From positions 1-64,000 of the forward strand of contig QDFX01000003.1 in the NCBI GenBank assembly GCA_003347645.1: a stretch of DNA of 64,000 nt. The letters are read 5' to 3'. The stretch's first letter is position 1. Every line of letters begins with the position of its first letter. Positions 1 through 64,000 of this stretch are shown one piece after another. The DNA comes from Rhizobiaceae bacterium CPCC 101076 (GTDB lineage: Bacteria; Pseudomonadota; Alphaproteobacteria; Rhizobiales; Methylopilaceae). Made by a program: the position numbers and the translations under genes. The notes under the pieces were generated by a model. That model saw only the letters and a list, made by a program, of their open reading frames with translations, did no database searches and had not been told where the DNA came from.

Positions 1-230
1 AGCCGCTTCTATGCTGAACTTGCGCGACCCGATGCCGAAAGCGCGCCGCGCCGGCGGGAGCCAGCACATCGCCGGGAATTCACTACTCGGGACGCAACCG
101 AAGATGAGCTTAGGCTTCGCGCCTGAAGGTGGACCCATGAACCGCGTCACAATCGTGGGGGTCGCAATCGGCATAGCCGCTCTGACGAGCTCTGACGTGA
201 AGGAATGAAATCGTTGCGTGTCGTCTCGCC

Positions 231-986
231 TCACGCTCCAGGCGCCTGCGTGATCTCGATCACGTGGGTGTCCTCACCGATCTTCACGCCGATCGAATAG
301 CTTTTGGCTTTGCCATCGGCGTACTCCTTGCGAGGCGGCTCGAAGGTCACCGTGCCGCCGATCCATTCGCCCGGCATCACCGTGTTATCCTTCAGCACAT
401 TGCCCTCGAGCGCCGCCATATTGGCCTCAGCCTGATTGGCGAAAGCCGCGATGTTGCGGTTGTTCTGTGCGTTGGCATTTGCGACCGCGATCTGATTGGC
501 GGCCGGGCTGTAGTAGGTCGTGTGATAGGTCCCGTGAGGTGTGTGGGTCGTCGCGGTCCCGTGCCCCGCATTGGCGGCCTGGATCGAATTTCCCGCCGCA
601 CCCAAACCGACGCCGATCGCAGCGAACACCTGCCGCGTCTTCTCCTCGTCGACCAACTGCTCATAGGTCTTCACGTTGAGCGCGCGAGCGTACTGCCCTT
701 GCTTCGTCTGGATCACCTTGATATCCGCGACGCGGAGATCGACCGGCTTTGGCGTCCGGTTTTGCACCGCGAGCACATAGACCGGTCGCTGACCGGCGGG
801 AACGCCCCTGCCGGCCGGACGTAGCATCACGACTGAACTCGGCTGGCTCGAAATCAACGCTCCAACTCCATCGCGAATGACATTCTGCTGTGTTGCCGAA
901 GCCTTGTAGCTGACCGTCTCGGTCGTCACGCAACCGCCGAGCGCGAGAGCCACGCCGGCCGCGATTACAGTATTCCCAGTTTTCAT
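231..986 (-). CDS. predicted outer-membrane or periplasmic lipoprotein, function unknown
   Basis: A 251-residue protein. The N-terminus has a lysine followed by a hydrophobic Ala/Val/Leu stretch and a lipobox L-G-G-C with the cysteine at residue 19, so it should be a lipid-anchored envelope protein. The middle (about residues 135-180) is rich in Gly, His, Thr, Tyr, Asn and Ala and is low in complexity. The C-terminal 60 residues look like a compact beta-rich domain (EWIGGTVTFEPP and following). I recognise no catalytic motif or named family. It stands alone, transcribed leftwards, with an SH3-domain gene diverging from it on the right. Confidence 0.75.
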   Translation of the reverse strand: MKTGNTVIAAGVALALGGCVTTETVSYKASATQQNVIRDGVGALISSQPSSVVMLRPAGRGVPAGQRPVYVLAVQNRTPKPVDLRVADIKVIQTKQGQYARALNVKTYEQLVDEEKTRQVFAAIGVGLGAAGNSIQAANAGHGTATTHTPHGTYHTTYYSPAANQIAVANANAQNNRNIAAFANQAEANMAALEGNVLKDNTVMPGEWIGGTVTFEPPRKEYADGKAKSYSIGVKIGEDTHVIEITQAPGA

Positions 987-1101
987 TGAGCCCCCCTATC
1001 CCCGAGCCGATCTCATCCGACGCGCGAGTGGGAGTCAATCCACAACCCGGCGTGACACCCAGCCCGACGTGCTCTAGCGTTTCGATCGGGGAGGGAAGCC
1101 G

Positions 1102-1749
1102 ATGCAGAAGCGCATTGGTTGGCTGGTCGCGGCTTTGATGGCGTTGGCGTGGATCAGCAGCGGGCGCAACGACCCACCGGGCCCGGAAAGGCTTGCGGCC
1201 ACGGTTCGCAAAGAAAGGATTGCCGCGGTCCCATCGCCGGCGGTTGCGCTGCCTCCGCCCGCGCCAGAAATGCCGCCGCTTAAGCCGGCGCCCGCGCCAC
1301 CGGCGACGTCGAAGCTCAGCCAAACCACCACCCTCTACACCTCGACGAAGGTGAATATGCGTGCAGCGCCCTCGACGACGGCCGCAATAGTCGCGACGCT
1401 TGAGCCAGGGGCGGCGGTGTCTGTTGGAACGCCGTCGGGCCTGTGGTTTCCCGTCACCCGCGCTGGCAAGTCCGGTTGGATCCGGTACGACTTCTTGATC
1501 GGGGGGGCCGCCACCGTTCAAAAAGCCGCTCCGGTGGAGCCCGCAGCACCATCACCACCGAAACCCCAACCACCAACTGCATTCTACTCGCCGATTACGC
1601 CGGCCAAGCCGCGCTCGCTGACACCGTTACGGGATCCCTATGTCGGCACGTGCGATTGTCCGTACGATCGCAAACGGAACGGCGCCATGTGTGGCGGTAG
1701 CAGCGCGTACAGTCGACCAGGCGGTCGGAACCCGGCGTGCTATTTGTAA
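1102..1749 (+). CDS. SH3-domain protein, putative secreted cell-envelope protein
   Basis: A 215-residue protein with an N-terminal hydrophobic segment (RIGWLVAALMALAWI) that can act as a signal or anchor. A Pro/Ala-rich linker follows, then a bacterial SH3 domain at about residues 70-135 with the usual VNMRAAPS, ATLEPGA and GWIRYDF signatures. The C-terminus holds a short Cys-containing module (CDCPYDRKRNGAMCGG, then a final CYL). That tail is seen in other rhizobial SH3 proteins and in their nuclease or pilus-associated relatives. Such proteins are thought to bind peptidoglycan. No enzyme domain is present. Confidence 0.8.
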   Translation: MQKRIGWLVAALMALAWISSGRNDPPGPERLAATVRKERIAAVPSPAVALPPPAPEMPPLKPAPAPPATSKLSQTTTLYTSTKVNMRAAPSTTAAIVATLEPGAAVSVGTPSGLWFPVTRAGKSGWIRYDFLIGGAATVQKAAPVEPAAPSPPKPQPPTAFYSPITPAKPRSLTPLRDPYVGTCDCPYDRKRNGAMCGGSSAYSRPGGRNPACYL

Positions 1750-1913
1750 GCAAAATTCAGCGCAGAGGCGGTGACGCCGAAGCTAAAGGAATTCGCTTCG
1801 AAGACGCTCCCGACGCTCGAAGAGCATCAGGAACACGTGAGCATTTGAAAGAAATGACCGCTTTGGCCTTCGCTGCTGCATGCAAAAATTCTCGCTCAAG
1901 TACGTACGACGAC

Positions 1914-1942
1914 TTGACATAACCCCCGCAGGGGGTTAAGGT
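1914..1942 (+). promoter_or_regulatory. candidate promoter with a palindromic operator in the spacer
   Basis: TTGACA at 1914-1919 and TAAGGT at 1937-1942 are spaced 17 bp apart. The spacer holds a perfect inverted repeat, AACCCCC at 1921-1927 and GGGGGTT at 1931-1937, around GCA. A repressor bound there would occlude RNA polymerase. This is the only clear signal in the 320-base gene-free stretch 1750-2070, and it precedes the first phage-like gene at 2071. The repressor is not identified. Confidence 0.45.
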
Positions 1943-2070
1943 TGGGAAATTAATCGGTGGGAGGTGCGTCTAGCATCAATCCGATTTTCGCCAGCCCAAT
2001 CGGGCGCAGGCATTCGATAGCTCCGAAGCGATTTCCGCCTCGGGGCTATTTCTGTTTTGGGGAGCACCTC

Positions 2071-2607
2071 ATGGGGCAACGTGCGGGACGCAAGCGTGGG
2101 ATCGGCGAGCGTTACAAGAGCGGGGATCTGAAGCCAGCAGAGCAGGGGTTCGCGCCTGCCGAGGTTCGACACATGGTCGACGCCGCGAGGGCTAAGGTCA
2201 TCGATGGCTGCTTTGGCACGACGGTCGGTCGGCTTCGACTGGAGGCGCCGGCCGAGTTCACTGACGAGTTGTTCTTCGCATCCCGGCAGTTCGCGGCCTG
2301 GTTCGCCAAACACGACCGGCTGATGGGGATGAACCGACCGCGCACAGCCAAGTCGCCGGACTACAGCCAGGCTTGGCAGCCTTCGATCAGTACGACTCCG
2401 GACGAGACCGACGTGGAGGAAGTTGCAGCGGCAAGGCGGGAGATGGCGGCCGTTGTCGCCGGCCTCGGAGAGCAGCGTTATCGCGTGGTCTACAATTCCG
2501 TGCTTCTCGATCTGCACTGCAACAGCTGGGAACGTGAAGCGCTCCGATCGGGCCTTGAATGGCTGGCGATTCATTTCGGAATGGCTCGCCTTCAGCGCGC
2601 ATGCTGA
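2071..2607 (+). CDS. hypothetical protein of the phage-like region
   Basis: A 178-residue protein read from ATG 2071, chosen because GGAG at 2061-2064 is well placed. An in-frame upstream ATG at 1957 has no ribosome site. The N-terminus is basic (GQRAGRKRGIGERY). The middle mentions no known catalytic motif. The C-terminal 50 residues form a helix-rich block (HCNSWEREALRSGLEWLA) that could be a DNA-binding or regulatory helix pair. It lies directly after the palindromic promoter at 1914-1942, which makes a phage regulatory or early gene possible. Function is not recognised. Confidence 0.6.
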   Translation: MGQRAGRKRGIGERYKSGDLKPAEQGFAPAEVRHMVDAARAKVIDGCFGTTVGRLRLEAPAEFTDELFFASRQFAAWFAKHDRLMGMNRPRTAKSPDYSQAWQPSISTTPDETDVEEVAAARREMAAVVAGLGEQRYRVVYNSVLLDLHCNSWEREALRSGLEWLAIHFGMARLQRAC

Positions 2608-2701
2608 AGACGCCGACATATGAGGCGCTTCAGCCGCCAATCCGCGCGGACGCACCCAACATCGGCAGCGAACACTTCGACCTCAAAGGGGATCGAAAGC
2701 G

Positions 2702-2890
2702 ATGACTCATGTTCAAAGCTCTAAGCCCAATATACGGCTCGAAACGAAGATCACTGTCCGCGTGCCGAACTGGCTCGTAGAGGCCGCTAAGCAGGATCGC
2801 CTGAAGACAACGGTGCCGCTCTCGGTCGTTGTTCGACAGGCGCTGATTGCGCGCTTCGGGGATCGAGGCGGCAGCAGCACGCCCACCTAA
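2702..2890 (+). CDS. small ribbon-helix-helix-like DNA-binding protein
   Basis: A 62-residue protein with a beta strand of alternating residues (TKITVRVPNWLVEAAK) followed by two helices (VPLSVVVRQALIARFG), the layout of the Arc/CopG ribbon-helix-helix fold. A purine-rich AAGGGGA sequence lies upstream of the ATG at 2702. No toxin partner is encoded downstream, so I favour a phage-type transcription regulator over an antitoxin. It sits between the hypothetical gene at 2071 and a terminator at 2976. Confidence 0.6.
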   Translation: MTHVQSSKPNIRLETKITVRVPNWLVEAAKQDRLKTTVPLSVVVRQALIARFGDRGGSSTPT

Positions 2891-2975
2891 ACAAAGCTGA
2901 CATTCGAGACGTTCCAGCGCCCTCCCTGACGCGCAGCGCGCCCTCCGCTTTACCGAACGTAAAATCTCAACTCCG

Positions 2976-3007
2976 AGCGGCTCCCTCGCATGAGGCGGGC
3001 CGCTTTT
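2976..3007 (+). terminator. rho-independent terminator before the tail-fibre-like gene
   Basis: The sequence AGCGGCTCCCTC pairs with GAGGCGGGCCGCT across a short GCAT loop and is followed by TTTTT. It closes the transcription unit that carries the genes at 2071 and 2702 and lies just upstream of the gene that starts at 3040. Confidence 0.65.
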
Positions 3008-3039
3008 TGCTGCCGAGAATTGGAAATAGGAGACCGAAA

Positions 3040-4281
3040 GTGCCTCGAAACGGATCAGGAACATACATCGTCCCGAACACCTTCACGCCGGGCACGGTCA
3101 TCTCGTCCTCCACGATGAATGCCAACTTCTCCGATGCGGGTCAGGCGATCACGGACTCGCTTGCCCGCGACGGGCAGGGCGGCATGCTCGGCCAGTTCAA
3201 GGCATCGGACGGAACGAACGGCGCTCCGGGTATCAGCTTCGTCTCAGACACCGATACCGGCATTCGACGGGTCGGAACGGGCGAGGTGGCTTTCGTCGCC
3301 GACGGCGCGGATGTCCTCACCTATTCGCCAACGGCCGTAGGGGCGGCGCAACCGTTCATGGCGGCCGAGGCGATCAGCGCCGCAAAGCAGGTCAATTTCG
3401 CGGCGGCTGGCTCTATCGTTGCGGCGGCCACGACCGATCTCGGATCGGTTGCTTCGAACACGGTCACGGTCACCGGCAATACGACCATCACCTCGCTCGG
3501 CACGGCAGCGGCCGGCGTCGAGCGCTGGGTTCGCTTCACCGGCACGCCGACGCTGACCTACAATGCGACCTCGCTGATTCTGCCCGGTGCAACGAACATC
3601 ACGGCAGCGGCGGGCGACATCGCCTATTTCAAGTCGGAGGGATCGGGCAACTGGCGCTGCTGGGCGTTCCTGCGTGGGTCTGGCGTTCCGGCCACGACGC
3701 CGGGCGTCACCGTCGACAACACGGCCCTTCGCTTCAACGGAACCGGCGGCGCGATCCAGACGTCGACCCTGGTCATCAACGACGACGGCAGCATCACCCA
3801 GCCGAGCGCGGGCGCCGAGACTATTCCGACCGGGACGACAGTGCAGCGGCCGACCGGCGTTGAGGGCATGATCCGCTACAATACGGATCTCGATCGCCTA
3901 GAATATTACGATGCCGGCGCATGGCGTGTCGTGCAGCGACGGGATTGGGATTTCACGAGCGCGGAGCAGGCCGTCACGGCTGGCGCAGAACTGGTTATGC
4001 CTCATGGACTTGGGGCCATTCCAACGAAACTGCAGATTGTTCTTCGTTGTAAGGCGGCGAACTTGGGATGGGCTGTGGATGACGAGGTTCACCGCATCAG
4101 TGACAGCGCGTTTGGCACCACGAACAACAACACGTCGAGTGTCGGGCTGGGCGTAGACGCCACAAACATCTATCTCTCGACGGACACGACCTTACCGAAC
4201 ATTGCGCCAAAGACTGGCGGCAACGCGACGACCATTACCGTCGCGGCGGCCTGGGCCTATGTCGTCCGCGCTTCGCTCTGA
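3040..4281 (+). CDS. phage tail-fibre or tail-appendage-like structural protein
   Basis: A 413-residue protein from GTG 3040, preceded by ATAGGAGA. The first 50 residues (PRNGSGTYIVPN, then GTVISSSTMNANFSD and SLARDGQGGM) match the N-terminal signature I know from many prophage tail-fibre or receptor-binding proteins. The rest is rich in Thr, Gly, Ala, Ser and Asn with alternating short strands, as in trimeric beta-fibrous shafts. About residues 285-310 (VEGMIRYNTDLDRLEYYD) resemble the RYN..L..LE motif common near fibre tips. No chaperone or peptidase domain is obvious. No other virion gene lies nearby, so it is either a relic or part of an appendage cargo. Confidence 0.7.
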   Translation: MPRNGSGTYIVPNTFTPGTVISSSTMNANFSDAGQAITDSLARDGQGGMLGQFKASDGTNGAPGISFVSDTDTGIRRVGTGEVAFVADGADVLTYSPTAVGAAQPFMAAEAISAAKQVNFAAAGSIVAAATTDLGSVASNTVTVTGNTTITSLGTAAAGVERWVRFTGTPTLTYNATSLILPGATNITAAAGDIAYFKSEGSGNWRCWAFLRGSGVPATTPGVTVDNTALRFNGTGGAIQTSTLVINDDGSITQPSAGAETIPTGTTVQRPTGVEGMIRYNTDLDRLEYYDAGAWRVVQRRDWDFTSAEQAVTAGAELVMPHGLGAIPTKLQIVLRCKAANLGWAVDDEVHRISDSAFGTTNNNTSSVGLGVDATNIYLSTDTTLPNIAPKTGGNATTITVAAAWAYVVRASL

Positions 4282-4434
4282 ACGTTCGCCGCCCCGCGCC
4301 GCTAAGAACGCCTTTCGTCCTGCGTCTCGATCGCCAGCCCCCGCCGCGGCGGAGCTTCATCACGCGAAAGCCTGGCCGCTCGGCGGCCGATGCCCAAGCG
4401 GTCTTTGCAACAATCGACAAGAGAAGATCTGAAG

Positions 4435-4746
4435 ATGACAGCAGAAACCAACCGCGCTTTGATTGGTGCTTTCGCCGCCCAATTCGACCCGCCGCTTACG
4501 GTTGTTCCGACCGCGAGGATCGATGACACGCCTGTGTCCCATGCCTATGCGGCGAGCTATTTCGACGCCGGCCGGAACATCGGGATTACGGCTGTAGTTT
4601 TCGGAAGCGGCGCCTTCAAGGCGTATATCGAGGCAACACCCCGAGGCGGCATGGAGGAAGTCGAGAGAGTCGGCGAACTGTTCGCCGGCACGCTCGGAAT
4701 CAAGCCCGGCGATGATGGATCATCTCTTGTGCAATGGGGTGCCTAG
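4435..4746 (+). CDS. small hypothetical protein downstream of the fibre-like gene
   Basis: A 103-residue acidic protein from ATG 4435; an upstream in-frame ATG at 4390 extends into an untranslated-looking spacer. The sequence (SYFDAGRNIGITAVVFGSG, then AYIEATPRGGMEEVERVGE) suggests a small alpha/beta fold. No family is recognised. Because it follows the fibre-like gene on the same strand, it could be a tail-fibre assembly or accessory protein, but nothing in the sequence proves this. Confidence 0.55.
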   Translation: MTAETNRALIGAFAAQFDPPLTVVPTARIDDTPVSHAYAASYFDAGRNIGITAVVFGSGAFKAYIEATPRGGMEEVERVGELFAGTLGIKPGDDGSSLVQWGA

Positions 4747-4755
4747 CGCGGGCCA

Positions 4756-4783
4756 GCAAAAAGGGCGCCCCAAGGACGCCCTT
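4756..4783 (-). terminator. terminator of the minus-strand phage-like gene run
   Basis: AAGGGCG at 4761-4767 pairs with CGCCCTT at 4777-4783. Read on the minus strand, the hairpin is followed directly by TTTTT, so it ends the leftward run of small genes whose last stop is at 4803. On the plus strand it lacks a T-run. Confidence 0.6.
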
Positions 4784-4802
4784 AGATGCCGGGCCCTTGA
4801 GC

Positions 4803-5021
4803 TTAGTGGAGGGGGTAGACGGCCCTCGCCACAGCAGACCAGAGTTCGCTTAGATGCTCATCGCGTTCGACGGCGATCCCATGCCGCCGCGCGAGCCTCC
4901 TGCAAAAGATCCTATCGCCGCAGTCGGGACGGGAGAGGTGAATCGCATCCCATTCAGGAGCGTTTGCGCGCTCCTTGATCGAGACGCGGAAGCGAAGGGA
5001 GTTGACCTCCCAAGGCTCCAA
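4803..5021 (-). CDS. small hypothetical protein, last gene of the minus-strand run
   Basis: About 72 residues if begun at TTG 5021; no ATG or GTG lies between it and the preceding stop, and no ribosome site is clear, so the start is uncertain. The body (WEVNSLRFRVSIKERANA, then GDRIFCRRLARRHGI) reads like real protein with a balanced composition. It lies just after the small gene that stops at 5048 and before a minus-strand terminator, so it is probably translated from the same transcript. No function is recognised. Confidence 0.4.
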   Translation of the reverse strand: MEPWEVNSLRFRVSIKERANAPEWDAIHLSRPDCGDRIFCRRLARRHGIAVERDEHLSELWSAVARAVYPLH

Positions 5022-5047
5022 GCGTGAGCCGATATCGGCGGGCAGGA

Positions 5048-5238
5048 TCAGACCGCCTCGCCTTTCGGCACAAGCCTCAGAACCGTGGCAGGCGCCATCG
5101 TCGGTCTTTCGGCGACGGTCGGAGTGCCGTGCGTGAATGCCAGAAGCTCGCGGGCGTACTCGAGCGTCTGGAGCGCGTCATCGGGGTCATCGATGAGTTG
5201 AGAAAACGGATGTGATCCTGATCGGTAGCCTGTGCCAT
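5048..5238 (-). pseudogene. small gene with a -1 frame change near codon 12
   Basis: A strong ribosome site (GAGGAGG) precedes ATG 5238, and the first codons read M-A-Q-A-T-D-Q-D-H-I-R-F. Continuing in that frame gives a Ser/Arg-rich sequence of non-coding type. Moving to the -1 frame at the four T's (plus strand AAAA, 5203-5206) gives SQLIDDPDDALQTLEYAREL and a clean end KGEAV before the stop at 5048. The product would be about 63 residues. The cause may be a one-base deletion, a sequencing error, or slippage of tRNA-Phe on CGT TTT CTC. No function is recognised. Confidence 0.5.
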
Positions 5239-5307
5239 TGGATTTGACCTCCTCGGGTGTGGGTTAGTGCCGGGGAGCGTTGACGCGCTTTCCCGGCTCG
5301 CTTGCTT

Positions 5308-5529
5308 TCAGTTCCTCGCCGCGTGCGCGGTCACGATGGCGACCAGATCGGCTTGCCTTTCGGCCGGAAGCGACAGAACAAAGCGCAGCATTTCGCCAAG
5401 CTCATAAGCCTTCCGCTCGTCCACGGTGACGCCCCATTTCCGGCAGGCCTCGATCGCCGCGAGCGCGTAGACATCCGCGCTTGTCAGCTTCGAAAGGGGC
5501 TTGCTCGTCAGGTGATTGATAATCGTCAT
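5308..5529 (-). CDS. small hypothetical protein of the phage-like region
   Basis: A 73-residue protein from ATG 5529, chosen because GAGG lies six bases upstream; a start at 5541 would run across the previous stop. It is helical and ends with LSLPAERQADLVAIVTAH. One central stretch (LAAIEACRKWGVTVDERK) includes a lone cysteine. Four bases or more separate it from the preceding gene, and the ribosome site overlaps that gene's stop, which suggests translational coupling. No family is recognised. Confidence 0.6.
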   Translation of the reverse strand: MTIINHLTSKPLSKLTSADVYALAAIEACRKWGVTVDERKAYELGEMLRFVLSLPAERQADLVAIVTAHAARN

Positions 5530-5537
5530 GTCCGGCC

Positions 5538-5834
5538 TCAAAGGTCGCGATAGATCGAGCGGACGCGGTGAATGGCGACGACCTCGGAGCGGTCGAACGT
5601 CACGGCGTCGCCCTCACGGTCTATCAGGACGACCGCCGCAGCGCGGGCGGTGAGGCGAGAAATCTTAATGCCCCCAGCGCGAAGCCAGACGACAACCACG
5701 TTGCCAATCTCGACCGGATCGAGGGCGTTCGCGGTGAAGTGCCATGCCTCCGCGCTTTCCATGTATGTCGGTAGCACCGTTGTCCCGGCCGGAACCGGCA
5801 GGATGTAGGAGCCTTCCAAGGGTCCGCGCTTCAT
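5538..5834 (-). CDS. small hypothetical protein of the phage-like region
   Basis: A 98-residue protein from ATG 5834, preceded by AAAGGA. The layout is beta-rich: PAGTTVLPTYMESAEAW, then GNVVVVWLRAGG and DRSEVVAIHRVRSIYRDL at the end. It vaguely recalls the C-terminal half of LexA-type repressors, but the Ser-Met catalytic context and Lys are not convincingly placed, so I do not assign it. It belongs to the leftward run that diverges from the XRE regulator at 6380. Confidence 0.6.
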   Translation of the reverse strand: MKRGPLEGSYILPVPAGTTVLPTYMESAEAWHFTANALDPVEIGNVVVVWLRAGGIKISRLTARAAAVVLIDREGDAVTFDRSEVVAIHRVRSIYRDL

Positions 5835-5845
5835 GTTTCGTCCTT

Positions 5846-5958
5846 TCACTGCGGGGTGTTTTCCAAGGCCCACGACGCCCATTCGGTGCAGGGCGAAGAT
5901 CGAAGGCGAGGACCGCCGCAGCAATGGCCGTGACGATCGACTGAGCGCGCGAGGCCAT
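5846..5958 (-). other. possible tiny membrane-peptide ORF with conflicting frames
   Basis: ATG 5958 overlaps the stop of the upstream gene and has a good GGAGGC site. The first 19 residues (MASRAQSIVTAIAAAVLAF) are hydrophobic. In that frame the ORF then runs through the next gene's start as an Arg/Pro-rich sequence to 5665. In the -1 frame it would instead end neatly as TEWASWALENTPQ at 5846, just before the next ribosome site. Either the peptide is damaged by one base or the match is chance. Confidence 0.25.
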
Positions 5959-6275
5959 CAGGAGGCCTCCAGCGTGCGGATTTCGGAGCGGATGACCTCA
6001 AGGCGCTGATTGGCGGCGAACAGCGAGCCATCGCGCATCACGAGGGTGTATTCTTCGGAGCGCAGCGCCTCGATACGGGCAGCAACTTCCGGGGCGATCG
6101 AGCGGACCAAGGCAGCAGCGCGGGCGGCTTCGGCCTTCACTTCGGCCCATGCGTAGCGGAGCTGACGGGCGAAAGCGGAGGGAACGAAGAACCTGGCGCC
6201 GATATTACGGAGACGTTCCCAAGCCCGACGCATGGCCTTGGCGTGGATCGAGGTGGGAGTTGCGCCCTTGGCCAT
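5958..6275 (-). CDS. helical hypothetical protein, first gene of the minus-strand run
   Basis: A 105-residue protein that is almost wholly alpha-helical, with Ala/Arg/Glu-rich segments (RQLRYAWAEVKAEAARAAA and RIEALRSEEY) and a likely short coiled coil at the C-terminus (RLEVIRSEIRTLEAS). The middle FARQLRYAWAEVK is of a kind common in small phage genes of rhizobia. It is the first gene leftwards from the divergent control region at 6276-6379 and thus sits where a lambda-like early gene would. Function unknown. Confidence 0.6.
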   Translation of the reverse strand: MAKGATPTSIHAKAMRRAWERLRNIGARFFVPSAFARQLRYAWAEVKAEAARAAALVRSIAPEVAARIEALRSEEYTLVMRDGSLFAANQRLEVIRSEIRTLEAS

Positions 6276-6379
6276 TTCCGTTTTACCAATGTAAGTTCCG
6301 TAAAACAGAAGATACCGGGATTGGTTATGGTTTCAAGCGGAAACTTGCGGAAAACAGAAAAAACCGCTACTTTTTTGGA
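6276..6379. promoter_or_regulatory. divergent control region with repeated operator-like sites
   Basis: Between the leftward gene at 6275 and the XRE gene at 6380. It holds an inverted repeat, GTTTTAC (6280-6286) and GTAAAAC (6300-6306), and a direct repeat, CCGTAAAACAGAA (6298-6310) and GCGGAAAACAGAA (6347-6359). A further GCGGAAA lies at 6337-6343. These are plausible binding sites for the neighbouring XRE regulator. Confidence 0.5.
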
Positions 6380-6637
6380 ATGATAGATTCAGACCAGTGT
6401 CGGGCCGCCCGAGCCCTATTGAACTGGACGCAGCCGCAGCTCGCGCGGGAGAGCGGCTTAAGCGACGTGACGATCCGAACCTTTGAGAAGGGGGGCGGAA
6501 TGCGCGACAGCAACCGGACGCTTTTGCGCCTGGTCTTTGAGCGCGCCGGCCTCGAATTTCTAGACGAGAACGGCAAGGGCGCTGGCGTCAGATTCCGTGA
6601 CAACGGCAGCGCTCGAAACGCGGGCGCTGGAGCATGA
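6380..6637 (+). CDS. XRE-family helix-turn-helix regulator
   Basis: An 85-residue protein from ATG 6380. The N-terminal 60 residues form a Cro/cI-type HTH: ARALLNWTQPQLARESGLS is the scaffold and first helix pair, and VTIRTFEKGGG is the recognition helix region. The sequence then reads LRLVFERAGLEFLDENGKG, typical of small rhizobial XRE proteins that act without a dimerisation or protease domain. It diverges from a run of small minus-strand genes across an operator-like region, as a phage repressor would. Its stop overlaps the start of the nuclease gene by four bases. Confidence 0.85.
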   Translation: MIDSDQCRAARALLNWTQPQLARESGLSDVTIRTFEKGGGMRDSNRTLLRLVFERAGLEFLDENGKGAGVRFRDNGSARNAGAGA

Positions 6638-7107
6638 AGGCTATCGCGTTCGCCTTAGCCATAACTGTCTCGCCAGCCATTGCCGCCGAGCCAATCATCG
6701 GCCGCGCCACGGTCACTGATGGCGATACGATCGAGATCCACGGGCAACGCATCCGGCTCTTTGGCATAGATGCGCCAGAGGGAGGCCAGACGTGCGGGGA
6801 TGAAGCCGGCCGGCAATATCGTTGCGGGCAGACTGCGGCGCTCGCGCTCGACCGACTGATTGCCTCTGCGTCTCCGACCAGGTGTGAACCGTTGGACGTG
6901 GATCGCTATGGCCGGATTGTCGCCCGATGCTTCACTGGCGCAGTCGACGTCGCGGAATGGCTCGTCTCTCGCGGACTGGCGGTTGACTATCCGGAGTACA
7001 GCCGGGGCGTCTATGGGCCTGCGGAAAACCGGGCTAGGACCGCTAAGGCCGGGCTCTGGCGCGGGCGGTTTGAGAAGCCGTGGGAATGGCGCAGGGCCAG
7101 CCGCTAG
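6634..7107 (+). CDS. secreted thermonuclease-family (SNase-like) protein
   Basis: A 157-residue protein with a signal peptide (KAIAFALAITVSPAIAA, cleavage near residue 18) and one SNase-like OB fold. Recognisable elements are VTDGDTIEIHGQRIRLFGID, the IDAPE segment with the catalytic Asp, DRYGRIVARC with the Arg, and GLAVDYPEYSRG with a second conserved region. Four cysteines could form disulfides in the periplasm. The family cleaves DNA or RNA with calcium. It overlaps the XRE gene by ATGA, so translation is probably coupled; pairing a repressor with an exported nuclease is unusual. Confidence 0.88.
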   Translation: MKAIAFALAITVSPAIAAEPIIGRATVTDGDTIEIHGQRIRLFGIDAPEGGQTCGDEAGRQYRCGQTAALALDRLIASASPTRCEPLDVDRYGRIVARCFTGAVDVAEWLVSRGLAVDYPEYSRGVYGPAENRARTAKAGLWRGRFEKPWEWRRASR

Positions 7108-7115
7108 GGAGGGCG

Positions 7116-7148
7116 AAGCGCGGATTGTTCGAAGACTAGCCCGCGCTT
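7116..7148. terminator. hairpin between convergent genes
   Basis: AAGCGCGG at 7116-7123 pairs with CCGCGCTT at 7141-7148 around a 17-base loop. It lies between the nuclease gene, which ends at 7107, and a minus-strand gene that ends at 7157. It lacks a clear T-run, so it may be only a weak terminator. Confidence 0.35.
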
Positions 7149-7156
7149 GGTGCTGA

Positions 7157-7381
7157 TCAGGCGTTGCGAGCGTGCCGCACGTGGCGGACAGATGCACCCA
7201 TGATTGCCGACGGCCTATCGGAAACGACCCAGCTGCCGCCCGCAGCATTAGCCTCGTAGATTTCGGCCCATCCGTTCTTGGCCAGTGCGCTGGCGAGGAG
7301 AGCAGGGGTGCCCAGGTCGGCCTCGCAATGAAGAACTTTGTCGTCGATGAGCGCTAGGGCGAACTTGGTGCGAGACATCAT
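7157..7381 (-). CDS. small hypothetical protein of the phage-like region
   Basis: A 74-residue protein that begins at ATG 7381 or the next ATG at 7378, with AGGAGA just upstream on the minus strand. It starts with a short strand-loop (TKFALALIDDKVLHCEADLG), followed by a helix and GWAEIYEANAAGGSWVVSD. The pattern looks like a small alpha/beta protein. It stands alone between two plus-strand genes. No family is recognised. Confidence 0.55.
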   Translation of the reverse strand: MMSRTKFALALIDDKVLHCEADLGTPALLASALAKNGWAEIYEANAAGGSWVVSDRPSAIMGASVRHVRHARNA

Positions 7382-7479
7382 TTTCTCCTGTTGAGGGGAA
7401 CGTTTTACACAATCAGGGAGCGAGCCTCAAACGCTCGACGACCAAGCGCCGCGCTCCCGAAAACGTTGAGGATTGAAGC

Positions 7480-8274
7480 ATGACCCGGAAGTCGAAGCTC
7501 GGGGACGAAACGATCCGGGTCGAGGTTGCCGCTAGCGTCGCCGATATGGAAAAGGCGGCACAGCGTCGATGGGCCAAGCGCCTGATGGACATGCCACCCA
7601 CGGTCGAGATGAAAGGCGGGGCAGTCGCTCCAGACTTGAGCGGTAAGGCCACTTCCGAGGGATGGGTGGCACGCTTTGCCGACACGTGCGGAACGAGCTC
7701 GCTCGACTTCGCCAATCGCATTCTCAGCGATGTGAGCCGCATCGCGCCGGAGCGGGGAAATACAGCCGATAAGCCGGATGTCGATGCCGCCCTTGCGATC
7801 ATCCATGGCGTTCGGCCGGCCAACGAGATTGAAGCCATGCTCGCCGCCCAGATGGCAGGCACTCACATCCTCTCTATGGAGATGATGCGCAAGGCTCGGC
7901 ACACTGACAACGCGGTGATGCTGGACAGCTACAACAACATGGCCGTGAAGCTTATGCGCACGTTCACGGGGCAGGCAGAGGCCTTGGCGAAGCTACGCCG
8001 GGGCGGCGAACAGACAGTGAGGGTAGAGCATGTGCACGTGTACGATGGAGGACAGGCAATCGTTGGCCACGTCGAAAATCGGGGAGGGGGCGCTGACAGA
8101 AGGTGCGACCAACCCCGTGCAAGCATCGCGCCCGAAGCATTGGCCTATGTTCCAGGCGTGCCGATGTGGTGCGAAGACGAGGGCAGGGACACCATGCCAG
8201 TCGCCGGCGGTACGGGGAAAGGCCCGGTGTCGGATGCACGGCGGAGCAAGGGGAAGCGGCGCGCCGAAGGGTGA
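7480..8274 (+). CDS. conserved protein of rhizobial phage-like islands (first of an overlapping pair)
   Basis: A 264-residue protein. A helical central block (ANEIEAMLAAQMAGTHILSM, then NNMAVKLMRTFTGQAEALAK) and RRGGEQTVRVEHVHVYDGGQ resemble a family I know from prophage-like islands of Hyphomicrobiales and sphingomonads, always without assigned function. From about residue 185 the frame continues as a charged, poorly structured tail. That tail shares its DNA with a second protein in the +1 frame from 8030. The conserved RVEHVHVY segment lies exactly where the second gene begins. Function unknown. Confidence 0.7.
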   Translation: MTRKSKLGDETIRVEVAASVADMEKAAQRRWAKRLMDMPPTVEMKGGAVAPDLSGKATSEGWVARFADTCGTSSLDFANRILSDVSRIAPERGNTADKPDVDAALAIIHGVRPANEIEAMLAAQMAGTHILSMEMMRKARHTDNAVMLDSYNNMAVKLMRTFTGQAEALAKLRRGGEQTVRVEHVHVYDGGQAIVGHVENRGGGADRRCDQPRASIAPEALAYVPGVPMWCEDEGRDTMPVAGGTGKGPVSDARRSKGKRRAEG

Positions 8275-8371
8275 GCGAAACGGGTCGTATCGGCATGGCT
8301 TTCACACTCGCGAAGCTTTCGCCGAGCGGCGTCTTGTGGCGAAATGGCTGAGGGGGATCGGACGACTTTAG
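8030..8371 (+). CDS. HGG-motif Cys-rich small protein overlapping the previous gene
   Basis: Up to 113 residues. The core (CRCGAKTRAGTPCQSPAV, then KARCRMHGGARGSGAPKGE) holds four cysteines and a histidine laid out like a small zinc site, followed by RNGSYRHGFHTREAFAERR. This belongs to the HGG-containing family found beside the same partner gene in other rhizobial islands. GAGGG precedes ATG 8030, but starts at 8045 or 8147 are equally possible. The first 245 bases are also coding for the partner in another frame. The role is unknown; a small nucleic-acid-binding protein is a guess. Confidence 0.65.
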   Translation: MCTCTMEDRQSLATSKIGEGALTEGATNPVQASRPKHWPMFQACRCGAKTRAGTPCQSPAVRGKARCRMHGGARGSGAPKGERNGSYRHGFHTREAFAERRLVAKWLRGIGRL

Positions 8372-8379
8372 GGGGCAGG

Positions 8380-8826
8380 ATGCTGAACAGATTAAATGGT
8401 TGGCGACGGCTTTGGGTCGTGGGAACCGGTTTGGCGCTGCTCTGGTTTGGCCTGATCCATCCACTTTACGAAGCTTACCATTATCGCTCTTGGGACTGGG
8501 ACCAGCGGCGCGACCTAGAACGCGATTTGCTCAATCCGAACTGTGTCGAGTATCGGTCACGGCCCGTCGAGGATCTACGCGAACCCGCTTGGAGCGCGAC
8601 TGAGAGTACCTGCTACCGCCTCTACACCGTACGAAAAATCTGGAAGCCTGCGCTGCCGTTCACGATCGACCATTGGGATGCGATACGGGCGAGTGAAAAA
8701 CGGAACGCGTTTCTCGCGATGGCTGGCGCGTTTACCCTGGCGACCCTTCTAGTGGCGGGACTCGTTTATTTCGCAGGGTTCTTGTTGGCCTGGATACGGG
8801 CGGGATTCCGAAAGCAAAGCACTTAG
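8380..8826 (+). CDS. hypothetical membrane protein with two transmembrane segments
   Basis: A 148-residue protein from ATG 8380, with a GGGGGCAGG stretch just upstream. Two hydrophobic segments frame it: LWVVGTGLALLWFGLIHP near the N-terminus and LATLLVAGLVYFAGFLLAWI near the C-terminus. Between them a soluble loop of about 85 residues is rich in Trp, Arg and Tyr and holds two cysteines (NPNCVEY and ESTCYRLY) that could form a disulfide if the loop is periplasmic. No family is recognised. Confidence 0.6.
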   Translation: MLNRLNGWRRLWVVGTGLALLWFGLIHPLYEAYHYRSWDWDQRRDLERDLLNPNCVEYRSRPVEDLREPAWSATESTCYRLYTVRKIWKPALPFTIDHWDAIRASEKRNAFLAMAGAFTLATLLVAGLVYFAGFLLAWIRAGFRKQST

Positions 8827-8986
8827 GCTGTTTCCGGATCGACGCACGCTGATAGTACAGCGCAAAAACAGGGGCGTGAGCCGAACGAGACGTGGGTTTA
8901 GGTGGATGTACGCTCCGCGCAAAAGCGCGAGGATTATGCGGTCGCGCTGCCCAGCTTTGAAGACAATCAGCCGATACAAGCCGGCG

Positions 8987-9340
8987 ATGGCCTACCACAC
9001 GCCCAAGACGTTGGCAGCGGAACTCGGGTGCTCTGAACGAGCCCTTCGGTCCCTAGCCCGCGATATCGGAGCCTGCCGCATTGTGGGCAAGCGAATGATT
9101 TTCCTCGATGAGGATGTTGCCGCGCTGCTGGACGCCATGAAGCCCGCTCCTCGGAGAACTCCCTTCACACGGGAGGGGGTCGAATTGCCGACCGGTGGCT
9201 ATGCCGCGCTTGTCGCGGCGCGGGAAGCCGCGAAGGCGCTTAGAGACCAGCACAAGGAGCGCGACCGAAAGCGACGGTTGGACCAAGCGGCGGAGCAAAA
9301 AAGTCTGGCTCGGAAGCTGGATCGCGAGAATGGACGGTAA
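8987..9340 (+). CDS. excisionase-like helix-turn-helix protein
   Basis: A 117-residue protein, taken from ATG 8987 because upstream codons encode a basic non-conserved stretch. The first 50 residues (YHTPKTLAAELGCSERALRS, then GKRMIFLDEDVAALLDAM) follow the winged-helix plan of MerR/excisionase-type proteins: an HTH, a wing ending in a strand, and a helix. The C-terminal half is a highly charged helix (REAAKALRDQHKERDRKRR). Its stop overlaps the next HTH gene by 11 bases. It may be an Xis or a transcription regulator of the island. Confidence 0.65.
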   Translation: MAYHTPKTLAAELGCSERALRSLARDIGACRIVGKRMIFLDEDVAALLDAMKPAPRRTPFTREGVELPTGGYAALVAAREAAKALRDQHKERDRKRRLDQAAEQKSLARKLDRENGR

Positions 9341-9533
9341 TCGGCCTATGACGCCCGAGCAGGTGGCCGAGCATTGGGGATGCAGTGCGAACCATGTTCG
9401 GAATCTGGTGAAGCGCGGCGAGCTGGAGGCGTTCAAGCTTGGCTTGCGGCTGATCCGGATCACGCCTCAAGCTGTCCGCGACTATGAAGAGAGGCAATCG
9501 AACAAGCCTCGGCAAGTACGGCTCCATCGTTAA
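9330..9533 (+). CDS. second excisionase-family DNA-binding protein
   Basis: A 67-residue protein from ATG 9330. It is nearly all an excisionase-type domain: MTPEQVAEHWGCSANHVRNL is the HTH, and KRGELEAFKLGLRLIRI is the wing, with a closing helix (QAVRDYEERQ). This is the common binding domain of phage and integrative-element Xis proteins. It overlaps the previous HTH gene, so both are likely made from one mRNA. No integrase lies beside it, and the next gene on the right is convergent. Confidence 0.75.
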   Translation: MDGNRPMTPEQVAEHWGCSANHVRNLVKRGELEAFKLGLRLIRITPQAVRDYEERQSNKPRQVRLHR

Positions 9534-10234
9534 GGGACTTGGCCGAGGAGCGCTTCAACTCGCTGGACGCGACCGACCCACGTTGCGGCTACCGGGCTTC
9601 TCCACTCGATCAGTTGAATGATCCGGGCGTAATCCTCGCCTAGCCGTCGGCCGAAGATCGGCTCGTGATGCGCGATCCGGTTTCGGAAGAACCTAACGTG
9701 GTATAGTTCGGAATACGCGGCCTCCCTTGCGATCGAGGCCTGCGTGTTCGTCGAGATCCCCGGGAACACCTCATGCAAGTGTGGCTCCCATAGGCGCTCG
9801 TCCTGACTGGCGAGGAACATCCATTGCCAGAAGGCGAACTTGAGATCCGCGACGACCTTGCCGGCTGTTGGTTCCTTAGCGGCTACGGCCTCAAGGTCTC
9901 TGACTGGACAGTAACCCCTCCGGGTTCGACGTAGGCTACGTCTGAAGCCTCGAGCCCACGGCCAGTTTTCACCATGCACCTTCTCGATGGCCTGCACCAC
10001 GGCATTTCTCATCGCCACCTCACAGACATGAAGCGGGAGCATGAAGGCGGCCGACACCTTTAGGTTCCACTGGTACAACGCCAGTGCTTCGGCGGTCATG
10101 CCGTCCTTGGCCTTGAGGTATGTGGCGAACCGAGGTGGTGATAGGACTAGAGGTAGGGTGTCCAACTCTTCGGTGGTGAACATAGGGTCCGTAGGTTCCT
10201 CGACATGGGAACCATACCCCAACCCTGTGGTCAT
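9530..10234 (-). CDS. Abi-like HEPN-domain protein, putative abortive-infection RNase
   Basis: A protein of up to 234 residues. It resembles the Abi family that opens with a short helical block (LSPPRFATYLKAKDG) and ALYQWNLKVSAAFMLPLHV, followed by the EVAMRNAVVQ motif. Near the C-terminus RNRIAHHEPIF contains the Arg-x4-His motif of HEPN ribonucleases. Proteins of this kind stop phage growth by cleaving cellular RNA. ATG 10234 is the longest start and ATG 10183 is an alternative; neither has a strong ribosome site. It converges with the excisionase gene, sharing four bases at their stops. Confidence 0.7.
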   Translation of the reverse strand: MTTGLGYGSHVEEPTDPMFTTEELDTLPLVLSPPRFATYLKAKDGMTAEALALYQWNLKVSAAFMLPLHVCEVAMRNAVVQAIEKVHGENWPWARGFRRSLRRTRRGYCPVRDLEAVAAKEPTAGKVVADLKFAFWQWMFLASQDERLWEPHLHEVFPGISTNTQASIAREAAYSELYHVRFFRNRIAHHEPIFGRRLGEDYARIIQLIEWRSPVAATWVGRVQRVEALLGQVP

Positions 10235-10244
10235 TGACGATTAA

Positions 10245-10644
10245 TCATTGTCGGCCATATATAGCCCTACCACGGCTTTGAGACTCGCGGGCTTCGGCCC
10301 CCCCTCATTGTCATCGGACTTGGTAAAGGCCTGCCCCTCGGGGTGGGCCTTTCTCGTTCATCGGTCCTACTACTCCTGCCTGTCCTGCTGATCATGACCG
10401 CGCACCTAAACTAGTGCTGAGTGCTGGCTCTTCTGCCAAACGTGTACCTCCTTGCCGCCATACGGAACAGGTATTCGAGCCGGTCTTGGTACTTCGGATT
10501 GTCGAGCACATAGCGCACCGTGCCCGACCACAATTTCCTCCCCGTGCAATCTCAACGTCGCAGTCAAGAAATCGAAGCTGGATCGGAGTCATCATTGACT
10601 CCACTGCAAGCAAATGGATTCATCCCAAAGTGGATGGGGTTCAT
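10245..10644. other. 400-base gene-free stretch
   Basis: No convincing ORF is visible on either strand. The stretch carries the start region of the Abi-like gene on the left, the hairpin at 10325-10352, and the leader of the nuclease gene at 10645. Composition looks more balanced than in the flanking core genes. I see no tRNA or known riboswitch. Confidence 0.5.
10325..10352 (+). terminator. terminator-like hairpin
   Basis: AAAGGCC at 10325-10331 pairs with GGCCTTT at 10346-10352, with CCCC and GGGG extending the stem around a TC loop. TCTCGTTC follows, so the T-run is weak. It may end a transcript that reads in from the left, or insulate the nuclease gene. Confidence 0.45.
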
Positions 10645-11385
10645 ATGCTTCAATCGTTTGTTGAAAAGCTGAGTCCAGCGATAGAAAAGACGGTTTCTGG
10701 GCTGGCCAAAGAACGATTCAGAACTGATCCGATAGCCGGGCCGAAATTTTCCAGAGCCACCAGCATCATCAGCGCCGCATATAAGCGGCATGGACGTATT
10801 TTGGAGGAGGCGCTTCGCCTAAGGTTGTCCGAATGTCAGCATTTCTCGGTTTGGACTGATCCAAACTTCAGTATCAGCGATACCGCTGATCGGGCCATCC
10901 GGGGACGGAATTCCGACATCGAGGAAAGCCTGCCAATCGAACTTCCATATGGAGGCTCAGGTCGTGCCCTACAGGTCGACCTCTTCGTCTTCGATCGTCG
11001 GATTAGTACTTTGCGGGCTTACGAGGTGAAGCGGGGCAACGGGGCCTATGACTCAGGAAAGAAGCGGTCCATCCTCAGGGACCTGCTTTGCGTTCAATCG
11101 CTTCTCAGGAGCTACGGCGGATCTCGTGGGCTAATTGCGACGTCGGCGGAGGCGCGTCTGATCTCATACTACGGCGTGCGAGCTCTCCCAGCTCCGCTAA
11201 ATTTGTTCGGCCACGAATTGGATGATCATTTCGTGTTCCCGGTGCAGAAGTACGTGGACGCCGTAAATGAACGCTTTCAGGAACGCCTATACGATTTGCT
11301 ATCGGACGTTCTTGGATTGACGGAACTGGAGAGGGCGGCGCTCTGCCAAGCCTGCCCCCTGCACCGTCCGCTGTTACACCACTAG
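10645..11385 (+). CDS. putative PD-(D/E)XK nuclease-fold protein
   Basis: A 246-residue protein from ATG 10645, with GATGGGG upstream; longer in-frame extensions to 10414 look non-coding. The central LQVDLFVFDRR, followed by RAYEVKRGNG, has the D-x(n)-E-x-K layout of PD-(D/E)XK nucleases, with the Asp near residue 110 and the E-x-K about 15 residues later. The C-terminus reads YVDAVNERFQERLYDLLSD, helical. It could be a restriction-like enzyme. It faces a second nuclease-like gene on the minus strand. I cannot place it in a named family. Confidence 0.55.
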   Translation: MLQSFVEKLSPAIEKTVSGLAKERFRTDPIAGPKFSRATSIISAAYKRHGRILEEALRLRLSECQHFSVWTDPNFSISDTADRAIRGRNSDIEESLPIELPYGGSGRALQVDLFVFDRRISTLRAYEVKRGNGAYDSGKKRSILRDLLCVQSLLRSYGGSRGLIATSAEARLISYYGVRALPAPLNLFGHELDDHFVFPVQKYVDAVNERFQERLYDLLSDVLGLTELERAALCQACPLHRPLLHH

Positions 11386-11421
11386 GGCTCGGCCAACAGC
11401 CCGCCGACAGGCAGGAGAAAA

Positions 11422-11928
11422 TCAAGTAGGAGGCACTAAGAGGCCTCGGATCGTGTCACGATCAGCTTCGATATTCCGTAACAGCCGTCCAGATCGGTGC
11501 TCAAGCTGCCAGAAATGAATCTCCCTAAGCGTAATGCCGTGCTTCGGAAGCACCGCTCGACGGCGCTCGTCATAGATCCGCCGCTGCTCGCCACGGTGGA
11601 CGCCGCTGCACGTTAGTTTTGTTGGCTTGTCGAAAAAAGACACGGCCTCCGAATGCTGCCGCTCGCAATACTCAATAACCAGCCTCAGCGACGGGTAATA
11701 AGCGTCCACGCATAGCAAACGACTTCTGCCGCTTCGGCCTGGATCTCCATAGAGAAATGGAAAGCTGTGCTGCCGCGCGGATGTCTCGCCGAGCACTTCG
11801 TCGCAGACATTGAGGGCGTACCACTCGTCGGAATTCTCGCGGCCGCGCATCTCAGGAAGAGGCAGCGGGCGGGGCGAGATGTTGGGGTAATTGTTGGGGT
11901 GAGCGACACCTAAGGACGAGAAATACAA
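11422..11928 (-). CDS. putative DUF559/Vsr-like endonuclease
   Basis: A protein of about 168 residues, begun at TTG 11928 with uncertain support; shorter starts are possible. The block CVDAYYPSLRLVIEYCERQH holds an Asp and an E-Y spaced as in Vsr/DUF559-type nucleases, followed by FFDKP and GVHRGEQRRIYDERRRAVLP and KHGITLREI. Similar proteins occur widely in actinobacteria without a tested function. It lies between the convergent ExK nuclease gene and tRNA-Ser, so it is the last gene of the accessory region. Confidence 0.55.
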   Translation of the reverse strand: MYFSSLGVAHPNNYPNISPRPLPLPEMRGRENSDEWYALNVCDEVLGETSARQHSFPFLYGDPGRSGRSRLLCVDAYYPSLRLVIEYCERQHSEAVSFFDKPTKLTCSGVHRGEQRRIYDERRRAVLPKHGITLREIHFWQLEHRSGRLLRNIEADRDTIRGLLVPPT

Positions 11929-11956
11929 GGCTTCTCAACGGCGTATCCCGGCAAGA

Positions 11957-12050
11957 TGGCGGAGACGGAGGGATTCGAACCCTCGATAGGGCTTTACAAC
12001 CCTATAACGGTTTAGCAAACCGCCGCCTTCAGCCTCTCGGCCACGTCTCC
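11957..12050 (-). tRNA. tRNA-Ser(GCU)
   Basis: Read on the minus strand, the acceptor arm GGAGACG (12050 downwards) pairs with CGTCTCC, and CCA is encoded at 11959-11957. The anticodon loop TTTGCTAA gives GCU for serine, and the long variable arm (TTATAGGG and its complement) is the class II hallmark. The T arm reads GAGGGTTCGAATCCCTC. Its 3' end faces the accessory region, so it is a natural attachment site, although I found no second copy of the 3' end in the window. Confidence 0.95.
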
Positions 12051-12137
12051 GGCGCACGCTTCGTAGCGGCTGAGGGATGAGTGGTCAACGCACCTGTCGG
12101 CGTTGAGCCGACTCGCTGTTCGGGGCATGGTCCCCGG

Positions 12138-13937
12138 ATGCCCAGTCCAGCACTGATCCTGCCCGCCGAACCGGCCGCGCTTCTCGGCGTCGAGAATTCG
12201 TTCTGCGGCCGGGTCTGGCGCGAACGCCTTGATGAAGCGGGGCAGATGCGGGCTCTGGCGATCTCCCAGCGGCACGGCGTGCCCGACCTTCTGGCGCGCA
12301 TCCTGGCCGGTCGCGGCGTGACTGTGGACAGCGCCGCCGAATATATCTCGCCGAGCATCAGATCCCTCCTGCCGGAACCCTATCTGCTGACGGACATGGA
12401 GAAAGCGGCCACGCGAATCGCCGAGGCGATCGAGCGTCAGGAGCAGGTCGCGATCTTCGGCGATTACGACGTCGATGGCGCGACCTCCTCGGCGGTGCTG
12501 GGTTCGCTCCTGCGCGCGGCCGGTACGACGTTCCAGATCTACATCCCGGACCGGATTTTCGAAGGCTACGGACCGAACATCGAAGCGATCCGGAGCCTTG
12601 CTGCCGGTGGTGCGAAGCTGTTGGTGACGGTCGATTGCGGCACGACGAGCCATGCGGCGCTCGCCGAAGCCCATACGCTCGGCATGGACGTCGTCGTGCT
12701 CGATCATCACCAGACCGGCGCCGAGCTCCCGGAGGTCAATGCGCTGGTCAATCCGCAGCGCGCCGACGATCTCTCCGGCCAGCAGCACCTCGCGGCAGTC
12801 GGCGTGGTGTTCCTAACGGTAGTTGCGGTGAACCGGCTGCTGCGCCAGAGGGGATTCTGGACGTCCGAGCGCACCGAGCCGGACCTTCTGGCCATGCTCG
12901 ATCTCGTCGCCCTGGGCACCGCCGCCGACGTCGTGCCGCTGACCGGTATCAATCGCGCCTTCGTCGGCAAGGGGCTTGCGGCTCTTGGACAGCGCCGGCG
13001 GCCGGGTCTGCGGGCGCTTGCGGATCTCGCCGGCATGCGCGGCGCGCCGTCGCCCTATCATCTCGGTTTCCTGCTCGGGCCGCGCATCAATGCCGGCGGA
13101 CGCATCGGCCGCGCCGATCTCGGCGCGCGGCTCCTGATGTGCGACGACGATATCGAAGCCCGTGCCCTCGCCGAGGAACTCGACCGGCTGAACCGCGAAC
13201 GCCAGGCCGTCGAGCAGGCCACCCTTGCCGAGGCCGAAGGGCAGGCGGCGGCCGAGGACAGTCGAGCCGTGGTCATCGCCTCGGGGCAGGATTGGCATCC
13301 GGGCGTGGTCGGCCTCGTCGCCGCGCGGCTGAAGGAGAAGACCAGCCGGCCGAGCTTCGCCATCGCGATCAACGGAGAGGGCGTCGGCACCGGCTCCGGA
13401 CGCTCGGTGCCGGGCGTCGATCTCGGGCGCGCGGTGCGGAAAGCGGTGGAGGAGGGGCTGCTGACCAAGGGCGGCGGCCATGCCATGGCGGCGGGTGTCA
13501 CTGTACCGCCCGGCGGGCTCGCGGCACTATCGGCCTTCCTCGAATCGGAATTGGCGGGCGACGTCGCATCGGCGCGGAAATCCGACGTGCTGAAGATCGA
13601 CGGCGTGCTGTCGGCCGGAGCGTTGACGCCCGATCTGATTGCCGAGATCGGCCGGGCAGGGCCTTTCGGCGCCGGCAATTCCGAGCCGATCTTCGTGCTG
13701 CCGTCACACAATCTGATTGCAGCCGACATCGTCGGTGGCGCGCATATCCGGCTGCGCGTCCGGGCACCGGATGGGTCGACCGCCTCGGCCATCGCCTTCC
13801 GCGCCGCCACGCAGCCTCTCGGCGACAGGCTCCGCGCCTCGATCGGCCGCCCGGTCCATCTCGCGGGCTGCCTGCAGCTCGACGATTGGAACGGCCGCCA
13901 GAGCGTTAGCCTGCGCGTGACGGATGCGGCAATCTGA
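12138..13937 (+). CDS. recJ: single-stranded-DNA-specific exonuclease RecJ
   Basis: A 599-residue protein, from ATG 12138; the ATG at 12081 lies too close to the tRNA. RecJ digests single-stranded DNA 5' to 3' in recombination, mismatch and base-excision repair. The DHH phosphoesterase motifs are present: FGDYDVDGATSSAVL near residue 106 and VVLDHHQTGAELPE near 187. Later LGPRINAGGRIG, GIDWHPGVVG-type DWHPGVVGLVAARLKE and the DHHA1 signature GGGHAMAAGVTV follow, and the C-terminal OB domain ends with LDDWNGRQSVSLRV. Length is normal for the family. Confidence 0.96.
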   Translation: MPSPALILPAEPAALLGVENSFCGRVWRERLDEAGQMRALAISQRHGVPDLLARILAGRGVTVDSAAEYISPSIRSLLPEPYLLTDMEKAATRIAEAIERQEQVAIFGDYDVDGATSSAVLGSLLRAAGTTFQIYIPDRIFEGYGPNIEAIRSLAAGGAKLLVTVDCGTTSHAALAEAHTLGMDVVVLDHHQTGAELPEVNALVNPQRADDLSGQQHLAAVGVVFLTVVAVNRLLRQRGFWTSERTEPDLLAMLDLVALGTAADVVPLTGINRAFVGKGLAALGQRRRPGLRALADLAGMRGAPSPYHLGFLLGPRINAGGRIGRADLGARLLMCDDDIEARALAEELDRLNRERQAVEQATLAEAEGQAAAEDSRAVVIASGQDWHPGVVGLVAARLKEKTSRPSFAIAINGEGVGTGSGRSVPGVDLGRAVRKAVEEGLLTKGGGHAMAAGVTVPPGGLAALSAFLESELAGDVASARKSDVLKIDGVLSAGALTPDLIAEIGRAGPFGAGNSEPIFVLPSHNLIAADIVGGAHIRLRVRAPDGSTASAIAFRAATQPLGDRLRASIGRPVHLAGCLQLDDWNGRQSVSLRVTDAAI

Positions 13938-14000
13938 TGCCGTAAAGTTGTCATCAGGCGTTGCCGGAGCGGATTCGTCATCCTATAAGGGCCGCGCTTC

Positions 14001-14075
14001 GCGCCCTTCGTCTATCGGTTAGGACGTCAGCCTTTCACGCTGAAAAGAGGGGTTCGACTCCCCTAGGGCGCGCCA
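14001..14075 (+). tRNA. tRNA-Glu(UUC)
   Basis: The acceptor stem GCGCCCT at 14001 pairs with AGGGCGC at 14065-14071, then G and encoded CCA. The anticodon stem TCAGC/GCTGA encloses CTTTCAC, anticodon UUC, for glutamate. The T arm reads GAGGGGTTCGACTCCCC. It lies 63 bases after recJ on the same strand. Confidence 0.95.
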
Positions 14076-14367
14076 AGCATTTCCAGACATCAACGAGACC
14101 AAAGGGTGGGAACTTTCCGTCCGGTGCTGGCACCCACCGGTGGGAAACGTCGTTCACCGTTCATCTTCCAATTGGCTGATGAATCGCGACGTCGGCGAGC
14201 GTGATCTGATCGCCCGTACGCTCCCACCCAAACCTAAGCATTAGCCCGAAAACCGAAGGTATTTCTTATCTCAAGCGCTGGTCGGCGCCATCTTCTGCTC
14301 ATCGGAGGCACACGCTTTCGACCATCGAGATCGCGGCGCTCGGCGCCGCTCATGCAGGAGTAGTGAG

Positions 14368-14604
14368 ATGCAAGCCGTTCGCTCAATCGTCCTCGCCGGT
14401 GTTTTGGTCGCCGTCGCCGGGGGCAGCGCTTTCGCCCGTGACGGCAAGGTTGAAGCCGCAATCCGCGATGAAGGTCTCCCGACCTCGTCGGTCTTCGTCA
14501 GGGACCAGGCGATCAATCACCGTTCGTCGTTCTTCGCGGCGCCGTCGAAGGCTCCGCTCAAGGTCGCGCCGGTGACCACGAAGGCCAAGACCCAGGCTCG
14601 TTGA
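14368..14604 (+). CDS. small secreted protein, function unknown
   Basis: A 78-residue protein from ATG 14368, preceded by AGGAG. The N-terminal 24 residues form a typical Sec signal peptide (AVRSIVLAGVLVAVAGGSAF, then ARDGK), so the mature protein is about 54 residues. It is basic and rich in Ala, Lys, Ser and Val (APSKAPLKVAPVTTKAKTQ), with no cysteine and no evident fold. A terminator follows at 14621. I do not recognise the family. Confidence 0.7.
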   Translation: MQAVRSIVLAGVLVAVAGGSAFARDGKVEAAIRDEGLPTSSVFVRDQAINHRSSFFAAPSKAPLKVAPVTTKAKTQAR

Positions 14605-14620
14605 GTATTGCGTTTGGGTG

Positions 14621-14650
14621 CGAGGAGGCCGTCTCTGGCGGCCTCCCTCG
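14621..14650 (+). terminator. terminator of the small secreted-protein gene
   Basis: CGAG-GAGGCCG at 14621-14631 pairs with CGGCCTC at 14639-14645 and CTCG at 14647-14650. The stem is very stable. A short T-rich stretch (CTCTCTTTC) follows. Confidence 0.55.
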
Positions 14651-14924
14651 GACTCTCTTTCGAGTATCGGTAAGGCGGTGACCTGAAGAGGCCGCCACGC
14701 ACCGCATGACGTGACGGCCACTTGCCGCAGTCGAGGGGGTCGAGGGTCTCGCGGCAGGCCCGAATATCTCATTCGGGTTGCACCGAAGTCGTATGACAGC
14801 TGCGACCGCCCGCCACAAAAATGCGGGGCTAGCCACGATCCTGAATCCGGATACGATCCCGCTTCCAGCCGCTCGCCGATCCCGATATCCGGTGGCCGCT
14901 GTTGCTAACGGACAGGGGCGTCCC

Positions 14925-15143
14925 ATGGCTGACGATGTTCTAATCACTCCCGAAGCGTTCGGCGTTCTGCAGGCGATGAAGCGGATCGACAAGCTACGGC
15001 TCTACGACCCGAGCGTGGCCGACGAACTGACCGGCAAGGGGCTCGCCGAGCTTCAAGGCAAAAGCCTGGTCATCACCAAGGCCGGCAGGCTGGCTCGCAA
15101 GAAGGCCCGTCAGGCACGGCATGCGGCGCTGAAGTCCGCCTGA
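14925..15143 (+). CDS. small basic hypothetical protein
   Basis: A 72-residue protein from ATG 14925, with GGGG just upstream. The sequence (DDVLITPEAFGVLQAMKRID, then DPSVADELTGKGLAELQGKS) suggests two helices followed by a short strand, and the C-terminus is strongly basic (RLARKKARQARHAALKSA). The pattern GLAELQGKSLVITKAGRLA resembles the wing of winged-helix proteins, so a small DNA-binding role is possible. It converges with trmO four bases away. No named family is recognised. Confidence 0.6.
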   Translation: MADDVLITPEAFGVLQAMKRIDKLRLYDPSVADELTGKGLAELQGKSLVITKAGRLARKKARQARHAALKSA

Positions 15144-15146
15144 TCG

Positions 15147-15599
15147 TCACGCTTTCGGGCAGTGGACCGGCTTGATGTCGAGGAGCGGCGTGCCGTCGAC
15201 GCAGTCGAGGCCGCGCACCGACAGCACGCCGTCGGCTATTGCGTGGATTTCGACGATGCTGCTTGCGATCGGGTTTGGACGAACCGGAGAGCGTAGAGAG
15301 AACGTGCCGTTGAGATCGCCGTCCATGCGCGGATTCTGAACCAGAAGATCTCGGCGGGCGAGGTGCATCCAGTAAAGCACCTGAATGGTCTGACCCGGCT
15401 GCAGTCCGCTGAGCGCCGGACGCCAGATGCTGTCTACTTCTATCTGACAGAGAGGGCCGTCCGGTTTGCCTTGGCGCGGACAGACCGCGCGTTCCCTGTA
15501 AGGCGTCCGGATACGGCCGATGAACGTCACGGACGCATCGTGCGTCGGCTCATGGTCGACGGCGATCTCACCGGGGCGGATGTCAGCGGACGATTGCAT
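15147..15599 (-). CDS. trmO: TrmO-family tRNA m6t6A37 methyltransferase (UPF0066/TsaA)
   Basis: A 150-residue protein of the TrmO/YaeB beta-barrel family, which N6-methylates t6A37 of tRNA-Thr with S-adenosylmethionine. FIGRIRTPYRERAVCPRQ near the N-terminus, the LNGTFSLRSPVRPNPI segment and SVRGLDCVDGTPLLDIKP near the end are the family signatures. It lacks the C-terminal extension of E. coli TrmO, as is normal for the short forms. Its first 17 bases overlap the end of the upstream allantoinase-like gene, so it probably rides on that transcript. Substrate choice is inferred from the family. Confidence 0.88.
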   Translation of the reverse strand: MQSSADIRPGEIAVDHEPTHDASVTFIGRIRTPYRERAVCPRQGKPDGPLCQIEVDSIWRPALSGLQPGQTIQVLYWMHLARRDLLVQNPRMDGDLNGTFSLRSPVRPNPIASSIVEIHAIADGVLSVRGLDCVDGTPLLDIKPVHCPKA

Positions 15600-16488
15600 G
15601 TTCGGCGTGCCAGTGACGGGCGATGTCGAGACGGCGCGGAATCCAGACTTTTTCGTGCTTCTGAATATGATCGAGAAAGCGCGCGAGGCCAGCAGCGCGG
15701 CCGGGGCGGCCTGCGAGGCGACAGTGCAGGCCGACCGTCATCATCTTCGGTTCAGTTTCTCCTTCCTGGTAAAGGAGATCGAATGAATCTTTGAGGTATT
15801 GATAGAAGTCCTCTCCGCCCGAAAAACCCTGCGCGTTTACGAAGCGCATGTCATTCGCATCGAGCGTATACGGAATAATCAGGTGTGGGCCGTGCGGACC
15901 GGTGACCCAATACGGCAGGTCGTCCGCGTAAGAGTCTGAGGAGTAAAGGAAACCGCCGTCCTCCACGATGAGGCCGAGCGTGTTCTCCGACGTTCGGCCC
16001 GTATACCAGCCGAGCGGACGCTCGCCGGTCGCCTCGGTGTGGATGCGGATTGCGTCCTTGAGCTGCTGACGCTCCTCGGCCTCCGGCATGTCGCGATATT
16101 CGATCCATTTGAGGCCGTGACTGGCGATTTCCCAGCCGGCCTCCTTCATGCCCGCGACCTGATCCGGGCTTCGCATCAGGGCGGTCGCGACGCCGTAGAC
16201 GGTGACCGGCAGGCTGCGCTCGGTGAACATCCGCCACAGCCGCCAGAAGCCGGCGCGCGCGCCGTATTCAAACATGCTCTCGATGTTCATGTGGCGGCGG
16301 CCAGGCCAGGGCTGCGCGCCGAGAACGTCAGACAGGAAGGCTTCCGAAGCGGCGTCGCCGTGGAGAATCGAGTTCTCGCCGCCTTCCTCGTAATTGATCA
16401 CGAACTGGACCGCGACGCGGGCTCCGCCGGGCCAGCGCGGATCGGGCGTCTCGCGGCCATAGCCGCGCAGGTCGCGGGGATAGGTCAT
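15583..16488 (-). CDS. puuE: PuuE-type allantoinase (polysaccharide-deacetylase fold)
   Basis: A 301-residue protein of the metal-independent allantoinase family, which opens the hydantoin ring of allantoin to allantoate. Family marks are the opening RDLRGYGRETPDPRWPGGAR, VAVQFVINYEEGGENSIL, ASHGLKWIEYRDM with the NodB-like His, GWYTGRTSENT and GLHCRLAGRPGRA near the C-terminus. It overlaps the downstream end of the M20 amidohydrolase gene by four bases (ATGA), and the two form an operon with the GntR gene. The next step after it would be allantoate amidohydrolase, the neighbour. Confidence 0.92.
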   Translation of the reverse strand: MTYPRDLRGYGRETPDPRWPGGARVAVQFVINYEEGGENSILHGDAASEAFLSDVLGAQPWPGRRHMNIESMFEYGARAGFWRLWRMFTERSLPVTVYGVATALMRSPDQVAGMKEAGWEIASHGLKWIEYRDMPEAEERQQLKDAIRIHTEATGERPLGWYTGRTSENTLGLIVEDGGFLYSSDSYADDLPYWVTGPHGPHLIIPYTLDANDMRFVNAQGFSGGEDFYQYLKDSFDLLYQEGETEPKMMTVGLHCRLAGRPGRAAGLARFLDHIQKHEKVWIPRRLDIARHWHAEHAIVR

Positions 16489-17762
16489 CCGCCGGCTTTC
16501 TGATGAACACCGGCAAGCGCGAGCACGCTATGGAGCAGGACATTGGCTCCGTCCGCGCAATCCGATGGCGTCGCGCTCTCGGCTTCGTTGTGGCTGATGC
16601 CGTCCTTACACGGAACGAAGATCATAGCGGTCGGCATCACCGTAGCGACCGCGCAGGCATCGTGGCCGGCGCCCGAAATCATCGGCAGGTGTTTCAGGCC
16701 GAGCGTATCTGCGGCATGGGAGATGGTCTCGACGACTTCCGGCGCGAAGGTGACGGGGGCCTTGCTCCAGATCTTTTCAACCATCACGCCAACGCCGCGG
16801 GCGTTGGAAATCCTCGCTGCCGCGGCATGTGCGTCGGCATACATCCTCGCGAGCGCCTGGGCTTCGGGATGACGGAACTCCAGGCTGAACTGGACGCCGC
16901 CCGGGACCGTATTGCGCGAGCCGGGACCGATCTCGGCGACGCCGATCGTGCCGACGCCGCCAGGCGCCTCGGCGCGTGCGATGGCCTCGACCGCGAGCGC
17001 AAATTCGGCGAAGGCGGTCAGCGCATCCTTGCGCAGGTGCATCGGCGTCGTGCCGGCATGGCTTTCGCGGCCCTCGACCACGCCGTTGCACCAGATCTGG
17101 CCCTTGGCATGGGAGACGACGCCGATCGGCACGCCTTCCGCTTCGAGCGTCGGGCCCTGTTCGATGTGGAGCTCGACCATTGCCGCGAACCGACGTTCGC
17201 CGGTGCGCTCGGTACCGCGATAGCCGATGCCCGCGAGCGCATCGGCGACGGTGATGCCGTTCGCGTCCATCCGCGTCAGCGCGAAGCTGCGCTCGACATC
17301 GCCGGCGAAGACTTCCGAGCCCATCTCGCCCGGGGCGAAACGGGCGCCTTCCTCGTTGGTCCAGTTGATCAGGCAGAGCGGCGCATCGGTCTCGATGCCC
17401 GCGTCATCGAGCGTGCGGAGAACTTCGAGACCGGCGAGCACTCCGAGCACACCGTCGAATTTGCCGCCGGTCGGCTGGGTGTCGAGATGCGAGCCCATCG
17501 CCACCGGGAGCTTGTCCGGATCGCGGCCGGCGCGCTGGACGTAGATATTGCCGAGATCATCGACGCCGACCGAATAGCCGCGCTCGCGCGCCTTCGCGAC
17601 CAGCCAGTTTCGAACGAGGCGATCCTCATCCGACAGCGCGAGCCGCTTGATGCCCCCTTTGCGCGTCGCGCCGAATTGCGCGGTTTCCATCAGGGTCGAC
17701 CATAGCCGGTCGCCGTTGATTGTGAGGTTCTGACCGGTTTGGGACTTGCGTGTCGCTAGCAT
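16485..17762 (-). CDS. M20-family Zn-dependent amidohydrolase, likely allantoate amidohydrolase
   Basis: A 425-residue protein of the hydantoinase/carbamoylase (M20) family, a dimeric enzyme with two metal ions. The metal ligands appear in GSHLDTQPTGGKFDG, NWTNEEGARF and VELHIEQGPTLEAEG; the lid-domain motif is ESHAGTTPM, and SGAGHDACAVA comes late. Members hydrolyse N-carbamoyl groups (allantoate, ureidoglycolate, N-carbamoyl amino acids) and cannot be told apart safely by sequence. The puuE overlap argues for allantoate or ureidoglycolate; the racemase across the locus leaves hydantoins open. Confidence 0.85.
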   Translation of the reverse strand: MLATRKSQTGQNLTINGDRLWSTLMETAQFGATRKGGIKRLALSDEDRLVRNWLVAKARERGYSVGVDDLGNIYVQRAGRDPDKLPVAMGSHLDTQPTGGKFDGVLGVLAGLEVLRTLDDAGIETDAPLCLINWTNEEGARFAPGEMGSEVFAGDVERSFALTRMDANGITVADALAGIGYRGTERTGERRFAAMVELHIEQGPTLEAEGVPIGVVSHAKGQIWCNGVVEGRESHAGTTPMHLRKDALTAFAEFALAVEAIARAEAPGGVGTIGVAEIGPGSRNTVPGGVQFSLEFRHPEAQALARMYADAHAAAARISNARGVGVMVEKIWSKAPVTFAPEVVETISHAADTLGLKHLPMISGAGHDACAVATVMPTAMIFVPCKDGISHNEAESATPSDCADGANVLLHSVLALAGVHQKAGG

Positions 17763-18487
17763 CAGAGATCGAGCAATTCGGAGAGAGGACGCGGCGAGGG
17801 CGGATTCCGCTCGAGGTCCAGATCGTGATCAATATGGTCGAGATGCTCGATCATCAATGCGGCGGCTTTGTCTTCGTCCTTGGCGGCAAGGGCCGAGATG
17901 ATCGCGCGGTGCTCGTGCATGCCGCAGACGGAAACGCCGGAGCGGCCATAAAGCGCGATAATGAGCGAGGAGCGTGCGATCAGTTCGCCAAGAAAGCGGG
18001 CGAGGATCAGATTGCCGCCGATGTCGGCGAGCTTGAGATGGAATTCGCCGGACAGGCGGATGGCGTTCCGACGGTCGCCAGCCTTCAGGGCCTCAGCCTC
18101 GGCGGAGCAGTGGTCACGCAAAAGCTTGCCGTTCTTGGGGATATAATTTCGGGCGGAGGCGCGGGCGATGTCGGGTTCGATCAGTCGCCGGGCATCGAAG
18201 ACCTGCCGGGCCTCTTGCGCGCCTGGACTCGCCACGAACGCGCCGCGATTGCGCTCCAGCGTAACAAGGCCCGCGTGGGACAAACCCTGCAGGGCAGCAC
18301 GGACCACGGTGCGGCTGACGCCAAACGCCTCTCCGACCTCGTCCTCGGAAAGCTTGGTGCTGGGCGCGAGTCGATGGTCGACGATTGCCGCCTGCAATGC
18401 GTCGCGTACCTGACGGCTGCGATCCGGCGCATTCGATGTGCCGTCGCGCCAGACGACCGCGCCGTCGGAGAACGTCTCCAGTTTCAT
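17762..18487 (-). CDS. GntR-family regulator of the FCD subgroup
   Basis: A 241-residue protein. The N-terminal winged helix (QVRDALQAAIVDHRLAPSTK, then GVSRTVVRAALQGLSHAGLV) is of the FadR type. The C-terminal all-helical FCD ligand domain carries FDARRLIEPDIARASA, the metal-site residues around GEFHLKLADIGGN, and CGMHEHRAIISAL and IEHLDHIDHDLD, which are typical of carboxylate-responsive members. It touches the amidohydrolase gene by one base and diverges from the ABC transporter. It probably represses both directions through palindromes at 18530 and 18552. Confidence 0.9.
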   Translation of the reverse strand: MKLETFSDGAVVWRDGTSNAPDRSRQVRDALQAAIVDHRLAPSTKLSEDEVGEAFGVSRTVVRAALQGLSHAGLVTLERNRGAFVASPGAQEARQVFDARRLIEPDIARASARNYIPKNGKLLRDHCSAEAEALKAGDRRNAIRLSGEFHLKLADIGGNLILARFLGELIARSSLIIALYGRSGVSVCGMHEHRAIISALAAKDEDKAAALMIEHLDHIDHDLDLERNPPSPRPLSELLDL

Positions 18488-18529
18488 ATCTCGATTATCG
18501 CATCGAACCGGGAATCGGTCACGGCGAGA

Positions 18530-18561
18530 TTGTATACAGAAGCGGCCTCCATCGTATGCAA
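18530..18561. promoter_or_regulatory. two GntR-type operator candidates in the divergent region
   Basis: TTGTATACAG at 18530-18539 and TCGTATGCAA at 18552-18561 both fit the FCD-GntR palindrome TNGTNNNACNA only loosely but share GTAT-CA symmetry. Their centres are 22 bp apart, about two helical turns. They lie 43 bp from the gntR start and upstream of the ABC operon. Confidence 0.5.
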
Positions 18562-18705
18562 TTGCACAAAAGGTGAGCGTGTTCGTGCCCCACCGGCAAA
18601 ACTACGGTGAGTCCATCCGTCTTGAGAAATCAAGGAGTTGAACGACGAAGAGGGGATTGGCACGGCCGTTGCGAGAAGGGCGAGGTCCATGCGGGGGAGG
18701 CCGGT

Positions 18706-19794
18706 TTGGAACCAGCGCAGATTGAGGTCATCGGCGTTACCAAGCGCTATACCGGCGGCACGGTGGCGGTCGACGATATCAGCCTGAAGATTCCCGCCGG
18801 CACCTATTGCTGTCTTCTCGGCCCGTCCGGCTGCGGCAAGTCCACGACGCTGCGGATGATCGCCGGGCATGAATCGATCAGCGAGGGTCATATCCGTCTC
18901 GGCGACACCGTGGTGACCGATCTTCCGCCGGCGCAGCGCGGCACGGCGATGATGTTCCAGAGCTATGCCCTGTTTCCGCATCTCGACTGCACGGACAACG
19001 TCGCCTTCAGTCTGAAGATGCGCGGCGTTGACAAGACGGCGCGGCGGGCACGGGCGCTGGACATGCTCAAGCTTGTCCAGCTCGACCATCTCGCCGAGCG
19101 TCGCCCGGCGCAGCTTTCGGGTGGTCAGCAGCAGCGTGTCGCTCTTGCCCGTGCGCTCATCACCGATCCGCAGGTTCTGCTGCTCGACGAGCCGCTGTCG
19201 GCGCTCGATCCCTTCCTGAAGATCCGAGTTCGGCAGGAGCTCAAGAAGCTCCAGCTCCAACTCGGCATCTCGTTCATCCATGTCACCCACAGCCAGGAAG
19301 AGGCGATGGCGTTGGCCGATCTCGTCGTGGTGATGAACCAAGGGAAGATCGAGCAGGCGGCGGCTCCTCGCGAAGTCTTCAATCGCCCCTCTACCGCATT
19401 CGTCGCCAAGTTCATGGGCGATCACAACGTGCTCGCCGGTCGTGTCACCACGGTCGATGGCGCGGGCGTGCAGTTCGAGGCGCCGGGCGGTATCTCCTTC
19501 AACGCGCCTGCGAAGGACCTTCAACCGGGACAGCCCATCGAGATCGCGGTCAGAAATGATCGCGTGAAAATCGGCCAGCCGCCGAGGAAGGGCTGCGGCA
19601 TGACCGGGCTCGTCCAGAACGTCGAATATCACGGCCAGAAGGTGCAGGTGTCGCTCAGCGCGCCGGGCGTCGACGATTTCGCCGTGCAGCTTCCAGAGAC
19701 CGACTTCTTCTCGGCTCCGCTCGCGATCGGCGATGCGGTGCCTCTGACCTGGGCGCCGGAAGACGTCCACATCCTCAAATCATCCGTGGCGTGA
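18706..19794 (+). CDS. ABC transporter ATP-binding protein (PotA-like)
   Basis: A 362-residue ATPase if begun at TTG 18706, where GGGGGAGG lies five bases upstream; GTG 18607 would add a poorly conserved leader. Walker A is GPSGCGKST, the ABC signature LSGGQQQRVALARAL, and Walker B VLLLDEPLSALD. After about residue 240 a C-terminal TOBE domain (VLAGRVTTVDG, then APEDVHIL) is typical of spermidine/putrescine, iron and sugar importers. It is the first gene of a four-gene importer that runs to 22952. It would drive uptake of the compound degraded by the divergent operon. Confidence 0.93.
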   Translation: MEPAQIEVIGVTKRYTGGTVAVDDISLKIPAGTYCCLLGPSGCGKSTTLRMIAGHESISEGHIRLGDTVVTDLPPAQRGTAMMFQSYALFPHLDCTDNVAFSLKMRGVDKTARRARALDMLKLVQLDHLAERRPAQLSGGQQQRVALARALITDPQVLLLDEPLSALDPFLKIRVRQELKKLQLQLGISFIHVTHSQEEAMALADLVVVMNQGKIEQAAAPREVFNRPSTAFVAKFMGDHNVLAGRVTTVDGAGVQFEAPGGISFNAPAKDLQPGQPIEIAVRNDRVKIGQPPRKGCGMTGLVQNVEYHGQKVQVSLSAPGVDDFAVQLPETDFFSAPLAIGDAVPLTWAPEDVHILKSSVA

Positions 19795-19818
19795 ACGCGG
19801 ACCGAACAGGAGAGAGCG

Positions 19819-21111
19819 ATGACGAAAGACAAGACGACTTCGACGGGCGGCGTGTCGCGCCGTACGATCCTGAAGGGTGCCGCGGCGACCGCGGGTCTCG
19901 CTGCCGGTTCGGGCGCGATCACCGGCTTCCCGATGGTCTGGTCACAGACGCCGATCGTGCTCCGCCAGGTCGGCACCGGCGTCTCGAACATCAACGCCAT
20001 CGCCGAGAAGTGCAAAGCCGACCTCGGCATAACGCTGCAGATGACGGCGCTCGATTCCGACGCAGCCGCGCAGCGGACCGTCACGCAGCCCGACAGCTAC
20101 GACATCGCGGACGTCGAATACTGGATCTGCAAGAAGGTGTTTCCGGCCGGCACGCTGCAGCCGATGGACGTCTCGAAGCTGAAATACTTCGACAAGATCG
20201 TCCCGCTGTTCGTCACCGGCAAGCTGACGCCCGACTCGGTCATCGCGCAGGGCACGGCCCCGCATACGGTCGGCTTCGTCGAGGGCAAGGATTCGAAGAA
20301 GTTCGCCAAGGCCCCGACGGGCTGGATGACGATGGTTCCGACCATCTACAACGCCGATACGCTCGGCATCCGCCCGGACCTCGTCGGCCGCGACATCACC
20401 ACCTGGGCCGACATCATGGACCCGGCGTTCAAGGGCAAGACCTCGATCCTGAACATCCCGTCGATCGGCATCATGGACGCCGCGATGATCATGGAAGCCT
20501 CGGGCGAGATCAAATACGGCGACAAGGGCAACATGACCAAGGAGGAGATCGACAAGACGATCGCCTTCCTGATCAAGGCGAAGAAGGCGGGCCAGTTCCG
20601 CGCGTTCTGGAAGTCGTTCGACGAGAGCGTCAACCTGATGGCTTCGGGCGAGGTCATCATCCAGTCGATGTGGTCGCCGGCCGTTGCCGCCGTCCGCTCG
20701 AAGGGCATCGCCTGCAAATACCAGCCGCTCAAGGAAGGCTACCGCGCATGGGGCGGCGGCCTCGGCCTCGCCAAGCATCTCGATGGCAAGCAGCTCGACG
20801 CCGCCTACGAATACATCAACTGGTACCTGTCCGGCTGGGTCGGCGCCTACCTCAATCGCCAAGGCTATTACTCGGCGGCGATGGACACGGCCAAGCAGTA
20901 CATGTCCGAGGACGAGTGGGGCTATTGGGTCGAGGGCAAGGCCGCCAAGGGCGACATCCTCGCGCCGGACGGCAAGGTCATGGAAAAGGCGGGCTCGGTG
21001 CGCGACGGCGGCTCGTTCTACGAGCGCATGGGCAAGGTAGCCTGCTGGAATTCGGTCATGGACGAGGACCGCTACATGATCCGCAAGTGGAACGAGTTCA
21101 TCGCCGCCTGA
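19819..21111 (+). CDS. Tat-exported periplasmic substrate-binding protein (PotD-like)
   Basis: A 430-residue protein. The leader carries a twin-arginine motif (SRRTILKGAAAT) and a hydrophobic stretch ending near residue 43, so it should be exported folded by Tat. The mature part is a group-D periplasmic-binding protein with recognisable segments YDIADVEYWICK, GWMTMVPTIYNAD, GEVIIQSMWSPAVAAVRSKG and YEYINWYLSGWVGAYLNRQG, which resembles the polyamine-binding type. Ligand cannot be read from sequence; the locus suggests an ureide or hydantoin. It is preceded by GGAGAG and lies 24 bases after the ATPase gene. Confidence 0.9.
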   Translation: MTKDKTTSTGGVSRRTILKGAAATAGLAAGSGAITGFPMVWSQTPIVLRQVGTGVSNINAIAEKCKADLGITLQMTALDSDAAAQRTVTQPDSYDIADVEYWICKKVFPAGTLQPMDVSKLKYFDKIVPLFVTGKLTPDSVIAQGTAPHTVGFVEGKDSKKFAKAPTGWMTMVPTIYNADTLGIRPDLVGRDITTWADIMDPAFKGKTSILNIPSIGIMDAAMIMEASGEIKYGDKGNMTKEEIDKTIAFLIKAKKAGQFRAFWKSFDESVNLMASGEVIIQSMWSPAVAAVRSKGIACKYQPLKEGYRAWGGGLGLAKHLDGKQLDAAYEYINWYLSGWVGAYLNRQGYYSAAMDTAKQYMSEDEWGYWVEGKAAKGDILAPDGKVMEKAGSVRDGGSFYERMGKVACWNSVMDEDRYMIRKWNEFIAA

Positions 21112-21211
21112 GCGGAATGAGTTGAAGGAACCTGGCAGCCGGGCGGTGCGCGTTGCGTATAGCGCCGTCCGGTTGCCGGACCAGATCGAATCACGGTGAG
21201 GGGACGGATAG

Positions 21212-22123
21212 ATGAGCGAAGCTGTGGCGGATGCAGTCTTGCCGGCAATCGACGTGCCGCCGCGCAAGCGCTTCAGCATCGGCCGCTATGCCTCCTATCT
21301 GCAGGCGCTTCCGCTCGCGGTGATCCTCGGCATGTTTCTCGTTTTGCCGATCCTGACCATCGTGATGGTCAGCTTCTGGGACTACGACTCGGTCCAGATC
21401 TATCCGGACTTCATCCTGCTGAACTACGAGGAGACTCTGGGCTCCTGGGTGACCTGGCAGACCTATCTCAACACGCTGCGCTACACGGCGATCGTCTGGG
21501 CGCTCACGCTCGTCATCGGCTTCTGGATCGCCTATTTCCTGGCCTTTCACGTGCGCACCGCGACCATGCAGATGGTGCTGTTCCTCATCTGCACCGTGCC
21601 GTTCCTGACCTCGAACATCATCCGCATGATCTCGTGGATTCCGTTCCTCGGGAGGAACGGGCTGATCAACCAGTCGCTGATGAATATGGGCCTTGTCGAC
21701 CGGCCGCTCGAATTCCTGCTGTTCTCGGATTTCGCGGTCGTGCTGGCGATGGTGCACCTCTATTCGCTGTTCATGGTGACGCCGATCTTCAACACGCTGA
21801 TGCGCATCGACCGCTCGCTGATCGAGGCGGCGCGCGATGCCGGCGCGAATTCGTGGCAGATTCTCACCAACGTCATCATCCCGCTGGCCAAGCCGGGCAT
21901 CGCCATTGGCTCGATCTTCGTAGTGACGCTCTGCATGGGCGATTTCATCACCGTCCGCTTCATGTCGGGCGGCCAGTCGGCTTCGGTCGGCCTGATGATC
22001 GCGAACCAGATTTCGGTGCTGCAATACCCGGCCGCCGCCGCGAACGCGGTCATTCTCCTGGCTGTGGTGCTGTTGATGGTCGCGTGCATTCTCCGCGTCG
22101 TGAACATCCGCAAGGAGCTGTGA
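21212..22123 (+). CDS. ABC transporter permease, PotB-like
   Basis: A 303-residue inner-membrane protein with about six transmembrane segments, the first at about residues 28-48 (ALPLAVILGMFLVLPILTIV). The EAA loop that contacts the ATPase reads RSLIEAARDAGANSWQILTN, followed by IIPLAKPGIAIGS. This is the first of two permeases; the second begins two bases after its stop. It forms the channel together with its partner. An intergenic stretch of 100 bases separates it from the binding-protein gene. Confidence 0.92.
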   Translation: MSEAVADAVLPAIDVPPRKRFSIGRYASYLQALPLAVILGMFLVLPILTIVMVSFWDYDSVQIYPDFILLNYEETLGSWVTWQTYLNTLRYTAIVWALTLVIGFWIAYFLAFHVRTATMQMVLFLICTVPFLTSNIIRMISWIPFLGRNGLINQSLMNMGLVDRPLEFLLFSDFAVVLAMVHLYSLFMVTPIFNTLMRIDRSLIEAARDAGANSWQILTNVIIPLAKPGIAIGSIFVVTLCMGDFITVRFMSGGQSASVGLMIANQISVLQYPAAAANAVILLAVVLLMVACILRVVNIRKEL

Positions 22124-22124
22124 C

Positions 22125-22952
22125 ATGAACACGGAACGACGCGGTCTCGGCTTCTGGGTGCTCGCCGCCTTCTTCACGCTGTTCGTCCTGTTCCTTTACG
22201 GACCCCTGACGACGATCTTCATCCTGTCCTTCCAGGGGCCGGACGGCGGCCTGACATTCCCGATGAACGGGGTGTCGCTGCGCTGGTTTCAGAACCTGTT
22301 CGAGACGCAGGCCGTCGGTGATTTCGGCGGCTCGTTCCTGCGTTCGTTGATGCTTGGCCTGATGGTAATGGCGACTACGATCGTCGTCGCTCTCCTTGCG
22401 GGAATGGCGTTCCGCCGTCCGTTCTGGGGGGCGGGGCCGCTGTTCTACACGGCGATCGCGAGCCTGATCGTGCCGTCGATCCTCGTCAGCCTCGGTATCG
22501 GCCTCCTGTTCCAGGTCGTTGGCGTCAGATCTGCCTGGTACTCGTCGGCATTCGGCGCGCATCTGACATGGGCGCTGCCGTTCGGCCTGCTGATCATGTT
22601 CGCGGTCTTCAACCGCTTCAATCCGAGTTATGAGGAAGCGGCGAGGGATCTCGGCGCCACGCCCTGGCAGAGCTTCCGCCATGTGCTGCTGCCGCTGATC
22701 CTCCCGAGCCTGATCGGTGTGGGATTGTTCGGCTTTACGTTGTCCTACGACGAGTTCGCAAGGACGCTGATGACGGCGGGATCGTTCAACACGCTGCCGC
22801 TCGAAATCTACGGCATGACCACGAACGTCACGACGCCCGTGCTCTATGCGCTCGGAACGGTCACGACGGGCTTTTCGCTGCTGATCATTCTGCTATCGCT
22901 GCTCGGCATCTACATCTCCCAGCGCGCCGCTCGTCGACGGGCGCGCGCCTGA
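22125..22952 (+). CDS. ABC transporter permease, PotC-like
   Basis: A 275-residue partner permease with about six transmembrane segments, beginning with FWVLAAFFTLFVLFLYGPLT. The EAA loop is PSYEEAARDLGATPWQSFRH, followed by VLLPLILPSLIGVG, and the late FSLLIILLSLLGIYIS forms the last segment. It starts one base after the first permease stops, so the two are translated together. The C-terminus is strongly basic (RAARRRARA) on the cytoplasmic side. Together with the ATPase and binding protein it completes the importer. Confidence 0.92.
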   Translation: MNTERRGLGFWVLAAFFTLFVLFLYGPLTTIFILSFQGPDGGLTFPMNGVSLRWFQNLFETQAVGDFGGSFLRSLMLGLMVMATTIVVALLAGMAFRRPFWGAGPLFYTAIASLIVPSILVSLGIGLLFQVVGVRSAWYSSAFGAHLTWALPFGLLIMFAVFNRFNPSYEEAARDLGATPWQSFRHVLLPLILPSLIGVGLFGFTLSYDEFARTLMTAGSFNTLPLEIYGMTTNVTTPVLYALGTVTTGFSLLIILLSLLGIYISQRAARRRARA

Positions 22953-22961
22953 TCGGCATCC

Positions 22962-23708
22962 ATGCGTATTCTTGTTGTAAATCCGAACACGACGGTCGGC
23001 ATGACGGCCAAGATCGGCGAGGCGGCCCGCTCGGTCGCCGCGGCCGGTACCGAGATCCTTGCGGTCAATCCAGCGATGGGGCCGGTCTCGATCGAGGGCT
23101 TCTACGACGAGGCGTTGGCTCTGCCGGGGCTGCTTCAGGAGATCGCCAGGGGCGAAGCGGCCGGTGCTAACGGCGTCGTCATCGCCTGTTTCGACGATAC
23201 CGGCCTCGACGCCGCGCGAGCGCTGGCGACAGTTCCGGTGGTCGGAATATGCGAGAGTGCACTGGCCGCGGCCGGGATGATCGCCACGAAGATCTCCGTC
23301 GTGACGACATTGTCGCGTTCGCTGGTTCCGATCGAAGGCCTGGTTCGCCGCTATGGATTTGCCGAGCGGGCGAGGGTGCATGCGTCCGACATACCGGTGC
23401 TGAGCCTCGAAGACTCAGCATCGGGAGCCGGATCGATCCTGCGCGCCGCGATCAAGTCTGCACTCGAATCCGACGGCAGCGATGCGGTGGTTCTCGGATG
23501 CGCGGGCATGGCCGATCTGGCGCGCGATCTTACCGCCGAGTTCGGCGTTCCGGTGATCGATGGCGTGTCCGCCGGCGTGAAGATGGTCGAGGCGTTGGTT
23601 GGCCTTGGGCTGAAGACGGCTAAAAGCGGCGCCTACGCCCGTCCGCTCGACAAGACCTATACCGGAGCACTTGCGGATTTCGCGCCTGCCGTAATCCTGC
23701 GCGGATGA
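22962..23708 (+). CDS. Asp/Glu/hydantoin racemase-family protein, possible allantoin racemase
   Basis: A 248-residue protein of the HyuA/HpxA-type racemase family. The start RILVVNPNTTVGMT is typical. Two catalytic cysteines are placed as expected, IACFDDTGLDAAR near residue 70 and VLGCAGMADLARDL near 185. These enzymes interconvert enantiomers of hydantoins or allantoin, so that a stereospecific hydrolase can use the whole racemate. Its position in a locus with an allantoinase-like enzyme makes allantoin racemase likely, though hydantoin racemase fits too. It begins nine bases after the permease and overlaps the next gene by four. Confidence 0.87.
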   Translation: MRILVVNPNTTVGMTAKIGEAARSVAAAGTEILAVNPAMGPVSIEGFYDEALALPGLLQEIARGEAAGANGVVIACFDDTGLDAARALATVPVVGICESALAAAGMIATKISVVTTLSRSLVPIEGLVRRYGFAERARVHASDIPVLSLEDSASGAGSILRAAIKSALESDGSDAVVLGCAGMADLARDLTAEFGVPVIDGVSAGVKMVEALVGLGLKTAKSGAYARPLDKTYTGALADFAPAVILRG

Positions 23709-24547
23709 GCGATCTGAACATCCGGACGATGACGCCGGCCGATCTCGACATGGCGATCGAGTGGGCGGCGCGCGAGGGCTGGAATCCCGGTCTCGACGAC
23801 GCGGAGGCGTTTCTCGCGGCCGATCCCGGCGGGTTTCTGGTGGGTGAGGTCGATGGCCGGCCGGTCACCTGCATTTCGGCGGTGCGCTATGGCGAAAGCT
23901 TCGGGTTCGTCGGCTTCTACATCGCGGCGCCGGAGGCTCGCGGCAAAGGATATGGCTGGGCGACATGGCAGGCGGCGATGGAGCGGCTCGCCGGCAGGAC
24001 CGTGGGCCTCGATGGTGTCGTGGCGCAGCAGGAGAACTACAGAAAATCGGGCTTCGAGCTGCTGCACCGCAATGTCCGCTACGGCGGGACGGTCGGCGTC
24101 TCGGTCGTGCCAGATGATCTGCTTGTGCCGGTGGACGATGCGCTCGTTCCCGCGATCATCGCCTATGATCGGCCGTTCTTTGCAGGCCCGCGCCAGAGCT
24201 TTTTGCGCACATGGCTGACGAGCGGTTTGAGGACGTCGTTCGCCTATGTGGAGAACGGAGCGGTACTCGGTTACGGCACCGTCAGGTCGTGCCGCGACGG
24301 GTACAAGATCGGGCCTCTGTTCGCGGACAATAAAGGCATCGCCGACGCGCTGTTCCGCGTACTCATCTCGAAGGCCAAGGACGGGCCAATCTATCTCGAT
24401 CTGCCCGAACCGAACGCGGCGGCGAGGGCGTTGGCGGAGCGTAACGGCATGAGACCAGTGTTCGAGACGGCGCGGATGTATCGTGGACCCGCGCCGGACC
24501 TGCCTTTGAGCCGAACTTACGGCATTACCAGCTTCGAGCTGGGCTGA
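23705..24547 (+). CDS. GNAT-family N-acetyltransferase with a second GNAT-like domain
   Basis: A 280-residue protein. The first half is a GNAT domain (NIRTMTPADLDMAIEWAARE, then FIAAPEARGKGYGWATW, which holds the acetyl-CoA pyrophosphate loop ARGKGYG). The second half (AYDRPFFAGPRQSFLRTWL, and GYGTVRSCRDGYKIGPLFAD) belongs to the C-terminal domain often seen in this two-domain group. The substrate is unknown. It overlaps the racemase by ATGA, so it is part of the operon; it might acetylate an amine released in the pathway. It converges with the DUF3830 gene three bases away. Confidence 0.82.
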   Translation: MSDLNIRTMTPADLDMAIEWAAREGWNPGLDDAEAFLAADPGGFLVGEVDGRPVTCISAVRYGESFGFVGFYIAAPEARGKGYGWATWQAAMERLAGRTVGLDGVVAQQENYRKSGFELLHRNVRYGGTVGVSVVPDDLLVPVDDALVPAIIAYDRPFFAGPRQSFLRTWLTSGLRTSFAYVENGAVLGYGTVRSCRDGYKIGPLFADNKGIADALFRVLISKAKDGPIYLDLPEPNAAARALAERNGMRPVFETARMYRGPAPDLPLSRTYGITSFELG

Positions 24548-24550
24548 CGT

Positions 24551-24964
24551 TCAGGCCCGCGAGAACAGGATGTTTTGCGCGCCGTCCCACAGGGTTTTCT
24601 TGCCGAGAGCGACGAGGTTCTCGCGACCCTTGGTGATCGTCATGAAATGGTTGCCGGCGAGCTGGCCCATCTTGCTGGCGAAGCGGACGCCGCCATAGGC
24701 GAGCAGGATTTCGGTCTCGCTGTAGCCGCCCGGATAGAGGATGAAGTCGCCAGGCGCCGGGAAGCTCGTCGCATTCTCGTAGCCGAGGCCGAAATCGGTT
24801 TCGCCGAGCGGGATCCAGCAGCCTTCGCCGCTCCAGCGCACGTGGATGATGCGCTCCTTGTAGGGCAGAAGCGTCAGGAACTTTTCGCAGGTCGTCGGCG
24901 CGGCCTCATGTTCGAGCTTGGCCTCGAATTCGTAGGGGCCGGCGTTGATGCGGATCGTGGTCAT
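24551..24964 (-). CDS. DUF3830 family protein (cyclophilin-like fold)
   Basis: A 137-residue protein from ATG 24964, the natural start because TTIRINAGPYEFEAKLEHEA begins there. The pattern APTTCEKFLTLLPYKER, then PAPGDFILYPGG and TEILLAYGGVRFASKMGQLA, is the DUF3830 signature, a compact fold related to cyclophilins. Family members commonly sit beside hydantoin or ureide degradation genes and their transporters, as here, but their biochemical role is unknown. It is convergent with the GNAT gene and divergent from the YcaQ-like gene. Confidence 0.85.
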   Translation of the reverse strand: MTTIRINAGPYEFEAKLEHEAAPTTCEKFLTLLPYKERIIHVRWSGEGCWIPLGETDFGLGYENATSFPAPGDFILYPGGYSETEILLAYGGVRFASKMGQLAGNHFMTITKGRENLVALGKKTLWDGAQNILFSRA

Positions 24965-25070
24965 CTCGGTCTCCGGGGGATTGCGGAAGGTATGTCCGAA
25001 CACGATCTGACGCGCTAGACCATTTCGCCCGTTTCGGGGCGGTTCTCCGTCACACTCAATACCGGATTCG

Positions 25071-26240
25071 ATGGCCCGTATCGTTCGCAAGCGCGCCTAT
25101 GAGCTGACAAAGGCCGAAGCGCGGCGCATTTGGCTGCGCGCGCAGCGCCTCGATGTTGGGGAGCCATTCGGGTCCGGTCCGAAGGCGACGCAAGCGGCAG
25201 TCGAGCACCTCGGTTACGTGCAGATCGACACCATCCATGTGATCGAGCGCTGTCATCACCACATTCTCTGGAGCCGCATCCCGAACTATCAGCGTGAGCA
25301 CCTCCATCAGGCCCGGACGGTCGACAAGACGGTGTTCGAGTTCTGGACCCATGCCCTGTCGTATGTGCCGACGCGCGACATCCGTTTCTTCCTGCCGGAC
25401 ATGAAGCGCCATCGCGACCAGCCTGACAGCTGGTACAGCTCGGTATCGAAGGCCGACCTGCGCAAAGTGCTGAGCCGGATTCGCAAGGACGGCGCGCTGA
25501 CCATCCGGGACATCGATGACGATGTGCTGGTCGAGAAGGATCATCCCTGGGCCAGCAAGAAGCCCTCGAAGCGCGCGCTTCAGCTCGCTTTCTATGATGG
25601 CCTGGTCACCGTCAGCGAACGCGTCGGGATGCTGAAAACCTATGAGCTGATCGACCGGCATTTCGACTGGGAAAAGGCGCCTAGGCCCGCGAGCGAGAAG
25701 CAGATCCTCGATTACCTGCTCGACCGCGCGCTCACCGCGCAGGGGATCGTCAGTCTGGATTCAGCCTGCCATCTCGATGCGCCCAGAAAGCCGGCGATCC
25801 GCGAGCTGATCGAGAAGCGTGTCCGGAAGAAGGAGCTTGTGCCGGTCGCGGTCGAGGAGGCCGGCAAGGTCGAGCACTGGGCGCGGCCCGAAGCTCTGGA
25901 GGATGGTGCGAGAGAGTCGGACGATACACTGGTCCATATCCTCTCGCCGTTCGACCCACTCATCATCCAGCGCAAACGGCTCTCGTTGTTCTTCGGCTAC
26001 GACCACCGCTTTGAGGCCTATCTGCCGAAGGACAAGCGCGTCTTCGGCTATTTCGCGCTTCCGGTCCTGATCGGCGACAAGGTCGTCGCGGCGATCGATC
26101 TGAAGACCGATCGCGAACGAAAGAAGGTCGACATCAAGCAATGGACATGGGTCGGAGAGGGCTCCGACTCCGACAAGCCCGTGATCGAGAAAGCGCTCGG
26201 CAGGTTCGAGCGCTTTCAGTTGGCCGCGACAGAAGACTGA
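25071..26240 (+). CDS. YcaQ-type winged-helix DNA glycosylase
   Basis: A 389-residue protein of the YcaQ/AlkX family, which unhooks interstrand DNA crosslinks. The HTH_42 domain holds the QIDTIHVIERCHHHILWSR stretch, in which Q-x-D is the catalytic motif, and FWTHALSYVPTRDIRFFLPD follows. Winged-helix elements appear at LDYLLDRALTAQGIVSLDSA. The C-terminus (LSPFDPLIIQRKRLSLFFGY, then YFALPVLIGDKVVAAIDLKT) is conserved. ATG 25071 lies near the divergent DUF3830 promoter. It is not part of the ureide locus in function. Confidence 0.85.
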   Translation: MARIVRKRAYELTKAEARRIWLRAQRLDVGEPFGSGPKATQAAVEHLGYVQIDTIHVIERCHHHILWSRIPNYQREHLHQARTVDKTVFEFWTHALSYVPTRDIRFFLPDMKRHRDQPDSWYSSVSKADLRKVLSRIRKDGALTIRDIDDDVLVEKDHPWASKKPSKRALQLAFYDGLVTVSERVGMLKTYELIDRHFDWEKAPRPASEKQILDYLLDRALTAQGIVSLDSACHLDAPRKPAIRELIEKRVRKKELVPVAVEEAGKVEHWARPEALEDGARESDDTLVHILSPFDPLIIQRKRLSLFFGYDHRFEAYLPKDKRVFGYFALPVLIGDKVVAAIDLKTDRERKKVDIKQWTWVGEGSDSDKPVIEKALGRFERFQLAATED

Positions 26241-27755
26241 CTACTGGCCGCGCCGGGTCTGGGCCGCGAAGCGGACGGCCTCCTCGGCCGCGCGGAACTG
26301 GGCGCGCGCCTTGTTGTGGCACTCGGCGTTTTCGCTCGCCGGGACCGAGTCCGCGACGATGCCGGCGCCGGCCTGCACGTACATACGCCCGTCCTTCACC
26401 ACCGCGGTGCGGAGAGCGATGCAGGTGTCCATGGAGCCATTGGCGCCGAAATAGCCGACGCAGCCGGCATAGACGCCGCGCTTGTCCTTCTCCAGTTCGT
26501 CGATGATCTCCATCGCCCGCACTTTCGGTGCACCGGAGACGGTGCCCGCCGGAAATCCCGCGACCAACGCATCAAGTGCGTCATGACCCGCCGCAAGCTT
26601 GCCCTCGACGTTCGAGACGATGTGCATCACGTGCGAATAATATTCGAGGAAGAACTGGTCGGTGACCTCCACCGTGCCGATCTCGGCGACACGGCCGACA
26701 TCGTTTCTGCCGAGGTCGAGCAACATCAGATGCTCGGCGCGTTCCTTGGGGTCCGCGAGGAGATCGTCGGCGTGCTTGCGGTCCTCCGCGGGTGTCGCGC
26801 CTCGTGGACGGGTGCCCGCGATTGGCCGGATGGTGACCACGCCGTCGCGCGAGCGGACCAGGATCTCCGGGCTGGAGCAGACGATCTGGAAGCCGCCGAA
26901 ATCGAGATAGACCAGGAAAGGCGCAGGATTGACCCGGCGCAGCGCACGGTAGAGCGCGAAAGGCGGCAGGGTGAACGGTGCCTCGAAGCGCTGGGACAGA
27001 ACGACCTGGAAGATATCGCCTGCCGCGATGTATTCCTTCGCCTCGGCCACCATCCCGAGATATTCGGCCTCGGTGGTGTTCGAAACGAAATCCGGGGCAG
27101 GGTGGTCGCCGTCGTCGCCCTCGAAGCGGGTGAGTGGCTCGTCGAGAAGGTCCACGACCTCCATCAGCCGGTCGGTCGCCCGGGATAGCGCGGCGTCCGA
27201 GGAAACTCCGGCTTCATGGCGTGCCGGGGTGACGAGCGTGATCTCGTCGCGCACGGCATCGAAGATCACCATCACCGTCGGGCGGATCAGCAGAGCATCC
27301 GGGACGCCGAGGACGTCCGGATTCGGGACCGGCAGCGCCTCCATATGGCGCACCATGTCATAGCTCAGATAACCGAACACACCGGCGGCCATCGGTGGCA
27401 AGCCCTCGGGCATCGGAATTGCCGACTCAGCGAGCAGCGCGCGCAGGGCGTCGAGCGGCGGTAGATGTTGCTCCTCGAATGTAGTGGGAGCCTTGTCAGG
27501 TGTGCGGTTGATCTCGGCCTTTTCGCCGTTGCAGCGCCAGATCAGATCGGGCTTCAGGCCGATCATCGAATAGCGGCCGCGCGTCGCGCCACCTTCCACG
27601 GATTCGAGCAGGAACGCGTTGGCGCGCCCGGCGCAAAGCTTCAGATAGGCCGAAACCGGGGTCTCCAGATCGGCGACGAGCGTCGTCCAGACGACCTGCG
27701 GATTGCCGGCCGAATATGCGGCGGCGAAGCGCTCGGCTGAGGGTTCGATGCGCAT
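26241..27755 (-). CDS. trpE: anthranilate synthase component I
   Basis: A 504-residue TrpE that makes anthranilate from chorismate with ammonia from TrpG. The N-terminal regulatory half holds the SYMSM-like region read as AFLLESVEGGATRGRYSMIG, which senses tryptophan. The catalytic half has LSQRFEAPFTLPPFALYRAL, IRPIAGTRPRG, ELLMLLDLGRNDVGRV-type HLMLLDLGRNDVGRV, and GTVSGAPKVRAMEIIDELE. It begins seven bases after ppiD, so it is probably cotranscribed. TrpG, TrpD and TrpC do not follow: the next gene is convergent, unlike in many rhizobia. Confidence 0.96.
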   Translation of the reverse strand: MRIEPSAERFAAAYSAGNPQVVWTTLVADLETPVSAYLKLCAGRANAFLLESVEGGATRGRYSMIGLKPDLIWRCNGEKAEINRTPDKAPTTFEEQHLPPLDALRALLAESAIPMPEGLPPMAAGVFGYLSYDMVRHMEALPVPNPDVLGVPDALLIRPTVMVIFDAVRDEITLVTPARHEAGVSSDAALSRATDRLMEVVDLLDEPLTRFEGDDGDHPAPDFVSNTTEAEYLGMVAEAKEYIAAGDIFQVVLSQRFEAPFTLPPFALYRALRRVNPAPFLVYLDFGGFQIVCSSPEILVRSRDGVVTIRPIAGTRPRGATPAEDRKHADDLLADPKERAEHLMLLDLGRNDVGRVAEIGTVEVTDQFFLEYYSHVMHIVSNVEGKLAAGHDALDALVAGFPAGTVSGAPKVRAMEIIDELEKDKRGVYAGCVGYFGANGSMDTCIALRTAVVKDGRMYVQAGAGIVADSVPASENAECHNKARAQFRAAEEAVRFAAQTRRGQ

Positions 27756-27762
27756 CGCGAGA

Positions 27763-29658
27763 TCAGTTTTCGGCGGTGCCGCCGAGCGCGGTCGCGAGAG
27801 CCTGACTGTTGACCGTCGCGCCTAAGTCGTTCTGCAACTGCATCACGTACTGGCTGGCCAGATCGTTCTGCAGCGTGTCGCCGAGCTGGTCGCGAACCTG
27901 CGCGACGAACGGGGCATTCGCCCCGGGGGTCGGGACCTCGACCTGCACGACCTGGAAGATCACGCGGTCGGTATCGTTCTGTGCCGGGGCCGAGCCGAAG
28001 CCGCTGGTTGGCGTCGAGAATACGGCGGCTGCGGCCGAACGGCCGAACAGCGGGCCGCCACGACGGTCGATCTTGTCGGCGCTGAGGACGGTCACGCCTT
28101 CGCGCTCAGCAAGGGCGGGCAGGGTGATCGTGCCGGCCTTGAGATCGGTAATCGCTTGGGCGACCTTCGCCTCGAGCTGCTTGCGTGCTTCTTCGGCCTT
28201 CCAGCGGTTGGCGATGTCGGCACGTGCCTCCTCGAAGGTACGAGCGCGAGCCGGATCGACCTTGGTGACGTCGTACCAGTAGAACGAGCCGGCCTGGCCC
28301 TGCACCGGATCGTTCTCGACGCCGACATCCGACTGGAATGCTGCCGTCAGCACTTCCTGGCCACCCGGGATGGTGGCGGTCTGTCCAGCCGGGTCCTTGC
28401 CGTCGCGATCGATCTGATCGACCGTCGTCGCCTGTAGGCTGAATTTGTTGGCGATTTCGGCTAGGGTCGAGCCGCTGGCGCGAGCATCCTCGATCTGATC
28501 GTGGATCGTCAGCACCTGATCGGCGGCGCGCTCACTGGCGATCGTGCGACGAAGCTCTTCCTTCACTTCGTCGAGCGAACGGACGACTTCCGGTTCGATC
28601 GCGGTGACGCGGAGGATGACTGTGCTGAAATCGCCCTGGACCGGATCGCTGACCTGGCCCTGCGGCAATGCGAAGGCGGCGTCCGCGAGCTTCCGGTCGA
28701 TCATGTCGGCCTTGGCCGTCGTGCCGAGCGAAAGATCGGCGGCCGCGACGTTCCGCGAGGTCGCCAGGTCCTCGAAGCTCATGCCACCCTTGATCCTGGC
28801 CGAGGCCTCGTTGGCTTCGTCGAGCGACGGGAAGGTGATGCGCTCGATCGTGCGACGTTCGGGCGTTCCGAGGCGGGCCTTGTCCTGCTCGTAGCGGGCG
28901 GCGACGTCCTCGTCCGAAACGGTCTGCTTGGCCGCGAGGGATTCGGTTGTCAGCGGCAACACCGTCAGCGAACGCCGCTCGGGCGCCTGGAAGGTGCCCT
29001 TGCGCTCCTCATAGAAGCTTTTCAGCGTCGCCTCGTCCGCCTCTGCAATGTCGGCGCCGGGCGAGCCGGGAAGCACAATATAGCTCGCGGTGCGGCGCTC
29101 GTTCTGATGCTGGTTGACCGCATTGATCAGTGCTTCCGGAACCGGAACGCCACCGGCGAGTCCGTCGATGATCTGGCGGCGAGCCATGAAACGCTTCTGG
29201 GCGGCGACGAACATCTGCTCGTTCATGCCGTTCGCGCGGAGGATCGAATCGAAGCGGGCGGCGTCGAAGGAGCCGTTAGGGCCGGCGAAGCTCTGATCCT
29301 TCATGATCGTGTCCACGACCGCGCTGTCCGGCACGATCAGACGGAGAGCCTTGGCCTCTTCGTCCAACGTCGCTTCCGCCATCAACTCGCTCAATACCTG
29401 GCGATCGAGGCCAAGGGCGCGGGCGTCGGTGATCGAAAGCGGCCGGCCGAAACGAGTGCCGGCCTGTTGAAGCTCGCGGTTGAAGCTGTCGCGGAACGTC
29501 TGGACGTCGATCGGCGTGCTGCCAACCCAGGCAACCTCACTGGTTCCACGCCCGCGGAATACGTCACCGATGCCCCAGACGGCGAAACTCAGCACGATAA
29601 CGGCGAGGAACGCCTTCATGACGAAGCCGGCGGCCTGATTACGCAGAGCGTTGAGCAT
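27763..29658 (-). CDS. ppiD: PpiD/SurA-like peptidyl-prolyl isomerase
   Basis: A 631-residue inner-membrane-anchored chaperone of the periplasm. One transmembrane segment lies at about residues 15-33 ([20 protein letters not shown]). The SurA_N-like helical domain follows ([20 protein letters not shown]), then a parvulin-type PPIase region around residues 240-360 ([19 protein letters not shown], then [19 protein letters not shown]). A second, weaker parvulin-like stretch lies after residue 400. The length matches alphaproteobacterial PpiD. It is the first gene of a two-gene unit with trpE, and diverges from tpiA. Confidence 0.9.
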
Positions 29659-29789
29659 GGTGTTTCCGAATTACTGTACCGGGCGGGCATATAGCGCGAG
29701 ACACGCGGTGGCGCATAGTGGTGGCATCACGGCTTGCGCTTGGCGTCATGAAAATGTCTCTTCGCCCAAAGTCGCAGCAGGAGTCCGAA

Positions 29790-30542
29790 ATGCCTTCAAG
29801 ACCGCGTCCGCTCGTCGCCGGGAACTGGAAGATGAACGGTCTCCTGGCCTCACTGGCGGAACTGGTGGCGATTCGAGACGGCGTCGCCGAGGGCAGAGCG
29901 GGCGAGGCGGAGGTCGTGATCTGCCCTCCAGCGACATTGATAGCCCTCGCGAACGACGTGAGGGGCACCGTCGGCATCGGCGGTCAGGACTGCCATCCCG
30001 CACTGGCCGGCGCGCATACCGGAGATCTTTCCGCTGAGATGCTCGCCGATCTCGGTGCGACATATGTGATCGTGGGGCATTCCGAGCGGCGTGCCGATCA
30101 TAGCGAGAGCGACACATTGGTGCGGGCGAAGGCGCAGGCGGCCTGGCGTGCCGGGCTTTCCGCGATCGTCTGCCTGGGCGAGACACGAGAGCAGCGCGAC
30201 GCTGGCCTCACCATCGAGCTTGTCGGTCGCCAACTCCAGGATTCGGTGCCCGATGGCGCGACGACCACGAACCTCGTCATCGCCTACGAGCCGGTCTGGG
30301 CGATCGGAACGGGACTTACGCCCACGACGCGTGACGTCGCCGAAGTGCATGCGTTCATTCGCGAAAAGCTCGTCGCGCGGTTCGGCGAAGCGGGCGCCGC
30401 GATCCGGGTTCTCTATGGGGGCTCGGTGAAACCGGACAATGCCGCCGAACTAATGGCGGTCCCGAATGTCGACGGTGCCCTGGTCGGTGGCGCGAGCCTC
30501 GAGGCGAAGGACTTTCTGGCAATCGCCGGGGTCTATGCATAG
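29790..30542 (+). CDS. tpiA: triosephosphate isomerase
   Basis: A 250-residue glycolytic enzyme that interconverts dihydroxyacetone phosphate and glyceraldehyde 3-phosphate. ATG 29790 gives the usual short N-terminus before [10 protein letters not shown] (catalytic Lys). [12 protein letters not shown] holds the catalytic His, [14 protein letters not shown] the catalytic Glu, and [13 protein letters not shown] with VGGASLE closes the phosphate site. An earlier in-frame start at 29718 adds a non-conserved leader. It precedes secG with 62 bases between. Confidence 0.97.
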
Positions 30543-30604
30543 CCGGGGTAGCATCCGCCGCGAGGCTAGTGTAATCAGCCGCGACCTCACCCATATGGCC
30601 GGAT

Positions 30605-31054
30605 ATGCATACCGTTCTCATCGTCATCCATTTGATGATCGTGCTCGCGCTCGTCGTCACCGTTCTCCTTCAGCGGTCTGAGGGCGGCGGTCTTGGCATT
30701 GGCGGCGGCGGCGGTTTCATGACCAGCCGCGGCCAGGCCAGCGCCCTGACCCGGGCGACCGGCATTCTTGCGGCTCTGTTCTTCGCCACCTCGATCGCTC
30801 TCGCGATCCAGGCCGGCACGAACCGGATTCCGCAGTCGATCATCCAGCGCAACGCCCCGGGCGGCACTGGCCTGCCGCAGGGTGTGCCGACGCAGGGCGG
30901 TATTCTCGATTCGCTGAAACAGCAGCAGCCGTCTGCTCCGCAGGCGCCCATCTCGGGCGTTCCGCAGGCTCCGGCTCCGGCAGCGCCTGCTGCACCGGCA
31001 CCCGCTGCTCCTCCCGCACCGCCGTCGCCGGCTCCGGCCGCTCCGGCTCAGTAA
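30605..31054 (+). CDS. secG: preprotein translocase subunit SecG
   Basis: A 149-residue inner-membrane protein that assists SecYE. Two hydrophobic segments (LIVIHLMIVLALVVTVLLQR and GILAALFFATSIALAIQAG) flank the family loop RSEGGGLGIGGGGGFMTSRG. After about residue 90 the protein is a long Pro/Ala/Gln-rich tail, including repeated PAPAAP units, which is common in rhizobial SecG but absent from E. coli. It lies between tpiA and pyrG. A terminator-like hairpin follows at 31063. Confidence 0.93.
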   Translation: MHTVLIVIHLMIVLALVVTVLLQRSEGGGLGIGGGGGFMTSRGQASALTRATGILAALFFATSIALAIQAGTNRIPQSIIQRNAPGGTGLPQGVPTQGGILDSLKQQQPSAPQAPISGVPQAPAPAAPAAPAPAAPPAPPSPAPAAPAQ

Positions 31055-32758
<1,704 letters not shown>

Positions 32759-32762
32759 GACG

Positions 32763-33590
32763 ATGTCCGAGCACATCGTCTCCGTCGGTTCCGTCCGTTT
32801 CGGAAACGAGCTTCCGCTCGCGCTCATCGCCGGCCCCTGCCAGCTCGAATCCCGCGATCATGCCTTCGAGGTCGCGACCGAGCTGAAGGACATCACTTCG
32901 CGGCTCGGCATCGGGCTCGTCTTCAAGACCAGCTTCGACAAGGCGAACCGTACGTCCGCCAATGCGGCGCGGGGCATTGGCCTCGAGGCGGCGCTGCCGA
33001 TCTTCGCGGAGATCCGCGAGAAGCTCGGACTTCCGGTGCTGACCGATGTTCATGACGCGGCGCAGTGCGCTCCGGTGGCGGAAGCCGTGGACGTACTGCA
33101 GATTCCGGCTTTCCTCTGCCGACAGACGGACCTTCTCGTCGCCGCCGCCGAAACCGGCCGCGCGGTGAATGTAAAGAAGGGCCAGTTCCTGGCACCCTGG
33201 GACATGAAGAACGTCGTGTCCAAGATCACCGGTGCCGGGAACGACAAGGTTCTCGTCACCGAGCGCGGCGCAAGCTTCGGCTACAACACGCTCGTTTCCG
33301 ACATGCGGGCGCTTCCGGTGCTTCGCGAAACCGGCATGCCGGTGATCTTCGACGCGACCCACTCGGTGCAGCAGCCGGGCGGGCAGGGGACGTCATCGGG
33401 CGGTCAGCGCGAATTCGTGCCGGTTCTGGCGCGGGCGGCAGTCGCCGTGGGCGTCGCGGGCGTCTTCATTGAGACGCATCCCGATCCGGACCATGCGCCG
33501 AGCGACGGGCCGAACATGATCCCGCTTCGCGAGATGGAAGCGCTGCTTGCGAACCTGATCGCATTCGACCGGCTGGCGAAGGCAACCTAG
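32763..33590 (+). CDS. kdsA: 3-deoxy-8-phosphooctulonate (KDO-8-P) synthase
   Basis: A 275-residue TIM-barrel enzyme that joins arabinose 5-phosphate and phosphoenolpyruvate, for lipopolysaccharide core synthesis. Signatures are [74 protein letters not shown] and [18 protein letters not shown]. The QLES and KANRTS elements bind phosphoenolpyruvate. It starts four bases after pyrG and is followed by a tiny membrane-peptide gene. Confidence 0.97.
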
Positions 33591-33606
33591 ATCCGGGGAG
33601 AAACAC

Positions 33607-33708
33607 GTGAGCTTCAAATATACCTGGCACGTGGTTCTCGTTCTGGTCGTCATCCTCGGCTTCGTCTTCGCCCAGGAACTTCTCGATTTCTTCTGGGCCG
33701 AGCAGTAA
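33607..33708 (+). CDS. 33-residue single-span membrane peptide
   Basis: GTG 33607 is preceded by GGGGAG. The product is M-S-F-K-Y-T-W followed by a hydrophobic span (HVVLVLVVILGFVFAQE) and an acidic aromatic end LLDFFWAEQ. It looks like a real small inner-membrane protein with a short cytoplasmic tail. It lies 16 bases after kdsA, ends before a strong hairpin at 33726, and is followed by a convergent gene. Too short for default gene callers. Function unknown. Confidence 0.65.
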   Translation: MSFKYTWHVVLVLVVILGFVFAQELLDFFWAEQ

Positions 33709-33725
33709 TCGCGAACTGGCGTAAA

Positions 33726-33748
33726 CCGCTGCCGTCATCCGGCAGCGG
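33726..33748. terminator. hairpin ending the kdsA unit
   Basis: CCGCTGCCG at 33726-33734 pairs exactly with CGGCAGCGG at 33740-33748 around TCATC. It lies between the small membrane-peptide gene and the convergent DUF1835 gene. On the minus strand a TTTA run follows, so it may act in both directions. Confidence 0.6.
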
Positions 33749-33760
33749 CTCGATGACCGG

Positions 33761-34744
33761 TCAGCGGGGTGCGATCAGTTCGCCGGCATTGCGATCGTAG
33801 CGGAGCAGAAGCGCGGGACGCAGGCGCGTACCGCCGATCCAGCGATCGACGTCGTTCGTCATCGCATGATCGAGCCGACCCGCGAGAACCCGGCGTCCGG
33901 CAGGCGTAAGGCGCAGGATCGCATCCGCGAAAGCCTTGTATCCGGTGTCCTTTTCCGGCTCCCGGATGAGCGTGTACGGCACTTCCACGCCCTCGACGAG
34001 GGGTTCCGGGACGAAGGTCAGCCCATCGACCCGGCGGAAGAAGCTGGCGTCGCCCATGAAACTGGCATCCTCCTGAGCCACCACCGCCTTGAAGAGTTCG
34101 CCCCTGCGGGTCGGGCCTTCTTCGAGACGTTGCAGCACCCGCTCCTCGGTAAGGCTGAGGCCGCGGATCGGGTCCGGAAACTCGGCCAGAAGGCGGAGCA
34201 GCGCGGGTTTCAGGTAGGGCAGCGCCGCGATATCGTGAGCCGCGAAGGCGACGAGCACCGTCGGGTCTGATGAGGTGAATGCCCGCCAGGCATGACAGGC
34301 GAGTTCGAACTGCTCGATGGTCACAGGCGCGGCCATTTCGGCCAGCTTCCGAATCTGCCCTTCGCTCTGGACGCCGAGATAATCGTCCGCCTGCACGAGG
34401 TAGACGCCGTCGATCCGCTTCTCTTCGGCCAGGAAATGCAGGACCTGGATCAGCTGGAGCTGGTCGTAGAGGTCGTGTTCCAGCCACAGCTCGATGCGGT
34501 CGAACTCGGCATGCCGGCGGATCGTCGAGTCGCGTTCCGCGAAGGAGAGGGCGACCTCTTCGTGTGGAACACCGAACTCCTTGGCGATGAATGCCGCACG
34601 CAGCTGAGAGAGCCGCTCGAGTTGCTCCTCGTCGGTCACAGGGCCGTCGTGCAGAACGTCGCGCCAGGGAAGGATCTCTCCATCGATTCCCGCGGCACGC
34701 ATCCGCTCTACGGCGGCGTCTCCATTCGTCACGATCAAACGCAT
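33761..34744 (-). CDS. DUF1835-domain protein
   Basis: A 327-residue protein that begins LIVTNGDAAVERMRAAGID and GEILPWRDVLHDGPVTDEE, the DUF1835 pattern. It continues IELWLEHDLYDQLQLIQVLH and, from about residue 200, LSLTEERVLQRLEEGPTRR, a winged-helix-like segment. A C-terminal block (LRLTPAGRRVLAGRLDH, then WIGGTRLRP) is characteristic. No enzyme activity is known for the family. It diverges from eno with 206 bases between and converges with kdsA. Confidence 0.85.
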   Translation of the reverse strand: MRLIVTNGDAAVERMRAAGIDGEILPWRDVLHDGPVTDEEQLERLSQLRAAFIAKEFGVPHEEVALSFAERDSTIRRHAEFDRIELWLEHDLYDQLQLIQVLHFLAEEKRIDGVYLVQADDYLGVQSEGQIRKLAEMAAPVTIEQFELACHAWRAFTSSDPTVLVAFAAHDIAALPYLKPALLRLLAEFPDPIRGLSLTEERVLQRLEEGPTRRGELFKAVVAQEDASFMGDASFFRRVDGLTFVPEPLVEGVEVPYTLIREPEKDTGYKAFADAILRLTPAGRRVLAGRLDHAMTNDVDRWIGGTRLRPALLLRYDRNAGELIAPR

Positions 34745-34914
34745 AACAAACTCTCCTGTTACGGCGTCAATCTCGCCAGCAGGTCTGGCAAATTCGGGGC
34801 GAGAATGACGTCATTCAGGGCCGTTTTGCGACCGCTTCTAAGGGTTCCAGACAACAGGGTCATCCAAGTGTCTTAGGTGGCAGGGACTTTGCGTTGCCAT
34901 AAGGCATCGCGTAA

Positions 34915-36234
<1,320 letters not shown>

Positions 36235-36243
36235 TCTGACCGC

Positions 36244-36313
36244 CATGCTCCGGCTTGACTGGAGCATCCACAAGCCGACGAAACGGGTCCTCCGGTCAAG
36301 CCGGAGGACGACG
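36244..36313. repeat. REP-like inverted palindromic dimer after eno
   Basis: Two hairpin units in opposite orientation: ATGCTCC...GGAGCAT (36245-36267) and TCCTCCGG...CCGGAGGA (36288-36308), separated by about 20 bases. Both contain GTCAAGCC or its complement, and the outer ends (GTGGAT and GACGACG) echo the element after pdhC. Such dimers occur between genes in Hyphomicrobiales and can stop transcription or protect mRNA. Confidence 0.6.
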
Positions 36314-36808
36314 CCTCATCTCGTCGGCCGCAGCGGCGATCGCCTCATTCGGCGTCGCAAATACTGACCGCACCGCGCCGGCGATCATCAGGTTGAACGG
36401 CTGCCCGAAATCCTCGACTTCCGCGCCACTTTCGTCTCGGCGCGCGCCATGTTCATCCCAGGTGAACGGGATGCGTTCAACTAGCGGACGGAGATCACTG
36501 GAATAGCCGAAAACAGGAATGCCACGCTCGATCGCCATGCCGATCTCGACGGCAGTGCCATCGTCGCAATGAGGCCCGCGGAATGGACTGAGATCGGCAA
36601 TGACTGCATCGGCACGCCGGAGCATCTGCCCACATGACGCGAAGATCATCCGCATCGCGATCTGGCCGTCCTCCGGAAGCGCGAAACCATGATCGAGGGG
36701 AAACAGACCCTCGCAGCCGTGCTTGGCGCAGATGGCCTTCAGCTTCTCGCCACGCTCCCTGGCGTTCGGCATAAAGACGGTGGGACCCGCAAGATAAAGC
36801 CTGGGCAT
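36296..36808 (-). CDS. nucleoside 2-deoxyribosyltransferase
   Basis: A 170-residue enzyme from ATG 36808, which overlaps the stop of the upstream hydrolase gene. It begins RLYLAGPTVFMPNARERGEK, and later DAVIADLSPFRGPHCDDGTA and EIGMAIERGIPVFGY give the family active-site pattern, in which the Glu of the EIGMA motif is the nucleophile. Such enzymes swap the base on deoxynucleosides in salvage. Its C-terminus ends inside the palindromic dimer after eno, so its last codons share that DNA. Confidence 0.85.
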   Translation of the reverse strand: MPRLYLAGPTVFMPNARERGEKLKAICAKHGCEGLFPLDHGFALPEDGQIAMRMIFASCGQMLRRADAVIADLSPFRGPHCDDGTAVEIGMAIERGIPVFGYSSDLRPLVERIPFTWDEHGARRDESGAEVEDFGQPFNLMIAGAVRSVFATPNEAIAAAADEMRRRPPA

Positions 36809-37734
36809 CACGATTGGTGCGCCGTGAAGAAGGCGAGAAGTTCGGCCGCGGTCTCGTCCGGCATTTCTTCCTGAAGCATGTGTCCGCATTCGAGCGCGCG
36901 GCCCTCGACCCGAACGGCCTTGGGGCGCCAGGTTTCGATGACGTCGTAGAGTTCCCCGACCGTGCCCCTGCCACCCCATAGTGCGAGGAGGGGTGCCGTT
37001 ATCCGGCTGCCGGCGTCCTCCGCATCGTGAACGAGGTCGATGGTCGCCGCGGCCCGGTAGTCCTCGCAGATCGCGTGACGGGTCGCCGGATCGCTGTAGC
37101 AGCGGAGATATTCGGCGAAGATCGCGTCGTCGATTACGCCACGCGTCTTCACCTGCGCAGCGAGATGACGACGCAGGAAGAATTCGGGATCGGCGCCGAT
37201 CATCTTTTCCGGCAGCGGCTCCGGCTGGATCAGGAAGAACCACCAGAAATAACGTGTGGCGAAGGCCCGGTCGGTACGCTCGTACATCGTCGCCGTCGGC
37301 GCGATATCCATCACCGCTGCTCTGGCGATCGCGTCCGGATGGTCGAGCGCCATGCGATGGACGACGCGGGCGCCACGATCATGGCCGGCGACGGCGAAGC
37401 GGTCATGACCGAGAATCCGCATGAGCCTGACCTGATCCTGAGCCATCAAACGCTTGGAATAGTTGATGTGCTGCGAGCCGCCGTCGGGCTTGCTGCTATC
37501 CCCATAGCCGCGCAGATCCGCGGCTATCACGGTGAAATGCCCTTTCAGCGCGGGCGTGATTTTCCGCCACGTGGCATGCGTCTGAGGATGGCCGTGAAGC
37601 AGGAGCAGCGGCGGACCGTTGCCGCCAACCGCAGCCCGGATCGTGACGCCGCCGCCGACCGCGACGTCCACCAGTCTGAAGCCGGACAGAAACGGTGATG
37701 GACCGCGTTCGCTGATTTGTTCGTCCGATGTCAT
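36808..37734 (-). CDS. alpha/beta hydrolase, haloacetate-dehalogenase/epoxide-hydrolase type
   Basis: A 308-residue protein from ATG 37734. The oxyanion-hole motif is LLLLHGHPQTHATWRKI, DLRGYGDSSKP follows, and the nucleophile elbow is VAGHDRGARVVHRMALDHP with Asp as nucleophile, which is the pattern of fluoroacetate dehalogenases and soluble epoxide hydrolases. WWFFLIQPEPLPE in the cap supports the dehalogenase group. The catalytic His is near ECGHMLQEE. The substrate is not known. It is the upstream gene of a pair with the deoxyribosyltransferase. Confidence 0.85.
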   Translation of the reverse strand: MTSDEQISERGPSPFLSGFRLVDVAVGGGVTIRAAVGGNGPPLLLLHGHPQTHATWRKITPALKGHFTVIAADLRGYGDSSKPDGGSQHINYSKRLMAQDQVRLMRILGHDRFAVAGHDRGARVVHRMALDHPDAIARAAVMDIAPTATMYERTDRAFATRYFWWFFLIQPEPLPEKMIGADPEFFLRRHLAAQVKTRGVIDDAIFAEYLRCYSDPATRHAICEDYRAAATIDLVHDAEDAGSRITAPLLALWGGRGTVGELYDVIETWRPKAVRVEGRALECGHMLQEEMPDETAAELLAFFTAHQS

Positions 37735-37877
37735 CGGAGATCGCTTTAAATCCTTCCCGGGCAATCAAACCTTGAAAATCAGGGATTCGCCCGCGAACAT
37801 AGCCTTATCCGGTTTCGCTGCGGATTGGGTGCCTCCTGCCTTGCGCGGGCCGGATGTGCTTTGACTGAAAGGGCCCA

Positions 37878-39680
37878 ATGCAGAGCATTGCGATCATCAA
37901 TCTTGTTCTGCTGGCCGGTTCCGCGCTTCTTGCGATCGGCATTCTGTCGAGCCTCGTCGCGCAGCGCTTCGGCGCCCCTTTGCTTCTCGTCTTCCTGCTG
38001 ATCGGCGTATTCATCGGCGAGGACGGGCCTGGCGGCGTCCACTTCAACGATTACCGAACAACCTATCTGATCGGGTCTTTCGCGCTCGCCGTGATCCTGT
38101 TCGACGGTGGTCTGAGGACGCGGCTTTCGACGTTCCGGGGCGTGCTGGCACCCTCGATCCTGCTCGCGACTCTCGGCGTGATCATCACCGCGCTAGTCGT
38201 CAGTGCATTGGTCATGCCGCTGCTTGGCATGACTTTCTCTCAGGCGCTGCTTGTCGGTGCGATGGTGGCGCCGACCGATGCGGCGGCGGTGTTCTTTCTC
38301 CTGCGGGCCGGTGGTCTTCAGCTTCAGCGCCATGTCGGTTCGACGCTCGAAATCGAGTCCGGGACAAACGATCCCGTCGCCGTCCTTTTGACGATCGTGC
38401 TTGTCGAGGTGCTGCTCAGCGGCGCACGGACGCCGGTGGTCGAACTGATCGCGATGATGGTCCAGCATGGCGTGCTGGGAGCCATCGGCGGTGCCGTCGG
38501 CGGCTTCGTCATCGTCTGGGTGCTGAACCGGGTCGAGCTTCCGACCGGACTCCATCCGATCTTCTCCATCGCGGTCGCGGTCGTCACCTTCGCGGCGACG
38601 CAGGTTCTGCACGGTTCGGGATTCCTCGCGGTCTATGTCGCCGGCCTGATCGTCGGAAACCGTCGCGTGCGGGCCTTCGCCTCGATCATCTCCTTTCACG
38701 ACGCAGCGACCTGGCTCGTTCAGATATTGATGTTCATCGTACTGGGATTGCTCGTAACGCCGTCGAGGCTGGTCGATGCGATCATTCCGGGGCTGGCGGT
38801 CTCGTTCTTCCTGATGTTCGTAGCCCGTCCGGTCGCTGTCTTCCTCTGTCTCGGGCCGTACAAATTCGCGGTGAACGAGCGAATATTCGTCTCCTGGGTG
38901 GGACTGCGCGGCGCCGTATCGATCTTCCTTGCGGCGATCCCCACCCTGGCGGGGCTGCCGAACGGTGAAATCTATTTCAACATCGCCTTCATTACCGTCG
39001 TCGTTTCGCTGGTCGTCCAGGGCTGGACGCTGACGCCGCTCGCGCGCCGGCTGGGTCTCGCTCTGCCGCAGGCTCGCCGGGACGTATCGCGCGTGGAGAT
39101 CGACCTGCCGGGTCAACAGGAACATGAGATGGTCGGCTATCACATCGCCGAGGGAAGCGCGGTCCTTGAGCCGGGTGCTTCGCCGCGCTGGGCGCGGCCG
39201 GTGTTCGTGGTTCGTGAGGACCGCATCCTGGAGCCGGCAATGGCCGGACCACTCCAGCCCGGCGATTATGGATATTTTCTCGCCCCGCCTGAACGTGTCC
39301 GGGAGCTTGACCGGCTTTTCACGCCAGGAGAACGCGACACCGGGGAGCATTCGAATTTCCCGTTGCGCGCCGGCGTGCAGCTATCCGTGCTGAGCGATCT
39401 CTACGGCCTCGATGTCGACAGCGAGCTTGGCGAGCGGACCGTGGCCGACCATTTCGCCGAGGAACTGGAGAACGAGCCGACACCGGGCGACAGGCTTTCG
39501 CTCGGCATGGCGACGCTCGTCGTCCATACCGTTCGCGATGGACGCGTGGCCGAAGCCGAGCTCGAGATCGGCGACCGGGCAGGGGATTCCGACATCAAGC
39601 CGGATAGTCTCGATCTGGCTCTGAGCGCGTTGGCCCGCCGTTTCCGCGTGCTCGAACGGCGCATCTTTAACCGCCGGTAA
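37878..39680 (+). CDS. potassium/proton antiporter, NhaP2/CvrA type (CPA1)
   Basis: A 600-residue membrane protein with about 12 transmembrane segments in the first 400 residues. Family motifs are AVILFDGGLRTRLSTFRG, MVAPTDAAAVFFLLRAGG, ESGTNDPVAVLLTIVL (with the conserved Asp) and SWVGLRGAVSIFLAAIPTLA. From about residue 400 it has a cytosolic TrkA_C-like domain (YHIAEGSAVLEPGASPR, then VVREDRILEP) and a final small CorC-like domain near EELENEPTPGDRLS. It probably exports K+ in exchange for protons. It diverges from the hydrolase gene and precedes ftsB. Confidence 0.92.
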   Translation: MQSIAIINLVLLAGSALLAIGILSSLVAQRFGAPLLLVFLLIGVFIGEDGPGGVHFNDYRTTYLIGSFALAVILFDGGLRTRLSTFRGVLAPSILLATLGVIITALVVSALVMPLLGMTFSQALLVGAMVAPTDAAAVFFLLRAGGLQLQRHVGSTLEIESGTNDPVAVLLTIVLVEVLLSGARTPVVELIAMMVQHGVLGAIGGAVGGFVIVWVLNRVELPTGLHPIFSIAVAVVTFAATQVLHGSGFLAVYVAGLIVGNRRVRAFASIISFHDAATWLVQILMFIVLGLLVTPSRLVDAIIPGLAVSFFLMFVARPVAVFLCLGPYKFAVNERIFVSWVGLRGAVSIFLAAIPTLAGLPNGEIYFNIAFITVVVSLVVQGWTLTPLARRLGLALPQARRDVSRVEIDLPGQQEHEMVGYHIAEGSAVLEPGASPRWARPVFVVREDRILEPAMAGPLQPGDYGYFLAPPERVRELDRLFTPGERDTGEHSNFPLRAGVQLSVLSDLYGLDVDSELGERTVADHFAEELENEPTPGDRLSLGMATLVVHTVRDGRVAEAELEIGDRAGDSDIKPDSLDLALSALARRFRVLERRIFNRR

Positions 39681-39705
39681 ACCAAGTCGGCGTCAGCTTG
39701 CGAAT

Positions 39706-40020
39706 ATGGTCATCCGTACCCGCCTTCGTGCCTTCCTGCTGCAGACCGGCCTCTGGCTGACGGCCGCTGCCTGCATCGGCTATTTCGGATATCACGCGGT
39801 TCATGGCGAGCGAGGACTGAGGGCTCACCGCAATTTCGATCAGGAGATCGCGGCGCTGTCGGTCCAGCTGGCTTCGCTGGAAGGAAAGAAAAAGGAACTC
39901 GAACACCGCGTGAACCAGTTCGAACCGTCGAGCGTTGACCGCGATCTACTGGACGAGGAGGCCCGCCGAAACCTTGGCTGGCTTCATCCGAACGATCGCG
40001 TTTTGGTCCTCCCGCGCTAA
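39706..40020 (+). CDS. ftsB: septum formation initiator family protein (FtsB/DivIC)
   Basis: A 104-residue cell-division protein with a short cytoplasmic N-terminus, one transmembrane segment (FLLQTGLWLTAAACIGYFGY) and a coiled coil (QEIAALSVQLASLEGKKKEL). The end has DEEARRNLGWLHPNDRVLVL, the LGW-like family signature. It should bridge FtsL and FtsQ in the divisome. It sits between the antiporter and pdhA, as usual in the order, though two extra genes intervene here. Confidence 0.9.
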   Translation: MVIRTRLRAFLLQTGLWLTAAACIGYFGYHAVHGERGLRAHRNFDQEIAALSVQLASLEGKKKELEHRVNQFEPSSVDRDLLDEEARRNLGWLHPNDRVLVLPR

Positions 40021-40246
40021 CTCCGGCCACGAATCAGTTCATTTTTTGACCCTATTGCGGTTTCTCAGCCGCCGGCCGTAAGCCTTTGATTCGTCGTATT
40101 CCGGGTCGTTTTCAGAAAAATGTCCAAATTGCTCGCCTAGATTCGGCCGCAATATAATCTTGTTTTTGTCCTCATTCGAGTCACTTCGTATTGGACACGC
40201 TGCTATTAAGTAACAGTGTCGCTATGAGTAGTCCGGGGGGATGTAT

Positions 40247-41404
40247 ATGCGACGTCTTGTTCTGCGCACGATCGCGTTTGTCTGTCTTTTAACGGCATCG
40301 GTCGCGCCAGCGATCTCGCAAACCGCTGACACCGCTAACGAAAATCCAATTGAAGCGCGCCTTCGCGATCAGAAGAACGCTTGGACCGTCGGCATAGCCG
40401 GCGGGCTTCTCGATACCACCAATATGCGGTTCGCCGACGAGATGGGACGAGCGCTGAACGACGGGGACAATCTCCGCGTCATGCCGATGGTCGGCTTTGG
40501 TTCGGCGTCGAACCTCGAAGACCTCCTGTATTTGCGAGGCGTCGACGTCGCCTTCACGCAGTCCGACGTGTTCGAGTATTTCCGAACCGAGCGTAAGATC
40601 GGAAACCTCGACAAACGCGTTCAGTTCGTCGCCCGTTTTCCCATCGCCGAACTGCACATACTGGCGCGCGGCGACATCCGCAGCGTCGAAGATCTGCGCG
40701 GCAAGCGGGTGAGCTTCGGTCCGCTAGGCACGTCGGCCAGCATGACCGGCACCATCGTGCTGCAGCGTCTCGGCATTCCGGTCGAGAAGGTCTTCATCGA
40801 CCACACCCAGGGCATGAAGGATCTGGCTTCCGGCGACCTCGCGGCAATCGTTCGCGTGGCGGGCCGCCCGCTCGGCTTCTTCGCCGAGATGCCGGCAAAT
40901 ACCGGCTTCCACTTCCTGCCCGTGCCGTTCACCGAGAAGTTCGCCGACTACTACACGCTCAGCGAACTCTCCTCCGACGATTATCCCGGCCTGGTCCCGA
41001 AAGGGCAGACGGTCGAGACGATCGGCGTGCCGACCGTGCTCGCGGTCTACAACTGGCCGAAGAGCAATCCTCGCTACAAGAAGGTCGAGCGTTTCGTCGA
41101 GCGCCTGTTCCAGAACTGGGACAAGCTGCAGGTGGAGGGCTTCCATCCGAAATGGCGGGAGGTGAATCTCGCCGCGACCGTTCCCGGATGGCAGCGCTTC
41201 GGTGTCGCCGAACGCGTGCTTCAGCAGGCCGGTGCACAGAACGACACGTCCGACGATCTCAGCAGCCAGTTCGGCAGCTATCTCGACGCCCAGAAGGGCA
41301 ATCAAACTCAGGCCGATCGCGATGCGCTCTTCAAGGAGTTCATGGCGTGGCGTGCCCAACAGAACAAGCGGCAGCAAAAGCCGAAAGCAATCTCCAGCAA
41401 TTGA
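40247..41404 (+). CDS. orphan TAXI-family TRAP solute-binding protein
   Basis: A 385-residue protein. The start is ATG 40247 rather than 40241, because GGGGGG lies directly before 40241 and six bases before 40247. A signal peptide (RRLVLRTIAFVCLLTASVAP) leads into TAXI features: TVGIAGGLLDTTNMRFADEM, DVAFTQSDVFEYFRTE, GKRVSFGPLGTSASMTGTIV and TVLAVYNWPKSNPRYKK. TAXI proteins feed a large fused TRAP permease, but none is visible in this window. The C-terminus ends in a basic Gln-rich tail. It may serve a distant permease or a sensor. Confidence 0.85.
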   Translation: MRRLVLRTIAFVCLLTASVAPAISQTADTANENPIEARLRDQKNAWTVGIAGGLLDTTNMRFADEMGRALNDGDNLRVMPMVGFGSASNLEDLLYLRGVDVAFTQSDVFEYFRTERKIGNLDKRVQFVARFPIAELHILARGDIRSVEDLRGKRVSFGPLGTSASMTGTIVLQRLGIPVEKVFIDHTQGMKDLASGDLAAIVRVAGRPLGFFAEMPANTGFHFLPVPFTEKFADYYTLSELSSDDYPGLVPKGQTVETIGVPTVLAVYNWPKSNPRYKKVERFVERLFQNWDKLQVEGFHPKWREVNLAATVPGWQRFGVAERVLQQAGAQNDTSDDLSSQFGSYLDAQKGNQTQADRDALFKEFMAWRAQQNKRQQKPKAISSN

Positions 41405-41449
41405 GGAAACGCCTAGCCGGCTGAGGGGCCGGTCAGACAGGGGGCTGTC

Positions 41450-42283
41450 ATGAGCAATCAATTCGAACCGCAGGCGCCGGACGACATGTTCGCGCCGAAA
41501 GGTCGTACGCCGACGCCACAGGCGCATGATCCATTCGCCGATGCCGACCATTTCGGCTATCAGGCCTTTGCCCAGCAATACGCTGCCGCGCAGCAACCGA
41601 CGACCCGGAAGAAGCCGGTCAGCGGTCATTCCAAGATGATGCTGCGGTTGAGCATGCTGGTGCTGCTCGTTGGCGCCGGCATTGGCGGCTTCATCGGTTA
41701 TCGGCATTTCAACGGGCAGCCGCTGTTCCAGGATCGCGAGCCGACTTTATTCGAGGTCGCTTCGACCAAGGCCGCCATGGCTTCGCTCGCCGCTGCCGAA
41801 ACGGAACGGACGGTGACCATTCTCCAGCCTCCGCCGGCGGAGCCCATCGAGACGGCGCGTGCATCGACGACGGAACCCGATCCGGTTCAGGAGCCCGCGC
41901 CGGCCCCGGCTCCGGAAATTGCCGCTTTGACCCAGCAGCCTCCGCCGCCGCCTCAGCCACAAGTGGTCCAGGCTCCGCCGCCGCCGGCGCCTGTCGTCCC
42001 GAAGCTCACCCAGTCCGAACTCGCGTTGCTGATGGAGCGAGGTCATCGCTTCGTTGAGTCGGGAGACTTCGCCAGCGCACGACCGCTATACCGTCGCGCC
42101 GCCGAGGCCGGATACGCTGAAGCGGCTCTCGCTCTCGGCGATACCTACGATCCGACATTCCTCAAGCAGCGCCGCGTCGTTGGCCTTGCGCCTGATCCGG
42201 CGAAGGCACGGCAGTGGTATCAGCGGGCACTGGAACTCGGCTCCCTGGAAGCGGACATGAAACTCGGCCGCCTGGCACAGTGA
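41450..42283 (+). CDS. membrane-anchored Sel1-repeat protein
   Basis: A 277-residue protein. The N-terminal 60 residues are cytoplasmic and rich in Gln, Ala and Pro. One transmembrane segment follows at about 64-86 (MLRLSMLVLLVGAGIGGFIG). A Pro-rich periplasmic linker (PAPAPAPEIAALTQQPPPPP) precedes two Sel1-like repeats from about residue 205 (ASARPLYRRAAEAGYAEAAL, then KARQWYQRALELGSLEADM). Sel1 modules bind proteins. It follows the TAXI gene by 45 bases on the same strand, and the two are often neighbours in this order. Confidence 0.8.
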   Translation: MSNQFEPQAPDDMFAPKGRTPTPQAHDPFADADHFGYQAFAQQYAAAQQPTTRKKPVSGHSKMMLRLSMLVLLVGAGIGGFIGYRHFNGQPLFQDREPTLFEVASTKAAMASLAAAETERTVTILQPPPAEPIETARASTTEPDPVQEPAPAPAPEIAALTQQPPPPPQPQVVQAPPPPAPVVPKLTQSELALLMERGHRFVESGDFASARPLYRRAAEAGYAEAALALGDTYDPTFLKQRRVVGLAPDPAKARQWYQRALELGSLEADMKLGRLAQ

Positions 42284-42498
42284 ATGTGCCGAACTCATGT
42301 TCAACTTTCGCTGATCAGCTATGCCGTCTGCGCATATCGTTTCGCGTACCGCGCCACGGCAAACGCTTGATTTTCTTGGGTTGAACTGAATTCGGCCATA
42401 CCTGGGCGGTTCTCGCTTTTGCTGATTTGATGCGCTAACGTCTGCCCAAAATAGAAGCGGCGGGGGCCGTCCTATTGTCGACGGCAGGGAGCGTATGA

Positions 42499-43512
42499 AT
42501 GGCAGCAACAGCGGCCGCCCAGGTAAAATCTGAATCCTCTAACCTCCTGGTGGAATTCACCAAAGAGGAAGAACTCACAGCTTTCCGCGAAATGCTGATG
42601 ATCCGCCGGTTCGAAGAGAAGGCCGGCCAGCTTTACGGCATGGGCCTCATTGGCGGCTTCTGCCACCTCTATATCGGCCAGGAGGCCGTCGTCGTCGGTA
42701 TGCAGACCGCGATGAAAGAGGGCGATCAGGTCATCACCGGCTATCGCGATCACGGCCACATGCTTGCAACGGGCATGGACCCCAAGGGCGTCATGGCCGA
42801 GCTCACCGGCCGCCAGGGAGGCTATTCCCGCGGCAAGGGCGGCTCGATGCACATGTTCAGCCGCGAGAAGAATTTCTATGGTGGTCACGGCATCGTCGGC
42901 GGCCAGGTCTCGCTCGGCACCGGTCTCGCCTTCGCCAACAAATTCCGCAACGATGACAGCGTCTCGATCGTCTACTTCGGCGACGGCGCGGCCAATCAGG
43001 GGCAGGTCTACGAGAGCTTCAACATGGCGAAGCTCTGGAAGCTGCCGGTCGTCTACGTGGTCGAAAACAACCGCTACGGGATGGGCACGGCGCATCATCG
43101 TGCATCCTCGACAACCGATTTCTCCAAGCGCGGCCTGTCCTTCGACATTCCGGGCGAGCAAGTCGACGGCATGGACGTCCGCGCCGTCAAGGCCGCCGGC
43201 GACAGGGCGATTGCCTATGCGCGCTCGGGGCAGGGTCCGTACATCATCGAAATGCTGACGTACCGTTATCGCGGCCATTCGATGTCGGACCCGGCCAAAT
43301 ACCGGCCGAAGGAAGAAGTGCAGAAAATGCGCGACGAGCACGACCCGATCGAACAGGTACGCAAGCGCCTGCTCGATAACGGTTGGAGCAAGGAAGAGGA
43401 TCTGAACGCGATCGACAAGGAGATCCGCGTCGTCGTGAATGATGCCGCCGATTTTGCGAGCTCTGATCCGGAGCCGGATCCGGCGGAGCTTTGGACCGAC
43501 ATCCTTCGCTGA
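42499..43512 (+). CDS. pdhA: pyruvate dehydrogenase E1 subunit alpha
   Basis: A 337-residue thiamine-diphosphate enzyme subunit. Signature segments are MLMIRRFEEKAGQLYGMGLI, GGFCHLYIGQEAVVVGMQTA, GGSMHMFSREKNFYGGHGI, and the cofactor motif YFGDGAANQGQVYESFN. Near the C-terminus YRYRGHSMSDPAKYR carries the conserved phosphorylation-loop-like region. It decarboxylates pyruvate together with PdhB and passes acetyl to lipoyl groups of PdhC. It begins the pdh gene series, following a 215-base gap that contains its promoter. Confidence 0.97.
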   Translation: MAATAAAQVKSESSNLLVEFTKEEELTAFREMLMIRRFEEKAGQLYGMGLIGGFCHLYIGQEAVVVGMQTAMKEGDQVITGYRDHGHMLATGMDPKGVMAELTGRQGGYSRGKGGSMHMFSREKNFYGGHGIVGGQVSLGTGLAFANKFRNDDSVSIVYFGDGAANQGQVYESFNMAKLWKLPVVYVVENNRYGMGTAHHRASSTTDFSKRGLSFDIPGEQVDGMDVRAVKAAGDRAIAYARSGQGPYIIEMLTYRYRGHSMSDPAKYRPKEEVQKMRDEHDPIEQVRKRLLDNGWSKEEDLNAIDKEIRVVVNDAADFASSDPEPDPAELWTDILR

Positions 43513-43595
43513 CAAGCCTTTCGCGCAGTTTCATCGAATGCCCGGCTGGACTCGCATAAGCGAGGCCGCAGCCCCGAACAGGAAGCGCTCCGCTT

Positions 43596-45014
43596 ATGCC
43601 GATTGAAGTTCTGATGCCCGCGCTCTCCCCGACCATGGAGTCGGGCAAGCTCGCGAAATGGCTCAAAAACGAAGGCGATGCCGTCAAATCCGGCGACGTG
43701 CTGGCCGAGATCGAGACCGACAAGGCGACGATGGAGATCGAGGCGATCGACGACGGCACGCTCGGCAAGATCCTGATCAAGGACGGCACCGAGGACGTGG
43801 CGGTGAACACGCCCATCGCCATCATCCTCGTAACGGGCGAGGATCCCTCGGCTGCGATCGCGAAGTCCAGCGGCAATGGCGCAGCGGCTCCGGCCGCCGA
43901 GAAGAAGGCCGAGGAAAGTGCTCCGCCGGTCGCTCCCGAAAAGGGACCGGCTCCGGACAAGGCGCCGTCGGCCGTGGCCGCGCCACCGAAGGTCGAAATC
44001 CAGCCCGATCCAGAAGTGCCGGAAGGCACCGAGATGGTGCACCAGACCGTCCGCGAGGCCCTTCGCGACGCAATGGCCGAGGAGATGCGCCGCGATCCGG
44101 ACATCTTCCTGATGGGCGAGGAAGTCGCCGAATATCAGGGCGCCTACAAGATCTCGCAGGGCCTGCTCGACGAATTCGGCGCCCGCCGCGTGATCGATAC
44201 CCCGATCACCGAATACGGCTTCGCCGGGGTCGGCGTTGGTGCCGCTCTGTCCGGCCTGAAACCGATCGTTGAGTTCATGACCTGGAACTTCGCCATGCAG
44301 GCGATCGACCACATCATCAACTCAGCTGCGAAGACACTCTATATGTCGGGCGGCCAGATGGGCTGTCCGATCGTATTCCGAGGTCCGAACGGTGCCGCGG
44401 CCCGAGTAGCGGCGCAGCACAGCCAGGACTACACGGCGTGGTACAGCCAGGTACCGGGACTTAAAGTCATCGCTCCCTACACCGCCGCAGACTTCAAGGG
44501 CCTTCTGAAGGCCGCTATCCGGGACCCCAACCCGGTCATCTTCCTCGAAAATGAAATCCTCTACGGCCAAAGCTTCGACGTTCCGAAGCTCGACGACTTC
44601 GTGCTGCCGATCGGCAAGGCGCGGATCGCGCGCGCCGGCAGCGACGTGACGCTCGTCTCTTTCTCGATCGGCATGACATACGCGCTCAAGGCGGCCGAGG
44701 AACTGGCCGGGCAGGGGATCGAGGCCGAGGTCATCGACCTTCGCACCATCCGCCCGATGGACATCGAGACGGTCATCGAATCAGTGAAGAAGACCGGCCG
44801 CTGCGTCACCGTCGAAGAGGGCTGGCCTCAGTCGGGCGTCGGCTCCGAGATCGTCGCCCAGCTGATGGAGAAGGCTTTCGACTATCTCGATGCGCCGGTC
44901 CTCCGCGTGACGGGCAAGGACGTCCCGATGCCCTATGCCGCCAATCTCGAAAAGTTGGCGCTCCCTTCCGTCGCCGAAGTCGTCGAGGCGGCGAAGGCTG
45001 TCAGCTACAAATGA
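43596..45014 (+). CDS. pdhB: pyruvate dehydrogenase E1 subunit beta with an N-terminal lipoyl domain
   Basis: A 472-residue protein, about 140 longer than a plain E1-beta. Residues 1-80 are a lipoyl domain ([19 protein letters not shown], with lipoylation site [11 protein letters not shown]), followed by an Ala/Pro/Lys linker to about residue 140. The E1-beta core then starts with [19 protein letters not shown] and holds [40 protein letters not shown] and [20 protein letters not shown]. This arrangement is known from Hyphomicrobiales. It overlaps the next gene by four bases (ATGA). Confidence 0.97.
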
Positions 45015-45301
45015 GCGAGTTCGAGGCTCTGCATCTGCCGTCGGCGGCCTTCGAAAAGGGAGGCGTCGAGGTATTGCGGGCCGCGATTATCGACGAGGGT
45101 CTGCATGTGTCCCTGAAGCGGGCGTTCGACGACCCATCGACCTGGGGTGTCCTGCTTGCCGATATCGCGAGACACGTTTCGCGCGTCTATGCGAAGGAAA
45201 CCGGCGCGAGCGAGGCCGAGGTCGTCGTCGATATTCGGCGCCTGTTCGACGCTGAGCTCGACCAGCCGACCGATGTCGGCTCAACCGATGCCATGAACTG
45301 A
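45011..45301 (+). CDS. DUF5076 protein between pdhB and pdhC
   Basis: A 96-residue protein whose start overlaps the pdhB stop. The pattern [20 protein letters not shown], then [20 protein letters not shown], matches DUF5076, a small family found at this place in pyruvate dehydrogenase operons of Hyphomicrobiales. The role is unknown; because it is always wedged between the E1 and E2 genes, an accessory or assembly function for the complex is a fair inference. The stop lies seven bases before pdhC. Confidence 0.85.
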
Positions 45302-45308
45302 GACCGAG

Positions 45309-46637
45309 ATGCCCATCAACATTCTGATGCCTGCGCTGTCGCCGACCATGGAGCGGGGAAATCTCGCGAAATGGCTCAAGAAAGAGGGCGACAAGGTGAA
45401 GTCCGGCGACGTGCTCGCCGAGATCGAGACCGACAAGGCGACCATGGAAGTCGAGGCGGTCGATGAGGGCGTCCTCGGCAAGATTCTGATCGCCGAAGGA
45501 ACCAACGACGTCGCCGTGAACGAGCCGATCGCGGTTCTGCTCGAAGAGGGCGAGGACGCGAGCGCGGCTTCGGCGCCAGCGGCTAAGCCCGCGGAAAAGG
45601 CACCGGCCACGGCTGATGCCGGGAAGTCGTCGCCGGCGGCGGCTGAAGCGCCGGAGCCTACAGCCGCGCCTGCTCCGGCGGCGCCCGCGCCGGCCGCTCC
45701 GAAGCTGAATGGCTTGGGCGCCAAGGTGTTCGCATCTCCGCTGGCGCGTCGGATCGCCAAGGAGCGCGGCATCGACCTGTCGTCGATCACGGGTTCCGGT
45801 CCGCATGGCCGCGTGGTCAAGAAGGACGTCGAGAACGCGCGGCCGGGAACGGGCGCGGGCGCTCCGGCTTCGGGCGGCGGCCAGTTCGGCTTCCCATTGA
45901 TGCCGGACGACAAGATCCGGGCGCTGTTCGAGCCGGGTTCGTACGACGTCATCCCGCATGACGGCATGCGCAAGACGATCGCGAGCCGGATGCAGCAGTC
46001 CAAGGTCGTCGTCCCGCATTACTATCTCGCGGTCGACGTCGATCTTGATGCGCTGCTGAAGATGCGCGAGGAGATGAACTCCTACGCGCCGATGAGTGAC
46101 GGCAAGCCGGTGTGGCGTTTGTCGGTGAACGACTTCATCATCAAGGCCTTGGCGCTCACTCTTAAGAAACACCCTGAAGCGAATGCCTCGTGGACCGAAG
46201 GCGGCATGCTGCGCCACAAGGGCGTCGATATTGGCGTCGCGGTCGCGATCCCGGACGGCCTGATCACTCCGATCATCCGCAACGCGCATGAAAAGGCGCT
46301 GCCGGACATCTCGATGGAGATGAGTTCGCTGGCCAAGCGGGCGCGCGAGCGCAAGCTAAAGCCGCACGAATACCAGGGCGGCACGACGGCGATCTCGAAC
46401 CTTGGAATGTACGGCGTGAAGCACTTCACCGCCGTGGTGAATCCGCCGCATTCGACCATCCTCGCGGTCGCGGCCGGCGAGAAGCGGGCTGTCGTTCGCA
46501 ACGACCAGATCGTCATCGCCACCCAGATGACGGCGACGATCTCCTGCGACCACCGCGTACTGGACGGCGCCGAGTCGGCGCAGCTGATGCAGACCTTCAA
46601 GGGCTATGTCGAGAAGCCGGTCGGACTGGTGATGTAG
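45309..46637 (+). CDS. pdhC: dihydrolipoyl transacetylase (E2) of pyruvate dehydrogenase
   Basis: A 442-residue protein. The lipoyl domain (residues 1-80) has [19 protein letters not shown] and lipoylation site [11 protein letters not shown], closely like the one in pdhB. A Pro/Ala linker leads to the peripheral-subunit-binding domain ([20 protein letters not shown]) near residue 138. The catalytic domain has [19 protein letters not shown] and ends with [17 protein letters not shown], in which H-x3-D-G is the active site. It acetylates coenzyme A. A palindromic element separates it from lpd. Confidence 0.97.
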
Positions 46638-46643
46638 CCTCCT

Positions 46644-46734
46644 CGTCATGCCAAGGCCTGGCCTTGGGATCCACGAGTTCACAGCGTGCCAATAGGAAAG
46701 AACGTGGATGGCAGGGCTTAGCCCTGCCATGACG
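46644..46734. repeat. REP-like palindromic dimer between pdhC and lpd
   Basis: Two hairpins in opposite orientation: CCAAGGCC-T-GGCCTTGG (46651-46667) and TGGCAGGGC-TTA-GCCCTGCCA (46709-46729). The outer arms CGTCATG...GGATCCACG and CGTGGATGG...CATGACG are complementary, so the whole element can also fold as one large stem. It lies inside the operon and may lower expression of lpd relative to pdhC or stabilise the upstream mRNA. Confidence 0.7.
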
Positions 46735-46745
46735 GAAAGAGAAAT

Positions 46746-48185
46746 ATGGCCGACAATCAGTTCGACATCATCATCATCGGCGGCGGTCCGGGCGGCTATG
46801 TGGCCGCGATCCGCGCCGCTCAGCTCGGCTTCAAGGTTGCGGTCGCGGAGCGCGAACACCTCGGCGGCATCTGCTCGAACTGGGGCTGCATTCCGACCAA
46901 GGCGCTGCTTCGTTCGGCCGAGGTCTACCACTATTTCCACCAAGCGAAGAATTATGGCCTCGCGGTCGAGAAGCCGTCGTTCGATCTGAAGGCGATCGTC
47001 CAGCGTTCGCGCGGCATTGCCGGACAGATGAACACTGGCGTCCAGTTCCTGTTCAAGAAGAACAAGATCACGACGATCTGGGGCGATGCGAAGATCACCA
47101 AAGTCGGCGAGATCACGGTGACGGCGCCGACCAAGGGCGTGCTCGGCCCGCCGGTCGAGGCGCCGAAGGGTGCGCTTGGAGCGGGCACCTACAAGGCGGC
47201 GCACATCATCGTCGCCACCGGCGCGCGGCCGCGCGTTCTGCCGGGGCTCGAACCCGACAAGAAGCAGGTGTGGACGTATTTCGAGGCGATGAACCCGGAA
47301 AGCTTCCCGAAGTCACTGCTGGTCATCGGCTCAGGCGCGATCGGCGTCGAATTCGCGAGTTTCTACAAGACGATGGGCGCCGATGTGACCGTCGTCGAGG
47401 TGCTGCCGCAGATCCTGCCTGTCGAGGACGCTGACATCGCCGCCTTTGCCCGCAAGCAGTTCGAGAAGCAGGGCATCAAGATCTTGACCGGCGCCAAGGT
47501 CGCGAAGCTCGACAAGGCAAAGGATAGCGTGACCGCGACCATCGAGGTCGGCGGCAAGACCGAGACGATCACGGCCGAGAAGGTGATCTCGGCGGTCGGC
47601 GTCGTCGGCAATATCGAGAACATCGGCCTCGAGGCGGTAGGCGTGAAGACCGATCGCGGCGTGGTCGTCACCGACGGCTACGGCCGGACCAATGTGAAGG
47701 GCATCTACGCCATCGGCGACGTCGCCGGCCCGCCGATGCTGGCCCACAAGGCCGAGCATGAGGGCGTGACCTGCGTCGAGGCGATCAAGGGCCTGAAGGT
47801 CCATGCGCTCGACAAGAACAAGGTGCCGGGCTGCACCTACTGCCATCCGCAGATCGCCTCGGTCGGCCTGACCGAAGCGAAGGCGAAGGAGCAGGGGCGC
47901 GAGGTCAAGATCGGCCGTTTTCCATTCATCGGCAACGGCAAGGCAATTGCGCTTGGCGAGCCGGAAGGTCTTTGCAAGACGATCTTCGACGCCAAGACGG
48001 GCGAACTGTTGGGCGCGCATCTATCGGGCGCCGAAGTCACCGAGCTCATCCAGGGCTTCGTCGTCGCGATGAATTGCGAGACGACCGAGGAAGAGCTGAT
48101 GCACACGATCTTCCCGCATCCGACGCTTTCGGAGACGATGAAGGAAAGCGTGCTGGATGCTTATGGGCGTGTGCTGAATATGTGA
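46746..48185 (+). CDS. lpd: dihydrolipoyl dehydrogenase (E3)
   Basis: A 479-residue FAD-disulfide oxidoreductase that reoxidises dihydrolipoamide with NAD. The FAD motif is IIIGGGPGGYVAAIRAAQLG, and the redox disulfide is GGICSNWGCIPTKALL. The NAD-binding motif reads LLVIGSGAIGVEFASFYKTM and the C-terminal His-Glu dyad is TIFPHPTLSETMKE. The CSNWGC redox box differs slightly from the common CLNVGC. It completes the pdh operon after the palindromic element. An inverted mosaic repeat follows its stop. Confidence 0.97.
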   Translation: MADNQFDIIIIGGGPGGYVAAIRAAQLGFKVAVAEREHLGGICSNWGCIPTKALLRSAEVYHYFHQAKNYGLAVEKPSFDLKAIVQRSRGIAGQMNTGVQFLFKKNKITTIWGDAKITKVGEITVTAPTKGVLGPPVEAPKGALGAGTYKAAHIIVATGARPRVLPGLEPDKKQVWTYFEAMNPESFPKSLLVIGSGAIGVEFASFYKTMGADVTVVEVLPQILPVEDADIAAFARKQFEKQGIKILTGAKVAKLDKAKDSVTATIEVGGKTETITAEKVISAVGVVGNIENIGLEAVGVKTDRGVVVTDGYGRTNVKGIYAIGDVAGPPMLAHKAEHEGVTCVEAIKGLKVHALDKNKVPGCTYCHPQIASVGLTEAKAKEQGREVKIGRFPFIGNGKAIALGEPEGLCKTIFDAKTGELLGAHLSGAEVTELIQGFVVAMNCETTEEELMHTIFPHPTLSETMKESVLDAYGRVLNM

Positions 48186-48192
48186 TTTCTTG

Positions 48193-48356
48193 CCTTCTCC
48201 CCAACGAGGGAGAAGGTCGACTCGCATCGCCAGATGCGAGCGGGTTGAGGGCACATTGCGGCTAGGCTGTGCCGTGGTTAGGAATGCCTTCGGCGTCGCC
48301 CTCACTCGGCTCGGCCGGTCCCCGGCCGAATCCGCTCTCCCTCGTCGGGGAGAGAG
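48193..48356. repeat. mosaic inverted-repeat element after lpd
   Basis: Inner hairpins CCTTCTCCC...GGGAGAAGG (48193-48216) and CTCTCCCTCGTCGGGGAGAG (48335-48354) lie at the two ends in opposite orientation. Between them are GGGTTGAGGGC and GCCCTCACTCGG, also complementary, so the element folds into a long stem. This looks like the intergenic mosaic repeats common in Hyphomicrobiales. The first hairpin can serve as the lpd terminator. Confidence 0.55.
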
Positions 48357-48552
48357 TCACGCCGCCATCTTCTCGCAGTCTCCGCGCACGTCCGGCACGC
48401 CGCGACGCGCTCGTCCATATCGCCGATCCGCTCGCAATCCGCCGCGCATTCACGACAAACCTCCCCGAGCATTCGCGACAGGTATGTTTGTGATGGGGCG
48501 TGTCGATCAGCATGAAATGCGCTGAGGTCCGGCAAGTCTCGGCGCAGGCATC
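48302..48552 (-). pseudogene. decayed Cys-rich four-helix (DUF326/Csp-like) gene
   Basis: One frame encodes DACAETCRTSAHFMLIDTPH, then HKHTCRECS. After 1-base damage near 48462-48470 (in the run CTCGGGGAG) a second frame continues EVCRECAADCERIGDMDERV, then AACRTCAET. Joined, these give the spaced Cys pattern of the copper-storage-like DUF326 family. There is no start codon in the first frame, the first helix is missing, and the 3' part runs into the mosaic repeat. This is a truncated, frameshifted relic. Confidence 0.65.
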
Positions 48553-48577
48553 TCGGCGTTCAAATGGTGCATGACGA

Positions 48578-48775
48578 TCAGGCTCGCGCGTGATCCGTGA
48601 GCCGCGCCGCGGCAGCCATCAGTTTCTCACGGTCGGGACCGTGCTGGCGGATCAGTTCGCGCGCCTGATCATTCGTGATGCCCGCCGCCTCGGCGAAGTC
48701 ATGGACCTCATAGTCTTCTGAGCCCGAGACGCGGCTGCGGTCCGGTTCGCCCGGTTTCGTCTTGTCGTCCGCCAT
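48578..48775 (-). CDS. DUF3606-domain small protein
   Basis: A 65-residue protein from ATG 48775, where GGGAGGC is well placed; an upstream ATG at 48805 is less likely. The core SGSEDYEVHDFAEAAGITND, then QARELIRQHGPDREKLMAAA, fits DUF3606, a stress-linked family of small soluble proteins in Alphaproteobacteria. Function is unknown. It reads leftwards and ends near the Cys-rich relic. Confidence 0.8.
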   Translation of the reverse strand: MADDKTKPGEPDRSRVSGSEDYEVHDFAEAAGITNDQARELIRQHGPDREKLMAAAARLTDHARA

Positions 48776-48960
48776 AAAAGCCTCCCGATGCTGTCGCCCG
48801 CGCATGCGGACCTCTCAAGGGAGAATCTTCTTCCATGCGTTCAGGTTCCCTCGGTCCGGCCGGACCTGTCATGAAGGTTTTTTCCTGAATCGTGCATCCT
48901 TCCCCTAGGGTCGAGCGTTGAAGGGGACGCAAGCGACGTTCCCGTTCGCAGGAGGCACTC

Positions 48961-49221
48961 ATGGAAGGTGTAGGCTGGATATCGACCATCGTCATCGGCA
49001 TTCTCGCCGGGTGGATCGCGGAGAAGGTGACGGGCAGCAATATCGGTCTGATCATGAACCTGATCGTCGGCCTGATCGGCGCTGTCATCGGGCGCTTCCT
49101 GGCGGTGAGCGTGTTCAATCTCGAATATTCCGGCTGGTGGGCGAGCCTGGCGGTTTCGACAGTGGGCGCGATCGTCCTGCTCTTCATCGTCGGCGTGCTG
49201 CGTGGACGCCGCGCGGTTTAA
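48961..49221 (+). CDS. GlsB/YeaQ/YmgE-family stress-response membrane protein
   Basis: An 86-residue protein with three transmembrane segments: WISTIVIGILAGWIAEKVTG, LIMNLIVGLIGAVIGRFLAV and ASLAVSTVGAIVLLFIVGVL. The family motif GIL/AGW and the conserved Gly-rich helix pattern are clear. These transglycosylase-associated proteins are induced by stationary phase or stress, but their function is open. A GGAGGC ribosome site precedes ATG 48961. The end is basic (RGRRAV). Confidence 0.9.
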   Translation: MEGVGWISTIVIGILAGWIAEKVTGSNIGLIMNLIVGLIGAVIGRFLAVSVFNLEYSGWWASLAVSTVGAIVLLFIVGVLRGRRAV

Positions 49222-49295
49222 TGCGGTGAAGCGAGCCATAAAAAAGGCGAGCGGAATTCTTATTTCATGAGCGCCTGCTCAGAGGAGGATTTGCG

Positions 49296-49649
49296 ATGCC
49301 CTACGTTGATGGTTTCGTACTCGCCGTGCCGAAGGCCAATCTCGATGCCTACAAGGCGGTAGCAACGACCGCCGGTCAGGTTTGGATGGAGCATGGCGCT
49401 CTTTCCTTCGTCGAATGCTGGGGCGACGACGTCCCGGACGGGGAGGTGACGTCCTTCCCGATGGCCGTGAAAGCCAAGGACGACGAGACCGTGGTCTTCT
49501 CGTGGATCACCTATCCCTCCCGCGCCGCGCGCGACGAGATCAACAAGAAGGTGATGGAAGACCCACGGCTCAAGGCAAGCATGGAGAACATGCCCTTCGA
49601 CGGCAAGCGCATGATCTATGGCGGTTTCGAAACCGTGGTCGAGATGTGA
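49296..49649 (+). CDS. DUF1428-domain protein
   Basis: A 117-residue protein with the alpha/beta-barrel ferredoxin-like pattern of DUF1428: VDGFVLAVPKANLDAYKAVA, ECWGDDVPDGEVTSFPMAVK and FSWITYPSRAARDEINKKVM, ending PFDGKRMIYGGFETVV. These proteins are related to dimeric alpha-beta barrel monooxygenases, but no activity is known. GGAGG lies upstream of ATG 49296. It precedes the DUF3750 gene by 16 bases. Confidence 0.9.
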   Translation: MPYVDGFVLAVPKANLDAYKAVATTAGQVWMEHGALSFVECWGDDVPDGEVTSFPMAVKAKDDETVVFSWITYPSRAARDEINKKVMEDPRLKASMENMPFDGKRMIYGGFETVVEM

Positions 49650-49665
49650 GTTCCTCGACCGCTGA

Positions 49666-50403
49666 ATGAAGCGCGTGATCCTAGCCTTTCTTATCGCCGT
49701 CTTCTTGCCGCTGGGCACCCACGCGCTTTGGTGGTGGAATCAGGGCTGGCCGGATTCCTGGTCCGATGCCGATTGGTCGTCCGCGAGCCTGCTCCCTCAG
49801 GCCAAGGACGAGCCGGATCCGGTCGTCCATGTTCTGGCCGCCCGAGTCGGCAACTGGCGGGGCATCTTCGCCCATCATTCCTGGGTCGTGATCAAGCCCG
49901 CGGGCGCGCCGAACTACACCCGCTACGATGTCGTCGGCTGGGGGACGCCGATCCGCACCAATGTTCGCGAGGTCGACGGTCGCTGGTACGGCAATGCGCC
50001 GGTTGTCTTGCAGACATTGCGCGGCGAAGCGGCGGAAGCGGCCATTCCCAAGATCCGGGCGGCGGTTTCGGACTATCCGTTCTCGGATGTCGGAACCTAC
50101 CGCGCCTGGCCGGGACCGAACTCGAACACGTTCGTTGCCTACATCGCCCAACGTGTGCCCGAACTCGCGCCGTCGCTCCTGCCGACCGCGCTCGGCAAGG
50201 ACTTTCGCGCTCCGGGCTTCTTCGCGGGCGAGAGCCCGAGCGGTAGCGGCTTCCAGATCTCGTATAGCGGACTCGCCGGCCTGACGGTCGGCTGGGTTGA
50301 AGGACTGGAGATCAATGTTCTGGGGACGGTGACGGGCGTGGATTTAAGACGCCCCGCGATCAAGTTGCCCGGCTGGGGCAGGATCGGGCTATCCCCCGCC
50401 TGA
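49666..50403 (+). CDS. DUF3750-domain membrane or secreted protein
   Basis: A 245-residue protein with an N-terminal hydrophobic signal or anchor (VILAFLIAVFLPLGTHALWW). The rest, with VHVLAARVGNWRGIFAHHSW, VGWGTPIRTNVREVDGRWYG and GPNSNTFVAYIAQRVPEL, is the DUF3750 pattern. The NSNTF motif and the His pair near AHHSW recall a papain-like (NlpC-type) arrangement, but this is only a resemblance. A bidirectional terminator follows. Function unknown. Confidence 0.85.
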   Translation: MKRVILAFLIAVFLPLGTHALWWWNQGWPDSWSDADWSSASLLPQAKDEPDPVVHVLAARVGNWRGIFAHHSWVVIKPAGAPNYTRYDVVGWGTPIRTNVREVDGRWYGNAPVVLQTLRGEAAEAAIPKIRAAVSDYPFSDVGTYRAWPGPNSNTFVAYIAQRVPELAPSLLPTALGKDFRAPGFFAGESPSGSGFQISYSGLAGLTVGWVEGLEINVLGTVTGVDLRRPAIKLPGWGRIGLSPA

Positions 50404-50408
50404 TATGA

Positions 50409-50432
50409 AAACGGCGGCCGAAGCCGCCGTTT
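50409..50432. terminator. bidirectional terminator
   Basis: AAACGGCGGC at 50409-50418 pairs exactly with GCCGCCGTTT at 50423-50432 around CGAA. A and T runs at the stem foot make it suitable in both directions. It lies between the convergent DUF3750 and DUF4394 genes. Confidence 0.8.
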
Positions 50433-50451
50433 CCGAGGGAGTACTGGACGA

Positions 50452-51231
50452 TCATTCCCACCAGGCGATGTCGGTGAGATCTCCCGAGACATCGAGCTTC
50501 ACGGCTTCCTTGGCCGCGCCGGACTTCATGTCGACCGAATAGAGCTTGCCGCCATGCGCGAGCCACGCATCGTTCTTGCCTTCGCCCGCGACGATGTTGA
50601 ACGCCACCGGACCGGTCGGCGTCATGCCGATCGAGCCCACCGTGTTCAACGTGCCGTCGTTCGGCGGAGCCTGCAGGACGAGCGAACCGGTGGCGGCGTC
50701 GATATTGTAAAGCTCGGTCTTCTCGGGCTTCGGGCCGTTCTTCGAATTGGTGTACGCGCCGGCGACGATCTTCGGCGTCTTGTCCGCATTGGCATCGCCT
50801 GCCTTGTACTTATGCGAGCCGTCGACCGTCGCCTTGCCGTCATCGACATTGACGCGGAGGCTGGTGCCGTCGTCGGCCATGATGCGCATGCGATCGGCGG
50901 CCGGATTGAAGTCGATCGTCGCGGTGACGCCGGGCTTGAGGCTTTCACTGAGCTTCGACTTCTCGGTGGTCTTGCCGGTTTTCGGGTCGATCGTCACGAC
51001 CGCATTGTCGGCGGTCACGCCATAGAGCATGCCGTCCGCCGGGCGGACGTCGATCGCCCAGACGGGCTTATCGATCTTTACCGTCGCGGTCGTCTTGCCG
51101 GATGCCGGATCGAGCAGGACCAGGGTGTCCTTGCCGACGAGGCCGACAAGGGATGCCGCTGACGCAGCGGTGGCGGATAGGGCCGTGGCGGCGAGGAGGG
51201 CCGAGGCGAGCAGCAGGGGCTTCGTGTTCAT
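50452..51231 (-). CDS. DUF4394-domain secreted protein
   Basis: A 259-residue protein from ATG 51231. A signal peptide (MNTKPLLLASALLAATALSA, cleavage near 27) leads to a beta-propeller-like pattern of repeated short strands: TLVLLDPASGKTTATVKID, GMLYGVTADNAVVTIDPKTG and TGSLVLQAPPNDGTLNTVGS. The DUF4394 signature GVTATIDFNPAADRMRIMAD is present. It diverges from the ECF sigma gene with mirrored promoter half-sites, so it is probably in that sigma's regulon. The function is not known. Confidence 0.88.
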   Translation of the reverse strand: MNTKPLLLASALLAATALSATAASAASLVGLVGKDTLVLLDPASGKTTATVKIDKPVWAIDVRPADGMLYGVTADNAVVTIDPKTGKTTEKSKLSESLKPGVTATIDFNPAADRMRIMADDGTSLRVNVDDGKATVDGSHKYKAGDANADKTPKIVAGAYTNSKNGPKPEKTELYNIDAATGSLVLQAPPNDGTLNTVGSIGMTPTGPVAFNIVAGEGKNDAWLAHGGKLYSVDMKSGAAKEAVKLDVSGDLTDIAWWE

Positions 51232-51296
51232 CGTGTTCTCCCAGTGATCCGAGGTTCGGGCCTCGATGAGGGGGCTACACACGGCGATGGTCGATT

Positions 51297-51353
51297 GGAT
51301 GCAGTCGCTGAAAATAATCTCCGGCTGCATCCGTTCGCTGCTTTCGCGCGTAT
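51297..51353 (+). promoter_or_regulatory. SigK-like ECF promoter in the divergent region
   Basis: TGCATCC at 51326-51332 and CGTAT at 51349-51353, spaced 16 bp, resemble the CCATCC-N16-CGAAT promoters of SigK-type ECF factors. A mirror copy of the first element (GGATGCA, 51297-51303) faces the DUF4394 gene, though its -10 side is less clear. Together GGATGCAG and CTGCATCC form an 8-bp inverted repeat. Confidence 0.5.
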
Positions 51354-51369
51354 CGTGCATAGCGCGAAC

Positions 51370-51942
51370 ATGCGGAGACGGATTTTGAGCTTGGCCGCGA
51401 GAACGGAGACGGCCTTCGATCATGGCGCGGCGATCATGGCCTGCGCCGGTCAGGACGCGGACGCGCTGCGCGAGCTTTACGACCGTGAGGCGCCTTCGAT
51501 GATCGGAGTGGCGCTCCGGATCGTCCGCCGGAAGGACCTCGCCGAGGAGATCGTGCATGACGCCTTCGTGCAGATCTGGCGCAAGGCGTCGCAATTCGAT
51601 GCCACCCTCGGTTCCGGGCGGAGCTGGATGTACGCCATCGTCCGCAACCGCGCCTTGAGCGTCATCCGCGACCGCAGCCGTGAGGATCTGGTCGATGACG
51701 CCGATCTGGATGGGCTCGTCGAGCAGACCGACCACGACGACCTAGTCTCGCGCCTGCCGGATCGCGACGCGCTTCGCGTCTGCCTCGAAAGGCTGGAAGC
51801 GCCGCGACGGGCAAGCGTGGTGCTGGCTTATGCCGGTGGGCTCTCGCATGGAGAGATTGCGGGAAAGCTCGGCGTGCCACTCGGAACTGTGAAGGCGTGG
51901 ATCCGGCGCAGCCTGATTTCGCTCAGGCAGTGCATGGCATGA
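51370..51942 (+). CDS. ECF-family RNA polymerase sigma factor, SigK-like
   Basis: A protein of about 190 residues if begun at ATG 51370; starts further downstream are possible because the predicted promoter lies close. Region 2 reads LRELYDREAPSMIGVALRIV, RRKDLAEEIVHDAFVQIWRK and SWMYAIVRNRALSVIRDRSR. Region 4 ends with VLAYAGGLSHGEIAGKLGVP and LGTVKAWIRRSLISLRQCM, the -35-binding helices. Its stop overlaps the anti-sigma start by four bases (ATGA). It probably controls itself and the divergent DUF4394 gene. Confidence 0.9.
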   Translation: MRRRILSLAARTETAFDHGAAIMACAGQDADALRELYDREAPSMIGVALRIVRRKDLAEEIVHDAFVQIWRKASQFDATLGSGRSWMYAIVRNRALSVIRDRSREDLVDDADLDGLVEQTDHDDLVSRLPDRDALRVCLERLEAPRRASVVLAYAGGLSHGEIAGKLGVPLGTVKAWIRRSLISLRQCMA

Positions 51943-52646
51943 GCGACCGCGATATCGACGCCCTTGCAGGCGAATATGTACTCGGCCTGACCGAGCCCGA
52001 GGAAAGCGAGCGGATCGAGCGTGCGCTGTCGACCGATCATGCGCTGGCGCAGGCCATCGCCGCGTGGCGGGAACGCCTGTCGCCGCTCGATGAGGTAGCG
52101 GATCGCGTCGAGCCCTCGGCCGTGCTTTGGGAGCGGATACGGACCGGTATCGGCCAGCGTGCGGTCGTGGCGCGGACGCCGAGGAAGCGGGTGCTTAGCG
52201 CCATGTGGCACAATCTCGGCTTCTGGCGCGGTTCAGCGCTCGCGGGTGCCCTGGCCAGCTTTGTTCTGGCGATGGGACTCGGCGCCATGCTTTTGCGGCC
52301 GGGTCCCGCACCCGTGGTCGTCGCCATCCTTGAGGCCGCCGATTCAACGCCCGGCGCCATCGTCGAGGCCTATGCGGACGGCAGCGTTCTGCTGCGGCCG
52401 CTGACCGATATCGACGTTCCCGAAGGCAAGATTCTTCAGGTCTGGACGCTCTGGGATCGTGGCGTCGGGCCGGTGCCGCTTGGCCTGCTCGATGCCGCGC
52501 ACGAGGCGCGGATGAACGCGCAGGGGCAGCCGGTTCCACAGCCCCGGCAATTGTACGAGATCACGCTAGAACCCGCGGGCGGATCGCCGACCGGAAAGCC
52601 GACCGGACCGGTCCTTTACAAGGGGCTGGCGACGCAGCCGCTATAA
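51939..52646 (+). CDS. RskA-like anti-sigma factor
   Basis: A 235-residue membrane protein from ATG 51939. The N-terminal anti-sigma helix bundle has DIDALAGEYVLGLTEPEESE and AWRERLSPLDEVADRVEPSA. One transmembrane segment lies near residues 97-117 (SALAGALASFVLAMGLGAML). The periplasmic RskA-type domain reads GKILQVWTLWDRGVGPVPLG, then LYEITLEPAGGSPTGKPTGP. It should hold the ECF sigma inactive until a signal triggers release. Translation is coupled to the sigma gene. Confidence 0.9.
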   Translation: MSDRDIDALAGEYVLGLTEPEESERIERALSTDHALAQAIAAWRERLSPLDEVADRVEPSAVLWERIRTGIGQRAVVARTPRKRVLSAMWHNLGFWRGSALAGALASFVLAMGLGAMLLRPGPAPVVVAILEAADSTPGAIVEAYADGSVLLRPLTDIDVPEGKILQVWTLWDRGVGPVPLGLLDAAHEARMNAQGQPVPQPRQLYEITLEPAGGSPTGKPTGPVLYKGLATQPL

Positions 52647-52723
52647 ATTTCCCCGGTGCATTGCGAATGAATGCGTGAGCCAATACTTGCACGTCCATCG
52701 CGTCCTTTCCGACCGGGGATCCA

Positions 52724-53431
52724 ATGTCTGAACTGCAAAAAGAGCCGATCGACCTTTATTTCTGGCCGACACCGAACGGCTACAAGATCACGATCATGCT
52801 CGAAGAGGTCGGGCTTCCTTACCGGGTCATCCCGGTCAACATCGGCAAGGGCGACCAGTTCAAACCGGAATTCCTGGCGATCTCGCCGAACAACCGCATG
52901 CCGGCAATCGCCGATCCCGACGGACCCGACGGCGAGCCGATCTCTGTCTTCGAATCCGCTGCCATACTCCAATATCTCGGCCGCAAGACAGGCAAGTTCT
53001 ACCCGACCGACGAACGCAGGCGCGTCGAGGTCGAGCAATGGCTGATGTGGCAGATGGGCGGCCTCGGCCCGATGGCCGGGCAGGCGCATCACTTCCGCCT
53101 CTATGCACCAGAGAAGATTCCTTACGCGATCGAGCGCTATACCAAGGAGGCCAACCGCCTTTACGGCGTGATGAACAAGCGCCTCGCCGATCGTGATTAC
53201 CTCGCCGGCGAATATTCGATCGCCGACATGGCCTGCGTCGGCTGGACCCGGGTCTGGGAGCGGCAGGGGCAGGATCCCTCCGAATTCCCAAACGTGCAGA
53301 AATGGCTCGAGCGCATGACCTCGCGTCCGGCCGTGCAGCGCGGCTTCGAAGTGAAGGCCGAGGGTGAGGCGCTCGATCTCGCGAGCAACCAGGACGCACA
53401 GAAGGTGCTGTTCGGCCAAACCGCGCGTTGA
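52724..53431 (+). CDS. glutathione S-transferase, YfcG/nu-class type
   Basis: A 235-residue protein. The thioredoxin-like N-terminus reads DLYFWPTPNGYKITIMLEEV, in which the P-T-P-N-G loop supplies the nu-class active-site Thr and Asn, and GLPYRVIPVNIGKGDQFKPE and SPNNRMPAIADPD follow with the cis-proline. The helical C-terminal domain has WQMGGLGPMAGQAHHFRLYA and YSIADMACVGWTRVWERQG. These proteins act as disulfide-bond reductases or detoxify. GGGGATCC precedes the ATG at 52724. Confidence 0.92.
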   Translation: MSELQKEPIDLYFWPTPNGYKITIMLEEVGLPYRVIPVNIGKGDQFKPEFLAISPNNRMPAIADPDGPDGEPISVFESAAILQYLGRKTGKFYPTDERRRVEVEQWLMWQMGGLGPMAGQAHHFRLYAPEKIPYAIERYTKEANRLYGVMNKRLADRDYLAGEYSIADMACVGWTRVWERQGQDPSEFPNVQKWLERMTSRPAVQRGFEVKAEGEALDLASNQDAQKVLFGQTAR

Positions 53432-53527
53432 TCCTGATCATTCCGGAACCTCACCCACTATGGAACGTTCTGTGGGTGAGGGCGCGCTTGCCGCGCCATG
53501 TTCCGGAACCATCAGGAGTCTTCGCGA

Positions 53528-53974
53528 ATGGCCACCCCTCCGACTACCGAATCCGAACGCGCGGAAGCGGCCGAAGCAGACACGGCTCCCGCACGCCGCG
53601 GCCGCCGGCGTTCCGGCGGATCGCGACCACCATCGACACCGCGCCGTACCAGCCGTACCGCGACGCGGCGTGCCGCCGTTTCGCGCAGCGTGGATGCGAC
53701 GATCACCGACATTACTGAACTGCAGGAAGATCTCGCCCGGCTGAGCCGCAATGTGGCCGCCCTGATCCAGTCGCAGGCGGTCTCTGCGCGCGACAAGGTG
53801 ACCGACACCGCGAGCGAGCTCTACGAGACGGGTGTGGACTACGCCGAAACGGCGGAGCGTCAGGTCAAGGGCTATGCCGATGAACTGAGCCGGCAGGTCG
53901 AGAAGAACCCGCTCGGCGCGATCGGCATCGCGTTCGGCATCGGATACGTCATCGGCCTGCTGAGGCGTCGTTGA
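53528..53974 (+). CDS. DUF883/ElaB-YqjD-like membrane-anchored protein
   Basis: A 148-residue protein from ATG 53528, with CAGGAG upstream. The first 60 residues are basic and disordered (RRGRRRSGGSRPPSTPRRTS). A long amphipathic helix follows (ITELQEDLARLSRNVAALIQ, then SARDKVTDTASELYETGVDY), and a short hydrophobic C-terminal anchor ends it (NPLGAIGIAFGIGYVIGLLR). This matches DUF883 proteins, some of which bind ribosomes or DNA at the inner membrane. The next gene starts inside its stop (TGATG). Confidence 0.85.
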   Translation: MATPPTTESERAEAAEADTAPARRGRRRSGGSRPPSTPRRTSRTATRRAAVSRSVDATITDITELQEDLARLSRNVAALIQSQAVSARDKVTDTASELYETGVDYAETAERQVKGYADELSRQVEKNPLGAIGIAFGIGYVIGLLRRR

Positions 53975-54381
53975 TGCTGCAGACACTGCTAGCGAGCGGC
54001 GCCCTGTTCCAGGGGCTCAAGGCTGAAATGAACTCGCGCGCCCGGCAGCTCGGCTTCATGGTGGCTTGCGCCGTTGTGGCGCTGATCCTCTTCTCGATCG
54101 GGCTGATGGCGCTTGGGGTGGCGGCCTTCATTCTCCTCACTCCGATTGTTGGGGCGGCCGGGGCAGCCGGCATCGTCGGTGGCGGAGCGTTTCTGATCGG
54201 GCTGATGATCCTTCTGATCGGAACCCGCAAGAAGACGGCGCATGCCGCGACGAGCGCCGGACCTGTCAGTGCACCCTCGACCACGCCATTTGCGGGACTG
54301 GCAAACGCCGCCGCGCAAGCGCCCATACCATGGCTTCTGGGGGCGATGATATTGGGCCTGGTTCTCGGCAGGAAACGCTGA
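53974..54381 (+). CDS. YqjE/DUF1469-like membrane protein
   Basis: A 135-residue protein from ATG 53974, overlapping the upstream stop by one base. Hydrophobic segments are LGFMVACAVVALILFSIGLM, AAFILLTPIVGAAGAAGIVG with FLIGLMILLIG, and a C-terminal WLLGAMILGLVLGRKR, giving three to four spans. Together with the upstream DUF883 protein it forms the pair seen as YqjD-YqjE in enterobacteria. A phage-holin annotation is sometimes given but is not supported by context here. Confidence 0.8.
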   Translation: MLQTLLASGALFQGLKAEMNSRARQLGFMVACAVVALILFSIGLMALGVAAFILLTPIVGAAGAAGIVGGGAFLIGLMILLIGTRKKTAHAATSAGPVSAPSTTPFAGLANAAAQAPIPWLLGAMILGLVLGRKR

Positions 54382-54633
54382 GCTTTAATCGAGCTCCGCT
54401 TTGGCGTGGTTAGAAGAGAGTAAATCCAGAAATCGCTATTGCTCCGTATTGTCAGCTAAATTATCTGGTGATGCACGGTGGTGCTTGCCTTACGATTCGT
54501 AAAATTTACATTCGATTTGAACTTTATTCATATGCAATTAAGGTAGTATTTTAGGTGATTATTCGGATGGTCGAGGCAGCCTAAGCGTTAGAACAACTGC
54601 TCCAGTGAGCAGAACAGCTGACGGGGACTGACA
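54382..54633. other. AT-rich gene-free stretch
   Basis: The middle (54480-54560) is strongly richer in A and T than its surroundings and carries several TTGAAC- and TAGTAT-like hexamers but no pair at canonical spacing that I can defend. It should contain the promoter of the Sel1 gene at 54634. No ORF, tRNA or strong hairpin is visible. Confidence 0.45.
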
Positions 54634-54903
54634 GTGACTTATTCTGAAATCCGCTCGCTCGAAGCTGCTGCTCTGAATGGCACGGCCAATGCAGGTGAAA
54701 TCTTCGTTCAGCTCGGCTTGGCCTATGCCACCGGCCGCGCCGTGCCCGCCGACCGTGTTGCCGCGCACAAATGGTTCAATCTTGCCGCCGTGAAGGGCAA
54801 TCGCGATGCGGTCCGGCTTCGTCGTGAACTTGCCGACGAAATGACCGAGGCCGCTATCGCGGAAGCACAGCGCGCCGCCCGCCAGTGGATCAGCGTCCAC
54901 TGA
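54634..54903 (+). CDS. small Sel1-repeat-like protein
   Basis: An 89-residue protein with one Sel1/TPR-like repeat in EIFVQLGLAYATGRAVPADR, then VAAHKWFNLAAVKGNRDAVR, followed by a helix of acidic and Ala-rich residues (RRELADEMTEAAIAEAQRA). Short proteins with this exact layout are frequent in Hyphomicrobiales. They are expected to be soluble adaptor-type proteins, although the partner is unknown. ATG or GTG starts near 54634 are supported by GGGGAC upstream. A terminator follows the stop. Confidence 0.82.
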   Translation: MTYSEIRSLEAAALNGTANAGEIFVQLGLAYATGRAVPADRVAAHKWFNLAAVKGNRDAVRLRRELADEMTEAAIAEAQRAARQWISVH

Positions 54904-54907
54904 CAAA

Positions 54908-54929
54908 AGCCCCGCCGAAGGGCGGGGCT
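54908..54929. terminator. terminator shared by convergent small genes
   Basis: AGCCCCGCC at 54908-54916 pairs exactly with GGCGGGGCT at 54921-54929 around GAAG. On the minus strand TTTT follows. It lies just after the Sel1 gene and just downstream of the minus-strand gene that ends at 54937. Confidence 0.8.
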
Positions 54930-54936
54930 CGTTGGG

Positions 54937-55146
54937 TTATTGCTGAGGCGTTGGCGCAGGCTGGTTGCCTGTCGGATTCGCCGGGGCGCCACCCGGTGCT
55001 GCGGGCTGGGTCAGCGCCGGAGCATTGGGGTTGGCGTCGGTTAGAGTCATCTGGCCGTCGTTCTTGGTCGCGTCCCAAATGAAGTAGACGCCGATCAGCA
55101 GGACGAAGGCGATAAGCGCCAAGATTCCCTGACTTTTATTGCTCAT
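54937..55146 (-). CDS. small membrane protein with a Pro/Gln/Ala-rich tail
   Basis: A 69-residue protein from ATG 55146, with AAAGGAGGACC upstream, a very strong ribosome site. One transmembrane segment ([20 protein letters not shown]) is followed by an extended tail of Pro, Ala, Asn, Gln and Thr ([18 protein letters not shown]). The tail would lie in the periplasm if the N-terminus is inside. No family is recognised. It diverges from proS. Confidence 0.75.
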
Positions 55147-55322
55147 CACGGTCCTCCTTTAGACCTTTGGGTAACGTGGAAGGGCGCGACCTGGTTGCAT
55201 GTTTCGGCTTCTTCGCCGCCGTAGAGTGGTGGACGCGACCGCAGAGCACTTGTCTTTTACAGCCTCATAGGATTTCGTCCGGCCTTCGCCGCCCCGCGCC
55301 ATCGGCGCACGACGGAGCCCGT

Positions 55323-56645
55323 ATGCGTCTTTCCCGATATTTCCTGCCCATCCTCCGCGAGACTCCCAAGGAAGCGGAGATCGTCTCGCATCGCCTGATG
55401 CTGCGCGCCGGAATGCTGCGCCAGGAATCGGCCGGCATCTACGCCTGGCTGCCGCTCGGAAAGCGCGTTCTCGACAAGGTTTGCGCCATCGTGCGCGAAG
55501 AGCAGAACCGGGCAGGGGCGATCGAACTGCTGATGCCGACGATCCAGGGTGCTGATCTCTGGCGCGAATCGGGCCGCTACGACGACTATGGCAAGGAGAT
55601 GCTGCGGATTCGGGATCGCCACGAACGCGACATGCTGTTCGGACCGACGAACGAGGAGATGGTGACGGAGATATTCCGCGCCTATGTCCGGTCGTATCGC
55701 GACCTGCCGCTCAATCTCTACCACATCCAGTGGAAGTTCCGGGACGAGGTCCGGCCGCGCTTCGGCGTGATGCGCTCGCGCGAATTCCTGATGAAGGACG
55801 CCTATTCCTTCGATCTCGACGCCGACAGCGCGCGGCATGCCTATAACCGCATGTTCGTGGCCTATCTCCGCACGTTCGAACGGATGGGATTGCGGGCGAT
55901 CCCGATGGTGGCCGATACCGGCCCGATCGGCGGCAAGCTCAGCCACGAGTTCATTATTCTCGCTTCGACCGGCGAGAGCGAAGTGTTTTGCCACCAGGAT
56001 TTCTTGACGAAGCCTATCCCGGACGAGGACGTCGATTTCGAGGACCGCGCCGGCCTGCAATCACTAGTCGACGACTGGACCAGTTCCTACGCGGCAACGT
56101 CGGAAATGCACGACGAGGCGGCGTTCGGCGCGATCCCGGCCGAGCAGCAGCTTTCGGCGCGCGGCATCGAGGTAGGCCACATCTTCTATTTCGGCACGAA
56201 ATACTCGGCACCGATGCGCGCCAATGTCACCGGTCCGGACGGACAAGACGCTCCAGTGCACATGGGTTCCTATGGAATCGGCCCAAGCCGCCTTGTGGCG
56301 GCGATCATCGAGGCTGGTCACGACGACAACGGAATCGTGTGGCCGGATGCCGTCGCGCCGTTCTCGGTCGGCCTCGCCAATCTGAAGGCCGGTGACTCAG
56401 CGGTCGATACGGCCTGCGAGGACCTGTACGCCAAGCTCAACGCTGCTGGTAAAGACGTGCTCTACGACGACACCGACGAGCGGCCGGGCTCGAAGTTCGC
56501 GACGATGGATCTGATCGGCCTGCCGTGGCAACTCGTAGTCGGCCCGAAAGGCCTCGCTTCCGGCACGGTCGAGCTGAAGCGCCGCGCGACCGGTGAGCGC
56601 GAGACTCTGTCTGCCGAGTCCGCCCTGGCGCGGCTGACGCAATGA
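55323..56645 (+). CDS. proS: prolyl-tRNA synthetase (alphaproteobacterial short type)
   Basis: A 440-residue class II synthetase, from ATG 55323; earlier in-frame starts give a non-conserved leader. Motif 2 is around [20 protein letters not shown] with [14 protein letters not shown], and motif 3 reads [40 protein letters not shown] lies between. It lacks the about 180-residue editing insertion of E. coli ProS, as is usual in Alphaproteobacteria. Its stop overlaps the start of lolC/E by ATGA. Confidence 0.97.
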
Positions 56646-57943
56646 TCGCAAAAAGCCCGACTTCCGACGGGAATGCGTCGAGGGGGCGGGGAACCGCCCC
56701 GTTCTCGCCGTTCGAATGGATGATCGCGGGGCGCTATTTGAGGGCGCGCCGGCGCGAGGGGTTCATCTCGGTCTCGGCCACGTTCTCATTTCTCGGCGTG
56801 ATGCTGGGCGTTGCCGTGCTCATCATCGTCATGGCAGTGATGAACGGCTTCCGGCAGGAGCTTCTCGGCAAGATTCTCGGCGTCAACGGTCACGTCATCG
56901 TCCAGCCGATCGGATCGGACCTGACCGATTTCGATGTGGTCGCCCAGCGGATTTCCAAAGTGCCGGGCGTCCGACTCGCCGCGCCTCTCGTCGAGGGGCA
57001 GGCGCTCGCCTCATCGGCCTCGAATGCCGGTGGCGTGCTGGTTCGCGGCATGCGCGAGGCCGACATCAAGGTCTCGGGTCTCGTCGGCAAGAACATCCAG
57101 GAAGGCACGCTCGAAGGTTTCGACACCAATCTCGGCGTCGTCATCGGCCGTCGCCTGGCCGAGCAATTGGGCCTTCGCGTCGGCGATATCCTGACGCTGG
57201 TATCGCCACGCGGCGCGGTGACCCCGATGGGCACTACGCCGCGCATCAAAGGCTATCCTGTCCGGGCGATCTACGAAGTCGGCATGTCGGAATACGACGC
57301 CGTTTATGTCTTCCTGCCGCTTGCCGAGGCCCAAGCCTATTTCAACCGGCGCGGCGACGTCAGCGCGATCGAGGTCTTCGTCGACGACCCTGACAAGACC
57401 GAGCAGATGCGCCAGCCGATCCAGAACGCGGCCCAGCGGGAAGTGCTGCTGGTCGACTGGCGGCAGCGCAACGTGACCTTCTTCTCGGCTCTCGAGGTCG
57501 AGCGTAACGTGATGTTCCTGATCCTGACCCTGATCGTCCTGGTCGCCGATCTCAACATCATCTCCAGCCTGATCATGCTGGTGAAGGAGAAGGGCCAGGC
57601 AATCGCCATTCTCCGGACGATGGGCGCGACGCGCGGAACGGTGATGCGCATCTTCGTCATCACCGGCGCCTCGATCGGCTTCATCGGCACGATCGTCGGA
57701 GTGATCCTCGGCCTGCTGATCTGCCATTACATCGAGCCGATCCGCCAGTTCATCTCCTGGATCACCTCGACCGAGCTGTTCTCGCCGGAACTCTATTTCC
57801 TCAGCAAACTGCCGGCGGACGTGGATATAGGCGAGACGATCTCCGTGGTCCTGATGGCGCTGGCGCTTTCGCTTATCGCCACCCTTTATCCGGCATGGCG
57901 GGCCTCGAGGCTCGATCCGGTCGAAGCGCTTCGGTACGAGTGA
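56642..57943 (+). CDS. lipoprotein-releasing ABC transporter permease (LolC/LolE)
   Basis: A 433-residue inner-membrane protein with four transmembrane segments: one near the start ([20 protein letters not shown]) and three near the end ([40 protein letters not shown] and [20 protein letters not shown]). A large periplasmic domain lies between. It begins [20 protein letters not shown], the usual LolC/E start. It releases lipoproteins for transport to the outer membrane. Only one such gene is present beside lolD, which suggests a homodimeric LolF-type arrangement. Confidence 0.93.
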
Positions 57944-57945
57944 CC

Positions 57946-58620
57946 ATGGAAACGCTCCGCCTCGAAGCCATCCACCGCCGCTACAAGCAGGGTCAGGCGA
58001 CGATCGAGATCCTGCGCGGCACAGATTTCTCCCTGTATCCCGGCGAGGCTGTCGCGCTCGTCGCGCCGTCGGGTGCCGGAAAATCGACCTTGCTGCATGT
58101 CGCCGGCCTGCTCGAACGGCCGGACGGCGGCGAAGTGATCATCGGCGGGCGGCCCACCTCGTCACTGTCCGATGCCGAGCGGACCCGTATCCGCCGGCAC
58201 GAAGTCGGCTTCGTCTATCAGTTCCATCATTTGATGGGCGAGTTCTCGGCGATGGAGAACGTCATGCTGCCGCAGCTCGTGGCGGGGCTCGACAAGAAAG
58301 AGGCGCGGAAGCGCGCCGAGGAATTGCTGCAATGGCTAGGCCTTGGCCATCGCGGCACCCATCGCCCGGCGGAGCTCTCGGGCGGCGAGCAGCAACGTGT
58401 TGCGATCGCCCGTGCCGTCGCCAACGCGCCGCGAGTCCTTTTCGCCGACGAACCGACCGGCAATCTCGACGTGGTGACAGCTGAAGCCGTGTTTGAGAGT
58501 CTGTTCAAGCTGATCAAGGCGACCGGTCTCTCCGCGCTCGTCGCCACGCACAATCTCGAACTCGCTGCCCGGATGGACCGGCGCATCACCCTCAGGGACG
58601 GTCTGGCCGTCGAGGTCTAG
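57946..58620 (+). CDS. lolD: lipoprotein-releasing ABC transporter ATPase LolD
   Basis: A 224-residue ATPase from ATG 57946. Walker A is [20 protein letters not shown], the signature [20 protein letters not shown], and Walker [21 protein letters not shown], ending with [40 protein letters not shown] carries the LolD-typical Q-loop. It starts two bases after the permease gene and converges with a small secreted-protein gene; the two stops overlap by four bases. Confidence 0.95.
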
Positions 58621-58916
58621 CTGCCCTGATCCGGCACATACAGGCAGATGGTGACGTCCCACTTCACCGTGGAGGCAGGGTCGAAGGCCTTGGTGCAGCG
58701 GTGAAATTGCCCGTCCGGCGATCGCCGGACGGACGTGTAGGGGATCACTTCCTTGGTCGCGAGTATTCGCCAGCCATTGTCGCCAGCTTTGACGTCGTCC
58801 TTGGAGATGGGCTTGCAGTCTCGGTCCGAACAGCAGTCGTAATCGTACCAGCTGTGGGCGGCCGCCTGCGACGCACCGAACGCTAACGCACCTACGAGCA
58901 AGGATTGCCTGATCAT
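58617..58916 (-). CDS. small secreted Cys-rich protein, function unknown
   Basis: A 99-residue protein with a signal peptide ([19 protein letters not shown], cleavage near 21). The mature part begins [18 protein letters not shown] and later has [14 protein letters not shown] and [12 protein letters not shown], with five cysteines that can form disulfides. This pattern of SWYDYDCCS at the mature start is familiar from small periplasmic proteins of rhizobia. No activity is known. It shares four bases with the end of lolD. Confidence 0.75.
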
Positions 58917-59168
58917 CGGACGGCACTCCCACGGCGAAGCTTTTTTATGCTGCGCTCTTCGTCCGAGTCGCCCTAGCTGAAATTCACGTTCGTACCCGGT
59001 TATTTAGTGTACGACGCGCTCGGGCCAGAGATGGCGCTTGGAGGTGTGAACGCCCAAAGCGGTGGAGCGTTCCAGCCCCCTGGGAGTCTTTCAATTCGCG
59101 GTTGCGATCGACTTGAGCCGCCGCACCCGCATGTCTGGTACACATGCGCGGCGGCAAAGAAGAGGAGC

Positions 59169-59366
59169 CTAATCGTCCATGACGTCGGACGCCTTGATGA
59201 CCGCTACCGCTGCGGCGCCGGTCTTCAGCCCGAGCTCGTCGATGGCCTCGTTGGTGATGGACGAGATGATCTGGCCGTTCCCGATATCGATGCGGACATG
59301 GGACGTCGTCGCCTTCGGTGACCTCGATCACCTTGCGCGTGATCTGGTTCGCGCGCTGATATTTAT
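59169..59366 (-). pseudogene. decayed molbindin (Mop/TOBE-domain) gene
   Basis: A strong GGAGGAGG ribosome site is followed by ATA (59366-59364) where an ATG is expected, then N-I-S-A-R. One base is missing before AACCAG, and the next frame reads NQITRKVIEVTEGDD. A further shift restores the first frame: HVRIDIGNGQIISSITNEAI, then DELGLKTGAAAVAVIKASDV and a TAG stop at 59171-59169. The first frame alone has an early TGA. The family binds molybdate. All parts are recognisable but the reading frame is broken. Confidence 0.7.
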
Positions 59367-59486
59367 TGTGTCCTCCTCCGAAATCCTCGTTCGCTATAGC
59401 CCATCGGGCATACCAGCGAGAAAGGCGCTTGACTCTTCTTGGCAGAAAGAACAAAACAAGAACACAGTGGAAAACAGGAGGCGGTC

Positions 59487-59597
59487 ATGGCTTTGGGCAC
59501 CCTCAATCGCATTCTTTCCGATGTTGCGGAATTCGGCGCGGTCGCGGCTTTCGTCGCGATGGTCCTGATCTGGGCGGACGCGCTGCCCATCTTGTGA
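59487..59597 (+). CDS. 36-residue membrane peptide upstream of dnaE
   Basis: ATG 59487 is preceded by CAGGAGG. The product starts ALGTLNRILSDVAEFGAVAA and continues with a short hydrophobic span (AFVAMVLIWADALPIL). It may be a real small inner-membrane peptide. The stop lies 21 bases before the dnaE start, so it could be translated from the same mRNA. Function unknown; it is below the size that default callers accept. Confidence 0.5.
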   Translation: MALGTLNRILSDVAEFGAVAAFVAMVLIWADALPIL

Positions 59598-59618
59598 GTT
59601 TTGAAGGAGCGAGTGGCG

Positions 59619-62600
59619 ATGGCGGATGTCGGTTTTGTCCATCTGCATGTCCATTCGGCCTTCTCACTCCTTGAAGGCGCGCTGACCGTCAAGAAGCTCG
59701 CGGAGCTGACCAAGGCCGACAAGATGCCGGCCGTCGCGCTGACCGATACGTCGAACCTGTTCGGAGCGCTGGAGTTCTCCGAAAAGTTTGCCGGTGAGGG
59801 CATTCAGCCGATTGTCGGCGCGACGATCGCGGTTGATTTCGGCGACCGTGAAGCCGCCCCCGGGGCACGGCTTGGGGCGGAGGAAAAGCCGAGACTCGTT
59901 CTCCTCGCGCAGTCGGAAGAGGGATACGTCAACCTGCTCGGTCTGACGAGCGCGGGTTTCCTGGAGACCGATCCATCGGAGCCCTTCGTCAGTGTCGCGA
60001 CATTGGCGAAGCGCGCGGCCGGGCTGATCGCGCTGACCGGTGGCCCGGAAGGACCGCTGAACCGGGCGATCGTCGAAGGACGCGAGGATCTTGCAGCATC
60101 CCGGATTGCGACGCTTTCCGGAATTTTCGGTGACCGACTCTATATCGAGCTGCAGCGACACGGCACCGATGCGGAAGCGCTTGCCGAGCCGAAGCTCGTC
60201 GATCTGGCATACGCACACGGCATACCGCTGGTCGCGACCAATGCCTGCTATTTCGCGACGGCCGCTGACCATGAAGCTCATGACGCCCTGCTTGCCATCG
60301 CAGAGAGCCGGATGGTCGCCGATCAGGACCGCAGGCAGGCCACCCCTGAGCATCGGTTCAAGAGCCGGGCGGAAATGGTCGCGCTGTTCGCCGATCTCCC
60401 GGAGGCGACGGAGAACACCGTCGAGATCGCCCGGCGTTGCCGCTACCGGCCGCGCGCGACCAAGCCCATGCTGCCGCGCTTTACCGCCGACGGCGACGAG
60501 GCCGAGGAGCTGAAGAGGCAGGCACGCGAAGGTCTTGCCGAGCGTCTTGCGGTTCACGGCTGTGCGCCGAACCTGACGGAGCAGGACTACGCCAAGAGGC
60601 TCGAATTCGAGCTCAACGTGATCGAGGGAATGAAATTCCCCGGCTACTTCCTGATCGTCTCGGACTTCATCAAATGGGCCAAGGCGCACGATATCCCGGT
60701 CGGGCCGGGTCGTGGTTCGGGCGCGGGCTCGCTCGTTGCCTGGGCGCTGACGATCACCGATCTCGATCCCATCCGCTTCGGCCTTCTGTTCGAACGCTTC
60801 CTCAATCCCGAACGCGTCTCGATGCCGGATTTCGACATCGACTTCTGCCAGGAGCGGCGCGAGGAGGTCATCCGCTACGTCCAGGAGAAATACGGCCACG
60901 ACCGGGTCGCGCAGATCATCACCTTTGGCACGCTGCAGGCGCGCGGCGTGATGCGCGACGTCGGCCGCGTGCTGGAAATGCCCTATGGGCAGGTCGACAA
61001 GCTGTGCAAGCTGGTGCCGCAGAACCCGGCCAATCCGGTGACGCTCGCGCAGGCGATCAAGGACGAGCCTCGTTTCGAGGTGGCACGCGAGGAGGATCCG
61101 CGCGTCGGCCGCATGCTCGACATCGCGCTGAAGCTCGAAGGCCTTTATCGCCATGCCTCGACGCATGCAGCGGGCATCGTGATCGGCATCAAGCCGCTGG
61201 CGGAGTTCACGCCGCTCTACCGAGACCCGCGTTCGGACATGCCGGTCACCCAGTTCAACATGAAGTGGGTCGAGCAGGCGGGCCTCGTGAAGTTCGACTT
61301 CCTCGGCCTCAAGACGCTGACGACCCTCACGAAGACCGTTCAGCACCTGAAGGCTCGTGACATCGACCTCGACCTGTCACGCATCCCGCTCGACAACAAA
61401 GATGCATACGAGATGATGGGACGCGGCGAGACGGTCGGCGTGTTCCAGGTGGAAAGCGCAGGCATGCGGCGCGCGCTGATCGACATGCGGCCGGACCGGT
61501 TCGAGGACATCGTCGCGCTCGTCGCGCTCTATCGTCCGGGCCCTATGGCGAACATTCCGACCTATTGCGCCAGAAAGCATGGCCGCGAGAAGCCGGAATA
61601 TCCGCACCCCAAGATCGAGGCGGTGCTGGCCGAGACCTTCGGCGTCATCATCTACCAGGAACAGGTGATGCAGATCGCGCAGATCCTGGCCGGCTACTCG
61701 CTGGGCCAGGCGGACCTTCTGCGTCGCGCGATGGGTAAGAAGATCCGAGCCGAGATGGAGCAGCAGCGCGGCCTGTTCGTCGCCGGCTCGACCGAGCGCG
61801 AGGTCAAGAAGTCGGACGCCGACGCGATCTTCGATCTGCTCGCCAAATTCGCCGACTACGGATTCAACAAGAGTCACGCGGCGGCCTATGCGCTCGTCGC
61901 CTACCAGACGGCCTATCTCAAGGCGAACTACCCGGTCGAGTTCATGGCGGCGTCGATGACCATGGATATGGGCTCGACCGACAAGCTGGCCGAATTCCGG
62001 ACCGAGGCGCAGCGGCTCGGCATTAAGGTCGAGCCGCCATCGGTCAACACGTCAGAGGTCGAGTTCGGCGTGCATCAGGGCGCGATCCGCTATGCGCTTG
62101 CTGCCGTGAAGGGCGTCGGTTCGCAGGCCGCGGCCGCGATTGTCGCTGCGCGCGGCGACACACCATTCGGGGATCTCGGTGATTTCGCCCGGAGGCTCGA
62201 TCCGAAGGCGGTCAACAAACGGACGCTCGAAAGCCTGGTGCAGGCGGGGGCCTTCGACTGCCTCGAGAGGAACCGCGCGGCCGTGCTCGCGGCGCTCGAG
62301 GAGATCGTCGCGATCGCGGGTCGGACGCAGGGCGAGAAGCAATCGGGTCAGGGCGGTCTTTTCGGTGGCGTCGAGCCGGAAGCGATCCGTATCCCCAAAG
62401 TCGATGCCTGGCTCCCGGGCGACAGGCTGACCCGGGAATACGAGGCAATCGGGTTCTTCCTGACAGGCCACCCGCTCGACGCCTATTCAGGCCTGCTCTC
62501 GCGAATGAAACTCCAGCGCTGGTCGGACTTCGTCGCCTCTGTGCGCCAGGGTGCGACCGCCGGTCGACTCGCGGCGACGGTACTGTCGCGGCAGGAGAAG

Positions 62601-63029
62601 CGTACGAAGTCTGGCAACCGGATGGGCATCATCAAGCTGTCGGACCCGACCGGCCATTACGAGGCGATCATGTTCTCGGAGGCGCTGGCGCAGTATCGCG
62701 ACATGCTGGAGCCGAACCAGTCGATCGTCGTCACGCTTCAGGCCTCAATGGAAGGCGAGGAGGTGAGGGCGCGGATCACTGGCGTCCAGCCGTTGGAGGA
62801 TGCCGCCTCCAATCTCTCGCGCTCCCTTCAGGTCTTCCTGCGCGATTCCAAACCTGCGGATCTCGTCGCCAGCCGCCTGCAGAAAGGCGGCGAGAGTGAA
62901 GTCAGCTTCGTGATGCTGGTCGATGGCGGCACCGAGGTTGAGATCAAGTTGCCGGGTAAATATCGGGTCTCGCCGCCGGTTGCGGCAGCGATCAAGGCTG
63001 TGCCGGGCGTGATGGACGTCGTCGGCTGA
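59619..63029 (+). CDS. dnaE: DNA polymerase III subunit alpha
   Basis: An 1136-residue replicative polymerase. ATG 59619 is chosen; a TTG at 59601 adds six codons. The PHP domain opens FVHLHVHSAFSLLEGALTVK. The palm holds GPGRGSGAGSLVAWALTITD, NPERVSMPDFDIDFCQERRE with catalytic Asp residues, and FNKSHAAAYALVAYQTAYLK in the thumb/finger region. The helix-hairpin-helix is near YALAAVKGVGSQAAAAI, and the C-terminal OB fold is near AGRLAATVLSRQEKRTKSG. Some N-terminal PHP metal ligands are kept. Length is normal. Confidence 0.97.
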   Translation: MADVGFVHLHVHSAFSLLEGALTVKKLAELTKADKMPAVALTDTSNLFGALEFSEKFAGEGIQPIVGATIAVDFGDREAAPGARLGAEEKPRLVLLAQSEEGYVNLLGLTSAGFLETDPSEPFVSVATLAKRAAGLIALTGGPEGPLNRAIVEGREDLAASRIATLSGIFGDRLYIELQRHGTDAEALAEPKLVDLAYAHGIPLVATNACYFATAADHEAHDALLAIAESRMVADQDRRQATPEHRFKSRAEMVALFADLPEATENTVEIARRCRYRPRATKPMLPRFTADGDEAEELKRQAREGLAERLAVHGCAPNLTEQDYAKRLEFELNVIEGMKFPGYFLIVSDFIKWAKAHDIPVGPGRGSGAGSLVAWALTITDLDPIRFGLLFERFLNPERVSMPDFDIDFCQERREEVIRYVQEKYGHDRVAQIITFGTLQARGVMRDVGRVLEMPYGQVDKLCKLVPQNPANPVTLAQAIKDEPRFEVAREEDPRVGRMLDIALKLEGLYRHASTHAAGIVIGIKPLAEFTPLYRDPRSDMPVTQFNMKWVEQAGLVKFDFLGLKTLTTLTKTVQHLKARDIDLDLSRIPLDNKDAYEMMGRGETVGVFQVESAGMRRALIDMRPDRFEDIVALVALYRPGPMANIPTYCARKHGREKPEYPHPKIEAVLAETFGVIIYQEQVMQIAQILAGYSLGQADLLRRAMGKKIRAEMEQQRGLFVAGSTEREVKKSDADAIFDLLAKFADYGFNKSHAAAYALVAYQTAYLKANYPVEFMAASMTMDMGSTDKLAEFRTEAQRLGIKVEPPSVNTSEVEFGVHQGAIRYALAAVKGVGSQAAAAIVAARGDTPFGDLGDFARRLDPKAVNKRTLESLVQAGAFDCLERNRAAVLAALEEIVAIAGRTQGEKQSGQGGLFGGVEPEAIRIPKVDAWLPGDRLTREYEAIGFFLTGHPLDAYSGLLSRMKLQRWSDFVASVRQGATAGRLAATVLSRQEKRTKSGNRMGIIKLSDPTGHYEAIMFSEALAQYRDMLEPNQSIVVTLQASMEGEEVRARITGVQPLEDAASNLSRSLQVFLRDSKPADLVASRLQKGGESEVSFVMLVDGGTEVEIKLPGKYRVSPPVAAAIKAVPGVMDVVG

Positions 63030-63036
63030 TCTCCCG

Positions 63037-63408
63037 CTATTCCTCGGTGATCTCGACGCGATCCGGGTAGAAGGCGAGGTGGCTTTCAATCGGCGCGACG
63101 GCCTCGTACGGCTTTTCGTATGTCCAGACGGCATTGGCGGCGCCCGCTCCCAGCAGAGGGACGCTGAAATAGGATGCATCGCCCTTATACGGGCAATAGG
63201 TCGCGTGAGCGGTGCGTTCGAGGAGAGTCATGTTTACATCCTTGCGAGGAATGTAGTGGACAGGGGGATAACTCGCTTCCCGAAGGACGAGCGTGGCACG
63301 GCTGTCGGCTATGATTCTGCCGTCGGACTTCACGATGACTCGGCCCTTGTACGGCTCGATGGTTATCGGGTGATCTGCGCTCGGGATTCGGATTTCCTTG
63401 ACGGCCAT
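63037..63408 (-). CDS. DUF427-domain protein
   Basis: A 123-residue protein with the DUF427 pattern: [20 protein letters not shown], then [34 protein letters not shown] and [12 protein letters not shown] at the end. The CPYKG motif with its Tyr and the HYIPR segment are typical. No biochemical role is established. It converges with dnaE, whose stop lies seven bases away, and diverges from rpsB. Confidence 0.88.
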
Positions 63409-63520
63409 CGTGGCCTCCGCGATTTGTTGGTCGCCATCAGATCGTGACGGTCTTCGGGCTTCGCCAGCACCGGAGGTTGAAAACGTCGTTTACGGCAGGA
63501 ACAAATGCGGTCTTTCCGCC

Positions 63521-63549
63521 TTGCCCTTCCGGTTCGCTTCCCCTATAAG
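63521..63549 (+). promoter_or_regulatory. candidate promoter of rpsB
   Basis: TTGCCC at 63521-63526 and TATAAG at 63544-63549 have a spacer of 17 bases. They lie 100 bases upstream of the rpsB start, inside the only intergenic region before it. Both hexamers match the sigma-70 consensus well. Confidence 0.55.
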
Positions 63550-63652
63550 CGCGCCCATTCCACACGCGGACTTTCGCATTCGATTGCGATCCGGTGCCTT
63601 GTCCTTCGGGAAGAGGTCACGTCCGCGGCGGCTATCAACCGGAGAATTGCAA

Positions 63653-64000
63653 ATGGCACTTCCTGACGTAAACCTGCGTTCGCTCCTCGAAGCGGGCGTT
63701 CATTTCGGCCACCAGGCCCACCGCTGGAACCCGAAAATGGCTCCGTTCATTTTCGGCACCCGCAACAACATTCACATTCTCGATCTCGCGCAGACGGTTC
63801 CGCTTCTGAACCAGGCACTGCAGCAGATATCGGACACCGTCGCCAAGGGCGGTCGCGTGCTGCTCGTCGGCACGAAGCGCCAGGCCCAGGATCCGGTGGC
63901 CGATGCCGCGCGTCGCTCGGCGCAGTACTACGTCAATTCGCGTTGGCTCGGCGGCATGCTGACCAACTGGAAGACGATCTCCCACTCGATCCAGCGCCTC
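63653..64000 (+). CDS. rpsB: 30S ribosomal protein S2, N-terminal part
   Basis: The first 116 residues are present and the gene runs off the right edge. GGAG precedes ATG 63653. The family start [40 protein letters not shown] and [19 protein letters not shown] are all clear, with [20 protein letters not shown] and [15 protein letters not shown] beyond. S2 joins the small subunit late and binds S1. Its neighbour on the left is dnaE/DUF427, an order seen in Hyphomicrobiales. Confidence 0.97.

Follow-up and report, generated by a model that had tools for sequence, protein, structure and literature searches.

Two conserved genes of alphaproteobacterial mobile elements overlap on the same strand, with evidence for selection on both reading frames in the first part of the overlap

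The window (the whole stretch of 64,000 nucleotides that was analysed) contains two overlapping genes on the forward strand, here named gene A and gene B. B is read in the +1 frame relative to A, and both frames are open at the following places.

7480-8274, forward strand: gene A, 264 aa, of an uncharacterised family of alphaproteobacterial mobile elements
8117-8371, forward strand: gene B, 84 aa, an HGGxSTG-type CCCH protein, start codon GTG at 8117
8030-8371, forward strand: longest open reading frame containing B, 113 aa, in the +1 frame of gene A
8030-8116, forward strand: open stretch of the B frame ahead of the B start, outside B and coding for A only
8147-8149, forward strand: ATG, an alternative start of B with which the overlap would be 128 bp

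The start of gene A is secure because a stop codon lies two codons ahead of its ATG. The conserved core of the protein ends at VEHVHVYDGGQAIVG (about position 8070) and is followed by a variable C-terminal tail. Gene A matched nothing in Pfam, NCBIfam, or PADLOC, and the sequence search of the PDB gave no convincing relative. A cyanovirin-like identity was considered and rejected, as the PDB sequence matches behind it were weak (best E-value 0.0037, about 70 positions) and were taken as chance. Gene A was found in 0 of 17 other genomes of the window's family, so the A-B module was probably acquired.

Gene B matched the HGGxSTG family NF041373 with an E-value of 2.1e-12 and 46.5 bits against a cut-off of 29 (residues 46-81 of the long open reading frame), and it was above the cut-off in the genome search too. 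An earlier note on this DNA had pointed to a well-placed Cys/His/Gly pattern in the second protein, and the alignment confirmed it: the C-x9-C-x9/10-C-x2-H-G-G pattern of the family is kept, and Cys17, Cys27, Cys38, His41, and Gly42 are invariant in 50 sequences. DUF5763 (PF19067) was matched weakly by 17 of 50 relatives of B (best E-value 9.5e-6) and not by the window's own B. No PDB sequence relative of gene B was found, the defence-system models matched neither A nor B, and a literature search on HGGxSTG returned no papers. The Cys/His pattern suggests that gene B probably codes for a small zinc-binding protein that binds nucleic acids or other proteins. Matches to HGGxSTG also occur in genomes without any match to A (e.g., genome G008), in Haloferax, and in a Pasteurella phage; the NF041373 family definition likewise has members without A and is silent on overlap.

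We searched the window's order and class together with the GTDB species set, plasmids, and viral contigs, which gave 137 loci with A; B adjoined it in 128. After anchoring on the Cys motif of B, 112 distinct A-B pairs were obtained, in which B was in the +1 frame relative to A in 85, in the +2 frame in 24, and in frame 0 in 3. Positions are counted from the first Cys of B (C1, window position 8165). A runs past C1 in 62 of the 112 pairs, always in the +1 frame, and these overlap-type loci span several alphaproteobacterial groups. A ends before the Cys motif in the remaining pairs, of which Bradyrhizobium-like genomes are typical, and some of these non-overlapping lineages have ATGA-type junctions in the +2 frame. 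On the poorly resolved tree of A, the overlap label required 5-10 changes versus 34 for shuffled labels. A plasmid of Microvirga lotononidis carries the same genes (WP_154661086 and WP_083861420) in the +1 relation and with a homologous start codon; NCBI annotates an overlap of 104 bp for them, and the stop of this A lies 54 nt earlier relative to C1 than that of the window's A.

The A-B pair is carried on plasmids, viral contigs, and primase/helicase islands, and its neighbours in the relatives are Toprim/DUF7146 primase or primase-helicase genes, type I restriction genes, or virion genes. In the window, a staphylococcal-nuclease homologue (SNase, PF00565; 6634-7107, forward strand) lies immediately 5' of gene A. 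An Abi-like protein (9530-10234, reverse strand), which matches the PD-T4-5 phage-defence model with an E-value of 1.2e-14 and Abi_2 weakly, is coded shortly downstream of A-B. The protein coded at 3007-4281 on the forward strand partially matches families of phage virion structural proteins (phrog_6005), which suggests that the first 12 kb of the window contain remnants of a prophage. In the rhizobial loci L121 and L114, a type I restriction gene (HsdR) is located downstream of A-B; the position next to the pair may therefore serve to take up defence genes as cargo. In the gene table of a Microvirga terrae plasmid (L041, 5815-6096), which is stated to be incomplete, A is listed and B is not; the overlap may have led to B being left unannotated, but this need not be so.

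The earlier note had put the shared DNA at about 245 bp (8030-8274), because the first ATG (8030) was taken as the start of B. Both frames are open there, but the real overlap in the window is 158 bp (8117-8274), counted from GTG 8117. A start at ATG 8030 was ruled out by the homologues: of the 59 loci read upstream of the B start, 31 have a stop in the B frame, and no start is conserved in that stretch. The conserved start lies at the aligned place N-P-(M/V), where 58 of the 62 overlap-type loci have ATG and 3, including the window, have GTG; in the 62nd locus the start was mis-picked by the search pattern, hence the count of 61 of 62. An ATG at the place of 8147 is absent from the Methylobacteriaceae relatives. 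In many relatives, GGAGG is found 8-9 nt ahead of the B start and is encoded by the E-E/D-Q-P-H-A codons of A; the window's own Shine-Dalgarno sequence before GTG 8117 is weak. Where B starts with GTG, the His of A becomes Arg. Overlap lengths in the 61 loci range from 86 to 167 bp, with a median of 143.

The placement of stops in the frame of A was compared with a null in which the synonymous codons of B were permuted within each sequence, so that the B protein and its codon usage were held. Across the 62 overlap-type loci, there were no A-frame stops in C1+0 to +46, and a stop was present in C1+46 to +122 in every locus. The absence of early stops was not a criterion for picking these loci, as A ends between C1-11 and C1+47 in none of all the pairs. 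Among 47 representatives with less than 75% identity, 0 stops versus 8.4 expected were found in the first interval and a stop in 47 of 47 versus 27.0 expected in the second, and neither extreme was reached in 500 shuffles. The 22 representatives with less than 65% identity gave 0 versus 3.6 (1.4% of shuffles) and 22 versus 12.7, respectively. In the non-overlapping lineages the same test gave 3 versus 5.2 and 8 versus 10.3, with no departure beyond chance.

Codon choice and residue conservation were analysed in three zones of the overlap.

8117-8164, forward strand: zone Z1, B start to first Cys, both frames conserved above the null
8164-8211, forward strand: zone Z2, from the first Cys (8165) to +47, free of A-frame stops, with shifted third bases and conserved A-frame residues
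8212-8274, forward strand: zone Z3 with the A stop TGA (8272-8274), A-frame constraint inseparable from the control

At fourfold third bases of B codons 2-15, G accounts for 57% in overlapping versus 39% in non-overlapping lineages, and T for 3% versus 12%. This shift was present in 37 of 43 sequences (p = 7e-7), differed between overlapping and non-overlapping lineages (p = 1e-3), and was missing from the part of B that lies beyond the end of A. For the Gly at codon 7 after C1, the third base is G in 42 of 57 overlapping versus 7 of 42 non-overlapping sequences, and an acidic residue is thereby retained in A.

The residues of both frames were also conserved. In Z1, 13 representatives of the window's class gave Z = 7.3 for the A frame and Z = 13.9 for the B frame. 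The A-frame identity in Z2 relative to the synonymous-shuffle null was 1.26-1.61 versus 1.10-1.13 in non-overlapping controls, and the Z2 signals were confined to overlapping lineages. The B frame was in turn conserved above A-synonymous shuffles (Z 9.7-19.5). The sequences share ancestry and are not fully independent, which was checked by the saturation of downstream silent sites (A-frame ratio about 1). In the window's class, the A-frame excess was 1.57 from the B start to C1, then 1.20 and 1.12, and 0.97 past the A stop. From C1+47 to the A stop, sequences with an A frame that is still open showed conservation, and those in which A had already ended did not; in class 21, the Z3 ratio was 1.26 in overlapping sequences and non-overlapping controls alike.

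The tree-based rate test did not discriminate. Fourfold-site rates of B (Z2/Z4) were 0.21-0.66 in overlapping versus 0.49-0.64 in non-overlapping lineages, from few sites and with wide intervals, and they were left out of the support because overlapping groups and controls gave similar values. In OLGenie-like pair counts (dN/dS type), doubly synonymous sites were too few for a usable ratio. The rate of A-changing, B-silent substitutions in the window's class was no lower in Z2 than downstream (0.607 versus 0.559).

The overlap thus stands above chance, because both frames encode conserved proteins and because stops and codon choice depart from the shuffle nulls. A genuine dual-coding overlap, smaller than first claimed, is well supported by these comparisons of homologous sequences, most strongly in 8117-8211; the data likewise support purifying selection on both frames within the overlap in Z1 and Z2 only. 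The earlier proposal of dual coding is therefore supported for about 95 nt (8117-8211), where stop placement, codon choice, and residues agree; it finds no demonstrable support in 8212-8274, and 8030-8116 codes for A only. Stops in one frame among close relatives, which that proposal had named as evidence against itself, do occur within 8212-8274, as A stops at C1+53 or +65 in Microvirga versus C1+107 in the window (42-54 nt earlier), and were found earlier in 0 of the 62 loci.

Three other explanations were weighed. Only B might be functional in the shared bases, with the tail of A being neutral read-through to the next chance stop. This would fit the wide variation of tail length between lineages, the absence of the tail in about 45% of pairs, and the small reduction in the rate tests for the window's class. 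However, neutral read-through is difficult to reconcile with the stop pattern (0 of 62 at +0 to +46 and 62 of 62 at +46 to +122, against synonymous shuffles), or with the scarcity of T-ending codons (3% versus 12%) and the excess of G-ending ones (57% versus 39%) exactly in the stretch without stops, and the signal is missing from the non-overlapping lineages. We therefore consider it unlikely.

The silent-site constraint in B could also reflect a nucleic-acid element, such as an RNA structure or a binding site, rather than translation of A. The third-base bias is indeed position specific, and some conservation is seen in non-overlapping lineages too, but such an element gives no reason to expect that stops in one particular frame are first avoided and then obligatory, and this only in lineages where A is open; we regard it as very improbable. 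Programmed frameshifting that joins A and B into one product would agree with the +1 relation, which is constant over all overlap-type loci. Against it, 61 of 62 loci keep an ATG or GTG at the B start, often with GGAGG at good spacing, and in other lineages the genes are separate, some with +2 ATGA-type junctions, which makes frameshifting the least credible of the three, with almost no weight left to it.

We therefore prefer the reading in which A and B form a conserved module, with selection holding the A tail over the first part of B and the remainder being a loose run-out of A, and we consider it quite probable. A and B would be a two-gene module conserved in alphaproteobacterial mobile elements, in which B would initiate inside A at GTG 8117, with its own ribosome binding and in the +1 frame. 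In the window's lineages, the A stop would have been lost or moved, so that A gained a tail of about 52 residues at its C terminus, read over the start and the Cys/His motif of B. Selection would keep this tail open for at least 46 nt past C1 and force the A stop within the next 76 nt. The first approximately 95 nt of the overlap would be dual coding, with A running out under loose constraint in the rest. B appears to predate the overlap and to occur more widely, and the A tail presumably came to extend over B, and not the reverse, because HGGxSTG relatives exist without A and B has a compact invariant motif. From the sequence comparisons, we infer that both A and B are translated. More tentatively, and with somewhat less than even confidence, the A tail may be selected to extend over and end within the Cys/His motif of B in several alphaproteobacterial groups, with repeated gain and loss, perhaps because the tail and B, or their translation, are interdependent.

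A survey of 338 genomes judged no same-strand overlap longer than 60 bp to be real, and its authors gave holD-rimI of Enterobacteria, with at most 56 bp, as the longest real co-directional case (PMC2478687). This agrees with the earlier note that long same-strand overlaps are rare outside phages, and the A-B pair itself is carried on mobile elements. A-B resembles holD-rimI in that the overlap is on the same strand, is kept across genera, and places the tail of the upstream gene over the start of the downstream gene (PMC2478687). Unlike holD-rimI, it reaches 86-167 bp and comes with selection tests. It is thus well supported as a new case of a known phenomenon. Selection on both readings has seldom been demonstrated for bacterial genes in the same direction, and the A-B pair combines a length and an evolutionary depth found in no co-directional pair by that survey (PMC2478687), which makes it a good test case. 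The 61 measured overlaps, a non-overlapping control group, and frame-specific stops together provide a clean system for studying the origin of shared coding. In addition, real genes would be lost wherever annotation rules remove long overlaps.
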